Of a stretch of DNA of 64,000 bases, positions 1-64,000 are shown one piece after another (the first letter of the stretch is position 1; each line of letters starts with the position of its first letter). The stretch covers positions 26,990,986 through 27,054,985 of the forward strand of contig OY294049.1 in NCBI GenBank assembly GCA_958510825.1, written 5' to 3'. The translations under genes and the position numbers were made by a program. Source of the DNA: Brachypterus glaber. Its lineage: Eukaryota; Arthropoda; Insecta; Coleoptera; Kateretidae. The notes under the pieces are model-generated. The model had not been told where the DNA came from. It did not search any database and saw nothing but the letters and a program-made list of their open reading frames with translations.

Positions 1-311
1 ACTCACGCTATTTGGGTAGTAAACTCATCAAGTACGACGCGGTTGTCCACTACACCAATCCTCCCATATTGCACAACACTTTATTTTTAAGGCATTCAAA
101 ATACCTAGACAGTGTGAGAGGTAAGTATAGATGTTTAAGCTGCAGATTGACTATTGCATCAGGCATTTTGCAGATTGTCAAAAATAGCGTAGTAAATTCG
201 CAGATCACCCAAAGTTGTATTGCATAATGTCTGGTGAATTGGTCTGTTTGCGGATTATCCAGTCATTTCGCACATTGCCTGATTTTTTACAATGGCGGTA
301 ACATATATAAC
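1..311. repeat. End of a dispersed TIR element, copy 1
   Basis: Bases 70-311 match, in the same orientation, two separate blocks of the element at 58165-60522: 59667-59715 (attgcacaacactttat) and 60350-60522 (cagattgactattgcatcag through ggtaacatat). The stretch between those blocks is missing here, so this looks like an internally deleted derivative. Bases 100-145 also match the reverse complement of about 58615-58670. The copy starts left of the window and ends at ggtaacatatata near 311. No coding potential is seen. Confidence 0.75.
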
Positions 312-554
312 CTAAAAAAGCCAATTTCAGTGCTTGTGAGATAAATATAGACTTTAAGCGACAAGCGCCGAAGTGTGTTTTCAATAAACATTTCTGTTAA
401 ACTGCTAAAACGGCCAATATTTGACTTAGTGTATCCGTTCAAAATTTTTGATATTGGCCCTTTTATAACCAAGCCATACAATTATATCTTTAAACTTTAA
501 TTAAATATCTTCATTGAAAATTATGTTAATGATGAATACCACTCTTATACCTAT
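312..554. other. AT-rich stretch, nothing recognised
   Basis: No supported ORF, RNA gene or repeat structure was seen here. Confidence 0.5.
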
Positions 555-795
555 ATTTTAATCGAGAAGACCCTTTGTAATCAAAGGATCCAAGGTTCGA
601 TCCTCGGTCAGAGAACAAAAAAAAAATACAAATCAAAATTCCACCTTAACCAGGCGCTTTAGAGGGCACATAAAGCTGTTAGTCCCCCAGGGTTAGTACT
701 TACTACCTTAACACAGGGTTAAAGATGCAACAGGAGCCGGAACTACCCACTTCGGATCTCCCCGGCAATATTTCCATACCCTAAATAAATAAAAT
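555..795 (+). mobile_element. tRNA-derived SINE fragment
   Basis: A Pol III B-box-like motif, ggttcgatcc, lies at 594-603. It is followed by about 180 bp of unique body and an A-rich aaataaataaaa tail near 783-795. No A box is recognisable, so the head looks 5' truncated. The body differs from the SINE copies at 45.1 and 50.1 kb, so it would be a different family. Confidence 0.5.
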
Positions 796-960
796 TTTGA
801 TCCTTGGTAAACATGAATTAAATATTGCAGTTTTAATAAGCAAAAATATGGTATAGGCAGTGCCTATTAGGCACTAATAAATAGGATACTGATAGCCTAA
901 GCGGCTGCAGATATGAATATATTTTGTGTACTGTTACCATCTAATCTCGTTAAATAATAA

Positions 961-1577
961 GGACCCGGGGAATAAAAGTTTATGTATGTATGATCATGCA
1001 TCGTTATGCATAATTATGTGATATTTAAAATTGGGTAGAATTTTACATGGTTATGCATGATTATAGATAATAATCTATGAATTTTGACCATGCATGAATT
1101 TTGACCCGGTATGATCATGCATTATTATGTATGGCCTATTCCTAATTATCTATGATCATTCATAACATTTTAAATTTTGGCGAAGGGGCGCCATGCATGA
1201 CAAAGTTTTTGTATGATTATGCATAATTTTGCATAATTGATGTAAAATTAGACATAATTATAAATAATTATGCATAATCATATTTAAACATTTTCCTGAG
1301 ATTTATATTTATCTATACTCGGGGAAAAAAGTTTATGTATGATCATGCATAATTATGCATAATGATGTCTATTTTTGCCTTAAATTAGGTAGAAATATGC
1401 ATGATTATGCGTGATCATGTCTAAATTTTGACCATGTATGAATTTTGACCCGGTATGATCATACCTGACCATACATGATCATACCTGTACATACATGATC
1501 ATACCTGACCATAGATGGTCCAAATCCATGCATGGTCGAATTTGGTATGTTCATGCATGATTTTTTCCCCCGGGGAC
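961..1577. repeat. ATGCAT-rich palindromic element (MITE-like)
   Basis: The left end (ggacccggggaataaaag) and right end (tttttcccccggggac) are inverted relatives. The interior is packed with near-identical words such as tatgatcatgcataat in both orientations. A second internal start-like copy lies at 1319-1360 (cggggaaaaaagtttatgta). No ORF is present. It is probably a non-autonomous element with internal tandem growth; the superfamily cannot be told because no clear target duplication is visible. Confidence 0.6.
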
Positions 1578-1904
1578 TTTCCATACGTAGGGGCCATATC
1601 CATTTTTTGACATTATCTTCAGCAATATGGACATATCGTGCTATAGGGCAAGCTGATAATATTTTTTAACAGATTTTTGAATCATAAATATTTTATATGA
1701 TCTTAATATTAGTTTTATTTAACATTAAAATGAAGGATACGTAAATACCTAAAATTGATATAAACAAATAAAAGTTAACTTCAATTTATTTAATTGCAAG
1801 TTATGTTAATTATAAATATCACCTTTTCACCTATGTTTTGGTTCTTGGCAAATATTGCAGTTTTAACAAGCAAATAATAAAAATATATATTAATAAATGT
1901 ATAC

Positions 1905-2287
1905 AGGGTGTCCCACTAACTTTTCTACAGTCATAATCTTGAAAACTGTAAGATATATTAAATAAAAATCTAAAAAGTAGATTAATAAGATATTTTTAGT
2001 AAGCTTTCTATTTATGTAATCGGCAAGGTTTTAAAACTCACCCCCTAAGCCCCAGCAACCCCACTTTAAAATATAAAATATTTAAAAAAAGTTATTTTTT
2101 TTTATTAAAATCCATTTTTAATATTTATAATCGGATAAGCCGTTACGGAGATATTCATTAAAATAATTTCAACAAATTTAAAAAAGTAATATTGAAAACA
2201 TCCTATATTTGAAAAATAAAGGTAATTTAAGCGTGTTATTGGCCAAATTCTAACATTCACTACATCCATATGACATAAAATAGCTAG
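1905..2287. repeat. Element with an acagggtgtccc terminus
   Basis: It begins with tacagggtgtcccactaac, a terminus that recurs in related form at 5730, 40018 and, reverse-complemented, near 12432 and 28985. The stretch abuts the broken 3' end of the adjoining minus-strand LINE. No coding region is seen. Confidence 0.4.
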
Positions 2288-4654
2288 TCTTTGGATTTTT
2301 CCCAGGTTCTGAGAAATTGTGGTTTTCCTAACACTAGGCCACCAGACCACTGAGCCATACTGGACCCTTGGCCGCTGTGTATATCCATCTAAGGACCTTG
2401 GGTGTAACACCCCAGGTTATTCCCACAACTCGGCGTATTTGCCAAAAGGTCGATGTAGACTTGTCAAGGACTTTATCTACATGACCCTTCCAGCTAAGCT
2501 TGGTATCCAAGGTTACTCCCAAGTACTTTACCTCCTGAGATAATTCAAGTGTTTTTCCGTACATTCTGGGAGCCCTAAATTTCTCTATATTTCTTCTTTT
2601 GGTGAAGAGTATTAGCTCGGTTTTTGCAGGGTTTACCGATAGGCCGTTTTCTCTACACCAATCCTCAATGATTCGACATGCCATTTGGTGTCGAGAAACT
2701 TTCCCATGATCAAAACCGTCCTGCAGCTTTTAGCCTCCATCACTAAGCACCATAAAAAGCCCCCCTTCATCCCGATGCAGAGCTGACAGCCTTCCTGTGA
2801 GGCAATGATATTCCTCTCCTCAAGCGCCGACCTAACCCAGCTGATCAGCGCCGTTGGAGTGCCCCTGGATTGTAGTGCAGCACAGATAGTTGACGTTCTA
2901 GCTTTGTCAAAAGCCCCTTCAACATCAGAGCTAGTGCCCATTCTCTATGATGTAGCGCCTTTTCAGCCTTTCATACAATGGCGTGGAGGGCCGAGTCAGT
3001 CGACCTCCCTCGCCTATATGCGTGTTGATTCTTGTGGAGGGGATGTCTTGACAACACCTCCTCTATCAAGTATCTGTCAATAATCCTTTCCAACGTTTTA
3101 AAAAGGAAGGATGTTAAACTTATTGCTCTGAAGGATATAGCTATGGTGCAGTCTCTCTTCCCTGCCTTGGGAATGAAGATAACCCTAGCCTTCCTCCATT
3201 CTTTGGGAACGTATCCTAGTGCGACAGAGGCCCTAAAAATCCTTTTTACCACAGGGGTTAGGACTTTCAGGCCCCTCTGCAGCAACATCGGAAAAATTCC
3301 GTCTGGACCTGCGGCCTTAAATGGTTTGAACTTATTCACTGCCCATGCGATAGAGTTGTCCGAGATGACTCTGTCTGCTAAAGTCCAGTCCACGGCTGCA
3401 TCCGGAGCCATCCGTTCATTCTCTTCACCTGGAAAGTTTGTCTCCAGCAACAGTCTCAGCGACTCTTCACTGGATGTGGTCCAAGTACCATTTGCATTTT
3501 GCATTTTTTAGTGAACCAATGGTTTTATTAGACTTACTGCCTAAAACTCTTAGTAGCCTTGCAGAATTTGACAGGGACTCCATGTCCTCGCAGTATTTCC
3601 TCCAGCTGAGTCTTTCCCCCTTAAATTCCCTTTTTACGTCCCTATAGTTATCCCAGGCCGATTCGGTTCTTCCGGAAGAGGCACGGTTGTAGGCCTGCCT
3701 GCACCTTCTTTTAAGGAGTTCAAGCTGGTCATTCCACCATGGGACCTTGCGGGTCTTTTCCTCTCTCAGAGTGCAAGCTTCCTCGTATGCTGAGACAACC
3801 CTGTTATTGAGACGTGCAACTTCTTCATCGAGCTGGTATCTGGTGAGTATGTCACCGTCTGGTTCCGTTTCCTCAGGTCCTAAATGGAAAACATATTTTT
3901 CCCAAATTGTGGACCTGGGGTTACGTTTCCTGACCGTTTCCAATTTATCAGACTTTAGCCAAAATCCAACCATTCTGTGGTCGGACGTTGCTATGTCCGA
4001 CGTCACCCTCCAGTTCGATATCAGTTCTACTATATAATTCGATACCATAGTTATGTCAATCACCTTCTTGCGTATGCGATTGACAAACGTTGGTTTCGTC
4101 CCTCTATTCATAATCTCTAGATTGGTGGACATTAGATAACCTAACAGGTTATCACCCCTGTCGTTCGTATCAGTGCTACCCCACACCGCGTCGCCACCAA
4201 TTATTACTGGTAGGCGCTGTTCATTTGCGAAGTTGACTAGGTTAGTCAATTCCCTGGTGGGGATCGGACCCTCATACGGCAAATATAGACTACCCACCAC
4301 CACCTTATGACTAGTGCCTCTTACCTTATGCTCCAGGATCGCCTCAGTGAGGTCTCTGGTGCCCAGCTGAGGGAGTGGAACCATGCTGAGCTCCTGAGAT
4401 GCCATGATGCAGGACCTTGTATGCTGTCCTTCCTTGCCGACTAGGATGTTGTAGCCGGCAAACCCTAACCCTCTAACCTGGTCTTTGTAAACATATGGTT
4501 CCTGGATTAATACGATCGAGCCTTTAACTCCGGCGAGGTTGCGGACCAGCTCAGCTGTCGCTCCCTTGCTGTGTTGAAGGTTGATCTGGCTTACCCTTAT
4601 GTCTTCCATGATAGGGTCGTTCACAGAAGACGGACGTGGCAATTTACCTGGCAA
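2288..4654 (-). pseudogene. LINE ORF2: endonuclease and reverse transcriptase, broken
   Basis: The N-terminal part (4654 down to about 3495) is an exonuclease-endonuclease-phosphatase domain: early VSQINLQHSKGA, IQEPYV, then WGSTDTNDRG and the C-terminal SDHRMV motif. The segment GGDAVWGSTD near 4180 lacks the Asn and two His expected after the Asp in this family, consistent with a 12-base in-frame deletion. The RT follows with KPFKAAGPDGI, FRAISLTSFLFKTLERI, DVEGAFDKA and, late, NGLSVNPAKTELILFTKRR. Damage: a frameshift near 3495, a TGA near 2969-2971, frame changes near 2930 and 2690, and loss of the block that should hold the YADD motif. The enzyme would nick target DNA and prime cDNA synthesis; this copy cannot. 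Confidence 0.85.
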
Positions 4655-4845
4655 TCCCCGTTTTTCTACCCGAGGCGGGCGGCTCGGAACTGTTGAACTG
4701 GTTCCAGCTTGCGATTCTCCTTACGGGGATTCGCAAGCATTCCCAGCTCAACGTCCAGTTCCTAGCCGCCAATCCTCGTGGGAGACCATGAATACTAGGA
4801 ATCATTCATTTGGCTTCCCACTGGTCCCGACCTGCTTCCAGTTTA

Positions 4846-5707
4846 CTACACCGAGTCTCTATTTTGGAAAGCCAAAAGCGACTTAATTTCCTCGATAGGT
4901 TCGAGGTGCTCTACCTTGAGTAGGAAGCCAATCCTTTCTGGCCAAGGCGCATCTTTAGACCTTACTGGGCGGAAAGAAACTCCACCCAGCTGCGGAATGG
5001 TCCAGCTTCCTACCAGCCAGTCCACCGTTGGCAGGTCACACGCGGAGATAATGAACCACTCCGGAAAAACTATTCCGGAGCCCTCCATTGAGAGAGGTGG
5101 CGCGGTTTGCTCATCTCCGCGCACAGACTGCCTCGGATGTGTTGGCCTTCCTCCTTAGAGACACTACCATTCTCCCTGTCCGACGTATCCACCACCTGAA
5201 GTTCCTTTTTCGAGGAGGCTTTGTTGGTGGCTTTGGTTCGCTCGCCGGACCTTTGGGGAAGGATTCGTTTCGGTTTGCACCTAGCGTTCCTTCCCCTGAG
5301 GATTGCCCGGGTTTGTTCCCCTTGCCGGTGGGAGTGGTACTGCTCCACCTCTGCCTTTTGCTCTTCCGAGCTGGAGGAGTTTCCTTCTCCGGTCTCGGTC
5401 TCTTTTTGTCGGCAGGAGTGAGATCCTGGGAGGCTTCTCCTTCCGGTTTCTCACCCCTAACCGACGCCAGAGCCGTCGAAAGAACAACAGGTTCCTTCTT
5501 GGTCCTTTTGGCATTTCTCGAGGTGGGACCACGCCAGCCGGGTTTTCTTGTAGTCTCCGTGCTTCTTCCAGTTCCAGTGTTGATCGAGGAGCAACCCGGA
5601 TTCTGAGCCGAAGCATCGGTTACCCGCCCCGCTTGTGGCGTGGCAGGCTTGACTATTTTGGTCCCCCCTTCGGGTTTCGCGAGTTTAGCCTGACCCTTAA
5701 AACACAT
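4846..5707 (-). pseudogene. LINE ORF1-like protein, frameshifted
   Basis: Two overlapping minus-strand frames make up one ORF1. The first half (5111-5707) is about 198 residues, very rich in Lys, Arg, Pro, Ser and Thr, as in a nucleic-acid-binding region. The second half (4846-5124) encodes a more structured stretch with FPEWFIISACDLPTVDWLVG. The reading frame changes between 5111 and 5124, so one frameshift separates them. No CCHC zinc knuckles are visible. The second half resembles the ORF1 domain of unknown function found in some insect LINEs, which I infer from its position and look only. The product would normally bind LINE RNA. Confidence 0.65.
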
Positions 5708-5710
5708 ATT

Positions 5711-6099
5711 GTTTAATTTAAATTTTATATACAGGGTGTTTTATTTTATACCGCTAGATGGTGAAAAGAGTAACCTTCATTAGCTCCGTGTATATTCATA
5801 TTTACAGCGAATTTAGTGAGTTAAAAATTTAAATGTTACGAAAAAAGTGTACATATTTGAATGATCAAACTGATTTAAAAATGACCGGGCGCAAAAAGGG
5901 TCGAAATGGTAAAAATCAGGCAAGTACCACAAATTAACGTGGAATAGTAGAAAAAAACTATAGAGAGTTTGCTTAAAACTGAAGCATTCGAAAACACGAT
6001 TACCGATAAATTCAGCCAACTGATAGATAAAAAAATGGAAGTGCTCACATCAAAAAACAATAACAATAACAAAATAACTATTTTAGAAACTCAAAGTCT
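5711..6099. other. AT-rich spacer with an acagggtgtt terminus
   Basis: Only a tacagggtgttttattttat word at 5730-5749 stands out. It resembles the terminus at 1905 but lies on the other side of the LINE. No other supported feature was seen. Confidence 0.4.
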
Positions 6100-6660
6100 T
6101 TTTTGTTAATACAAACTCCCAGTACCCAATAATCATTCTCGTTGGCTTACAACTGCCAGTCGTAAGGCATCCGAAGAACCTTCTGAGGCACTTAAAATTC
6201 TAGCAGAGTTTGTTGTCAAGGTTTTCTCATAGTAACAAAAAGTCAAAAATAAAGGATGGACCTAAAAATCTTTGGCTAACTGTAAGTAATATGAAATACC
6301 TTTGGGATAAAATTAAGGAGGTGTTGCATCCAGTTTTACAACATAATTCCTTCTGGACACTCACAAAAAATCTATTTATTGCTATGCTGGCCGATGAATC
6401 ACCATAAATTAAACAAAAAGCTGCTATAAGAATAATTATGGCAAGAGGTGGTGCCAAACAAAAGAATAAGAAATTACCCAAATTCGTTATTCCTCAACTT
6501 AAATTTGATGCTGAAATTACACAGAATTAATTAATTGGGAAAAAACCACCATCACAGAACAGCCGATAACAATTAATGATAATGATTTTCAAGAAATGAA
6601 TAATGGCAATGCTGCCCTACTGGATGCACTAAAAGTTTTTTTTTTAATCTTTCATGCAAT
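6100..6660 (+). pseudogene. Decayed ORF of an unnamed multicopy family
   Basis: Pieces of one protein can be read across frames: NHSRWLTTASRKASEEP near 6130, WLTVSNMKYLWDKIKEVLHP near 6270-6330, then IAMLADESP, a stop, KQKAAIRIIMARGG and KKLPKFVIPQLKFDAE to about 6520. At least one stop (6405-6407) and further breaks are present. The pattern recalls an uncharacterised repeated protein family of arthropod genomes that I cannot name. No function is claimed. Confidence 0.45.
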
Positions 6661-7742
6661 AATGAAGTAGTAGACCGTTGCGTCAAGGAGGTCACAGCAG
6701 CATCATCATCAGTAAATGGACCAGAGGAACGTGATGGTTTTATAAAGGCCAGACTATTAGATAGGCAAATTATATTTGAGACAAAATCGCACTTTGAAAC
6801 AAATTAAAAATTATTAAATACCACTTAAATTTGATTGGGTGGTTGGGATGACTCGAGCGATATTCGACTTGTAGTCATCTCCACGTGGTTAGTGCTGAAT
6901 GGTTTCCTTCAAGGCCTTAAAGACCAACTAAGAGCTGCAAAATTCCTAAGTATACAATTTACCGAAAATAGTGAAAATTTATTAATTTTTCTTAAGTTTC
7001 CCGATATAAAACCAATTTTGATGATTTTTATGCCACTTAAACTATTAAATGTTTATAATAAATCAAATTATAACCTTTCGTTAAAAAATATTTTTGTCGA
7101 TTTTTTAATTAAAATCTCAATTTTCAACTTAAATCCGCAGACTGAAGATGAAGTCCCAGGAGTTTTGGATTTTTTTCTGTTAATATGGATATGTTTTCAC
7201 AACTTTTGGCACGTAACCGCAAACGATTTTCGAAAAAAGTTGTTTTTCGATCCGGTCTAATAGATATTTCAGGGTCTAATAAACTCTATCAAACACAGGG
7301 ACAAGCTCAAAAAAATTACTTAGAAATCATACACATAATACCTTAATATACGCAATATAGAAAATTTTTGTCCAATTTAATTAGAAAGCAAAAAAATAAC
7401 TTTTACAAATAAAAAAATTGAAAACTTAGGGAATGATTACAAAAAAGTATGGAATTTAATATCGGAAGTTACCAACTCAAAAAGTAAACTCGCGGACATT
7501 GGTAATATAGAAAATGAGTACCAAGAAATAATCACTGATGATAAAAAAAACACTTAAAATTAATGATTTCTTTATAAACGTTGGACAAAAAATGGCCCGT
7601 AAAATTAAAAGTAGAAAATCATAACAGGTAAAAAACAAGTTAATATTGGAGTGAATGATTATGCGACCAGTAACTGAAATTGAACTCACCGTTACTATTT
7701 CCAACTTAAAACTAGATGAAACGTTGCAAGCAATCTGTCAAA

Positions 7743-8425
7743 ACATCGGCACTATTGTACACTAGAGCCATCTAGTTTGCAAATTTCAAACTAGGTGTTT
7801 TGTTTTATTTTAAATTCTGTATCTTTAAAACATTATATTCTATCAAAAAACTGTATATAATATTTTTTATAGGGCTTAAAAAGAGCTTTTATTTAAAATA
7901 TAATTTTTTGAAATCGGGTTACAAATATGTGAGATATGCTAAAAAAAACCTTTTACTGCTTTAAACGCTAATATCTCGAAAACAATGCGTTTTAGGAAAA
8001 CGTTGTTTATAAAATTTTTTAACCAATTTAAAATTATCTTTTAGATAAGTGCTAAATTAATAATAATTGCCTTAATTTTAAACAAAAAACGCTAAAAATA
8101 GAAGTTTTACCCTATTTTTACCCCCTTACCACCAATCATTTACCCCCAAAATCTAACCAGCTCTTCGGAATATGATAAGAAACAATATGCAAAAAACCCC
8201 AAGTCGATATCTCATGTAGAAATGGAGTTAGAGAGTTTACACCTAGACAGACAGACAGACAGACAGCTGTCTGTACAGACGGACGCAAATTTTTTTTTTA
8301 CTGATTGAGACTCTATGGTCTAAATGGTCTAAAACGTCGAGAAATGTGAAAAAAACGTGGTCAAAGATTTTGACTTTTCGGTGAAGATTTCAATACATCG
8401 GCACTCTTAGTAGTGTCGATGTATA
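7743..8425. repeat. Insertion inside the LINE, bounded by an 11-bp direct repeat
   Basis: The word acatcggcact occurs at 7743-7753 and again at 8395-8405, on either side of non-LINE sequence. The second copy belongs to a tight near-palindrome (8394-8423, 11-bp arms tacatcggcac and gtgtcgatgta, one mismatch). The interior has a gacagacagaca tract at 8248-8270 next to aagtcgatatctcatgtaga, which links it to the module seen at 10.4, 13.9 and 24.3 kb. Exact ends are uncertain. Confidence 0.5.
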
Positions 8426-9316
8426 ATAATTATAATGAATCACCTGCTAAAAATGGTATTACAAGTAAATTACTGAAACAATATCACATGTACTTAATAA
8501 AACCTCTAACTTATATAATAAATATATGTTTTAAAAACACAATGCACTAACTACAGACCAATATCCATCATCAATAATTTTGTTTTTTTATTTTTAAGTT
8601 TGTCTTAAATCCAAAGTTGTAAATTTTTAGAAAAACATAATTTAATATCAAATCATCAATATGATTTAGTGCTGGATTAAGCATCGAACACGCAGTCAAT
8701 AATTTTATCGATTTTTTAATCGAAAATATAAATAAAAAATGTTTGGCTGTATTTATGGACTTGCAAAGGGCTTTCTTTACCATCCCGTATGATTCACTTT
8801 TAACTTTTTTAGAAGAATGTGCTATAAGGGGTAGGCTTTTCAATCTAATTAAAAATTGTTTAAAGGATAGAAAACAATTTGTTGAAATTGGTAATTCCCT
8901 TAGCGACATGCACTGTGACCCATGGCACAGTTAACGGCTCTATTTTATTTTTAATGTACATCAATCTTCAATGTAAAAATAAATCCCTACTTGATATTAT
9001 ATGCAGATGATACTATAATAATTTTTGTTGGAAACACCTGGGATTCTGCCTATAATATAGCAGAAAAAGGGTTGGCCATAGTGAATATGTTACCCAAAAT
9101 TAAGTTTAAATGTTAATAAAACTAAATTTATTACATTTTCATGCTATGAAGATGATCATCCGAATACTGAAAGTCTAAAAATACACCAAACAGCCTGTAA
9201 TATTAACAACTGTAACTGTAACAATAAATAATGTTAATAAAATATCTTGGGGAAGCCTTGGATCAGCATATTAGATGGGATAAACACATAAAAGATTTAA
9301 ATAAAAAACTCCGTTT

Positions 9317-9700
9317 TGTCACGAATGATGGGGTCTTTATTGTTACGAATAATGGTCTTCCTCTCAATTTTGCTATATACGGGTTTGGGGTTGGGGAAAT
9401 TAAACTCTTATTTATAATACACGTTCTTACCACTTTAGGTTACAGAGATGTCAGAGTTACTTCGCCCAATGGGCACTGCCCACTTTGGGACTACCCAACT
9501 ATCGACTCTACGGTATTCAATCTGATAATCTAATAATTTAATTCTAATTCTACGTACCGTATTTATACAAAAATGTTTTACAACAAACCTAGTTTATTTA
9601 AGTATCTGTATGCAATACAAGGTACTAATTTATAAATAATAAAATTGTTTTATGAAATTTAGGTAAAGCCTGTATGGCTACCTAGCCAACTCTTGACAAT
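9317..9700. other. Non-LINE stretch interrupting the decayed LINE
   Basis: LINE similarity stops after NKKLR at about 9316 and resumes only beyond the hAT-type insertion. An open frame (9231-9533) crosses the join but the part after 9316 matches nothing I recognise. It may be a small insertion or strongly diverged LINE sequence. Confidence 0.35.
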
Positions 9701-9708
9701 ATTTTAAG

Positions 9709-11156
9709 TAGTGTTGCCGCCTAAAGCGATAGTTATCGCCAATAAATACCTCTCGTATCGCAACTACGATACGATATTTTGAAAATTATCGTCTCGCACA
9801 AACGATAACGAGAGGCCTCTCGTTATCGCCTACCTCTCGCTTACCTCTCGCGATAACGATACTTATCGTTCCACCGTAAAAGTAATATTAGTTAAATGAA
9901 TTTGACTCAAATGTCACATTTAAAAAGAATATGTCAAAAATTACTAAAATGCAAATATCTTCGTAAAATGATAATTTGCTGTATATATGTGACCATTATA
10001 AAAGGCTTTTATCTTTTTAAATCATATCGCAAGCAGTAATTGCTTCAACATTGTCCTATTTTTATAGCAGATATAAAAATATGAACTCCTGGCAGTTGCA
10101 CTAAGTAACTAATTAGGCTTATAGTAAGTACGGTAGTATCTGACTAATACGAGGGCTAATTTAAAACAAGGCAAAATGGCCAGAGCTGCTGTTAGTAGGA
10201 TTTGAGTGCTAAAAATCAATTTTAATAGTCTTTATATATTTTGCTTTCCCATTTTTACTTTCTCACAAAGAAAGTATTGTAATAGAAAAAAAAAGAATAG
10301 ATCTTTTTACCTAAATCATCTTATTTTTTTCCTGAAACGTCGAAAAAAATCAAAATAAGCAAAAAAAATATATCCGTCTGTCTGTCTGGTTGTCTGTCGG
10401 TCTGTCTGTTTATCTGTCTGTCGGTTAGTCGGTCTGTCTGTATCCACGATAACTTAGGAAGGCTTTGAGCTAGCGACTTGAAATTTGGTGTGCAGATGTT
10501 TTTATATATTATCTTCGTAAAGTTCGTTTTTGAGCATAATCGGTTTGGGGAGGGAGAAAATGTTTGCTTTTTTTTATCACAATGCTTTCTTTAGAAAGTA
10601 AAAATAGGAAAGCAAAATATATAAAGACTATTAAAATCGATTTTTAGCACTTAGGTCTTACTAACAGCAGCGCTGGCCTTTTTGCCTTCTTTTAAATTAC
10701 CCCTCGTATTAGTCAGATACTACCATACTTACTATAAGCCTAATTAGGTACTTAGTGCAACTGCCAGGAGTTCATATTTTTATATCTGCTATAAAAATAG
10801 GATAATTTTGAAGAAATTTCTGCCTGCTATAGGATTTTAAAAGATAAAAGCCTTTTATAATGGGCTAATATATGCTGCATAATGCATATTAAAGAATATA
10901 TTTGCATTTTAAAAATCATTAATTTCAAAAATTAAATAATGACGTTTGTGTCAAATATTTTTATCTGATTTTAGGTGGCTTGAACATTCGACTGTCTCTG
11001 ACTATACGAGAGTTATCGCTCTCGCTTCGGTCTCTTTACGGGCGAGAGGCCTCTCTTTATCGTTACAACGATACGATATTTTTCCACCTCTCGCTATCGT
11101 TCTGTTCAGCGATAACGAGACGATAGCGAGACGATAGGCCTTAGGCGGCAACACTA
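9709..11156. mobile_element. hAT-type fold-back transposon (1448 bp)
   Basis: The termini tagtgttgccgcc (9709-9721) and ggcggcaacacta (11144-11156) are perfect inverted repeats flanked by the same 8-bp word attttaag (9701-9708 and 11157-11164). An 8-bp duplication with TAG-starting ends is the hAT signature. Almost the whole element is one imperfect palindrome with arms of about 550-600 bp. The tips carry clustered cctctcg and cgatac words in both orientations, likely subterminal transposase sites. The central loop (about 10280-10570) holds tctgtctgtctg repeats and cgacttgaaatttggtgtgc. There is no transposase ORF, so it is non-autonomous. Confidence 0.88.
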
Positions 11157-11540
11157 ATTTTAAGAGATATCCTCAACAGAAAAACTCTTAAGCTAGTTTG
11201 TTTATCATTAGTAGAATCTTTATTAAGATATTGTATAGCAATATGGGGAGGTACATATCAGTGTCACATAAAATCATTTGAAACATTACAAAATTCAATA
11301 ATCAAACTAATTTTAAGAATCCATACACACATCCCACTGATGAACTGATGAAATCCAAGTTTTTAAGTTTTAAGTAAGAAACCTTTATGCATAAAAATAC
11401 TTAATTTGAAATTTTCATAGTCTTATAGCAGTAGACCACTTTATACTAGAGCCAGTCATAATTTTGGAATGCTATACCTACACATATAAAACAAATAAAT
11501 AATTTAAAAAGGTTTAAAATTATATTAGTCTTTTATTCTG

Positions 11541-12430
11541 TAAGACCCGAATTGTTTTTGTTGTCTATTTTTTACTCTCCAGTAAACTGTTTTTTCCCTA
11601 AGCTCCTACTTTGTTCGTTTCTTATCTTTTGAGCTCCACACACAATCACATACCTCTCTCTCTCTCACTTTCTCTCTCTCTCTCTCTCTCTCTCGTCCCT
11701 GTTTGATTTGCAAATTTTAAAATAATTTTAATATAAAAATCGATTTACATATAAATTTAATAATAATAAATAAAAGAATGAGCCAGCAAAACAAGCAGAA
11801 TCTGCTAGCTGATGTTGCTTGGGCTGAACTCATTCAAACAAATTCTTACACAGCTAGAATACATATTAAAAGAATTTATTAAATAAAATATATAATTATA
11901 ATATTGTTAATTAATAATGTGTATAATAATGTTATTAATAAATAAATAAATTATTATATTATTATTTATTATTAATAAAGGCATTAAATTAAAAAAAATG
12001 TTTCTATAACCAAAAATATATCCACAATGAATGGTCCGGATCATCTTTAAAATAGGATTTTTATTTTTAAAACCCAGTTGGCCCTTCGGTGTATTTTCTT
12101 GTATATTTTTAACTAAAAAATCGTATATTTAGAAAATGTCAAATAAACTACATAGAAAGAAGTTTGGGGCAAAAAGGTGATGACGTCCCCCCTTGCACGT
12201 CAAATTAAACCAAATAAAAATTGATGACTGTACATCAGTGATAAGGCATTTACAAAATTTTGTTGTCAGTTCTTATGGTTTCGGGGATGTAAGTTAAAAC
12301 CCTATTTTTAGCGGACTTTTAGGAGGGGCGTGCCAGCTCGCTCAGGGCTCATTTCAGGATCAACCCTTATAAAACTTTTTTCATATTTTTGGATATAGAA
12401 TCATTCCTTCAATTTAGTACCTCTAATTAT
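11541..12430. other. AT-rich stretch with one microsatellite
   Basis: Apart from the CT tract at 11653-11694 I see no gene here. The end (about 12380-12440) reads, in reverse complement, catacagggtgtctta and is similar to about 28950-28995, suggesting another copy of the acagggtg-ended family on the minus strand. Confidence 0.4.
11653..11694. repeat. (CT)n microsatellite
   Basis: About 42 bases of ctctct with one short interruption (cactttct). Confidence 0.9.
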
Positions 12431-12724
12431 AAGACACCCTGTATGTTTGAAGGTAAGGAGGTACACATACACAGCGTATCAAAAGTCCGCCCCCTTTAAC
12501 TTTTTAACGGCTTAAGATATCAACTTGAAATTGGGAACACATAAAATAAAAAACCCAAATAATTTTTTGTTATAGACGGTGTATTTGAAATAATCTCCAA
12601 AATTTTAAGGGATGATTCTACATCAGAAAATATGATAAAAAGTTCCTATAAACATATGTCTAAAAGTGCTTCGTAAGGGAGCTACGCCCCTTTGAAAGTG
12701 GCTAAAAAATCGGTTTTTATATAA

Positions 12725-13555
12725 TAACTCAGGTATAGCAAAGAGGTTTTCCCACATGAACTAATCTCAATAAGTTCCATCTTCGTATGTTATTTTTATG
12801 TACTTATTTTAACCAGGGGTGTGCGAAACGGGGGGGCCTCATCAGTTTTTGTTCCAAAACTTTTTTCTGTGAAAGTTTTTTGTGATTTTATTTTTGGTAT
12901 ATGATTTCATTGTCAAAATACATAAAAAAGGTGCTCTTGTTGTAACACTGTAGGACTAACCGTTTTCGAGAAAAAATTATTTGAAATAAAATTTCATGGT
13001 ACGAAAAATTAAATACTAGAATGTTGAAAACCGAAATTTCAATGATGCAGAGTAAATGTTCATCAAAAACTAAGAAAAAAACCTCAAACACAGGTACTTC
13101 CAAAAATCAATCCTAAGGGAGCTCGAAAAAATGAACCATTTTTAAAGGGCCATAGTATCTTTAAAAGCGATTTTTCGACATACATGTATTAAAAATTTTT
13201 TTCTTAGTTTTCGATATAGAATAACCCAGAATCATTAAAATTTTGGTTTTCAACGTTTTATTATTTAACTTTTCGTCCACTAACCGTGATATTTCACCTT
13301 CAAATTAATTTTTCTCGAAAACGGTTAGTCCTACAGTGTTACAACAAGAGTACCTTTTCTATGTATATTGACCCGAGGAATCATATACCGAAAATACACT
13401 TACAAAAAAGTTACACAGAAAAAAATTTGGAACAAACAAATGATAAAGCCTACTCGTTTCGCACGCCCCTGTTTAAAATAAGTACATGAAAATAACATAC
13501 GAAGATGGGCAATATTAAGGTTAGTTCACGAGCAAAACCTGGTTGCTATATCTTA
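12725..13555. repeat. Fold-back element with arms of about 350 bp
   Basis: The left arm (about 12725-13080) and right arm (about 13185-13555) are imperfect reverse complements. Paired words include tcttcgtatgttatttt with aaaataacatacgaaga, ggggtgtgcgaaac with gtttcgcacgcccc, and tgtaacactgtaggacta with tagtcctacagtgttaca. Open frames at 12888-13103 and 13286-13489 are mirror images from the two arms and are not genes. Confidence 0.75.
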
Positions 13556-13621
13556 AAGGGTTCCCGAGTCTGATTTGTTACACACAATAATATTGACTAT
13601 ACATATTAACTATAGATATGT

Positions 13622-14638
13622 ATATATATGAGGAGGTGACTTTCAAAACGTAGTTTTTAAAAATATTTACCCCCTCTATGAGTAAAAAAAATATTATTAG
13701 ATTAAATTTTAGCAACCTTGAAAACCCTAATATAGCAATTTTCAAATTTTACTATTTTTTTTATTTTTCCCCATTTGGACTTTTACCGCACCCCAATGTT
13801 CCCAAAAACAATCCCGTGCGAGGACTTTTGGTAACATACCTGTATGCCGAATTTCAAGTCTCTAGCTTAAAGCGTTCTTAAGTTATCGTGCTCACAAGAT
13901 TTTCCAGACAGGCCGATCGAACGACCGAACGACCGACCGATCGACAATTTTTTTTCTTTGCTTGAAATGGATTTATATCGACATAAAACGCCATCAAACT
14001 CAAAAATACGCAAAAAAAAATTTTGAAAATTTTTGCACGAATACAAGGCTTTCCGAAATTTTAAAAAATTTTAAAATGGGAAAGCAAAATAGGTTCATAC
14101 ATTGAGAATGTATGTACAATGTACAATATGGGTCTATTTATAAGTTACGTAACACTCTGGAGGGAGACCCCCTCTCCCCCTAGTGTCATGTTGTGTGTTG
14201 AGTTAAATGGAAAAAGCGTTACACAGAGAGGTCCAAAATAGTAAAAAAAGGTTTTACATAATATAAGGACAGCTCCTGTATACTATTTGTATCTATACTT
14301 ACCTAAAAAATATTTAAAAAATCAATATCACAAGAGATTCTATTAATAATATTCATATTCATTTAAATGCTGGACTATCAAAACGCAGTTTTTATGCTTT
14401 GACTTTCAAAACGCAGTTTTTGATTTTTTGAATATGCAATTTTTTTAATAATTAGTGAAACTGATTTAATTCGCCAATGTAATTTAACTATTCTCTCTAA
14501 AATAGATAATACCTGATGTTCATTGGTATTATAAAAGCTGTTATAGTTCCTAAATTAATACTTGGTTGATATCTCGAAATGTGTTATTTGTCAAAAACTG
14601 CGTTTTGAAAGTCAGCTCCTCATATATCAGTGTTTTCA
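13622..14638. mobile_element. MITE-like element with TIRs of about 32 bp
   Basis: The left end reads atgaggaggtgactttcaaa and the right end is its inverted partner tttgaaagtcagctcctcat, with pairing running on into the caaaacgtagttttt sequence. The body contains one copy of the unit that forms the array at 24.4-25.5 kb (13660-13760), the agtctctagcttaaagcgtt module and a gaccgaacgaccgaccga tract at 13921-13938. No ORF of substance. Flanking TATAT words are too simple to prove a duplication. Confidence 0.65.
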
Positions 14639-14852
14639 AATAAAAAACCGATATTCGATTTTTATCTTTTAAGAATACGAAAGTTTTTAATTTTTATTTA
14701 TCGATAACTTTTTTTTCCACCCAACTGGTTTAAAAAAATCAAGATAAAAAAAATAAAAATGTAAATATTGAAAACCTCGCGTCAACGCTAGAATCCACGC
14801 GGTGCCTATGCGAGCACTCGAAATTCGCCGAGTACTGGCTATAACTATACAG

Positions 14853-17166
14853 TAGGGTGGTCGCGAAAATTCAAATTGAATATACGAATGTTACCTACAC
14901 AAAAATTTGTTGCCCTTTATGGTAATATGAATTATCCAAAATTTGAAGTCAATCGAAATACGTTAAGGCACCGTACAGTGGTCCTAAAGTTTTTAAACCC
15001 ATTTTACGAGCTTCTTTAATTTTAAATTTATAAATTAGCAGATTTTGAAATCTTAAACTTTTATCAACTAAAATTGTTGCCTAATTTGTGACTATTGCTT
15101 ACGTAAAATTTAAGGTGGATCGCAAGTCGTTTAGAGTTGGTACAAGAACCTTAAACCTCAAAAAATCCATAATTTTACTAGCTTTTTTTATCCATTTTCT
15201 ACTCTTGTATCCACATGGTGTAAAAATGTTAACGGGCCCTAGTCTGAAATTGTAGACCCATACATGTATATTATATATGCAAAATTTGAGGAGAATCGGA
15301 AATAGTTAGCAGGTCGCGCAAGAGCCGTAAATGTTTAAAAATGGACGATTTTAACTCTTTTTTTACTTTAAAATTAAAAAAATATATATGAGATTTTAAG
15401 ATTACAAATATTTTTATTTTTTTTTGCTCTTATACTGGTTTTACTTTTTTTTAGTTTTTATTTAACTTAAATTTCTAGTTTGTTAGTTTGTTACTATGTT
15501 AGTTTGTTAGTTAGTTTGTTTGTTAAGCAGGACACCTTAGGTTAATGATAGAAAGCTGAAATTTGGTATAGTTATTTATCTTCGAAGACAATACAATATA
15601 ATAAAATAAAATAATTTCCCCAACCCCCCCTCCTCGTTGGGGAGGTATACCTCTTTTTCAATTCTTACCAATATGTTTGTGTAAATTTTGTACTGACGGT
15701 TTTTGCACTCACTAGAGCTAAATATAATATTTAAAAAAAATACCCCCACCCCCTAGGGGCAATTTAAATATTTATAAAAAGTCGTTTAAAAATATATTCT
15801 ACTTTTTATACCCAAACTGGATTCTCGTTAAGCTCTTATATCACTTTCAGATTTCTAGTTTATATAAATTAAAATGTATAATTATATACCGGCTAACACA
15901 AGAAGTATTGCCTACGAATTATCTCCGTAACCATAAAAGATAACTTATAGAAATATATATGAACCGTAAATACCCCCATTTTGATATCGTCATAAAAAAT
16001 ATCACTTCCGGCCTAAGCGGAAAATGGCGTTATTTTAGTTTTTTTTTAATTCATCAACTTTAACGCCAGCTTGTGCTAAATTTTTAAATGAAACGACCTA
16101 TTTTTGATTTTGCTAAATTAAAAATTCAGGTATACTCTACAAGAAAAATGTACAAACACCCTAATAGGGTTGACCCTTTTCGGGGAAAATTGCCATGTTC
16201 CGTTGGGAGCTATACTGAATAGAATATATTTTTAAACGACTTTTTATAAATATTTAAATTGCCCCTAGGGGGTGGGGGTCATTTTTTTAAATATTATATT
16301 TAGCTCTAGTGAGTGCAAAAACCGTCAGTACAAAATTTACACAAGCATATTGGTAAGAATTGAAAAAGAGGTATACCTCCCCAACGAGGGGTGGGGTGGG
16401 GGAATTATTTTATTATATTGTATTGTCTTCGAAGATAAATAACTATACCAAATTTCAGCTTTCTATCATTAACCTAAGGTGTCCTGCTTAACAAACAAAC
16501 TAACTAAGAAACTAACATAGTAACAAACTAACAAACTAGAAATTCGGGTTAAATAAAAACTTAAAAAAAGTAAAACCAGTATAAGAGCAAAAAGAAAATA
16601 AAAATATTTGTAATCCTAAAATCTCATATATATTTTTTTAATTTTAAAGTAAAAAAAGAGTTAAAATCGTCCATTTTTAAACATTTACGGCTCTTGCGCG
16701 ACCTGCTAACTTTTTCCGATTCTCCTAAAATTTTGCATATATAATATACATGTATAGGTCTACAATTTCAGACTAGGGCCCGTTAACATTTTTACACCAT
16801 GTGGATACGAGGGTAGAAAATAGATAAAAAAAGCTAGTAAAATTATGGATTTTTTGAGGTTTAAGGTTCTTGTACCAACTCTAAACGACTTGTGATCCAC
16901 CTTAAATTTTACGTAAGCAATATTCACAAATTAGGCAACAATTTTAGTTGATAAAAGTTTAAGATTTCAAAATCTGCTAATTTATAAATTTAAAATTAAA
17001 GAAGCTCGTAAAATGGGTAAGTTTAAAAACTTTAGGACCACTGTGCGGTACCTTAACGTATTTCGATTGACTTCAAATTTTGGATAATTCATATTACCAT
17101 AAAGGGCAACAAATTTTTGTGTAGGTAGCATTCGTATATTCAATTTGAATTTTCGCGACCACCCTA
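14853..17166. mobile_element. hAT-type fold-back transposon (2314 bp)
   Basis: The ends tagggtggtcgcg (14853-14865) and cgcgaccacccta (17154-17166) are flanked by an identical 8-bp word, ctatacag (14845-14852 and 17167-17174). The arms, about 970 bp each (to about 15830, and from about 16200), pair with only scattered mismatches. The loop of about 370 bp holds no transposase. Features mirrored in the arms include tgttagtttgttactatgtt runs and cccctagggg. The minus-strand ORF at 16982-17185 is arm sequence. The 8-bp duplication and TAG ends fit hAT, but the sequence is unrelated to the fold-back at 9709. High arm similarity suggests fairly recent formation or arm conversion. Confidence 0.9.
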
Positions 17167-17339
17167 CTATACAGTGAGAAATCATTACGGTATTAAATAC
17201 TAAATTACTTTGTATATTTGGTACCCGTCGCCAACTTAGTTATTGAATATAAGTAGTTACAGTAAAATATAACATGTCGTTTTACTGTTACCGTAAAAAT
17301 TTCTATTCAATAATAATTATAATTATTATAATTAAAATT

Positions 17340-17830
17340 TCTAGGGGTTACTGAAGAATTTCAAAAGATTCAAAATAAGGCCATGAGAATTCTATTAGTA
17401 TGTAGTATACACTCCAATAAAAACTATGTTAGATGTTCTAAATTTCAAGTCTGTTGAACAAAGAATAAGGTATAAGGCTTTGGATATGGTTTACAAAATT
17501 AAAAATCAAATGGCTCCAAATTATTTACACAATAAACTTACTTTTGTAAACGAAGTACACGAACATAATACAAGACGAAGAAACGATTTTTATGTAGAAA
17601 CACCTTCATCAACAAAAATATATAGTACTTTTTTCTGTAAAGGCCTAATATACTACAATGAACTACCTGTGATGTTAAAAAACTGTGATAACTACAACAA
17701 GTTTAAACATTTATTAGCTGCTTATATAAAAAGAAATGTTATATCATAAGTTAAATTATAATTTTTTATATTTATGTAATTATTTTATGTACCATTATTT
17801 TAGAATGTAAAAATAGCAATTTGCTAATAA
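17340..17830 (+). pseudogene. 3' end of a CR1/L2-like LINE
   Basis: The frame at 17426-17749, extended upstream in another frame by EEFQKIQNKAMRILL (from about 17350), is the C-terminal region after the RT domain of CR1/L2/Daphne-type LINEs. Visible motifs are the IQNKAMRI helix, RIRYKALDMVYKIKNQMAPN, HNTRRRNDF and a closing KFKHLLAAYIKRN. The copy is 5' truncated, with one frame change near 17410, and ends in a tract with acttagttacttacttac. 5' truncation is the usual outcome of LINE integration. Confidence 0.7.
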
Positions 17831-18639
17831 ACGATTACTTAGTTACTTACTTACAAATATACCAAACTATTCAGTAGGTATTTAATATGGTAACATAATA
17901 TGTTTACAAAGAAGAACCTTCTATAGTACACAACCTTTATTGTATTTTATATTTAAAATGCTACTATGTAAAAATTTCATATTCCTGTATTTCTGGATTA
18001 TTATTATTATGTTTAGATTTGGTTATGCAATTTCTTTCCCATATGCTATAATATATTATAATGCTATTCAGATACACAACTTTTAACAGTGGGTGTTATA
18101 TTGCGGTTTTTCTTGATATACTTCACAAAATTTGGAACAGAAAAAACATATTACTATATTGAAACGTGTCGCCCCCTATACTTACATTTTTGTTTAATAA
18201 TTTTTTCAAAAAAATTTCTTTTAAAGTTTATTTGAGCTTTTCTCCCATTTTTTATAATTTTTCTATTCGCGCCTCCAATAACTTTTTCATTTATAAATGA
18301 TTTCTTTTTAAAAACATATGGATTTTTTCTCTCGTATTTTTTTTTAATTTCATATCGATCGGACATTCCTTAAAATATTATAATACACGACGAACAAAAT
18401 AAGGTAATATTAAAATTAGGTTTTTTTCGAAGATGACCAAACCTAAGATTAAGTTTTAAAAGGAACGAGCCCTACCATATCTAACTTAATACTCTCCAAA
18501 CGTTTCTGATTTTACATAAACCAAACTTCTCTGATTTTACATAAACATCTTTATTTGTTACATTTTAAGATTAAAGTGGCCCAGCAGAGACGCAATTGTT
18601 TAAAATAAATTGAGTATATTGAGTCTAGATGAATTGACG

Positions 18640-19050
18640 ATGGTCTCGACCGCATGCTCCATAGATAAAAAGTCCATAGATGCATGTAAATGTGATTCAA
18701 TACAAAGACATGTAAAATTTACTAGATTTTACATGTAATTTTACAATTGTACATATAATTTTAAAATTTTATATGCACATTACATGTAAAATTACATGTC
18801 AAATCTAGTAAATTTTACAGAGTTCACTGTAAGCAATAAATATGTAAATTTACATGCAGAATCATAGGTAATATGTTGTCATGCAGAGATAAGTAAAAGT
18901 TACGATATATTGCATGTAATTTTACGATTTTATATAAATATTACATCTAAATTACATGTAATATTTATATAACATTGTAAAATTACGATTTTATATTAAT
19001 ATTACATCTAACTTACATGTAATATTCATATAAAATTAAAAAATTACATG
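18640..19050. repeat. acatgtaaaatt inverted-repeat cluster
   Basis: Short words acatgtaaaatt and aattttacatgt alternate in both orientations with atttatataaatattacatg units. The block borders the TIR element starting near 19051 and shares aatcataggtaat with both of its ends, so it may be an expanded subterminal region of the same family. No ORF. Confidence 0.6.
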
Positions 19051-20569
<1,519 letters not shown>

Positions 20570-20570
20570 C

Positions 20571-22042
20571 ATGCTACTATTAAAAAAAGAAACCTAAATA
20601 TGGCTTATATTGACTACTACAAAGCATATGACTCTATTCCTCACAATTGGTTACTTTATACACTGGAAATTTATAAAATACATCCAACAATTATAAATTT
20701 GCTTAAAGAAATAATGAAAAATTGGATGGTATTTCTTTATTTAGGTGGTGTTCTTATTGGAAATGTCAAAATAACGGGTGGTATTTATCAAGGTGATACA
20801 TTTAGTCCACTATGGTTTATTTTAGCTTTAAATCCGTTATCATCTATCTTAAGAAATACTAATTGTGGATACAGATGGATAATAAGACAAAATCATCGCA
20901 TTAGTCATCTACTTTTTATGGATGATTTAAAACTCTATGCAGAAAGTAAGCAACAACTTGAGAAGTTAATACAAAAAACGAAACAATTTAGTAAAGATAT
21001 ACATATGAAATTTGGGCTGGATAAATGTGCTTATATTAATCTTTATAAGGGCAAAATTGTTGAGCAAAGAGAGCAGATTAATGAAATAAGTGCTTTACCT
21101 ATAGACGAAACTTACAAATATTTAGGTATTGCGCAAAATAGAATTATATCTCATACCACATTAAAAGCCCAATTTAAGGAAAAATATAGATCCAGATTAA
21201 CCAAAATTTTAAACACTAGTCTTAACGCAAAAAATCTTGTTTTGGCAATTAATACATGGGCGATACCAATATTGACATATTCTTTCGGAATTTTGAAATA
21301 CTCCAATGTAGACCTAAATGAGATAGATAGACTAACACGAAGATTATTAAAGAAATTTAGATATCACCATCCAAAATCTGCTATAGAGCGTGTTTATCTT
21401 CCAAGAAGTGAAGGCGGTAGAGGACTTGTAAACATTCAAAATTTATATAGAAACCAAGAAAAACTTTTAAAAGAACACTTTTTAAACAGTGACAACCCTC
21501 TTGTACAAAAAGTTTGCCTATTGGATAATAATTATACACCATTGAACCTCACAGATATTTTAAATGTTCCTGTCATAAGAAGTACTGAAGATTTAAAAGT
21601 ATCCTGGAAAAATAAAAGTTTACATGGAAAATATCCTAAACTAATTGAAAAAGAGCAAGTCAATAAAGAAAACTCCCTGTTATGGCTTAAAAAAGGAGAA
21701 CTACATGCAGAAACCGAGGGATTTATAATTGCAATACAGGATGGAGTTATTAAAACAAGAAACTACAGGAAACATATTCTAAAAGAAAATATAGTAGACA
21801 CTTGCAGAAGATGCCATAAACCTGGGGAAACAACAGAACCTATAATAGCAGCATGCCCTATGCTATCAGATAATGAATACCTTGGTAGACATAATCAAAT
21901 CGCCAAAATTATACATATACAACTGGGCATAAAATACAAACTTTTGGAAAATCCGTACCCTTTTTATAAATATCAACCCAGTCCTGTTTTGGAGTCAAAT
22001 GATACAATTATTTATTGGGATAGAATTATAAGAACGGCTTAA
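20571..22042 (+). CDS. R4/Dong-like LINE reverse transcriptase, partial
   Basis: From 20600 the frame is open for 480 codons. It starts in the RT palm ([19 protein letters not shown]) and reads on through [14 protein letters not shown] and FMDD (residues 106-109), the MDD form of the catalytic motif seen in R2/R4-type elements. A thumb follows, then a C-terminal Cys motif starting with C402 and C405 and continuing [14 protein letters not shown]. The expected His of that CCHC motif reads Pro here. The N-terminal zinc fingers and early RT are missing (5' truncation at about 20571), and the frame ends at [10 protein letters not shown], before the restriction-like endonuclease core, where a 138-bp duplication and a scaffold gap begin. 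Elements of this type make cDNA at a nicked target; the Bombyx relative Dong inserts in TAA repeats. Confidence 0.85.
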
Positions 22043-22173
22043 AAAAGGAGAACTACATGCAGAAACCGAGGGATTTATAATTGCAATACAGGATGGAGTT
22101 ATTAAAACAAGAAACTACAGGAAACATATTCTAAAAGAAAATATAGTAGACACTTGCAGAAGATGCCATAAAC
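22036..22173 (+). repeat. 138-bp direct duplication abutting the scaffold gap
   Basis: Bases 22036-22173 repeat 21684-21821 with no difference that I can see, offset by 352, and run straight into the N block. This is most simply a contig-edge artefact (an unmerged overlap), though a real tandem duplication cannot be excluded. Confidence 0.9.
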
Positions 22174-22373
22174 NNNNNNNNNNNNNNNNNNNNNNNNNNN
22201 NNNNNNNNNNNNNNNNNNNNNNNNNNNNNNNNNNNNNNNNNNNNNNNNNNNNNNNNNNNNNNNNNNNNNNNNNNNNNNNNNNNNNNNNNNNNNNNNNNNN
22301 NNNNNNNNNNNNNNNNNNNNNNNNNNNNNNNNNNNNNNNNNNNNNNNNNNNNNNNNNNNNNNNNNNNNNNNNN
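22174..22373. other. Scaffold gap (200 N)
   Basis: Exactly 200 N, a common placeholder length. The C-terminus and 3' UTR of the Dong-like LINE probably lie in or were lost at this gap. Confidence 1.
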
Positions 22374-23640
22374 TGGATGTAAAATTCTAGCTAAGATCCA
22401 GCTTCGGATTCAGAGACCCCAGAATATGACCTTTTTCTTTTTATGTGTGCCTGTGTCATCTTTCAGCTCAGGGTTGTCAAGGGTATAATATATTTATATT
22501 TATCTATAATAATTATTATAATTAAAGTATTGGCCTGAAGGGAAAATTAATTTTCGTTGAATAGGATAGTGTTGCTTCCCTTTTGAATTTACGAATATTA
22601 TGTACTTAATTCAAACTTTATGACAATTTATGGTTGCTTATTTTCATAAAACCACGTTTCTTGATAAGGTACGCTAAGGGAATATAAATATATAAATTTT
22701 GGCTAAAGAAATTTATCTCTTATTTTAGTTAAAAAAAGCTTTTTAAATTTTTTTACACCGGCCACTAAAAAATAAATTACTTTTAACCATTGCCGAACTA
22801 ATGATAAAATGAGTTACTTTTCGCACACGTTAGGGGGAATTAGAATTAGAAAATTTAAATAAAAATGCAAACGAAAAAATGTGTTTTTTAAAACCTTATG
22901 CAAACTGTATAAATGTACCCCTCTGTGGGGTACCTTCGTACAGTATAAAAAAAATCTGTGTTGCTATTACGTTTATTATTATCTGAGTTATTATCACGTT
23001 AATGGAAAATAAACTTAAAATTAACAAAAAACAACAGTACAATTTTAAATTAAAATTAAATTCGAGTGGTTGATTGCTGGTCGGAACTTTCCTCCCCTCC
23101 TCGAGTTTTCGTCTACCGCGCCACTTCTTGTAAGTATTTTCTTATATTTTTTTGCCATGATTCTAAAAAAATTAACATATCAAATTTATATCCCCAGCAA
23201 CACATTACCGAAGGGCTATCACTGGGCCATCAACCCGTATGATGGCCTAGTGATGGCCCGTCGGTAAAGTTTTGCTGAGTTTGAAGGAGGCATGTGTATA
23301 TAGACCTATACGAATGTACCCCTTCGACACCGTATGAATCTGCCCCTTATGCAGTTATTTATATTTTGTAAAAATAATCATGATTCAAGTATAAATACTT
23401 TCTAATTTATTATTAAAACATGATTTTGACTATGTTACCATAACAAAAATACCTAAAACAAGAAGCACTCCTGCCACTCACTGGCAGATCTGGCACGAAA
23501 AGAGATATATGCAAATTCAAGTAATAAAACCTTTTGGTTTTCATGTAAGTAAAGATGTACGAATGTTCCCCGTGTACGAATGGTGTCAAACTCCCCCTAG
23601 GTAATATACAATTAAGACATAAGTAAAATTCATTCCGGAG
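22374..23640. other. AT-rich stretch without recognised genes
   Basis: The first 90 bases resemble the internal repeat of the 19.05-20.36 kb element (gattcagagaccccagaatatgacc is close to about 20105-20160). Near 23200-23275 ggctatcactgggccatcaa and its partners form a short direct and inverted cluster around gatggcccgtcgg. Nothing else was recognised. Confidence 0.4.
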
Positions 23641-24440
23641 AAAATAACTTGTTGAAAATATTCTTGGCCGACCAAAAGAGCATCTCGATGCTTTATTGGC
23701 TAAATCTTTTGTAACTAATATAAAGGATATACGCCGTTCTGGTAGATATTTTGAAATTAAAAAGACTGGTTTTTAGGTCAAGGCCTTGGTTTAAAACTGA
23801 CAATTTTAATGATAGGCTATTATTATACAGCCCGCAGTTTTTAAAATCAAAAACTACCCCCAGATCAAACATTCTTTTATCGAATTTTGTCAAATATACA
23901 ACTTCAACGACGGTCATATTTAAAAATTCACAAACATTTTATGAGATGACACCACTGGCATGCGGACCCTGTGCACTAGAATTCTATCAATTTCCGAAAT
24001 TGTACATTTGACTGGTGCAGTAACTCTAAAATTTTTAAGACTATCAGTCATATGTAAAATTGCGGCAAATAATAAATTTTTTTAGGGCACGGAGTCCGCC
24101 TACCACTAAGGTCTCTAGATATGTGGCGCAGCATAGGAAACTGAACTAGAGTTTACAGATTTAGTGTCCTTATCTACCACTAGTGTCATCTCGTAAGATT
24201 TTTGTGAACTTCTAAATATATCCTCAGTTGAAGTTGTATATTTTGAACATCTCAAAAATTCGTATATCTGTCTGTCTGGCCTTGTGTTACTTATTTTTTT
24301 TACATGATAACTCAAGAATGAATTATTCGATCGACTTGAAATTTTTACGAAACATAAAGTTCTGTAAGAGGAAAAACCCTGTTGTTCTTGAAAATATTCC
24401 CCCGAAAACAAAAAAGGGGGTTTAAACTTTTTACAAAATC
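23641..24440. repeat. Fold-back fragment and shared module
   Basis: Bases 23890-23960 (aaatatacaacttcaacgac, tgagatgacaccactgg) pair with 24170-24245 (ccactagtgtcatctcg, ttgaagttgtatatttt). Downstream lie tctgtctgtctggcc at 24268-24282 and gataactcaagaatgaatta followed by cgatcgacttgaaattt (24306-24342), the module shared with other elements here. The frames at 23693-24425 come from these repeats. Confidence 0.55.
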
Positions 24441-24459
24441 GAAATTAGAAAAAATTATT

Positions 24460-25510
24460 ATAAGATTCAGTTTTAGCTACCTCAAAAACCCCAATATATA
24501 AATTTTCAAGAAAACTACCCTCTACTCCTCAGGGGGTGAAGTAAGAATATTTTTATTATCAGATTCACTTTCAGCAACTCAAAAACCCCAATATACTAGT
24601 TTTCACGAAAACTACCCCTACCCCTCAGGGGGTGAAATTAGAACAAAATATTATCAGATTCATATTTTTCGACCCCAAAAACCCCTACCATACCAATTTT
24701 GACAGAAATATTGAAAATATTTAAAAATATTAACCCCCTCACCCTGCGGGGGCTGAGTTAAAATTTTTTTATTATAAGATTCAATTTCAGCAACCTTAAA
24801 AACCGAAAAATACATTTTTTTACAAACATTTGAAAATTGCTATATAGGGGTTTTTAAGGTTTCTGAAATTGAATCTGATAATAAAAATTTTCCAACTCCG
24901 CCCCCGCAGGGGTAAGGGGGTAAATATTTTAAAATAATTTCTTCAAAATTAGTATATAGAGGTTTTTGGGGTCGATGAGTATAAATCTGATAATAAATTT
25001 TTCCTAATTTCACCCACTGAGGGGTGGGTGGTAGTTTTAGTAAAAACTGGTATATTAAGGTTGCTAAAAGTGAACCCGATAATAAAAAAATTCTAAATCC
25101 ACCCCCAAATGGGAGGGAGGTAGTTCTTGTGAAAATTGGTATATTGGGGTTTTTCAGGTTTCTGAAAGTAAATCTGATAATAAAAAAAACTTACTCCACC
25201 CCTAGAACTGGATTCTATAATAAAATTTTTCCAATTTCACCCCCTGACGGGTGGGGGTATTTTTTTAGAAAATTGGTATATTGGGGTTATTAAGGTTGCT
25301 GAAAGAGAATATGATAAAACAAAAAAAAAAGTCCAAACTCCACCCCCTGAGGGGCGTTCGTGAAAATTTGTGTATTGGAGTTTCTGAGGTTGTTGAAAGT
25401 GAATCTGATAATAGAAAAATTCTAACTCCACCATGTAAGGGGCGGGGGTAGTTTTCGTGAAAATTGGTATATTTTAAGGTTGCTAAAAGTAAATCTGATA
25501 AAAAAAAATC
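24460..25510. repeat. Tandem array that switches orientation (about 95-120 bp unit)
   Basis: About four units run forward from 24460 (marker attcactttcagcaactcaa, then accccaatata and a G/C-rich cccctcagggggtga block). From about 24815 some eight units run in reverse (marker aaggttgctgaaagtgaatc, then tgataata). Unit starts are spaced roughly 80-120 bp. One isolated forward unit lies in the MITE at 13660-13760. There is no ORF beyond frames created by the repeat. Confidence 0.85.
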
Positions 25511-26039
25511 CATTTCACGCGCGGGCAGTGTATGTTTCTTTTACTCATAAAAATTTCCGTCAGATATTTTTATTATTTATTTATTTTTTATTTTTCGGCA
25601 TTTTTTTTCTTATTCTGCATTTTTTTTTTCTTATTCGGTTTTTTTTTTAATTCGGCATTTTTTCTGGAATTACGTAAACTGAATAGTACTGTTTAGTCGC
25701 TAGTTAATCTGCTAATTTGATGTACATCATCGAATTAGTACGAATTCTCCATGCCTGTGGAATATTCTTCATACTGGACAAGAACAACAGATACGTGGAA
25801 GGAGTAAGGCAAGAAATTTTCTATGAAATCCTATCATAGGTTCTTATACTTTAATATTGCCCTCTCTAAAATTAAGCCACTCCGCCTCCAGCCTTGTGGG
25901 TTAATTTTCTCATAGGCAAAATCCTAGTTTCCTATTTCATACCATAAATCAATAATTGGAGAGATATATAAATTATTAGACATAAATTATTAAAAAACGA
26001 TGAAAAATCGGCTGTTCATTTTTGTAAAAAAGTTATTTC
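25511..26039. other. T-rich low-complexity stretch
   Basis: Runs of cggcattttttttcttattc dominate 25590-25670. The remainder shows nothing recognised. Confidence 0.4.
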
Positions 26040-26872
26040 CCACACACCGTCAGCTACGTTTACTAGCTTTTTAAAGCTTAAATTGTTTATTAAACATTAA
26101 ATAAGCTTATTATAACCTTCTGGTAAGCTTACTCTAAACATTATCTCAAGCTTTCCTCAACCTTACGAAACTTACAAAACTTACCGATGCAAGCTTTAGA
26201 AAGTCTTTTACAAGGTCTATACAACCCAGATAACCAAAATAGCTCGAAAATAGTGCAATACTAAACGTCTGTTAAGAAACAAGAAACAAAATAAATACTA
26301 TTTTGAAATATTTGCTTGCAATTATTGCCAAAAATAGAAGCATTATTAGCGAGATAAATTGAGACGATAGAAGCAGTATATTTTGGACTTAAAATAATTA
26401 ATTTATAGTATGTTCTCAATTAAACCAATATAAACTATATATTTTCGAAATAAAGTTGGTCATTATTAGGTCGTCCTAAATTTTATCAAATAAAGGCGTA
26501 TATTATGGACCTAAAATAGTTTATTAATTTAAGTCTAAGGATTTAGTATTAAAAATGGAACCTATAATAATAAATAAACCTTAAATTAACATAAAATAGC
26601 CTACATATTTCTATATAATTGTGTGTGTTTTTAGACGTACAATTATAGCGTCCATTTTCCATTCAACTTTTGAGAAATATTTTGAACGTCTCAATAATTT
26701 CTTTCATTTTCCTTGCTATATGAAAGCAAGTTTAGGATGATTTATACTAGACTCTCAAGCTGGTTTTCTGAATTAAGCTTACTGTAAGGTTACCAAAAGT
26801 TTTCTCCTAACTTACCAACCCAAAGAAAGCTTGAAGTAAGCTTCTGTTAAGGTTACTTTGCTCAGTGGGTAT
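26040..26872. repeat. aagctt-rich element, left member of a pair
   Basis: Both flanks of this stretch are dense in aagctt and gtaagctt words (26070-26230 and 26750-26850). It ends with tgctcagtggg at 26861-26871. That terminus is the reverse complement of the start of the next element at 27577. Coding content is not seen; the left end is not defined. Confidence 0.45.
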
Positions 26873-27114
26873 ATTTTGGAAACTGTAATGAGAATTCTGC
26901 AATATACTCTGAAAAATATACTATGGAAGGCGAAGCATACATACATACCTATCTGCACAGCTTGTTTTTTATTTGATCTTAAAATATTCTCATTTGAAAA
27001 TTGATAAATTGTTTAAAGCTCAGTATAGAAGGAATCCATTTCCTTACATTTATTAATGACTATAATATGTTTTTGCAAGACCTGCTTTTTCCTCATAACA
27101 AACAAACCAGTATC

Positions 27115-27275
27115 ACTATTTTGCTTTCCCATTTTGATTTTCAATTTTCAATTTTTTTTTTGCTTATTATTTCATTTTATGACGTTTTATGACGATATCA
27201 ATCAATTTCAAAAAAAAAAATTGTCGCTCGGTCCATCGGTCGGTCGGTCGATCTGTCCGGGATAGTTTCTTTTTA
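27115..27275. repeat. Shared module copy: ttttgctttcccat plus ggtcggtcggtcg
   Basis: ttttgctttcccattttgat at 27119-27138 is followed by tttatgacgatatcaatcaa (27177-27199) and a cggtcggtcggtcgatctgt tract (27239-27258). The same order occurs, reversed, at 13920-14085, and in part at 10235-10440. Confidence 0.6.
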
Positions 27276-27576
27276 TCATTATAATTTTTTATGCCCTTTT
27301 GCCATCTTTGCAGCACCCCAATCAGTTTTTGTTTTCATTAAATAATTGTTTATCAAATTCTAAACATTTTTTGTTACAACTTTTTTTTAATAAAACTTAT
27401 GGTTTAGGCGCTACTGTCTTTTTCAATTGCAGTTTTATGCTCTTTTGTCCGCTTTGCCCTACCCAAACTTTTACCAAAAAAACATAGGGCACTAGTTTTC
27501 CTAAAGTTAACGTCTCCTAAAAATTTGAAGTTGATATGTTAGTTAGTTTCTGGCTTATCGTGATGACAAGAATATT

Positions 27577-27780
27577 CCCACTGAGCATGCAACCTTGCCA
27601 ACGTTGCTGTAAGCTTACATTTGCAAGCTTTTAAAAACGTTTATAAAAAAACGTTACGTGAAGCTTTATATTCCTAACTTACGCAAGGTTTTAAATTAAA
27701 GCTTTAAGGAAACTTTAAAATAAACTTTTAGAAAAGGTTACTTATGAAACTTTGCCTTAAGCTTTAGTTTTCAAAAATTC
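27577..27780. repeat. aagctt-rich element end, right member of a pair
   Basis: Begins cccactgagcatgcaacctt and carries several aagctt and gtaagctta words to about 27770. It is oriented opposite to the end at 26861-26871. The far end was not found. Confidence 0.45.
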
Positions 27781-28190
27781 TCAAAAATCTTGGCGAAAAT
27801 CTGGAAAATAAATATCTTAGGACATGATTTCTAAGATTTTTCAGCATTTTCAACAAAGATGAACACGTTACTTTTATTAATTTTCATTAAATTTTATAAA
27901 AATACACCATGACGTTTCATCGCAGTCGAATTTATATCTAAATTTTTATACATGAAGAAAATTTAAAACAGTAATACTTTGCATGCAAGTTAAATTATGG
28001 AAAATTTAGTGTTAGTATTTTAATTTTGATCAAATAGTGCATGAAATGCAAGAAAACAATTTCATTTAAGCAAGTTTTTTAATATGGTTATTTTTTAACG
28101 TTTTTGTCAACCAATCACACAATAGTAGTTATAACATCCAAAAAAGACTATATTTTTTACGTATTTTTGGGCGCTGAAAGAGAATATCTA

Positions 28191-28429
28191 ACCCTGCACA
28201 AAGAAACCGGGTTAGTGTGTCAAATTTATTTATTTTTCGAATTATTTAATAATCCGAAAAAAAAATCCGAAAGAAAAAAAAAATAAAATTGCATCCAAAA
28301 GTACGTAAAAAAACCTTTTGGATTCTTATGTAAAACACTTTTCTACATAATTTGTAAAAAAGTTTTTTACATAATAAAAGAAAGATTTTTTTTTATTTGA
28401 CACACTAACCGGGTTTATTTGTGCAGGTT
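28191..28429. repeat. Palindromic MITE (about 236 bp)
   Basis: The ends ctgcacaaagaaaccgggtt and aaccgggtttatttgtgcag are inverted, and pairing continues through agtgtgtcaaat and atttgacacact. The inner part also folds (ccaaaag, cttttgg, then aaaaaagttttttacata). A 60-codon frame crossing the left end is not a gene. Confidence 0.75.
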
Positions 28430-28435
28430 CACAAA

Positions 28436-28812
28436 ATTAGAATTTTAAAAAACTCTTTTTTCAAGTAAATAGACACTTTAAACTATTGTTCACCAAGCGG
28501 AATATCATGTCGATGATGTTAATACTCAATGCCATGGTCCATGACTCATGGAGAAGGACTTTTCTTTTTTTTTTTTTAATTTGTTTTTCTTTTCAAAAAA
28601 CTAATGATTAATACAAAAATATTGTTTTTTATTAATTATTCGTTTTTTGAAAAGGGAAACAATATTCAAAAAAAAAATAAGTCTTCCTCTATGAGTCATG
28701 GACCATGACCAAGTGACTGAGACACTTTAAACTATTGTTCACCAAGCGGAATGTCATGTCGACGCTGTTAATACTCATTATTTACTTGAAAAGAGTTTTT
28801 TGAAATTCTAAT
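28436..28812. repeat. Fold-back with an embedded direct repeat
   Basis: The outer arms (ttagaattttaaaaaactct and agagttttttgaaattctaa) and an inner pair (tggtccatgactcatgga and tatgagtcatggaccat) are inverted. However, gacactttaaactattgttc with its 3' neighbours appears twice in direct orientation (about 28471 and 28721). The mix of direct and inverted copies suggests two insertions or a partial conversion. Confidence 0.7.
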
Positions 28813-29353
28813 TTTTGCATGCCCCCGGTAATGGCTACTTCGATCCGACCCGTGCATATGACAATAAAAAAACTCGCCCAAAGTATCATATCTCGCTCCC
28901 TTCTTATGTAAAAGTGGTATCAGTAAAATTTTGGATTTTTTTTATATTTTTGATGTAGAATGATCCCTTAAAAGGAAGTACTCTATAAATAACCCTGTAT
29001 TATATTATAGTTTTATTATATTCATACCAATTTATTAAAATTTTAAGATTAATAGATAAACGCAATAATTAACCTCCATTGTTTGTATTTGTTTTATTAA
29101 ACTAAAGGCTTGGATAATTTGTCTACATTAAAGCGTACTAATGTAGTTAATGATCGTTAATAAAGGTTACTGTAGTGTAAAATCACCGGGATTACTTCCG
29201 AATTTATTTTAGTTTTATAATTACTTTCAAATTGGCTAAATAAAAATTAATTGGCTAAAAAGTTAAATAGGTAGTTAGTTATATTTTCCTTTTTCATGAA
29301 AAATAAATTGCATGTATGCTCCCTATAGGGATATTTTTATTCCAAGTTTTAAA
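28813..29353. other. AT-rich stretch before the LINE and provirus insertion
   Basis: About 28950-28995 resembles 12380-12440 (gatagaatgatccctt, then aaccctgta), another terminus of the acagggtg family. Nothing else was recognised. Confidence 0.4.
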
Positions 29354-29364
29354 TCTGGGGATTA
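29354..29364. repeat. Target-site duplication of the RTE-like LINE, left copy
   Basis: tctggggatta recurs exactly at 39433-39443. It brackets the minus-strand LINE (3' TA-rich tail at 29365, 5' truncation at 39432) and the provirus inside the tail. Confidence 0.8.
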
Positions 29365-29379
29365 TATATATTATATATA

Positions 29380-29609
29380 AGTTACATGACCGGAGTCATG
29401 CTACTCAGCAACTTATTGTTTATATAATAAAATGTATATTGTTTTGTCAGCATAGTTTACCTATGTAGCTTTTTACTTTCTTTCAATCAATCTGTAATTA
29501 TATTGTAAACTATTAACATTATTTAATAAATTTGTAATTCAATAAAATACTTCAAAAAACTTTAAAATAACTTTTTAAAAACTTCTTACGGCAAGGTTGC
29601 AACGTAATT
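29380..29609 (+). repeat. 5' LTR (230 bp)
   Basis: Starts agttacatgaccggagtcat and ends gcaacgtaatt. A TATA-like tatataa is at 29421-29427 and poly(A) signals aataaa are at 29525-29530 and 29541-29546. By eye it matches 37236-37465 base for base. Confidence 0.95.
29421..29427 (+). promoter_or_regulatory. Possible TATA box in the LTR
   Basis: tatataa lies 41 bp into the LTR, upstream of both poly(A) signals. The position suits a U3 promoter, but no start site can be proven from sequence. Confidence 0.4.
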
Positions 29610-29620
29610 GGCGCAGTCGG
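29609..29620 (+). promoter_or_regulatory. Primer binding site, tRNA-Ser type
   Basis: tggcgcagtcgg directly follows, and overlaps by one base, the 5' LTR. Its first 11 bases are the complement of the CCA end of insect tRNA-Ser (…CGACTGCGCCA). Confidence 0.85.
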
Positions 29621-29752
29621 CAGTTTTCACCAATCAATTTAGCATAAAATTGATTCGTTTCGACGATTTGTTGGTGATAGAACCTGGTAGTTTCCAAACA
29701 AGAGAAATTACAAAAAAAAAAAGTTTTCTTCGAGTGTGAGTGCACATCACAG

Positions 29753-29788
29753 ATGAAGGACATCATAGCAGCGACCATTTGCCTGTAA
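29753..29788 (+). promoter_or_regulatory. Upstream ORF overlapping a splice donor
   Basis: An ATG at 29753 opens 11 codons that end in a TAA at 29786-29788. That TAA is part of a strong splice donor, gtaagt, at 29785-29790. The ORF is in the same frame as gag and its stop lies 6 bases before the gag ATG. On unspliced RNA it is a short uORF; on spliced RNA its stop is removed and it would become env exon 1 (10 codons plus 2 bases). Confidence 0.75.
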
Positions 29789-29794
29789 GTACCT

Positions 29795-30970
29795 ATGTCA
29801 TTTAGTGATTGCAGATTCAATTTTCAAAATACTTTAATCGATTCTGAGTCCAGTTCCGAGTCCGAAACAAACTCTGAACTAGAACTTACCATAATAGAAA
29901 CAAATAACCCCATTCCCGAAATAAATAATTTAAATTTAAACATGGCTAACGTTCTGAAAGCCGACTACTTGAACATGATCCCTGAATTTAGGGGCGAGTC
30001 AGAACTCCTTCCTAGATTCATCGATATATGTGAAAAATTAGTCAATAAATTTTATAACCTTAATGACCCGACGGACTTTCAGAATGAGTACCTAATGTCT
30101 AGCATTTTGGCTAAAATAAAGGGCGATGCCGCAACTAAAATATCCTCTTGCATTCTGAATAACTGGAATGACTTAAAATTAGCACTCCAGAATACATATA
30201 GCGATAAACGCGACGTTTTCAGCTTGCAATTGGAAATGACAGAGTTAAAGCAAGGGCTCAAACAGTCAGTTTTCGATTTTTACAATAGTATACTTATGCT
30301 ACTTAACCTTCAGATAGCATATTTAACGGTGCATCATGGTAATGCACAAGAGGTCGGAACTTTAACCGCATACTTAAGAAAATACGCCTTAAGGGTTTTA
30401 TTGAGGGGCCTCCGAGACCCAATAGGATCCTTAATGCGAACCAAAAATCCAGAAGATCTGAACTCTGCGTTAAATATGCTAACGAACGATTTTCAATTAG
30501 AAATAAATGACCAAATAATTAGAAATTCTTATAGCCAAAATCCTAGACAAAAGCCAAACTTTAATAATAATCGTAACTTTACACAAGGAAGGCAGCAATT
30601 GCCAAATATTAGGCAATTGCAACTAACAAATTACCCACAAAATTTCCAGCCAAGGCCAAATGGTTTTAATAATAATAACACAAATACAAACTTTCAAAAT
30701 CAGCCAGGGCCTAGCTCCAGAAATGATGTGTTTAGGCCAAACCCTAATGTAAGGTTACCGAGACCAACTCCAATGAGTGTTTCTACGCGAAACACTAATA
30801 TGTCCCATGCTAGGCAAAATTTTAATAATAGAAATAATTCAAATAATCAAATTAGAACGCCTAATTTTCAAATAGAAGAGGTTTTCAACTTGCATAATGC
30901 GCCGAAAGTAGAGTTTCCGGAGGAAAATTTAAATAAAAATCAAGATGACTCATCTTTTTTAGAGAATTGA
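29795..30970 (+). CDS. gag: Errantivirus Gag
   Basis: 391 codons from ATG 29795. The structural protein would package viral RNA and build the particle core. The N-terminal 45 residues are acidic and Ser-rich (SESSSESETNSELELT). A second in-frame ATG at 29942 begins MANVLKADYLNMIPEFRGES, so a shorter start is possible. Residues of about 60-240 are helix-prone and would be the capsid. The last 130 residues are dominated by Asn, with Pro, Arg and Gln, and show no CCHC zinc knuckle, as is normal for errantiviruses. The frame ends at TGA 30968-30970, just after the slippery heptamer. The start at 29795 is chosen because it is the first ATG after the splice donor. Confidence 0.92.
   Translation: MSFSDCRFNFQNTLIDSESSSESETNSELELTIIETNNPIPEINNLNLNMANVLKADYLNMIPEFRGESELLPRFIDICEKLVNKFYNLNDPTDFQNEYLMSSILAKIKGDAATKISSCILNNWNDLKLALQNTYSDKRDVFSLQLEMTELKQGLKQSVFDFYNSILMLLNLQIAYLTVHHGNAQEVGTLTAYLRKYALRVLLRGLRDPIGSLMRTKNPEDLNSALNMLTNDFQLEINDQIIRNSYSQNPRQKPNFNNNRNFTQGRQQLPNIRQLQLTNYPQNFQPRPNGFNNNNTNTNFQNQPGPSSRNDVFRPNPNVRLPRPTPMSVSTRNTNMSHARQNFNNRNNSNNQIRTPNFQIEEVFNLHNAPKVEFPEENLNKNQDDSSFLEN
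30955..30961 (+). promoter_or_regulatory. -1 ribosomal frameshift site (T TTT TTA)
   Basis: The heptamer tttttta is phased as T TTT TTA in the gag frame (codons TCT TTT TTA), the canonical X XXY YYZ form. Pol lies in the -1 frame and has no ATG until 30991, so this is the probable way Gag-Pol is made. A downstream pairing structure was not assessed. Confidence 0.85.
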
Positions 30971-33900
30971 GCCTCGGAAAAATAGATATCATGAGTTTAA
31001 CAAACGAAAAAAGTCAATTGTGCTATATAATTTACCCAGATTTAAATTTAAAAGTTTTATTAGATAGTGGTAGCACAAAGTCGTTTGTTAAACATGACAT
31101 CGCAAATAAATTTTTTTCTAGGAATATTATACATGACCCATTTTTAATATCTAGTGCACACGGTACTTCCTTGGAAAAGTATAGTACAAAGATCCCGTGT
31201 GGCAAATTGTTTAAAAATAACATTAATCTTAAATTTCATATGTTCAACTTTCATAAACAATTTGACTGTCTACTAGGCTTAGATAACCTAAAGAAATTAA
31301 ACGCGATTGTCGACCTGCATAATGATGTATTAATTACACCATCCCGCAGAATCAAAATTCACTACCTTGAGTTATCTAGTGGGGCCGACAGCATAGTCGT
31401 CCCTGCCAAGACAGAACAAATTATTAAAATAAATATTAAAAATGTTAAAAATGGTGACGTAATAATTCCTCACATGAAAGCTGGTGATCTAGAAATAATA
31501 GAAAGCGTAGCCAGTGTAAAAGATTTTTCTACTTATTGTAGTATTGTTAACCCTACAGATAGGGACATTTCTGCTAAAATAAACCCAATAACTGTGCAAA
31601 TGTTCGACGAATACGAACACCACACAGCTTCTAATTTTAATAATATTAATACATATTGCGATAACTCGCCAATTGATCTGTCTAAAATTAAAATAAATCA
31701 TATGAATGCAGAGGAAAAACAAGCAATTTTAAATCTTTTAAATGAGTACTCTGATATTTTTCATTCAGAAGGAAAACCCTTAACTTTTACGCATAAAATT
31801 AAACATAAAATAGTTACTAAAGACGAAATACCAGTGTACACAAAGTCCTATCGTTTTCCAAATGTCCATAAGCAAGAGGTAGATAAACAAATTAAAAAAA
31901 TGTTACAACAAAAAATCATAAGACCCTCTTATAGCCCGTGGAGTTCGCCAATTTGGGTGGTCCCCAAGAAAAGTGCCCCTTTTGCTGAACGCAAATGGCG
32001 CATAGTAGTTGACTATCGTAAATTAAATGAAAAAACTATTGATGACCGATACCCATTGCCGAACATTACGGACTTATTGGACAAGTTGGGACGTTGTTTA
32101 TACTTTAGTACAATGGATTTAGCCAGTGGTTATCACCAGCTGGAAATGGCTAGGGAGGATATTCAAAAAACTGCTTTCAGCACAGAAAATGGTCACTATG
32201 AATTCCTGCGCATGCCCTTTGGCCTTAAAACGGCCCCAGCCACATTCCAGAGGGTCATGGACAACCTGTTAAGGGGTATATTAAATAAAAAATGCTGCGT
32301 ATTTCTTGATGATATCATTTGTTTTAGTACAAGTTTACAAGAACATATAAACAATCTCAAAGAGATTTTTGATAGATTGCGATCTGCTAATCTTAAATTA
32401 CAAGTCGATAAATGCGAATTTTTGCAAAAAGAAGTAGCGTTTTTAGGTCATATAGTGACACCCCAGGGCGTAAAATCGAATCCTGAAAAAATTAAAGCTG
32501 TTCAAAACTATCCTATTCCTAAAACTACACGACAAATTAAGGCTTTTTTGGGACTATTGGGTTATTACCGCAAATTCATAAAAGATTTTGCGAAAATAAC
32601 TAAACCTATGACTATCTGTCTGAAAAAGAATCATAAAATTAATATTAAGGACCCCGAGTATGTAAAATGTTTTAACCATTGTAAAAATTTGTTGATTAAC
32701 CAACCCATACTGCAGTATCCAGATTTTAATCAACCCTTCATTCTAACTTGCGATTCTTCTAGTTTTGCTTTAGGTTCGGTGTTGTCACAAGGGAAAATAG
32801 GCTCTGATTTGCCAGTAGCTTACGCAAGTCGCACCCTTAACGAATCAGAATGTAATCTAAGTACTATCGAAAGGGAACTCCTAGCAATCGTTTGGGCTGT
32901 TAAATACTTTAGGCCCTACCTTTATGGCCGAAAATTTACAATAGTATCTGACCATAAACCCTTGCAGTGGTTGTTCTCCCTTAAAGAACCTAATTCCAAA
33001 TTATGTAGGTGGCGGTTGTACTTAGAAGAATATGATTATGAAATTATTTATAAAAAAGGTGTCCTTAATAGTAACGCAGATGCCTTGTCACGCATCGTAA
33101 TAAACCCAGAAACCAATATTCCCAAAAATCCCGACCAACTACAAAACCCCACAAACGAACCCCCCCAAATAAAAAAAATCGGTAACGCCACTGACTTAAC
33201 TTATGCCCAAGTTTTAAGTAATAATTACAATAAAAATACTATAAGTAATTCACCTCTACAAAATAACATAAAGTCACGTACGAGTTTCAAAGATAAGGAA
33301 GTATCAGATTACGATGACAATATATGCGAATCTATTCCCACGTACGAAATAAATTTAAACGAACTTTCAGACGCCGTTTATAAAAATGAAACTCTTCGTC
33401 AAATAATTTATAATAACCTTAATATAATTAATAATAATGTAAAAATAATCGACAATGATCTATTTAATTGTGACGAGAATATATCTCTTGCTCATTGCGT
33501 CTCCCAGTGTTTTAGCATGAAAAAAGGAATCGCCCGTAATTTCAGGGAAAAATTTAATTGCGTAAACACACTAAAAGCACAAAACAAACCTGTAGGTGAA
33601 GTTGCATATTTAAAACTTCCTACAAGAAATATTTATTATTTAATTACCAAAAAGATATTTAGGGACAAACCCACCTACACTACTATAATTTCCGCCTTGA
33701 TAAGCCTCAAAAGATTATGTTTAGAGCTACAAGATTTTACTGTAGCTATGCCAAAAATTGGATCCGGCCTAGATAACCTAAAATGGGATATCATACTTAA
33801 TTTAATTAAAATTATATTTCAAAACTCTAAAATTAAAATACTTATTTACAATATTGACCCACCCCAAAAAGTTGAAATTAACGTCACTAATCACGAAAAT

Positions 33901-35598
33901 AATAAAAGTGCTATTTCCAGCTTTATAGAAGAATTCTGCGAAGAGTTGACAAATGACGAACCTGACATTACAGACAATATTAATGAACCCTTATTAGATT
34001 ATATGCAAAAGTTTAACGACAGCTTTTCCGCGAATAAAGACTCAGACAATATGTCTATAATTGTTGAAACAGGGGACCTTGACGACTTAGAGCGGGAAGA
34101 AAATATTAAGCAAGCGGAACAACCTACAGAAACCGATCTTAATACAGTACACTCTAACGCGGAAAACCCAATTATTGGTGTCCCAATAGTAACTTGTCCA
34201 GTCAATTATGGCAAAAACCAAATTATTCTTTCACTAGTAGAATTTGCCCCTGCAACCCCCTCAATCGTTATCCTCTATAAATCAAAACAAAGAATGCTTG
34301 TTCAATTGTCAAAAAATAATTTTGAACAAGATGTAATAAAAATTATGAAAGAATATATCGCCCCAAAAATTAAGTATTATGTATTTTTCGAGGATCCAAT
34401 CTATGAACAATTTTGTGCTGTATTACAAACATATTTTAAAAATGGACAAATAAATTTAATTAGGTGTACAAAATACCTTACAGACGTAATAGGGGAGGTA
34501 GAAATAAAAGAAATTATAAAAAATTTTCACGAGGGAAAAACGAACCACCGGGGAATCGAAGAAACCGAAAAACGTATAAAAGAGTCGTACTATTTTCCGA
34601 ATCAACGTCGTGTGATTCAAACGTACATAAATAACTGTGAAATTTGCCAACTTACGAAATACGACAGAAACCCCCTAAAATTAAAATTTAACTTGACACC
34701 GACAGCGACTAGACCATTCCAAATTTTACACATGGACAGTATCACCCTAGAAAAATCTAAATTTCTTACAATAATTGACACTTTCTCAAAATATAGTCAA
34801 GCGTATAAACTAAGTGCTGCTTCAAGCATAGAAGTAGTAAATAATCTCATAAAATATTTTACGCACCATTCCATCCCCGAACAAATCGTATCGGATAATG
34901 GTGGTGAGTTTAATAGCGGTGTGTTAAAAGAGTTACTAGAACTCCATAAAATCAAAATCCACTTCATAAGCTCGCAACACCCCGATTCAAATTCTCCAGT
35001 AGAAAGATTTCACTCCACCCTAATCGAGCACATAAGGTTACTTAATAACCAAGATATTTTTAAGAGCGAGCCAATTGAGATAAAAATAAATTATGCAATA
35101 TTGGCCTATAATAATACAATACATAGCACTACAAAATTAAAACCTTCAGAAATAATCACAGGACACTTAGGCACAGATTCACCCTTTAACTTAGAATTGA
35201 ACAAACAATTAATGAATAACTATATATTTAACCATAAAGAAAAAACCAAAATTTTATATCAAAAAATAAACAAAGACGCACAAAAGACGAAAGAAAAAAT
35301 TATTAACAAATTAAATGAAAAACGTGAAGAAATTCCCAAAAGTATACCCGAAAAAGTATTCGTTAAAAATAAACAAAAACAGTCAAAAACCAAAAATAAA
35401 TTCAAAAAAGAAAAAATCAAAAATATAAACTGGAAATTAAAAACCGCAAAAATTGACCCAACCCATTTTAATACCATAGATAAAATCCACCTTTCGAATA
35501 TAAAACGCCCTAGAAAAAACAGTAACTCAAAAACTCAACAAGATTTATCTATTCCAGGTTGCTCACATGCGGACGAGCAGCGGACATCCGCAACATAA
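30962..35598 (+). CDS. pol: Errantivirus Pol with an inserted macrodomain-like region
   Basis: Open for about 1545 codons in the -1 frame; numbering below takes TTG 30967 as residue 1. Order of domains: aspartic protease (DSG at 33-35); reverse transcriptase of about 290-530 (FLDD at 446-449); RNase H of about 590-715 (D596, E635, D662 visible); a variable linker; a macrodomain-like region of about 824-965 (NDLF at 830-833, MKKGIA, YYLITKK to K896, IGSGLD to D936); a second unnamed region of about 1075-1185; integrase with an HH-CC zinc motif, then D1257, D1310 and E1346, where the last two have the usual 35-residue spacing. The C-terminus is very Lys-rich. All catalytic residues seen are intact. 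The protein would process Gag-Pol, copy RNA to DNA and integrate it. The last 40 bases overlap the open env frame. Confidence 0.95.
33436..33870 (+). other. Macrodomain-like segment of Pol (TARG1/OARD1 type)
   Basis: This part of Pol (residues of about 824-968) follows the pattern of the TARG1/OARD1 branch of macrodomains, which bind ADP-ribose and remove it from acidic side chains. Visible are NDLFNCDENISLAHCVSQ (the first strand and adenine-pocket region), a MKKGIA loop, RNIYYLITKK, KPTYTTI and MPKIGSGLDNLKW. TARG1 uses a Lys in the region matching K895-K896 and an Asp in the region matching D936, so both chemical groups seem to be kept. Assigned by eye; catalytic activity is an inference. 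Confidence 0.8.
35556..35557 (+). promoter_or_regulatory. Probable env splice acceptor
   Basis: An AG follows the pyrimidine-rich tttatctattcc at 35544-35555. Cutting here joins the exon ending at 29784 in phase with the env frame: two bases from exon 1 plus G35558 make a codon. Confidence 0.75.
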
Positions 35599-37226
35599 CA
35601 ACAAACCTTGGTATCCTTCCTATAAATTTGGGCCCTGCAAAATTGCAGCGCACAGACCATACTTTTGTCCACTACTACGAATTACAACCACTTTTCGACC
35701 AATTCGAAAAACTTAACTTAGAATATAATAGGCTAGATTTACTTAAGATTAACAAAACTTTTTATAGTAGAGAATTAGATAATTATAAGAAAATTATTAA
35801 CTATACACAGGGAAAAATTTATGAAAAAATTAATCATATTAATTTAGGGTATAATGAAAGTTTCACAAGAAACAAACGGGGACTTATTAATGGTTTTGGA
35901 ACCATAATTAAGGGCATTACAGGTAATTTAGATGCAAATGACGGTGAAAAAATATACAAAATTTTAACCGACATTCGCAAGAAAAACGATAACTTTCAGT
36001 CGCAATTAAATCAACAATACTCTATTAATCAAAAACTAATACAAAATTTTAATGATACTCTACAAGAAATACAGCATAATGAAAATATTTTAAAAAATAA
36101 AATTTTACAATTAAATAACTTCATGAACGAAAAAGTTCAGAGCCAAATTTTTATGTTGTTTGCACAAGACCTCCATAACCAAATTTTAATTATATATAAT
36201 ACAATTTTAAATATTCTAACGGATATCGAAAACTCGATAACATTTTGTAAGTTGAAAACAATGCACCCTAGCATAATAAAAACAGATGAATTATTCCTCG
36301 AAATTAGAAAAATCGCCGAACACTATAAAAACCAACTCCCAGTGGAGTTAAAATACGAAAACATTTTAGAACTTGAAAACCTTATTCAAATTAACTGTCA
36401 AATTGAGCCTACAAGAATAACATATTTTCTATCCCTCCCAATAAATTACGAAACAGATTTTGAATTATACCGCCTCACACCCATCCCTACCCTGTTCAAA
36501 TCAGAGTTTGTGACGATAATTCCAAAAACTAAATATTTATTAAAGTCAAAAGAAAATGGATTTGTACCATTGAATGACATTTGTAAAAAGGGCAAAAGGT
36601 TTCAATGCGCAAACTATTTGCAAGCAAGTCAGGATGTGACTTGTGAGAAGAATATTATCCTACAGGAAAACTCACACTCATGCTCGTATATAAAACTTGA
36701 TATTACCGAAAACCATATGGAAGTCATCCCGGAAATTAACCAGTTTCTCGGAGTATTTCCCAACGAAGAAAAACTCCACATTAAATGCAACGAAGAAAGC
36801 GAAACTAAGTCACTTCAAGGAATTTACCTCATAAAAGAAGAAAACTGCGAAATTTTTTTCAAACAAAACAAGCTATTTTTCGAAGAAAAATCATCTGGAA
36901 AGCCTGCCCTCGTAAATAATTTAAACCTTGCCATAGAGGACCGACAAATACAAAATTTAAAAATAAACCTAAAAACGCTGAAATTAAACGAAATTTCGGA
37001 AAATGCAGTTATACCAATGGAGAAAAATCAACAAGATATTTTCACCCCAAGCATCATGACCATTTCCCTCTACGTGGTAATCGTCATGGCGTTAACATAT
37101 TTTGGACTGAAATTCATCAGAAGCCGAATCCAGGAGAGAAAGAGAGAACCCATTCCACAGGAAGAGGAACTCCAACCACTCCCCCCCAGACAGAACTTCA
37201 ACCTCCCAGGGGATGCTTCATTTTGA
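35559..37226 (+). CDS. env: Errantivirus Env (membrane fusion protein)
   Basis: 555 open codons from 35559, with no ATG at the front; it is most likely expressed by splicing from 29753-29784, which would supply the start and a hydrophobic leader. Visible features are an RNKR furin-type site at residues 104-107, a following Gly-rich stretch that fits a fusion peptide (from G108), a long helical region of about 150-280 rich in Asn and Gln, a Cys-containing region at about 335-445, and one transmembrane segment at about 497-519 followed by a basic and acidic tail of about 36 residues. The layout is that of the insect errantivirus and baculovirus F-type Env. It would mediate entry between insect cells. 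No break is seen. Confidence 0.92.
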   Translation: MLTCGRAADIRNITTNLGILPINLGPAKLQRTDHTFVHYYELQPLFDQFEKLNLEYNRLDLLKINKTFYSRELDNYKKIINYTQGKIYEKINHINLGYNESFTRNKRGLINGFGTIIKGITGNLDANDGEKIYKILTDIRKKNDNFQSQLNQQYSINQKLIQNFNDTLQEIQHNENILKNKILQLNNFMNEKVQSQIFMLFAQDLHNQILIIYNTILNILTDIENSITFCKLKTMHPSIIKTDELFLEIRKIAEHYKNQLPVELKYENILELENLIQINCQIEPTRITYFLSLPINYETDFELYRLTPIPTLFKSEFVTIIPKTKYLLKSKENGFVPLNDICKKGKRFQCANYLQASQDVTCEKNIILQENSHSCSYIKLDITENHMEVIPEINQFLGVFPNEEKLHIKCNEESETKSLQGIYLIKEENCEIFFKQNKLFFEEKSSGKPALVNNLNLAIEDRQIQNLKINLKTLKLNEISENAVIPMEKNQQDIFTPSIMTISLYVVIVMALTYFGLKFIRSRIQERKREPIPQEEELQPLPPRQNFNLPGDASF

Positions 37227-37235
37227 GGAGGGAGG
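37225..37235 (+). promoter_or_regulatory. Polypurine tract
   Basis: gaggagggagg ends immediately before the 3' LTR and overlaps the env stop codon (TGA 37224-37226). It would prime plus-strand DNA. Confidence 0.9.
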
Positions 37236-37465
37236 AGTTACATGACCGGAGTCATGCTACTCAGCAACTTATTGTTTATATAATAAAATGTATATTGTTT
37301 TGTCAGCATAGTTTACCTATGTAGCTTTTTACTTTCTTTCAATCAATCTGTAATTATATTGTAAACTATTAACATTATTTAATAAATTTGTAATTCAATA
37401 AAATACTTCAAAAAACTTTAAAATAACTTTTTAAAAACTTCTTACGGCAAGGTTGCAACGTAATT
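37236..37465 (+). repeat. 3' LTR (230 bp)
   Basis: By eye identical to the 5' LTR and followed by the tata duplication at 37466-37469. Confidence 0.95.
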
Positions 37466-37489
37466 TATATATATATATCATTGGCTGTC

Positions 37490-39432
37490 CAACCCATTTA
37501 GAGTCATAGCCTCCCGTGAAGGTTTCCGAGCCTTTTTTTTTACATAGAGCGGTGGCCAACCACATCTATAACCTTTTGGATTATAAAGGTATAAACTCCT
37601 TTGCTCTTTGCACTACCTTTGCCCACTCTTTTCTGTGCATGGCCTTCTCTTTCCAGTTTACAATACCTAGTTCTTCCAGATCCTTTTTTACCGTATCTAG
37701 CCATCTCTTTCTTGGTCTTCCCTTCCTTCGTTTTCCTTCCTCTTTACTATTAAGAATTTTTTTGGTGCATCTATTCTCTCCCAATCTTTGTACATGGCCT
37801 AGCCAGCTGATCCTCTTACTTTTTATTTGTGTCGACAAACAACTTTCCTTAAACAGTTCCCTTAGCTCGTCGTTTCTTCTTATCCTCCAGATTTCATTCT
37901 CCTGCACGGGTCCGTATATTCTCCTTAAAACTTTACGCTCCCACGTATCCCAAGATTCTTCTTCCTTTTTTGTTAAGCACCATGTTTTAGATGCATACAT
38001 CACAACTGGTCTGACCACTGTTTTATAAACCTTAATTTTAGAATTCAATGACAATGACTTGGATTTTAGGATGTTTTGTAAGGCGTAGTAACACTTGTTT
38101 CCTGCCATTAATTTTACGTTGACGTCTGTATTATCGTTTTTCGAAGTTATTTCTGCACCTAAGTATCTAAAACTGTCTACTTTTTCAAATATTTGATTAT
38201 CGATCATTACTCCTTCATTTCCACAATCGTTCCTTGTTGTCACCATATATTTCGTTTTTGCCACATTTACCCTTAGACCCATTCTTAATGCTGCTTCTTT
38301 AAAATATCTATATACTTCCACTAACCTGTCCTTTTTTCTACTTATTATATCCACATCATCGGCAAATGCTAAAATTTGGTATTGTCTGATAAATATATTT
38401 CCTCCCGATTGAATATGACTATTACCTACCACTTTTTCTAGCACCATATTAAACAGCGTAGTAGATATTGGATCTCCCTGTCTTAATCCTTCCTTGATCT
38501 TAAAAACCTCTGATACTTTATTCTGTATTCTTACCTTAGCTTGTGTTCTTTTTAAGCACATTTTAACCAGTTTAATTAGTTTTACTGGCACTTTTAGGTC
38601 TTTTAGTCCTTTATAGAGTTCTACTCTAAGTACTGAATCATAAGCCTGCTCGAAATCTACAAATAAATGATGTAAATCTGTGTCGCTTTCATAACATTTT
38701 TCTAGTGTTTGCCTAAGTACAAAAATTTGATCTATCGTTGACCTGTTTTTCCTAAAGCCACATTGATAGTCCCCAGTGCTCTGTTCCATGTAATTATTTA
38801 GTTTTCTTTCTAGCAACTTGCTAAAAATTTTGTACCCTACCTCTAACAACGAAATACCTCTGTAATTTTTACAAACCGTTTTGTCTCCCTTTTTATACAA
38901 TGGGCATATTATTGCGATATTCCATTCTTCTGGTAAATTTTCCTTCTCCCATATAATTTAAATCAATTCAAAAAGCTCTTTAATTACTTTATCTCCTCCA
39001 AATTTGATCATTTCTAATGTTATGTTGTCCTCGCCTGGTGCCTTATTATTCTTCATACCCTTTATAACAGACTGTAGCTCTTCAAGCGTTGGTGGCTCTG
39101 GCCCTAGTTCTTCGTCTTCCTCTAATTCCTGTCTTTCTATTCCATTTTCAACTACAACCTCGTTACTTACATGTGTGTTTAGTAGCCTCTCAAAGTATTC
39201 TTTCCATCTGTCGATAATTTCTTCCTCGTTTCCAATCAATTCGCCTTCCTTGTTGCAGTATATCGTTGTCCTTGGTTGGTATCCCTTTTTTTGAACCGCT
39301 ACTTCCTTATAAAATTGCCTTGTTAGTCTGTTTTCTTCCATCCTTTCCACTATCTGTTTCTCAAGGTTCCTTTTCTTTCTTCTAAAAACCCGTTTTGCTT
39401 CCCTTTTTATATTTTTATACTCGTCCTTTTTT
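37490..39432 (-). pseudogene. RTE-like LINE reverse transcriptase, 5' truncated
   Basis: Two minus-strand frames in line (38958-39350 and 37581-38900) are parts of one ORF2 separated by a stop TAA at 38958-38960 and a short readable link (WEKENLPEEWNIAIICPLYKK). RT landmarks are NNKAPGEDNITLEMIKFGG, NYRGISLLEVGYKI, GFRKNRSTIDQIF, VDFEQAYDSV, LRQGDPISTTLFN and AFADD at 38355-38369. The C-terminal part has RRIYGP, ISWLGHVQRLGE and KGRPRKRW. The look is of RTE/BovB-like endonuclease-RT proteins. The endonuclease is absent because the copy is truncated at 39432. Only the one stop was seen in the RT, so the copy is not very old. Confidence 0.8.
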
Positions 39433-39443
39433 TCTGGGGATTA
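39433..39443. repeat. Target-site duplication of the RTE-like LINE, right copy
   Basis: tctggggatta, identical to 29354-29364. Confidence 0.8.
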
Positions 39444-39705
39444 ATCACTTTAAATATTTTTTTTTCTGGAATAGGATCTATGCTACGCATAAAAAAGCAC
39501 TTTTTAAGGTGAGCCCTAGCAAAAGAAGTCAAATAAAAATTTAAAATATAAAATTGTTTGCTCCTTCCATTATAAACGCTCTAAAAAAAAACTATTAAAT
39601 AATTAAAAAAAAAATCTTTATATGAAAAATGAAAATTAAAAAAAAAATACATGGATAGTTTTTTCATTTTTTTGTTTAAAAAAAAATGTATCGCATTATT
39701 TTACA

Positions 39706-41300
39706 CTATATGTGAGTGGTGCCGCTAAATGATACCTTAACGAAAAAAATACGATTTTTTGATTTTTGGGGTTTCATATGCATTGTATATTTCTACGTTA
39801 ATTAGTGAAAGTAAAACATTAATATCTCCAATAGTTTTTTTATTATGATTTTTTTTGTAAAGGCTTACAAAAGAAAAATTATAAAAAAAGTCGCCTGTAA
39901 TAAAAATTATTAAAATTATTAGATGAGCATAATAACATCTCTACTCAATATATTTTAACTTCAGAACACCTTTACTCAAAAAATATCTACACCATAATAT
40001 CTCTACTCAAGAATATACAGGGTGATCCTTTAAAAACGATCCAACCCAAATATCTCGCAAACTAAGCACAATACAAAAATTCTAAACAAGAGGTTAATTT
40101 GGGTCCTCAAGAGGGAAATTGAAGCATATGATTTTGGGGGCTGTAATTTTCACCCCCTAACGACCCAGCTAACCCAACTTTAGAATCTTGAATAGCAACC
40201 GCCATTTTGTGATGCGAATTTAAAAGAGCCTAAAAACGCCGCCATTTTGAATTTTTTTTAATTTTGACAAAAAATCGTAATCTGCGACCCTGAAAACCCC
40301 CTAATACCGATTTTTGTTCGAATCAGCTAGAAATCACAAAAGTCGTCCGCGATATTGGCTCCGCCATTTTATTTTTTTTATTTTGACCAAAAATTCTTAA
40401 TCTATGGCACAGAAAACCCCCAGATACCGATTTTGGTTCGAATTGGCAATAAATGACACAAATCATCCGCCATGTTGATTTTTTGTAATTATGACAAAAA
40501 ATTCGTAATCTATGACCCCGAAAACCCCCTGATACCGATTTTGGTTTGAATCGGCCAGAAATCACAAAAGTCGTCCGCCATATTGGCGGCGCCATTTAGA
40601 TTTTTTGAATTTTGACAAAAAATTCGTAATCTATGACCCCGAAAACCCCCTGATACCGATTTTGGTTCGAATCGGCCAGAAATTACAAAAGTCGTCCGCC
40701 ATATTGGCGCCGCCATTTTGATTTTTTATTTTGACCAAAAATTCGTAATCTACGACCCCGAAAACCCCCTCATACCGATTTTGGTTCGAATCGGCCAGAA
40801 ATTACAAAAGTCGTCCGCCATATTGGCGCCGCCATTTTGATTTTTTTAATTTTAACAAAAAATTCGTAATCTACGACCCCGAAAACCCCCTGATACCGAT
40901 TTTGGTTCAAATCGGCCAGAAATGACAAAAGTCGTCCGCCATATTGGCGCCGCTATTTTTTTTTATTTTGACCAAAAATTTGCAATCTTTGATCCCGAAA
41001 ACGCCCCGATGCCGATTTTGGACCAAAATGAACCATAAATAACTAAATTAGGTTTAAAATTTTTATTATAAATGATAAAAAATATTGTGTCGACCACGGG
41101 AGAACGGTGCATTTCTGCAAAGAGTGATTGCTATTTTCGTAATCAGGATGGTTAAATTAGTCTTAAAAAAAATCAACTGCAGCTATAAGTGATGTGTAGT
41201 AAACGAAATTACATCCTTAATTTGTCCCAACTTCAAACTCGTTTTTCTCGAAATCTACTTTTTATGCTTAAGGTACCTTTTCGCGGCACCACACACATAT
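39706..41300. mobile_element. TIR element enclosing a satellite array
   Basis: The ends atatgtgagtggtgccgc and gcggcaccacacacatat are inverted, and pairing goes on to taccttaa and ttaaggta (about 33 bp, some mismatches). Inside lie a tacagggtgatccttt word at 40017 and the 7-unit array at 40190-41040. No transposase frame is present. Flanking TA on both sides is compatible with, but does not prove, a TA duplication. Confidence 0.6.
40190..41040. repeat. Tandem array, about 107-121 bp unit, 7 copies
   Basis: The marker taccgattttggttcgaatc recurs near 40308, 40428, 40535, 40654, 40775, 40895 and, diverged, 41010. Each unit also has aaaagtcgtccgccatattg and gaccccgaaaaccccct. Frames on the minus strand (40323-40716) are repeat translations. 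Confidence 0.9.
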
Positions 41301-41769
41301 TTAAATTTGTAATTTTTTAAATTTTAAATGTAACAAAAATGTACGTTATGTATACTGGCTATTAACCATTTAAAATGTAAAACTACATTTCATAGATCAA
41401 TTTTTATCAGTGTAGTTGGTTCAACTGCACTAAGAATTTGTTACCGCATTAAATAACAATTTAGTATATTTGTAACAAGTTGTACAGTAACAATACCAGA
41501 ACAAAATTATGTTTTACTGTAACAACTCGTATTTAACAACTAAAGTTGCAAGAAGTTTCAAATATACAAAATCGTTTAGTATTTTGTAGCGAATTCTCCA
41601 TATGAAATGTATATCTGAAATAATTTGCATAAGCTTAACTTTAGGTATTTCATAAAATACAGTTGAACACTTTGATCCTAGATTACATTTGACACACAAA
41701 ATTAATCATAAAGTAATGCATTGTATTAGAAGCTTCTAATTTTATAGAGTTTTATAAAAACGTTGTTAA

Positions 41770-42295
41770 CCCTAGGATGCATACCCCGGGTCTCCGAGGC
41801 TCGGCTGGTTAAACAATTAGCTGTATCTTACAGAAAAATAATTGTTTTAAAAAACTGTTTTAGAAATGCCTCAGTTTAAGTGTTGGGAATTATTTTTATT
41901 TTTAATTTACACCATAAAAAGTTCCATCGATATAACATATTAACATATCCCGGGCCCCTTTTTTATTAAAAAAAAAACACTAATAAATCATTTTTAGTTA
42001 GATTTATAAAAAATAAACACCCAAATATACGTACGTTATGTACGGTTTTGTTATATACTTGTACTTGTAAAAGACAAACTAAACCTTGGACAATGGCGTT
42101 CTTCCTAAATATGATTGATGTAGCAGCTTTAAATGCATTTATTGTTTTAACAATGGAACATCAAAATTTTTACAATGCAAAACTAATCCATAAACAAAGA
42201 CTTATTTTAAAGGATTTAGCAAAGCAGTTCACAATACCTCATAATATGCTAAAGAGATATAAACATCCATATTTGCCACGCATATCATAGTGAAA
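41770..42295 (+). pseudogene. piggyBac deletion derivative with a transposase C-terminus
   Basis: TTAA at 41766-41769 precedes a terminus ccctaggatgcataccccgg. About 280 bp later an 80-codon frame (42048-42290) matches the C-terminal part of piggyBac-type transposases: WTMAFFLNMIDVAALNAFIV, followed by RLILKDLAKQF. The catalytic domain and the other terminus are missing. The same truncated arrangement is found inverted at 53998-54910. piggyBac enzymes cut and paste at TTAA; this copy cannot act on its own. Confidence 0.7.
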
Positions 42296-42769
42296 ATTTT
42301 AAAAATAAATTTTCCGTGCCACTAGGGTGGAATATATTTTATTTTATATATTCGATCTTTTTGAAATTTGGTATGTGTGCTTCACTTAATGTCTTTTATA
42401 TGAATAAATACATAAAAGTTTAAAATTCAGTATAGAGAAAAAGTTAGGGTGGTTCGGCTTTTAGGATGTTGTCGTAATTGCTCTAAATAAGGCTTAATAA
42501 TTAAGTTTATATCATTTATTACTAACATCTGTTTATAATTAAGCCCCTGGATATAATAAAGCCCATACCGAAGTAAAAAATAAAAAGAATAGGTCAATTC
42601 AAAATCAAAATTTCAAGGTCCTGCGCCATATTGCGACAAACGTTAATTTTCTAGATAAAATTAGTGGCTTGGTTTATCTCTATATATGCTCAAAATCAAT
42701 ATATTTTATTTTTTAAATTGTTTATTTATTTTGTACTGTTTAACGTCGTTTTTCACTGCTATGGCCTAA
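42296..42769. other. AT-rich stretch, nothing recognised
   Basis: Only a ttgaaatttggtatgtgtgc word at 42362-42381, similar to the shared module, stands out. Confidence 0.4.
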
Positions 42770-42946
42770 TTGACGGGACCTCCGAAGCGAAACTGTAAAC
42801 ACGTTTCACCTGCAACCCACATTACGTTGGTCATCGTAGTTCCATCTACCGACTATTTACACCACTATACATCCATGCTCTATATCGAACTCACAACCCC
42901 GGGATCCGTAATCAAACGCGCTAACCATTGCGCCACCGGGGTCGGC
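42770..42946 (-). mobile_element. tRNA-derived SINE head
   Basis: On the minus strand a Pol III A-box-like tggcgcaatggttagcgc (complement of 42918-42935) is followed by a B-box-like gtgagttcgat (complement of 42885-42895). The spacing fits a tRNA gene, but arms do not pair as a cloverleaf and sequence runs on into a non-tRNA body. It is best read as a SINE, not a tRNA. Confidence 0.65.
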
Positions 42947-43270
42947 TATTTTTTAAATATGCTCTACTCTACCAATTAGACACTTTAACTTGAAAACAGG
43001 GGAAAAAATAGTAACTCTCGATTTAAAAAAAAAAATCTTAAAATCGACCAGGCCTGGGAAAAAAGCATATAACAAAATCTGGCCAGGTTTTGTTTAATTG
43101 TTTTTTCCCAACGTATGGTACTATCAAAACATTTAAAAAAAGTTGTCCGAAACGGCACGTTTTTGATAAAACTTGAATATTTTAATATTTTTCTGATTGA
43201 GTTTAACTGTTTTGAGGCTATTTTTAATTTAAGAAAGTGTTATTACAATAAAATTTTCTGTCAGTACTTA

Positions 43271-43375
43271 CTAGGGAGCGTTCAAGAATTACGTAACGCA
43301 AAATTTGGCCATTTTTGACCCCCACCCCCCCATGTAACGCGGCGTAACATTTTCGAGTATGGGTACTAAGGGATT
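43271..43375. repeat. gggagcgttcaagaattacgtaacgc terminus-like word
   Basis: A stretch with attacgtaacgcaaaatttg, a run of ccccaccccccc and catgtaacgcggcgtaac resembles a widely scattered insect repeat end; a weaker relative lies at 14140-14235 (aagttacgtaacactctgg). The other end was not found. Confidence 0.35.
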
Positions 43376-44581
43376 AAATATTTAAAAGCAATTAATAGGA
43401 TATTTCCAAATTTATTGTAATTTTAGCCTAGCGTTTCATATTTTAATCCTTAATCCAGGCCCATTTGCGATCCTTAGTCGTTATTCTTAAAAAAAATTAA
43501 ACAGCTGTTCCCAAAATTAAAACTAAAATAAAAAAAGTTGAATTTTTCAATTAGGAAATAAAAAAATATTTAAATTAAGTTTTTTCAAAAACATGCCGTT
43601 TCGGGTAACTTTTTTTTAATATTTTATTACTAGTAGTATCAGTATGATACTCATTGGGCAGACCTTTTCTGTGCTGCTGTGTTTTTTTCGAAATAAAACA
43701 TCTGTGAATGTAAATTAATTAGAACAAAAAAAAAAGATAAAGAGGAAAATAAAATACGTACTTTTTAAAAATTACCGTTTTTATAGAAAAAAAAAATCAT
43801 AGGTTGCCGAAGAAAAAAAACACAAACTTTAACATTTTTTTTTCTATTTAATCTTCATTCTCCTTGCTGGACTCTTGGAACTCTTCTGCTATTTCTCTAA
43901 CATAACTGTTATACCATTTTCTAATTTTTAAATTTATATTATTTATAATATAAAACGAAAATAACAAACTGTGTGTGTGGGTATGGATGGGTATATGGTA
44001 GTCTGGAATTGGTAACCCACTTTAGAATAGCTATTAACTTGAAAGGTACGTAGATGAGGTATCCCCCATGACCCCAAGTAAAATCTAAAAACTGACCCAA
44101 CTTTTCTGACAAACTCCAAAAAGGCTCTTTGGCATTTTTTAATTAAGTTTTTAAACTGAAGTGATATAGCAATTTGGATAATGGATTTGATAGAAAGAAA
44201 ATTTATTGTTTTAAAAGAATTACAATTATAACAATATACAAAAAAATATATATCTAATCGTATAAACCTTAACAGAAAACGAAAAATTATATGCAAATAA
44301 ATAAAGTACCTAAACTAAAAAATTATATATAAAAGTATATAAAAATATCCCTAAAATAATAAAAAAACCTCTAAAATCTGTTTAACTTTTTTTTACATGT
44401 GGATAATGGATTTGTATTCAACCACAAAACCTTTAGACTCGCCTGGTGAGGCTACGGGTTCATTACCATGCTGAATAATATGCGTTATCTTTCTTGTCTA
44501 ATGTAATAAATACGTGAAAAGAAATAATTTTTCCAAACGTGTTATATGATATGCTATTATTTTTTACGATATGGCAATAGT
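43376..44581. other. AT-rich stretch without recognised genes
   Basis: The 117-codon minus-strand frame at 43943-44296 has no motif I recognise and is AT-driven. No other structure was seen. Confidence 0.4.
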
Positions 44582-44630
44582 AATTTCTTTATAGGTCATG
44601 TAGTATTACTACATGACCTATAAAGAAATT
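44582..44630. repeat. Perfect palindrome, 24-bp arms, 1-bp centre
   Basis: 44582-44605 and 44607-44630 are exact reverse complements around T44606 (core tcatgtagtattactacatga). It could extrude as a cruciform or be a footprint of a fold-back element. Confidence 0.95.
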
Positions 44631-44994
44631 TCATTTAATTTTATGGGCTCTTCATCATCTAAGGATAAGTTAGAAACTTCATGAAGTTCTAATATGTTTT
44701 CATAAACGGTCTTTTTAAACATTTATTATTCATATATTTTTATATTACTAAATAATTTATCTTGGTTATATCTTAACGACATTATCCTATTATAACGAAA
44801 ATTTTCCATTTAAATATGATCGAAAAGTACTTCTATAGTCAAAAGGACGCAGATACGCAAAAAGGAACCACGAGACAAAATTCCGAAAAAAAGTTATCAA
44901 AAATTGCCTAAATTCATATAGTACATTTTGCAAAAAGGGTCCAAGCAAACTATGAACCCTAATCAATATTATTGATGAAAAGAACCATCGCAAA

Positions 44995-45084
44995 ACATAC
45001 AATTGGTCCTAAGCTGGTCGTCCAGTCTTTATTCAGTCGGAACTGAATGAAGACTGGAAGCCCAGCTTAGGACTAATTGTATGT
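44995..45084. repeat. Imperfect hairpin (about 40-bp arms)
   Basis: tcctaagctgg and ccagcttagga, then ccagtctt and aagactgg, form a long imperfect stem with a small ttcagtcggaactgaat loop. It may be a very short MITE; a microRNA-like precursor is possible but unproven. Confidence 0.7.
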
Positions 45085-45134
45085 GAAAAACGAAATTACT
45101 TAAAATCGATTTGGCATTTAGTAATGGGATTAAT

Positions 45135-45367
45135 GGGAGGATTGGTGTAGTGGTCTAACGCGTCTGTACATGACAAGTCTACTACAACTAGCGTGAGTTC
45201 GATTTTCACTGGCGCCGATTTGCCTTTTTCAGTTAATTAATAATTAAAATTTGGCGAAGGCATAAGTGAAGCGGACACTCCCTATAAAAACTGGTTCGAA
45301 AGTCCTGGACTTAGGGGATGCTTAATTAAGTAGAATAGTACGAGGTTAAACAAACAAACAAACAAAC
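45135..45367 (+). mobile_element. tRNA-derived SINE, full copy
   Basis: A-box-like tggtgtagtgg at 45143-45153 and B-box-like gagttcgatt at 45195-45204 head a body (tgccttttt, cagttaattaataattaa, tttggcgaaggc) and a caaacaaacaaac tail. The body is shared with the minus-strand copy at 50092-50353, while the tRNA-like heads differ. Confidence 0.85.
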
Positions 45368-45737
45368 ATTTAATGCCTAGAGTTTTATTCTGGACTTATG
45401 CAGACGGTACTGTTGAAGACGATTTGGACGGGTTTGGATGTGTTCCAGACTTTGAGCAAGATAATTAAATAATACTACCCATAATAGCATTTTTTTCAAT
45501 AAATTTGTTTCCAATTAATTAATTTGTTGGTTTTATCCTATTACTCAAAATATAATATGCAAAAAAGAACCAAGAAATATTTTCAACAAAAAAAAGTAAG
45601 AAATTAGAAATTCAAAAGTAAGAAATACCTAGTGGCGAAAACCACAAGCAATGAAGTGCAAGAAAGTGCAATCAGAACTTTTTATTTTTTTGTACTGATT
45701 TTATTATGCTGCAAAAACTTTTAACCTTATTTTCTCC

Positions 45738-45939
45738 AAATTAAAGTCGCAAGCAAGTTGCAAAACATCTTTACACTATGATATTTCAAGAACGCTTTAA
45801 CATAGAGACTTGAAATTTGGAAAACCTTTTTTCTACTGCTTAGAAAATCTTTGTTTCAAATTTCAAGTCTCTGGGCCAAAGCGTTCTCAAAATATCGTAG
45901 TGTAAAGTTGTTTTTTAACTTGCTTGCGACTTTAATTTG
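45738..45939. repeat. Short fold-back carrying the shared module
   Basis: aaattaaagtcgcaagcaag pairs with cttgcttgcgactttaattt. Each arm includes a copy of the gagacttgaaatttg and aagaacgcttt module, so the module appears twice here, head to head. Confidence 0.85.
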
Positions 45940-46242
45940 AATACTCATAATTTGATTACATATAATTACAATTATAATTAAAACCATACTCCATACTTGA
46001 TATTTGGGTTAAACTGTCTGTCATTTTACATTTTACAAATTATTATGTGTTTTTAAAAAGAGAATTTGTGTAAGTAAGTAAAGTAAGTTTTTTATTCATA
46101 ATGTGCCATTAAAATAATATTTTTCATTACCTAAAAAGTCCAAATGAGCTGGTTATGCCAAAAATTATATTTTTTAAATAAAATTATGCACCAATATTAT
46201 TTTAAATTTTCAAACAAACCTCTTCACATCGTGAACTATAAA

Positions 46243-46739
46243 CTTTTAAATAGCAACCCTCATTTATTTCGCCATTCTTGAAATCCTTATGTAATTCTAG
46301 ATAAGTTACATCTCTTTTTATTTATTTTTTGTCAAAATTGTACTTAACCTCACGAATGTATGGAATGTATTTAATTTATAAACTTAAACAAGCTGTAAAG
46401 ATATATATTGTTGCGTATTCCATTACATACTATTCACAGTAAATGGTATACAATTTCAATTTCACAAATAGATAAAAAAAAGTTAAAAAGATTAAAAAAA
46501 AACTAAAAAAATTCAAAATTTTTCAATTTTTTTTAATTTTCTTTTGGTAGAATTAATCCTTATAATAGAGGTAATTTTTCCTAAAAAAATTAGGTTAATC
46601 GGAATTTTCTTTCAACTATTTTCGATTTGTTTAGTTTAATTTTGCAAAAAAAATTAAAAAGAGATGTAACTTAAGATAATTATCTAGAATTACATGTATT
46701 TCAAAAATGGCGAAATAAACGGGGGTCACTAATTAAAAT
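46243..46739. repeat. TIR element (about 90-bp arms)
   Basis: atttatttcgccattcttga and ataagttacatctcttttta on the left match tcaaaaatggcgaaataaac and aaaaagagatgtaacttaag on the right in inverted form. The middle (46382-46450) shares acaagctgtaaagatat and ttcacagtaaatg words with 58670-59130. No ORF. Confidence 0.7.
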
Positions 46740-47136
46740 TTAATACAACAACATATAGCTCAACATTTGTCCCCCTTTTGAGGTATTTCGCCAAATATGT
46801 ATAGTGTCATCAGTTAAAGAAATATTAAATGCTGTTCGTTTTCAAATTGTCACCCTAAGTTGACGAACAAAATTGATGGTTTGTATAAAATAGGATTTTC
46901 ATTTAAATATTTTTTTTCTTTAGAAGGTGGTAATTTAACTAATAGTTTATCTAATTTATACTTTTTTTTTAATTACACAGTCCTGCAAGGTTTTGCTTTA
47001 TACATGCGAATATATGATTTTGGATAATTCGACTACGCTGATTTTGATGCTGTACTTAGTTTTTTCCATCACGTCAGGATTTTGGGAAATTAAAATACAA
47101 AGGTTTAAAATGAATTTAAAAAAATATTTAATTGCA

Positions 47137-49257
47137 AGGGGTGTAATCCATTGAATATCGTCCAGCATAGGGCGCTCGACCATTTTCAAATTTAATATTA
47201 TTTTGCCTGTTGTTTTTTAATTTTTGCATGTTGGGGAAATTTAAATTTCTCAGTTATTAAATGAGCTAGAGATATGAAACAAAAATTATTTTTTAAGCAT
47301 ACAATAGGCTATATTTTCTGTTTGAAAGACTTTTTTCTAAATAAAATCAAAATAGGTGAAAATTGTATACGAAATTTGATATAAACTTAATAAAATGACG
47401 ATTTTTAAATTTTAATATTTTCTTAGGGGGTTGAATTGAGGGGGTGATTTTTTTTTATAAATAGGGACCTATAATTACTATACACTGTTAAAATATCAAT
47501 CCAAAATATGTACGTAATATTTTTTTATAAAGCTTCAAAAATACTACTTTTACCAAATTATTCAGTATTTGAGCCTCAATATCTCAGGGGTAACACATTC
47601 AAGAATGTGTTTTGCCTTAAATTAAAATTATATGAAAAAACATATCACCGAAATTTATTAATTTTTATTAACTTACATATTATGGGATTTGACAAAAATT
47701 ATATTTATAATAGTCATTACATAAATGTAATGAATATATTGTATCTTGATAAAGTAAATCATCGAAGTTTATGCATAATAAGTGACCACCTCGAGCATAA
47801 TACTGTTGCTGTTCATGCTTTCCAAAAGCATGTTATACATGATATAAAAACTAATGTCCCAATGGTAAACAAAATATTTTACTTTAGCGATGGGGCGAGT
47901 AGCCAATATAAGAACAGAAAAAATTTCCTGAATCTATGCAACCATAAACATGATTTTGGCATTGAAGCTGAGTGGAATTATTTTTCAACGTCAAATGGCA
48001 AGAATGCATGCGGTTGAGTGGGAGGAACTACTAAGAGGATATTAACGAAGTCCAGTTTACAAAGAATGATAGAAAATCAAATTTTAACCCCAGAGGATAT
48101 GTTTAATTACTGCCAAGAAAACATTCCTGGTGTTAAATATATATATTACTACGACTTATTAAAATTAAGATATGAAGACTGCATTTCGATACCTCAAACT
48201 AGGCAATACTATCGCTTCATACCTATTACGGAAATAAAAATTAGATGCTACAAAACATCAAACTCTAAAGAATTTAAAATTTTGTCATTAATAAAAGTTT
48301 AAAAAGTGGTCAAGAAAAATGTGCAGAGTAGGAAAAAACTTCTGGCAAAGAAAAAACAAGTTGCAAAAAAAAACTTGAACCAAACGAGAGGCTAAGAAAA
48401 AACAAAAAGTTAAGAAGACAGCACAGCTTTAGAAAAAAATCCAAAAACAAACAATGACAAAAAGCCAAAAAAGTAAATAAAAATTAACATAAAAGAAAAA
48501 ATATATTAAATAACATAACTTCAGGATATTTTTACGTACTATTAATAAATATACATAAATCAAAATAATATATTATTTGGATTTTAACCTATTTTGTTTC
48601 AATTATATTTTCACTTTGAGGCAAAACACATCTCTGATTTTTTTTATGGAATGCTAATATAAAGAGCTCTTACCTGTAAAAATTTTAAATTTTTAAATTT
48701 AGTTACCCCTGAGAAATTAAGGCTCAAATATTGAATAATTTGGTAAAAGTAATATTTTCGAAGCTTTATAAAAAAATAAAAAATACATATTTTTCTTTGA
48801 AACTTTAACAGTGTATAGTACTTATAAGTCCCTACTTACAAAAAACAATCACCCCCCTAAATCAACCCTCTACGAAAATATTAAAATTTAAAAATAATCA
48901 TTTTATTAAATTTTATACCAATTTTCAGATACAGTTTTCACCTATTTTGATTTTAATTAGAAAAAAGTCTTTTAAACAAAAAATATAGCCTATTATATAC
49001 TAAAAAAAATTGTTTTTATTTCATATCCCTAGCTTATACCATAACTGAGAAATTTAAATTTCCGCAACATGCAAAAATTAATAAAATGCAAACTTCAGAG
49101 GGGGGCCACGCCTAACCAAAGCAATGTAAAAATAAAATAAAACTGGTTTTGAAGTACACATATATAGGTTTAATAAACCCTAAAAAAATAATTAATTTGG
49201 AACTGGTCGAGCGCCCAAATAATTCAAAATTGGACGGTTCTCAATGGATTACGCCAT
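47137..49257. mobile_element. Long-TIR element with a transposase-like gene
   Basis: Arms of about 460 bp (47137-47603 and about 48690-49257) pair throughout: tgtaatccattga with tcaatggattacg at the tips, gggcgctcgacca with tggtcgagcgccc, and tacactgttaaaa with cagtgtatagtac further in. Between them lies one conserved gene remnant (47604-48302). The layout is that of an autonomous DNA transposon, but target duplication and superfamily could not be settled. Confidence 0.8.
47604..48302 (+). pseudogene. Transposase-like protein of an unnamed family, one stop
   Basis: A frame open from 47508 reaches TGA at 48015-48017 and goes on in the same frame to 48302. The conserved core has CIISDHLEHNTVAVHAFQKH, NKIFYFSDGASSQYKN, CNHKHDFGIEAEWNYF and, split by the stop, SNGKNACG and VGGTTKRILTKSSLQ. 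FSDG with the later WNYF and GK-AC blocks suggests an RNase H-fold catalytic core, and similar multicopy proteins occur in other animal genomes, but I cannot name the family. The 5' half of the gene is missing or very diverged, and the first 32 codons lie in the TIR. The stop sits where the relatives I recall have an Asp. Confidence 0.6.
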
Positions 49258-50091
49258 GTGCTAATATAATTTAGCTCATTAGCAGACTTATTTAACCAAT
49301 CTGTTTCACTAGGTCAATTTCCAGATATTTTAAAAGAAGCTACTATTGTACCAATCCATAAAAAAGGATTTTTGGAAAATGTTGAAAATATATACAATAG
49401 CTCTTCTAAGTATTTTCTCAAAATTTTTTGAAAAAGCTATATACCTCAGACTTACCGAATATCTAGAAACAAATAATTTACTTAGCAAATCACAGCATGG
49501 ATTTAGATAATCATTTCACTGAAACTGCGCCTTTTGAATTTGTACAGCATATTAATGAACTAATTAACAAAAAATTATTTATAATTTCTATATTTTTTGA
49601 TTTAACGCCAGCTTTTAATATGATTGATAAATCATTTTTATCAAAAAAGTTGCACAATATGGGTATAACAGGGGCAATAAATAAGTGGCTAGTTTCATTT
49701 TTAACTAATAGAACTTTTAGGGTTAAAATTGCAGAATCTTTATCGGACCTTTTTAATTGTGATACGGGAACTCCACAAGTTAGCGTGTTAGGTCCCCTTT
49801 TATTTTTAATTTACCTCAACGACCTATGCCCCCATATTTTGGACGGTACAGTATTTTTATTTGCTGACGACAGTAATATTATTGTATCGGATTCAGATCC
49901 TACTAGACTAAAAATCAAAATACACAATGTTCTAAAACAGTTTTATGGAGCTACCTAAATAGACTTATGAACGTTGGTAAAACTGTGGTAGTAGAGTTTG
50001 GATATATACAGAAACCACTTCTAAACTTAAAAATTGATTTTAATAATACCTCTTTAGTAACGAGTGAAAGCTCAAAATTCTTGGGTATAGT

Positions 50092-50353
50092 TTATGTTTA
50101 TGTTTGTTTTTAACCTCGTACTATTCTACTTAATTAAGCATCCCCTAAGTCCAGGACTTGTGTGGGCTAGTAGTAGAGGGAACCACCGGCTTTAATGGAC
50201 TTTCGAACCAATATATCTAGGGAGTACGCCTTCGCCAAATTTCAATTATTAATTAACTGAAAAAGGCAATCGGCGCCAGTGAGGTTTGAACTCACGATCA
50301 TTAGATCAGTGTCAGGCTATATCGATGCCATTGACCACTGAGCTAAATCTCCC
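50092..50353 (-). mobile_element. tRNA-derived SINE, minus strand
   Basis: On the minus strand the A box tagctcagtggtc (complement of 50333-50345) and B box gagttcaaacc (complement of 50283-50293) are near consensus. The body and gtttgtttttaac-type tail match the copy at 45135. It lies inside the LINE and so is younger than it. Confidence 0.88.
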
Positions 50354-50433
50354 ATAGCTGTATAACTAAAATATTTTTTTAGTTATCTAAAGATGCCACG
50401 GGGTATCGATTGAACCTGTCCAAAGAACAAGGT

Positions 50434-50816
50434 GTTGTACGTCAGACCCATTTAAGGTACATTTTACACATTAGGTCCAAGGTACAACTATAGGTAGCGA
50501 TACCAAAAACAATCCGTATATTTTTTTAGGTTAGAGTTAAACTTTCCATAACGAATACATTTTATACTTTGATAACATGTATTTCAACAAAAAAATAAAT
50601 ATACTGGATATAAAGCAAACTACTTACTTTTCAATGTAAAATGTTAGTTAGTGGAATAACACAAACACACGCTTGCCGACAATGTTTTCGAATAAACTGA
50701 AAATAAACATGTATCGGATGACTAATAAACTACCACTATCCATTTGGAGAAATTATACCCGAAAATTTGAAATTTAAGTGTAGGTTCTAGGTACAAATAG
50801 GTCCAAGGTACAACAG
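50434..50816. repeat. Small TIR element beside the SINE
   Basis: gttgtacgtcagacccattt at the left pairs loosely with aaataggtccaaggtacaac at the right, and aggtccaaggtacaac also occurs internally near 50477. No ORF. It fills the rest of the interruption in the LINE. Confidence 0.5.
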
Positions 50817-51130
50817 TTTTCCTTATACTAGGCCCATGTATACTCAATATTTTCATATAATATAATTGTATGGGGACAGAGCTGTGATATTGAAAGAGTG
50901 TTTGTTGGGCAAAAGCGTGTTTTAAGAAAAAAATTTAATTTAGGGTTTTTAGACACATGTCGTAACGTCTTTAACAATTTTAAAATTTTAACTGTGACGA
51001 CAATCTATTTATTAAAACTTTTAACTTATAATTCGTGAAAACATACAAACAGTCGGTGAGCAGCATAAGAACGAAACTAGGCACGGAGGAATCCTGCAAT
51101 TACAGGGTTGTGAAGTTGTGGTTTACATGA

Positions 51131-52931
51131 AGTCTCCTTTACAGTCGGGTAAATTTCTACACAAAAAATGTAAAATTTTAAAGAAACAACAAATTTTAGG
51201 CATTTTATTCTAAAATATCCGATAACTCCGTAACTAATGCTCTGCTGACCGTAGATGAGTTTAGTTTAGACAGGCATGATTCCAAAATAATTTTTAAATT
51301 TGATTAGTTCTGACTACAAAAATTATAAAAAAATGAACGTAGCCAACATTCATAGAATGAGTGAGATACAGTGAAACAGAAGCTTTTATAGTTTTATCAT
51401 ATAAACAGCATGATGCACATTTTAAGTGATATTTCCTGGGTAATCTTCTAGAATCTGGCTTATTTGGTTTATTACTTATTATTTATATATTTTCACTAAA
51501 CTGTCAAATGAAAATGCCATTCTGCGCAAGTGCAAACTCTGTATTACCTATGGTAAAAGAAATCTGTTGTCACTATTTAATTAAATTGTGTGAATTTGTT
51601 TATAATTAAAGGGCCAGACTGTTTTATTCACTGTATAGAAAAATTAATTGTTATTATAACTTATTATCTAAAACGGTAGTGGAATTATTTTTTTTATTTG
51701 GCAAACAAATTTTCTTTAAAATAGAATAACTGGCTTATAGATAGCTCATAGCTAGCTTAGAAATTTGTAAATGGCGCAGATTTTAAATTTTTAAATAATA
51801 TTTTGATTCGGTGATAAATTAAACTGTATTTAATTTTGCTGTCCTGTATTTATCCTTGCTATCCTTTCCTATGTCCTCCCTGTAGGTTTACTTTTCGTGG
51901 TTTCACGTGTGTTGGAAAAATTGAAATTTGGCCTTTTGACAAAAAAAATGTGTTTTAAAGAAATTCGTGTCGCTCATGATTTTCTAAAAAAATTTTATCT
52001 GTTTCCGGGGGGGTGTCACGCATAATCCAATTTTTGTGGTCTGCATGGTAAATCAAGGATGAAGACTCTTCTATTTATAATTCATCAGTATTATAGTTCG
52101 CAATTTATTTTAGTGATTTTTATTTCTGAGATTCAGGATTTTAAAATACTTTTAATTTTAAAGTAATTATATAATTTTATTTTTATATTCAATTACTTTT
52201 CTCGGTTCTTCGGATTTACTATAATAATTGGTGAGTTTTTAAATATTTCTTTTCCTTTTCTTTATACTAATTTAAATTTTCTTAAATTAGATAATTATAG
52301 ATTATAATTTTTAAAATTGGTAATATGACTTATTCTCTTGGAGCGGATCGCTGGACATAGTTGTAGGCCAAATAATATCCAAGTGAGTTTAATTTGATTT
52401 TCGATTTTGACCAGATGGAAATTTAAGGAAACGTGGCTTTGCCTTTTCTATTTTTAATATTCATTAAATTAAATTTCTATTATGGTACGGAATTATAAAG
52501 CGTTTTTTTTATATATTTTTCTCCAACACAAGTGTTTTCCATTACAGGGCCTATTTTGGTACTTCCTATTCCCTCACAGCTGTAAACCTTTCCCGTCTGT
52601 TATTTGGTATGTTATTTGGCGAAAGTACCGAAAATTAGTACGTGCAAACCAGTGTTAAGGTATTTAGATAATTTTTATATATTTTGTAATTTGTCAATTT
52701 ATTCTCACATATTGTGCTATTTTCTGTATATTTCACAACGGAAATTATTATACCTATATTTCTTTGTGATATTTAATATTTTCACAACTGCAGTTATTAT
52801 TATTATTTTTTGTGATATTTCTATATTATTTCTTTGTGTTAAAATATACGAACTCTAGTTAAAATAAACACTATTTTCTTTATCCCCAACCTTAAACCGA
52901 TAACCCACGACCTGGTCGTGGTAAATAAATT
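51131..52931. other. AT-rich stretch without recognised genes
   Basis: No supported coding region or clear repeat structure. The frame at 52604-52858 is hydrophobic, AT-driven and motif-free. Confidence 0.45.
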
Positions 52932-53198
52932 TTATTTGTTGCTCTGAGAGTGGTCTATTTTAAAATATAATATTTTATATTTTTTTACATTTTTTATACA
53001 GAGTATTTTTAGTGTAGCAATATTTGGTGAGCAATAACAGCAGTATAGGTTGTAGTTTTTTAATTCTATTCTGACAAAGCCTTCGGCTTTCTCCACACTC
53101 CTGACTTTTATATTTTTATTTTCGAAGTAAATTGGAACGTCTACATGTTTGTCAGTAATCCAGTAGTAATAGTAGTTTCGGGTGAGGGAGTCAAGCAA
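52932..53198 (-). pseudogene. Fragment of a LINE endonuclease N-terminus
   Basis: The 88-codon frame includes NIKVRSVEKAEGFVRIELKN followed by YNLYCCYCSPN. A 'GFV-IE---Y-CY-SPN' pattern is the second strand region of the endonuclease domain in R1/Jockey-type LINEs. Nothing else of the element is recognisable around it, so this is a short relic. Assignment by eye only. Confidence 0.45.
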
Positions 53199-53287
53199 TT
53201 AGGCCCTTTTGTCCTTTTTGCTTTATCCCGGTGATACTATTTTTCTACTCAAAAGAGTATTTTTCGTTGTCGGCATTTCAGGATAAG

Positions 53288-53560
53288 TTCGCGACATTTG
53301 ATCCTCTCATTTGGCTGCCATTGACATGCTACCGAAAATTGACACATCGACTGTGTCATTTAAGTAGGGTGGCCATATGATTTATTTTTTATTTTTTGAT
53401 GTTTCACAGTTTAACTTTTACCCCCAAATATTTTTGTCCCCGGAAATCGGGTCGGATAGTCACCCTACATTTGAAGATCTTATTCTCTGCTACATTTGAT
53501 CCTTTCCTTTGGCGGCCTTAACATGCGACTGAAAAGTCGCGCTTTGACTTTAGGTATTTT
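53288..53560. repeat. Pair of direct repeats
   Basis: gcgacatttgatcctctcat at 53291 and gctacatttgatcctttcct at 53493 begin two similar stretches of about 60 bp (each with a later acatgc and gaaaa block). They are separated by ccctacatttgaag. Confidence 0.5.
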
Positions 53561-53565
53561 TAGAG

Positions 53566-53800
53566 AAGGGGCTAACGGGAGGAACGTATTCCTCGATCTA
53601 CGCATGCGCTTGGTTTTGTGCTGTTTTGGTGTTGTTTTTTTTTTAATGGAACGCGCTGGTTTAGGTTAACGTTGATTTTTTGGTTGCTTTGGTGTTTTTT
53701 ACTTTAATGGGGTCGTTGGTTTACTTTCTTATGGGCTTTCTTATGTTGATTTCTGCTAGCGCATGCGCAGATAGCGGAATACGATCCTCCCGTTAGCTCT
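53566..53800. repeat. MITE with about 45-bp TIRs
   Basis: ggctaacgggaggaacgtat at the left and atacgatcctcccgttagct at the right are inverted and continue through ctacgcatgcgct and agcgcatgcgcag. The interior has imperfect repeats of ttggtgttttttactttaat. No ORF. Confidence 0.8.
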
Positions 53801-53997
53801 ACGTATTTTTAGTTGCTGCCTTCAGTAATGTGTGCTGCCTTTAGTACTGTGTGCTGCGTTGTAGGCATATTATATATGTTTTTTTTGGTTGTAGGTAGCA
53901 CATGTCCACAGAGTGGGGATTCGGCCAATCAGAATCGTGGCAACTGCTCTGCGTCTACAGTTTAGACAGTATTGTTAGTGTACTTTTTTTTTATTAA

Positions 53998-54910
53998 CCC
54001 TATGATGCATAGCCTAGAAAATAAACACATTTACATACCCTGGGCCTGGCAGGCCTGAATATAAAAATGAATGGTTTAATAGGTATCATATAAAATTAAA
54101 CTATTATATTTAAGTTTTAATATATTTTTATTTCTTTATATAGTAAAAACTTTAACGAAAATGAAACAAAACCCTTAAAAATATATTAAGAAATATCTTA
54201 AAATAATCGATAAAAAAAATACATGAAAAGAATTTAGCTCTTAGAAAAGCAACTATTACAAATTTTGGTACAATGGTCGTTGCAAATATTATTTTAACAA
54301 GTCATTTTACTTTTTCTGTCCAATTTTAAGGGGCACAAATAACATCTTTTTCTATTGAACGATCCTGGTTGTTCGTCAGATGGTTTAGGAATTTCTATAA
54401 ACTTACCCAGGCTGTCAAAAACGTACCGTGACAAACATGGATTTTTAGATCTTTTTAGCAAATGAGGTATTGTAAACTGCTTTGCTATATCCTTTAAAAC
54501 GAGTCTTAGTCTATAGTTAGTTTTGGATTGTAAAAATTTGGATTTTCCATTGAAAAAACAATAAATACATTTGAAGCGGCTTCATCAATCACATTTAGGA
54601 AGAACGCCGCCGTCCAACATTCTGTTTAGCTTTTACAATTATAAGTACATAACACATATGTTATGTTCAATGGGTTTTTATGTTTTATTAATCTAACTAA
54701 AAATAATTTATCAGCGTTTTAATTTTTTTTTATAATGAAAAATACATATTTACGTATACGGGCCTCAAAGTCCCGGGGTATGTAAATATGGGGTATCGAT
54801 GGAAAAAAATCTTATTCCAAATACTTCGATTGAGGCATTCCTAAAAGGATTTTTTAATAAATTTATTTTTCTCTAAAATACAGCTAGTTATTTAACCTGC
54901 CGGGTCTCTT
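53998..54910 (-). pseudogene. piggyBac deletion derivative, inverted copy
   Basis: TTAA at 53994-53997 precedes ccctatgatgcatagcctag, the partner of the end at 41770. On the minus strand, 54640 down to 54240, the same transposase C-terminus can be read with stops (FFLNVIDEAASNVFIVFSME), plus a Cys-rich tail (near CYLCPLKLDRKSKMTC) typical of the piggyBac C-terminal zinc region. 54700-54910 matches 41790-42000 in reverse. The distal terminus was not found. Confidence 0.65.
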
Positions 54911-56177
54911 AGTAAATGTCAGCATTTCAGTTTAGAATTTTAAGATGCACTTTTATGGCTGTTGTAACCTATGGATTACCATAATAGTAATCTGTCAAAA
55001 TTAAGGTAATGTTATTTTTAACTCTATGCATCTTAAATTAATAATAAGGTCACGACCAGTGCTAATGCCCAAGCGGTGAATTTTTCTTTGGAAAAAACTC
55101 ATGGAATTAATCGTCAATAAAGCGTTTTTATAAATTTTCCAGTTATTATGTTTTTTCTTATTTAATTACCAAAGCTCAATGAACTATACGTTTTGTTTGT
55201 GTAAGTTATTATACGATGGACTGATTTGTGATGTTCTCTTTGAAAAAGCAATTAAATAAACTTTTTCTACTACCCATACATATAAATATAAATGTATATA
55301 CATATATAGTACCTATACATATAAATATATTGTAAATCTTTGTCTTGTTATTAACATGGTCAATAATAAAAAATAATCAAGAAACAAAACTCGTAATAGA
55401 AAACATCTAAATTGGTACCAGAAAAAAATGTGACAGATTTCTGATTTTTTGCATAGAGCTATTTTTTGCACCCCTGATTACGAAAATAATTGTGAAAAAT
55501 AAAAAAAAACCTTATGAGTTCTGGCCCCCAGTTAAATTTGATAAAATTTAAATGTTATAGAACGAAACCTTCTGATAAATAGTGTTCACGGGCACAAAGC
55601 TCTAAGTATTATAGATTTGCCTCCCCATGCCTCTAAACTAGGCAATAATTGAATATATTTTTTGATATAACTCATTAACGAAAAAAGATATTAAGATGGG
55701 ACTTTTATCAAAATACTTCATTCTTTATTTTAAAGGTGCGTGGTCCTTTGTTAGTTGTTAATTAAAGGAAAGATGTTTAATTTTGTTAGTGGGAATAAAT
55801 TCAATATACAATGTCTTTCATAATTTATTACGGACATCAAAAATACTTCTTATATAATGAAATAATAATGCTCACTTAGACTAGTAGATGTATTCATAGT
55901 TGCTTATTAATTGGAAGGGGCCCTAAGATGAAAAATCGTCTATAACAAGAAAACTTCAACAGATGGAACAACAGTTGCAGTCGTTGGTAACTACCTGACT
56001 AAAGCACCAAATAATACCTCTAGTGTTATTCCTTCCAAAACAAAGTTGTCGAAGTAGAAGCCATATTTGTTTAAATCAGTGATTTGTTAGAAATTTGAGT
56101 GTACCAACTTTAGTGAAGAAAATTTTATGGGTTTGGACTTTGGCCTGAAAGAGTGACAGCAAAAAAATAGTTTTTTT
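54911..56177. other. AT-rich stretch without recognised genes
   Basis: Only catatatagtacc and acatataaatata simple repeats near 55280-55325 stand out. Confidence 0.4.
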
Positions 56178-58140
56178 AGCCCGTTTGTCACCTATAACTT
56201 CGATGGGGACTGAAAAGTGCTCAAAATTTTTGTCTGGTCATGAACTTGTGCAAAAAGTTAGATTTATTGTTCTTGAAGCTAAACCTCCCCTTAAACAAGG
56301 GGTTAATTATGAGTAGTTGAATTGAATTGTATGCTCTAAACTTTCACACATTTTATTAAACATAACTGGCTGGATCTCTTTAACTCGATTTTTCTTGGGA
56401 TACTATGATTTACTACTTTTTTTGGTACTTGGGGAGTAGTTTAACCCTCCTTGTGGGGTGGATTTTCATCAAATCCAAGGTTGATACCCCTTTAGGTGTT
56501 TTTTTCATATTACAGTTTTTACCCCTTTAAAGGGGTTAAAAAATAAAAAAATTCAAGTAGGGTAAAACCCCCAATCGTTGGCACTCCGCTAATTATTGGC
56601 ACTGGAGTGATATTTTCGTTTATATAAAAAAAATCTCTATTGATACCTTAATTTAACTATTTTTTTTATGAAGTGGCAATATTTCTAAATATTATACTTT
56701 AAATGCGAAAAACATATTTTCCCCCCCTGGGCAGTAGAGTCTTACTAGTTTCGTGTGAGCTACGTAAGTGTGAATTTTTAAGGTTTGTGCTAAGGAAGTG
56801 CTTTAAGCAGAAGGTTAGTAAAAGACTTTTATTGACGGACTAACTATTTTTTCTCGATAATTTTAGTAAGTATATGCATTCTACTTATTAATTAGCCTTA
56901 AAAACTTTATTTTTCTTTACATTTTTATTTAATTTCGACGGTGCCAACAATTGGTATACAAAATTAAACTAAATTCTAATTATTGGCACAGGTGCCAATA
57001 ATTAGCCTCTTTAGTAAAAATCCTATTCCAATTATTGTCAACCAGTTAAAATTCTAAATTAATGGAATCAATAAAATAAAATTGAATAGATTTATTACTT
57101 GTACGGTTAAATATACATACGTATTGCCACATCTGATATAAGACAAAACCAAAACCGTATTTTAAAGCGGGTGGGCTATTATACAAAAGATACAGTTTTA
57201 GCTAAAAACCTATTTCAAATAAATGCGTTCTAAACAGCGTTTAATGAAAAACTTACAGTTTTTCCTCAATACATATCTACGTATATACATTTTACACTTA
57301 ATTTTTCTCTATAAACCTAATTTTTCTTTAGAATTTATTTTTTTATCACGGTGCCCATAATAGGTGTCCAAATTATATTAAGCTCCTATTATTGGCACAT
57401 GTTTATTGTATGCAAAACTTGCGCATCAAAATTAGTCTAAAAGCATAATAATTATTTTAAATAAGTGTACCTAGGTAACTAGGTATTATTTTATAGATAC
57501 AAATTAGTATTAGGTAATTAATATTTTAACTTTAATATAAAGATATGTAGAATTTTCTAGTTCAAAAATAAATTTGAGTTTTTGTTTACAGCCTTTAGTT
57601 AATATCTATAGAACTGCAATATTCCAATTTAAATATTTTATTTTGATACTAAAATGTTTATTATTCAACAAAAAGTAGGTACGCAGTAACTTTTTTCCGT
57701 TGCTTTAAAGCAAAAATTAGGTGCCAATAATAGGAAAATTTGGATGCCAATCATTAGCAAAAAGGTGCCAATAATACGAAATTGTGTATTCTTGTAATTA
57801 ATTAAAAAAATTCTTTAATATTACTAAGATCTCAGTTTAAATTTTATATAATATATAAAATAGAATAACTACTAAAATATGTAAAATATTTTATTCTTGA
57901 TAACATGAAATATTTAATAAGTTATAATGAAATATATGTGAAAAATTTCTTAAAGTGCCAATAATTGGGGGTTTTACCCTACCCCTAGTTAACCCTTTGT
58001 TTAAAGTAAGTAAAGTTTGGACTTTTAGAACAATAAATCTTGCTTTTTGCATAGGTTCATGACCAGAAAAATATTTTGAGCATTTATAGGTTATATTTTA
58101 TCAATTCCAATCGAAGTTACAGGTGTTTGAAAAACAGGCT
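56178..58140. repeat. Fold-back interrupted by a younger element
   Basis: 56178-56310 and 57983-58140 are inverted copies (ctggtcatgaacttgtgc with gcataggttcatgaccag, gatttattgttct with agaacaataaatc). The element at 56557-57982 sits directly before the right arm and is presumably a later insertion. Confidence 0.75.
56557..57982. mobile_element. TIR element with scattered GTGCCAATAATT sites
   Basis: The ends gtagggtaaaacccccaat and attgggggttttaccctac are perfect inverted repeats, pairing on into cgttggcact and agtgccaata. About eleven copies of ggtgccaataatt-like words, in both orientations, lie at both ends and inside (near 56577, 56592, 56941, 56979, 56991, 57350, 57387, 57720, 57742, 57765, 57954). 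No ORF is present. Repeated subterminal words usually serve as transposase binding sites. No target duplication was found. Confidence 0.8.
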
Positions 58141-58288
58141 AACTTTGCTGTTATTATATTAACATATATGTTACCGGCAATGTAAAAAGTCCGGCAATGT
58201 GCGAAATGACTAGATATTGGGCAAACTGACCAATTCCCCAGACATTATGCAAAATCACTACAACTTTGGGTGATCTGCTTATTTACTA

Positions 58289-58572
58289 CACTGAAAAAAA
58301 TGTTTATTTGCGTCAACTAAATATTTGGTTGGATATGGACAAATAAATATTTGGTCGTGTCAAATAAATTTTATTTGGGTCAAATAAATATTTGGCTCAT
58401 GTAAACAAATAATTTTTATTTCAAAATGATTTATTAATGGGAACAAAATGTTTTATTTACATAAAAATAAAATTTATTTGACAGAAATAAAATGTATTTG
58501 TCACAACCAAATATTTATTTGTCCATATCCAACCAAATATTTAATTGACGCAAATAAACTTTTTTTTCTGTG
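58289..58572. mobile_element. TA-flanked palindromic MITE, copy 1 (284 bp)
   Basis: Starts cactgaaaaaaatgtttatt and ends in the inverted form ...tttttttctgtg, flanked by TA on each side (58287-58288, 58573-58574). Nearly all of it is palindromic, built of caaataaa and tatttgg words. TA duplication and CACTG ends suggest Tc1/mariner mobilisation. It interrupts the host element between tttacta and ggtacgc. Confidence 0.85.
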
Positions 58573-58730
58573 TAGGTACGCTATTTTTGGTAATCTGCAA
58601 AATGCCTGCTGCAATAGTCAATCTGAAGCTTGAACATCTATAGGTCTCACATTGTGTAGGTAATTTAAAGATGAACAAGCCGTGAAGATATGTAATGCTA
58701 CGCATTCCATAATTTTAATTTGTATATGTA

Positions 58731-59010
58731 CACTGATAAAACTGTTTATTTGCAACTAAATATTTGGTTGGATATGGCCAATTAAATATTTGGTTGGGAC
58801 AAATAAACTTTATGTGAGTCAAATAAATTTTATTTCTACCAAATAAATTATTTTGTTCCCAGTAATAAATCATTTTGCAATTAAAATATTTGTTTACATG
58901 AACTAAATATTTATTTGACTCAAATAAAATTTATTTGTCCCAACCAAATAATTTAATTGACCATATCCAACCAAATATTTAGTTGACGCAAATAAACTCT
59001 TTTATCAGTG
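58731..59010. mobile_element. TA-flanked palindromic MITE, copy 2 (280 bp)
   Basis: Starts cactgataaaactgtttatt and ends aaactcttttatcagtg, flanked by TA at 58729-58730 and 59011-59012. It is the same family as 58289-58572, in reverse orientation, and similar along its whole length. Confidence 0.85.
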
Positions 59011-59046
59011 TATGTAATAATCTACTTTAATTCATGAAATAAATAA

Positions 59047-59048
<2 letters not shown>

Positions 59049-59110
<62 letters not shown>
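59049..59110. repeat. (TTA)n microsatellite
   Basis: About 60 bases of pure tta/att repeat. Confidence 0.95.
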
Positions 59111-59113
<3 letters not shown>

Positions 59114-59154
59114 ATATTATTCACAGTAAATGTTAAAGTGCATTTGCCCAAATA

Positions 59155-59550
59155 TTAAAAAAAAATAAATTCAAAAAAAAAAAATTTTTTCAAAAAAAAA
59201 AAAATTCTCAGAAAAAAAAATCAAAATTATTAAATTTTTTTAAAAATTAAACAAAAATGTATTTTTCTTTTGTTGAAAATTATAGTTTTTTTATTTTTTT
59301 TTTAAGTTTAACCCCCTATAACTTTTTTGTTTTTGGGGGGATTACCTTCAAAAATAAATTCAAAAAAAAATTTTTTCAAAAAAAAAAAAATTCTCAGAAA
59401 AAACTTAAAAAAAATCAAAATTATTATTTTTTTTTAAATTAAACAAAAATGTATTTTTCTTTTGTTGAAAATTATAGTTTTTTTTATTTTTTTTTTTTTT
59501 AAGTTTAACCCCCTATAACTTTTTTGTTTTTGGGGGGATTACCTTCAAAA
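59155..59550. repeat. Tandem duplication, two units of about 190 bp
   Basis: Each unit carries aaaaattctcagaaaaaa, ttttcttttgttgaaaatta and gtttaaccccctataacttt then gggggattacc. Units begin near 59165 and 59355. The short frame at 59257-59442 is poly-Lys/Phe repeat translation. Confidence 0.85.
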
Positions 59551-60522
59551 TTGGTAGAATTGTTTCTTATAGTAAAAGTATTTTTTCCTGAAAAAGTTAC
59601 GTTAATCGGAAATTTCTTTCAGTTTTTTTCGATTTTTTTAAAAATTTAACACCCCATAACTATTGTAACGACTATTGCACAACACTTTATTTTAATGCAT
59701 TCAAATTACCTAGTAGACCAGGCGGTATCTGTTTTAGAATGGGCGAATCGGATATGATTCTATATTTTTGGATGAATGGGTCCAGAATATCACTAGAAAT
59801 GATAATTTTACTATGCGCATAAAATAGACCGTGGGCATCACTTTTTATGCAAAATCGAGAAAATTTTCATTTTTTTTTTCTTCTTTTCGTGCATACATCT
59901 AGAGCTGCTCATTTCAGACAAATATTGAAAAGCAAAAACAGTTTCGTAATAGAATTTTATATATGATAAAATTGCAAATCTAAAATAATTATTATTATTG
60001 AAAAAATAGTAAAAATCACAAAAAAGGTAGAAAAATTGAGTTTTTTCCTTCAAAATTGGCCCAAAAAAACCTTATGGCGTGCTAAATCATCACACCAAAT
60101 TTCATCAAAATCGGTCTGATAGTTTTTGCACAAAAATTTTGCAATCCGGATTTAAAAAAAAATGCAAATTATGCAAAATTGAACATAAAACCTTTAGATA
60201 CTTGAAAATTTAGCTCAAACTTTTAAATGATTTCTGAAAAATTAAAATCCATTAATTAGGAGAGTCTAGGCAGTTGTATAAACATTTGTCAAATTTTTGC
60301 GCTTATAAACAATTAGAAGAACTTTATGAATTTTCAATGAATTTGTTTTTCAGATTGACTATTGCATCAGGCATTTTACAGATTGCCAAAAGTAGCGTAG
60401 TAAATTCGCAGATCACCCAAAGTTGTAGTGATTTTGCATAATGTCTGGTGAATTAGTCAGTTTGCGGAATACCTAGTCATTTCGCCCATTGCCGGATTTT
60501 TTACATTGCCGGTAACATATAC

Positions 60523-62040
60523 ACTGCTAACATTATTATATTTTAAATACCTCAAATTAAAATTAAGTTTCAAATTAATATTTTTTAACAAAAAATATTA
60601 TTATTTAAATAAAATGTAGACGGTAAGATGACGATACTATAATATACATACAAAATATCCATCTAGACATTTCGAATGAAAAAGGCTGTATAATATGCGG
60701 TAAATATAATGAGGTATGGTTTTAATGCATTAACTGCAAATTATGGGCACATACTTACTGCAATGAAAAATTTGGATTTGTGATGTTTGTGAAAATTAAA
60801 ATACCCTTCATTATCCTAACAAGTCTTAAGCTATTTTTCTTATTCTTATTATTTTTTTTTTTTTATAAAGGTTTTTTTTTAGATTTTTTATCCTTCGCCA
60901 TTAAGAAAATTAATAATTAAAACAAAACAAAATATAAAAATTAGATAAACTAGTGATTAAATTACCACCTTCTAAATAAAAAAAAATGATTTTAATGAAA
61001 ATCCTATTTTACACAAACCCTCAAAGCTTACGTTCGTAATCTAAAATGACTTATCTTAGGGTCCCTTCCACTACAGAACAATGTTTTGATAAGATGTTTG
61101 CAACTGTTCATCTAGTTTCTTCTATTTAGTTAAAAAATTGGCTACTTGATTTCTATTTTAGTCTCGATTGTGACAAATCATTACTATTAAGAAGAAGGTA
61201 AAATATTATCTCATCAGAGAACTTTTTCATCTAGACACATTTATTTTTATGACCATATACTCTACCCATTACCAGAAAATAGGTAAGTATTGAGATTATT
61301 ACAAAATCACCAAAAAAACATTAGGCGAAATGAAATTCTCATATTATCGAATGTTTACTTTCGAGAGACCTCAAGAAAAAAAGAAAATACTTTGATGTAT
61401 TTAATAAATACATTCTATACTAAAAAATATTGTTTTTATGACCTTTCGTTCGTCTAGAGAGCTATCCGTTTCATAGTTTAAAAGTTAAAACAATATGTTA
61501 CGCCCTTATGTGATTTTTTTCAGAGAAAACTAGTAATGACATTTTGCATATTTGTAATTTGTAATTTGTAATTAACAAATATTAAGAAAAATCTATAAAA
61601 CCATTTTTAAGAAACTTGATTTTTTCAATTTTTATTAATCTCTAAACTACCAAACTTTGGCTAATTAGAACAACAGAGAAAAAATAAGAAAAAGACCCTG
61701 ATAAAATTTCTAAATACATTAAGTTTAAAGTTTGATTTTGATTCAAAATTTTAAACTTAAAACCAAAAGGGGCCAGATATAAAACCATACTTTTTGTGCT
61801 CGCTAAAAATATCAAATTTATACAGCCTGTTCCAGAACTCGCGTACCGAAATTTGAGGGTATATTAAAAACCCTCTGGAAAATATGAAAAAAATTTCAAA
61901 AAAAATCCATCTTCGTTCAATTCAAAAATAAGAACGCTTTAAGTGGACCAATACTGTTGCTGATTATAAATTACCATTAAAGGTTGAATTTGTAGCTATG
62001 GAAGCAAATTTAATTATTGCAGGTACATATTCTGTAGGTT
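60523..62040. other. AT-rich stretch without recognised genes
   Basis: 60955-61020 is similar, inverted, to 46880-46950 (aaattaccaccttctaaata and aatcctattttacacaaacc). Near 61822 acagcctgttccagaactcg looks like an element terminus. Nothing else. Confidence 0.4.
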
Positions 62041-62101
62041 GACATGGTGATGAATGTGACATAATTATTTATTAATGTCATAAAAAAATATCAAAACTTT
62101 C

Positions 62102-62959
62102 ATGATGTTTACTTCAGAAGAGTATTGCGAAATGCTAATTTTATATGGCGAGTGTGGCCGGAGCGCTTCAGCTACATCTGTAGAATATTCTATTTGTTGT
62201 CCCAATAGAGAACATCCTAGCAGAAATGTTATTTTAAGATTGGTGCAAAGGGCAAGAAATTCTGGAAATTTAACTCCAAACAAAAAAGAGATTGGAGGCG
62301 CTCCGCGAACTGCAAGAACTGTTGATAATGAAGAAGCTGTCATTCAGGCTTTTGAAGAAGAACCTGAAACAAGCCTTAGTATCGTGGCTAGAAATCTTGA
62401 TATGTCTAAGACCTCTGTTCAACGAATTCTAAAAGATGAAAAAATGCATCCCTTTCATTACACTCGAGTACAATGCTTGACACCGGAGGACTATCCTTTA
62501 CGAGTCAAATTTTGCACATGGCTGTTGCAGAAACATCAAGAAAATGAAAACTTTGTAAAAAGCATTCTTTTTACGGATGAGTCTGGGTTTCAAAGAGATG
62601 TTTTTTTTTTAATTCAAGGAATTCTCATGTTTGGGGACAGGAAAATCCCCATGCCTTCAGGCAAGGAAATCCCCAACGAAGGTTTTCCTTGAATATTTGG
62701 GCCGGAATATTGGGAGATGCTATAGTAAGTTATTTTGAGAAATAAACCACCATAAAATGCTTAAAATATTTGTTTTTAGGTTGGACCCCATGAGTTTCCT
62801 GGCAGATTAAATGGCGAAACCTACACTAACTTCTTAAGGAATGAAGTGGAAAATCTTATTGATGACATCCCACTTCAAAGGTTTGCAAATGTGGATAACA
62901 TCTGGTTTCAACATGATGGCTGTCCAGTCCATTTCTCAGAAACGGCAAGAAGCCAACTC
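62102..62959 (+). pseudogene. Tc1/mariner-type transposase with a 55-bp intron, cut by the gap
   Basis: The N-terminal part (YCEMLILYGECGRSASATSV, then PNREHPSRNVILRLVQRAR) is the helix-turn-helix region common to an insect branch of mariner-like transposases. A second helix-turn-helix follows (SLSIVARNLDMSKTSVQRIL), then the DDE core: LFTDES with the first Asp and WFQHDGCPVHF with the second. A frame change lies in a run of ten T at 62601-62610; in the next frame NSRNSHVWGQENPHAFRQGN continues the protein. An intron from 62725 (gtaagt) to 62779 (ttttag) joins GDAI to VGPHEFPGRL in phase. The third acidic residue is lost in the gap. It would cut and paste at TA. Confidence 0.85.
62725..62779 (+). 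other. 55-bp spliceosomal intron in the transposase gene
   Basis: gtaagttattt at the donor and ttgtttttag at the acceptor. Removal restores one frame across conserved residues. The length is typical of insect short introns. Confidence 0.85.
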
Positions 62960-63159
62960 NNNNNNNNNNNNNNNNNNNNNNNNNNNNNNNNNNNNNNNNN
63001 NNNNNNNNNNNNNNNNNNNNNNNNNNNNNNNNNNNNNNNNNNNNNNNNNNNNNNNNNNNNNNNNNNNNNNNNNNNNNNNNNNNNNNNNNNNNNNNNNNNN
63101 NNNNNNNNNNNNNNNNNNNNNNNNNNNNNNNNNNNNNNNNNNNNNNNNNNNNNNNNNNN
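62960..63159. other. Scaffold gap (200 N)
   Basis: Exactly 200 N. It removes the C-terminus of the transposase. The first 50 bases after the gap do not read as the expected continuation. Confidence 1.
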
Positions 63160-64000
63160 CCAACGGCTAGTTTTGACAGCGGAGCAATGGGTATGGGCAA
63201 GGGAAAAATAGAAAGAATTGATTAATGTTGTTAGGGGCGCCAGTTACTTTAGCTTTTACTCCTTTAGGTAAGTAACAACCTAGTGTAAATACTTAAGCTT
63301 TTCAGTTTGAGAAAATATAACCCTTAAATAAAATAAGATAATTCATTTGAGAAATTTATTATAAATGAACTTAATGAAAGCACATCAAGTAATGTATTAA
63401 TATATATAAAAAATATGTGTAATTATATTAAGATATAATTAAAGAAATCTTAATAAAAATTACTAAATTCAGAAATCATTCGACTTAAATGTATAAAGAA
63501 AACATGAAGTTCAGCAAGCACCAAGAAATGTATGTAAACAGCAATCATTTCTTGCAGTGTATAAAAGTCATGCTTAAATTAGAAATCATTTAATCAAAAG
63601 TATGATATTTAATAATTAATAAATGAGATTAAATGTTTTAAAAAAATAAGTACCTAAAAATGAACAAAAGCCAGAAGGGCATATAGTATTAAACAATACT
63701 ATATCAGATCTGATAAAGTTTACAGTTATAAGAATATTGAAATAAAAGAATTTTAAATATGAAATATTGCTTTCAAAAGTTTTCAGAATGAGTACTTAGC
63801 TGGTTTCTGCAAAATCCATGAGGTATGAATTCCATCGTCTCCATCTGTACAAGTCTCCCCTATGCCGATGAATTCATTTCTCAAATGAAAGAAAAAAAAT
63901 ATAGGCTGTCCCATCTACTTTGGAAAAATCATCTTCCAGGATAAAATGTATTATTGAAAATGTTGTCCGGGATAAAATATACTTTTGAAAATTATGTCCA
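63160..64000. other. AT-rich stretch; short repeat at the window end
   Basis: ccaggataaaatgtattatt (63936) and ccgggataaaatatactttt (63967) are two units of about 31 bp at the very end, next to ataggctgtcccatctac. They may be the start of a repeat that continues beyond the window. Nothing else was recognised. Confidence 0.45.

What the first reader, a model, noticed from the sequence alone, without database searches (positions are those of the whole stretch)
33436..33870. A TARG1/OARD1-like macrodomain inside an intact errantivirus Pol
Between RNase H and integrase, Pol has about 140 residues with the ordered motifs of an ADP-ribose-handling macrodomain, including a Lys pair (895-896) and Asp (936) in the places of the catalytic residues of TARG1. 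Gypsy-type Pol normally lacks this. An ADP-ribosylhydrolase made by an endogenous retrovirus could counter antiviral ADP-ribosylation, as macrodomains of some RNA viruses do, or act on Gag-Pol itself. The ORF is intact and the provirus is young, so the domain is probably still selected. I do not know whether this has been described.
Basis: partly seen in the sequence, partly recalled or inferred. Interest (0 to 1): 0.9.

Follow-up and report, generated by a model that had tools for sequence, protein, structure and literature searches.

The report
ADP-ribose-removing enzyme inside insect retroviruses
An insect-type endogenous retrovirus carries, inside its polymerase protein, a copy of the cell enzyme TARG1 that strips ADP-ribose from proteins, DNA and RNA, and relatives carry the same enzyme in other places, which suggests that insects may fight such elements with ADP-ribosylation.

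Summary
Window 33421-33861, between RNase H and integrase of Pol, encodes a TARG1/OARD1-class macrodomain (PDB phmmer E 3.4e-29; AlphaFold pLDDT 92.6; Foldseek to TARG1-ADP-ribose, TM 0.91, 1.0 A). The Lys84 and Asp125 equivalents are kept in 78 of 78 fetched loci, 46 distinct sequences, and the domain is under purifying selection between subfamilies. The same genome holds it at three positions: between RNase H and integrase (31 of 48 loci mapped), at the Pol C-terminus (9), and at the end of a Gag-like protein (8). Two env-bearing relatives lack it at both Pol positions examined. Among the 120 best Pol records listed by a protein search, 10 carry it. Domain and integrase trees disagree, so it behaves as an exchangeable accessory module. 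Ten literature searches brought up no description in Metaviridae; one review says that some fish retroviruses encode macro-domain ORFs. Best reading: a particle-borne ADP-ribosylhydrolase that undoes host ADP-ribosylation of element RNA, cDNA or proteins. Activity, packaging and target are inferred, not shown.

The parts
29380..29609 (+). 5' LTR (230 nt), starts AGTTACATG, ends CAACGTAATT
   Evidence: 230 of 230 identical to the 3' LTR; flanks are (TA)n, as errantiviruses prefer (recalled)
29609..29624 (+). probable primer-binding site, T+GGCGCAGTCGGCAG (17.6/297-like tRNA-Ser type, recalled)
29795..30970 (+). gag ORF, 391 aa
   Evidence: no Pfam hit; assigned by position
30967..35598 (+). pol ORF, 1543 aa from a TTG (first ATG 30991), -1 relative to gag
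31045..31329 (+). protease (RVP_2)
   Evidence: E 1.6e-4
31960..32457 (+). reverse transcriptase
   Evidence: RVT_1 E 3.1e-38
32722..33033 (+). RNase H
   Evidence: RT_RNaseH E 3.6e-37
33421..33861 (+). TARG1/OARD1-class macrodomain
33649..33651 (+). catalytic Lys (TARG1 K84 equivalent), AAA
33772..33774 (+). catalytic Asp (TARG1 D125 equivalent), GAT
33862..34491 (+). linker between macrodomain and integrase; its counterpart is present in macro-less relatives L080 and L086
34501..34662 (+). integrase zinc-binding domain
   Evidence: E 2.2e-14
34708..34983 (+). integrase core
   Evidence: rve E 4.5e-10
35559..37226 (+). env-position ORF, 555 aa from a TTG; no in-frame ATG up to 36000
   Evidence: related ORFs lie downstream of integrase in relatives; no credible Pfam match (only a sub-cut-off hit to an unrelated family)
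37236..37465 (+). 3' LTR

Best explanation
An errantivirus-type endogenous retrovirus encodes a complete TARG1-class ADP-ribosylhydrolase as an extra domain of Pol. SHOWN by sequence and predicted fold: the domain, its catalytic Lys-Asp pair, its conservation, and its presence in the same genome at three positions (RNase H-macro-integrase; integrase-macro; Gag-like-macro). INFERRED: because in every locus mapped the enzyme rides on Pol or a Gag-like protein, it would be packaged and stay with the reverse-transcribing particle. INFERRED: there it removes ADP-ribose that host transferases put on element RNA ends, on single-stranded cDNA, or on Gag and Pol. TARG1 is known to act on acidic residues, on RNA and DNA ends, and on thymidine-linked ADP-ribose in single-stranded DNA. 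Elements gain, lose and swap the module as the host pressure changes.
For: Identity. Catalytic residues: Lys 78 of 78 loci, Asp 78 of 78, loop Gly 77 of 78; 46 distinct sequences. Purifying selection: dN/dS of the domain 0.24 (window vs L031, dS 0.11), 0.12 (L042 vs L044, dS 0.26), and 0.08-0.14 in five pairs with dS 1.7-3.1. Positions: 31, 9 and 8 of 48 loci. Macro-less kin L080 and L086. Other hosts: Rhynchophorus ferrugineus and Harmonia axyridis, both beetles. On the integrase tree the macro-bearing rows as one clade are rejected, p-AU 8.6e-64; the two C-terminal lineages share one macrodomain clade (100/99) but one integrase clade for them is rejected, p-AU 0.0005. Substrates of TARG1: PMC6582358 (abstract), PMC8501950 and PMC7050489 (passages).
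Against: No activity, packaging or host transferase was shown. Most relatives live without the domain (110 of 120 listed), so it is not needed for the cycle as such. The 78 loci were picked as best matches to the domain, and 29 of them have the window's exact domain sequence, so decayed copies are under-represented in the residue counts. Copies with stops exist. Among near-identical copies dN/dS is 0.15 to 1.05, from few changes, and in one pair there are only non-synonymous changes. The role could be on the element's own proteins or on chromatin rather than defence.
Confidence: 0.65

Rival explanations
1. The enzyme works on the element's own proteins: it reverses ADP-ribosylation of Gag, RNase H or integrase, or acts with PARP1 at the integration site, as part of the cycle and not against a defence.
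For: It is fused to Pol or a Gag-like protein in the 48 loci mapped (in L051 and L053 the Gag-like frame is broken ahead of it); TARG1 interacts with PARP1 and acts on acidic residues (PMC7050489 passages).
Against: The patchy distribution among close relatives does not suit a step needed by every element; a Gag-like family with no pol seen nearby also keeps it.
Confidence: 0.17
2. It is a reader: it binds ADP-ribose and tethers the integration complex to PARylated chromatin, without needing catalysis.
For: Macrodomains are readers as well as erasers (PMC7050489 passages); two of the positions flank integrase.
Against: Catalytic Lys and Asp are kept in 78 of 78 loci while only 19 of 147 columns are invariant among 46 distinct sequences. 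The Gag position is away from integrase.
Confidence: 0.11
3. A captured passenger without function in the element.
For: Presence is optional; few-change pairs do not show constraint by themselves.
Against: Low dN/dS in the seven pairs of clearly diverged copies with measurable dS, kept catalytic pair, repeated presence at different positions.
Confidence: 0.03
4. It hydrolyses free O-acetyl-ADP-ribose or other small esters, a metabolic role.
For: OARD1 has this activity (PMC7050489 passages).
Against: No evident reason for a retroelement to carry it in its particle proteins (inference).
Confidence: 0.04

Closest known systems
Human TARG1 / OARD1 / C6orf130 (ALC1-like macrodomain hydrolase)
   Same: 42% identity over the aligned columns, same fold (TM 0.91, 1.0 A), K84, G123 and D125 equivalents
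   Different: A domain of a retroelement polyprotein instead of a free-standing protein; the window has Ser for Cys before the Gly-Leu-Asp
DarG macrodomain (DarTG toxin-antitoxin)
   Same: Ranks next after TARG1 (TM 0.82-0.83); cleans ADP-ribose off thymidine in single-stranded DNA (PMC8501950 passages)
   Different: 19-24% identity; bacterial antitoxin
MacroD-type macrodomains of alphaviruses and coronaviruses
   Same: Viral ADP-ribosylhydrolases that oppose host ADP-ribosylation (PMC7050489 passages)
   Different: Other macrodomain class: alphavirus domains 14-15% identity, TM 0.74-0.76
Macro-domain ORFs of fish epsilon-like endogenous retroviruses
   Same: A retrovirus that carries a macro domain (one sentence in PMC4977317, citing Basta et al. 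2009)
   Different: Described there as additional ORFs in Retroviridae; I saw nothing of Basta et al., so class and position are unknown to me
Kadipiro virus VP8 and insect virga-, negev- and flavi-like virus proteins
   Same: Among the best viral structural matches; Kadipiro VP8 46% identity, TM 0.91
   Different: RNA viruses, not reverse-transcribing; none of the 50 listed matches is labelled a metavirus (many rows have no name)
Errantiviruses (Metaviridae) such as gypsy, ZAM, 17.6
   Same: gag-pol-env order, Pol order PR-RT-RNase H-IN, TA-rich target
   Different: The classical ones lack this domain (recalled, not tested by name); 110 of the 120 Pol records listed lack it

Membership tests
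TARG1/OARD1 (ALC1-like hydrolase class) | Significant sequence homology to TARG1 above other macrodomains | tested here: met
   OARD1 E 3e-29 and 6e-46; next macrodomain (5m3i, DarG, listed as RNase III inhibitor) E 0.0011 and 1e-6
TARG1/OARD1 (ALC1-like hydrolase class) | Macrodomain fold closest to TARG1 | tested here: met
   the first 8 PDB matches are all C6orf130/TARG1
TARG1/OARD1 (ALC1-like hydrolase class) | Catalytic Lys84 and Asp125 | tested here: met
   78 of 78 loci for each
TARG1/OARD1 (ALC1-like hydrolase class) | ADP-ribosylhydrolase activity | not testable with these tools
   needs an enzyme assay
TARG1/OARD1 (ALC1-like hydrolase class) | Free-standing minimal macrodomain protein | tested here: not met
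   here a domain of Pol or of a Gag-like protein; whether protease frees it is unknown
MacroD-type viral macrodomain | Closest to MacroD / nsP3 macrodomains | tested here: not met
   alphavirus macrodomains rank below TARG1 and DarG, 14-15% identity
Errantivirus (Metaviridae) | LTRs, gag, pol in the order PR-RT-RNH-IN, and a third ORF after pol | tested here: met
Errantivirus (Metaviridae) | Insertion in TA-rich target, LTR ends AGTTA...TAATT-like (criterion recalled) | tested here: met
Errantivirus (Metaviridae) | Env of the baculovirus F-protein kind | tested here: inconclusive
   no match to such a family at E <= 0.01
Errantivirus (Metaviridae) | Insect host | tested here: inconclusive

The most novel reading that the evidence does not exclude
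Insects have an undescribed ADP-ribosylation-based defence that marks the RNA or the single-stranded cDNA of reverse-transcribing elements inside or near the particle, and errantiviruses answer it with a particle-borne TARG1 module which they exchange between lineages and place in Gag, in mid-Pol or at the Pol end.
Probability: 0.3. Interest if true: 0.92.

Novelty: new variant of a known kind. Interest (0 to 1): 0.76.

Why it matters
Macrodomains are a known tool of RNA viruses against host ADP-ribosylation, typically of the MacroD class. A TARG1-class enzyme that retroelements carry at different places, keep intact and swap points to a conflict over ADP-ribose in invertebrate germ lines that has hardly been looked for. 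A 2020 review speculates that RNA ADP-ribosylation could mark transposon-derived or viral RNA (PMC7050489 passage); these elements make that testable with a small enzyme domain.

Tried and rejected
Chance or low-complexity resemblance: rejected. Assembly or contamination artefact: rejected, since 47 near-identical copies and many diverged subfamilies lie across the genome. A broadly conserved errantivirus domain that others had merely missed: rejected, 110 of 120 listed Pol records lack it and have only 175-298 aa between RNase H and the zinc domain. A single gain followed by vertical descent with the integrase: the clade is rejected, but one gain with many losses and recombination is not excluded. 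The host's own TARG1 gene: not identified; a search with human OARD1 scored 150 of 536 candidates, all listed at 115 bits or more, and an intron-split gene would rank lower. Origin of the domain from an insect gene: open, because no insect cellular TARG1 is known to be in the trees. Structure of the weak second macrodomain in L042/L062: AlphaFold pLDDT 45.5, inconclusive, so no fold search was run. Viral contigs: no relative found with the single-sequence query.

Full report
WHAT IS THERE. The window holds a provirus with two LTRs (29380-29609 and 37236-37465) that are identical over 230 of 230 bases, a gag ORF, a pol ORF in the -1 frame and an env-position ORF. Pfam finds protease, reverse transcriptase and RNase H in the first half of Pol and the integrase zinc and core domains in the second. 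The LTR ends, the TA-rich target and the primer-binding site look like those of errantiviruses of the 17.6/297 kind; that comparison is from recall. Between RNase H (ends 33033) and the integrase zinc domain (starts 34501) lie nearly 1.5 kb; 33421-33861 is the macrodomain.

IS IT A TARG1 MACRODOMAIN. A phmmer search of PDB sequences with the translated piece 33286-34020 gives human OARD1/TARG1 at E 3.4e-29, aligned without a gap over 140 residues. A profile of 17 copies and subfamilies (A1) gives 6e-46. Pfam's Macro model is a weaker tool for this class: E 0.0043 and below cut-off for the window, 9 of 17 members at E <= 0.01 and 3.8e-8 at best. AlphaFold on A1 gives pLDDT 92.6 and pTM 0.89. 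Foldseek ranks eight C6orf130/TARG1 entries first (best E 6.6e-18, TM 0.91, 1.0 A, 43% identity), then DarG; the first alphavirus macrodomain is at rank 21. In a search of 5.8 billion proteins with A1 (1300 hits at E <= 1e-5), most of those among the 120 listed that bear a name are animal OARD1 proteins. In the library of viral models the best match is Kadipiro virus VP8 (46% identity), with thrips-associated RNA viruses among the next; none of the 50 listed is labelled a metavirus, and many rows have no name.

CATALYTIC SITE AND SELECTION. Pol 895 and 936 fall on K84 and D125 of TARG1 (numbering recalled; K84 is called catalytic in PMC8501950; the review PMC7050489 prints residue 125 as Glu, while the PDB sequence has Asp). 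Over 78 fetched loci (46 distinct domain sequences) the Lys is kept in 78, the Asp in 78, the Gly of the loop in 77. These loci were fetched as good matches to the domain, and 29 have the window's exact domain sequence, so this is not a random sample. Nei-Gojobori dN/dS of the domain was computed for 16 pairs. Seven pairs of clearly diverged copies with measurable dS give 0.24 (window vs L031, dS 0.11), 0.12 (L042 vs L044, dS 0.26), 0.10 (window vs L032), 0.11 (L034 vs L039), 0.10 (L042 vs L062), 0.14 (L045 vs L062) and 0.08 (L064 vs L049); the last five have dS of 1.7 to 3.1 and are rough. Three pairs had saturated dS and were not used. Six near-identical pairs give 0.15, 0.25, 0.48, 0.61 and 1.05, and one with no synonymous change, each from a handful of changes, as expected after insertion. 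In window vs L031 the reverse transcriptase, RNase H and integrase zinc and core parts are lower (0.04-0.13) than the macrodomain; in L064 vs L049 and L045 vs L062 the integrase zinc and core parts are higher, so its constraint is of the same order as that of the core enzymes.

HOW WIDE IN THIS GENOME. The genome (648 Mb, unnamed) gave 152 matches to the piece, a lower bound because only the best candidates are scored; 47 of those listed are at least 99% identical and others form subfamilies at about 91, 72, 57, 52, 48 and 46%. From I took 48 further loci (L031-L078) and mapped the Pol pieces by tblastn. In 31 the domain follows RNase H; integrase is seen downstream in 29 of them (not in L048 and L050). 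In 9 it follows the integrase C-terminal part as the last domain of Pol, with an env-like ORF after it (L049, L059, L064-066, L071, L072, L074, L075); those stretches hold no second domain. In 8 (L051-L058, 93.7-96.5% alike in DNA in the pairs compared) it ends a frame of up to 516 residues whose first part is Gag-like: one frame in six, broken ahead of the domain in L051 and L053. The Gag-like call rests on a weak PNMA match below cut-off (E 0.0013) and on my reading of the sequence. In L052 no frame over 73 residues follows in the next 1.3 kb; the copies stay alike to the ends of the stretches fetched, so the element reaches further and a pol beyond is not excluded.

MACRO-LESS RELATIVES. 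I sampled 900 nt after RNase H at 11 further loci of other frame lengths. Four of them (L082, L083, L084, L089) turned out to be one family, so 8 families were seen; one (L081) has the domain and 10 loci in 7 families do not. Two of these, L080 and L086, are env-bearing relatives (integrase zinc domain 51 and 58%, env 32 and 41% identical to the window's) with no macrodomain after the integrase either (best profile score there 5.2 bits); the part ahead of RNase H was not examined in them. Aligned with L045, L080 runs from the end of RNase H straight into the shared linker where L045 has the domain. So close relatives do without it, by loss or by never having had it.

OTHER HOSTS. A search with the window's own domain gave 4 proteins, among them a Pol of the weevil Rhynchophorus ferrugineus. 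A search with an RNase H-to-integrase profile of seven lineages gave 1949 proteins; of the 120 best that were listed and tested, 10 carry the domain: 8 between RNase H and integrase (one from the ladybird Harmonia axyridis, P0210), one at the C-terminus (P0147), and one about 475 residues ahead of RNase H, hence ahead of the reverse transcriptase by inference (P0145). The other 110 have 175-298 residues between RNase H and the zinc domain. Since the profile held the domain, the list favours carriers, and 10 of 120 is not a frequency; records outside about 530-1,680 residues could not be found.

TREES. The integrase tree has 68 rows: 28 with the domain and 40 without (L080, L086 and about one in three of the macro-less records); quick method. 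The domain's presence needs at least 10 changes on it, and holding the 28 as one clade is rejected (p-AU 8.6e-64). P0210 has a long branch there; P0005, L038, L048, L050, L070 and L081 were not in it. On a careful tree of the domain (56 rows) the element-borne domains and the cellular OARD1 rows that I chose fall on opposite sides of one supported branch (96/93), except one ciliate sequence on the element side. Of the cellular rows some are named OARD1, others (such as P0050, P0053, P0119) are unnamed and were called cellular by my judgement; many unnamed rows were left out. A larger quick tree with them (143 rows) put most Pol-borne domains in one group (SH-aLRT 94, 25 rows), had some unnamed rows next to that group, and placed L070, P0005 and the Gag-borne domain elsewhere with weak support. 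No insect cellular TARG1 is known to be in either tree, so the source is open, and the Gag-borne form may be a separate capture. The two C-terminal lineages share a domain clade (100/99), yet one integrase clade for them is rejected (p-AU 0.0005). The simplest reading is that the module has been exchanged by recombination among elements and has moved position.

MECHANISM. Shown by sequence: a complete, constrained TARG1-class domain joined to Pol or Gag-like proteins. Known for TARG1: it frees ADP-ribose from Asp and Glu, from phosphorylated RNA and DNA ends (PMC6582358 abstract; PMC7050489 passages) and from thymidine in single-stranded DNA, the last described as a unique and non-redundant activity (PMC8501950 passages). 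Inferred: reverse transcription produces such RNA ends and single-stranded cDNA beside RNase H and integrase, and an element that carries the enzyme on Gag would have the same protection in its particle. I therefore rate clean-up of host ADP-ribosylation in the particle as most likely, nucleic acid adducts being the boldest version. No activity was measured.

IS IT KNOWN. Ten searches of 5.39 million open full-text papers were made. Searches found no paper. Searches (5 papers; 3,222, 25 listed; 2; 2) gave listings in which no title or abstract start describes a macrodomain in Metaviridae; I did not open most of them. Searches looked for errantivirus and TARG1 papers. Of PMC13172572 and PMC12992720, on insect retroviruses, I saw term look-ups only, with no 'macro' or 'ADP-ribos'; of PMC6338049 on accessory domains the first of four parts and a look-up; of PMC2774666 and PMC11377751 look-ups. 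A review on fish retroviruses says that epsilon-like elements sometimes hold ORFs for macro domain proteins (PMC4977317, passages); that lowers novelty to a new variant. Subscription papers and most preprints were not searchable.

Noticed in passing
P0233, P0237, P0239, P0242 (protein records): Four Pol records related to this element carry a Ulp1-type (SUMO) protease domain after the integrase (PF02902, E 2e-31 to 4e-37), a second modification-removing enzyme in the same group.
   Followed up: partly
L042:2119-2520, L062:2111-2512, P0201 residues 926-1042: In some lineages the linker after the active macrodomain looks like a second, degenerate macrodomain (hhalign probability 95, one-on-one E 4e-8; 27 bits in P0201); AlphaFold gave only pLDDT 45.5.
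   Followed up: partly
L051-L058: A family of closely alike copies with a frame of up to 516 aa: Gag-like part plus C-terminal TARG1 domain, no pol seen in the fetched flanks.
   Followed up: partly
P0002: A 626-aa metagenome protein joins a TARG1-like domain to a GDSL lipase domain, perhaps ORF1 of another retroelement.
   Followed up: no
P0145: A 1542-aa record with the macrodomain well ahead of RNase H, a fourth position.
   Followed up: no
window 37584-38900 (-): A reverse-transcriptase ORF of another element lies just beyond the 3' LTR on the other strand (RVT_1 E 2.6e-34).
   Followed up: no
window 40237-41021: Tandem array of a 121-bp unit, 6.7 copies.
   Followed up: no
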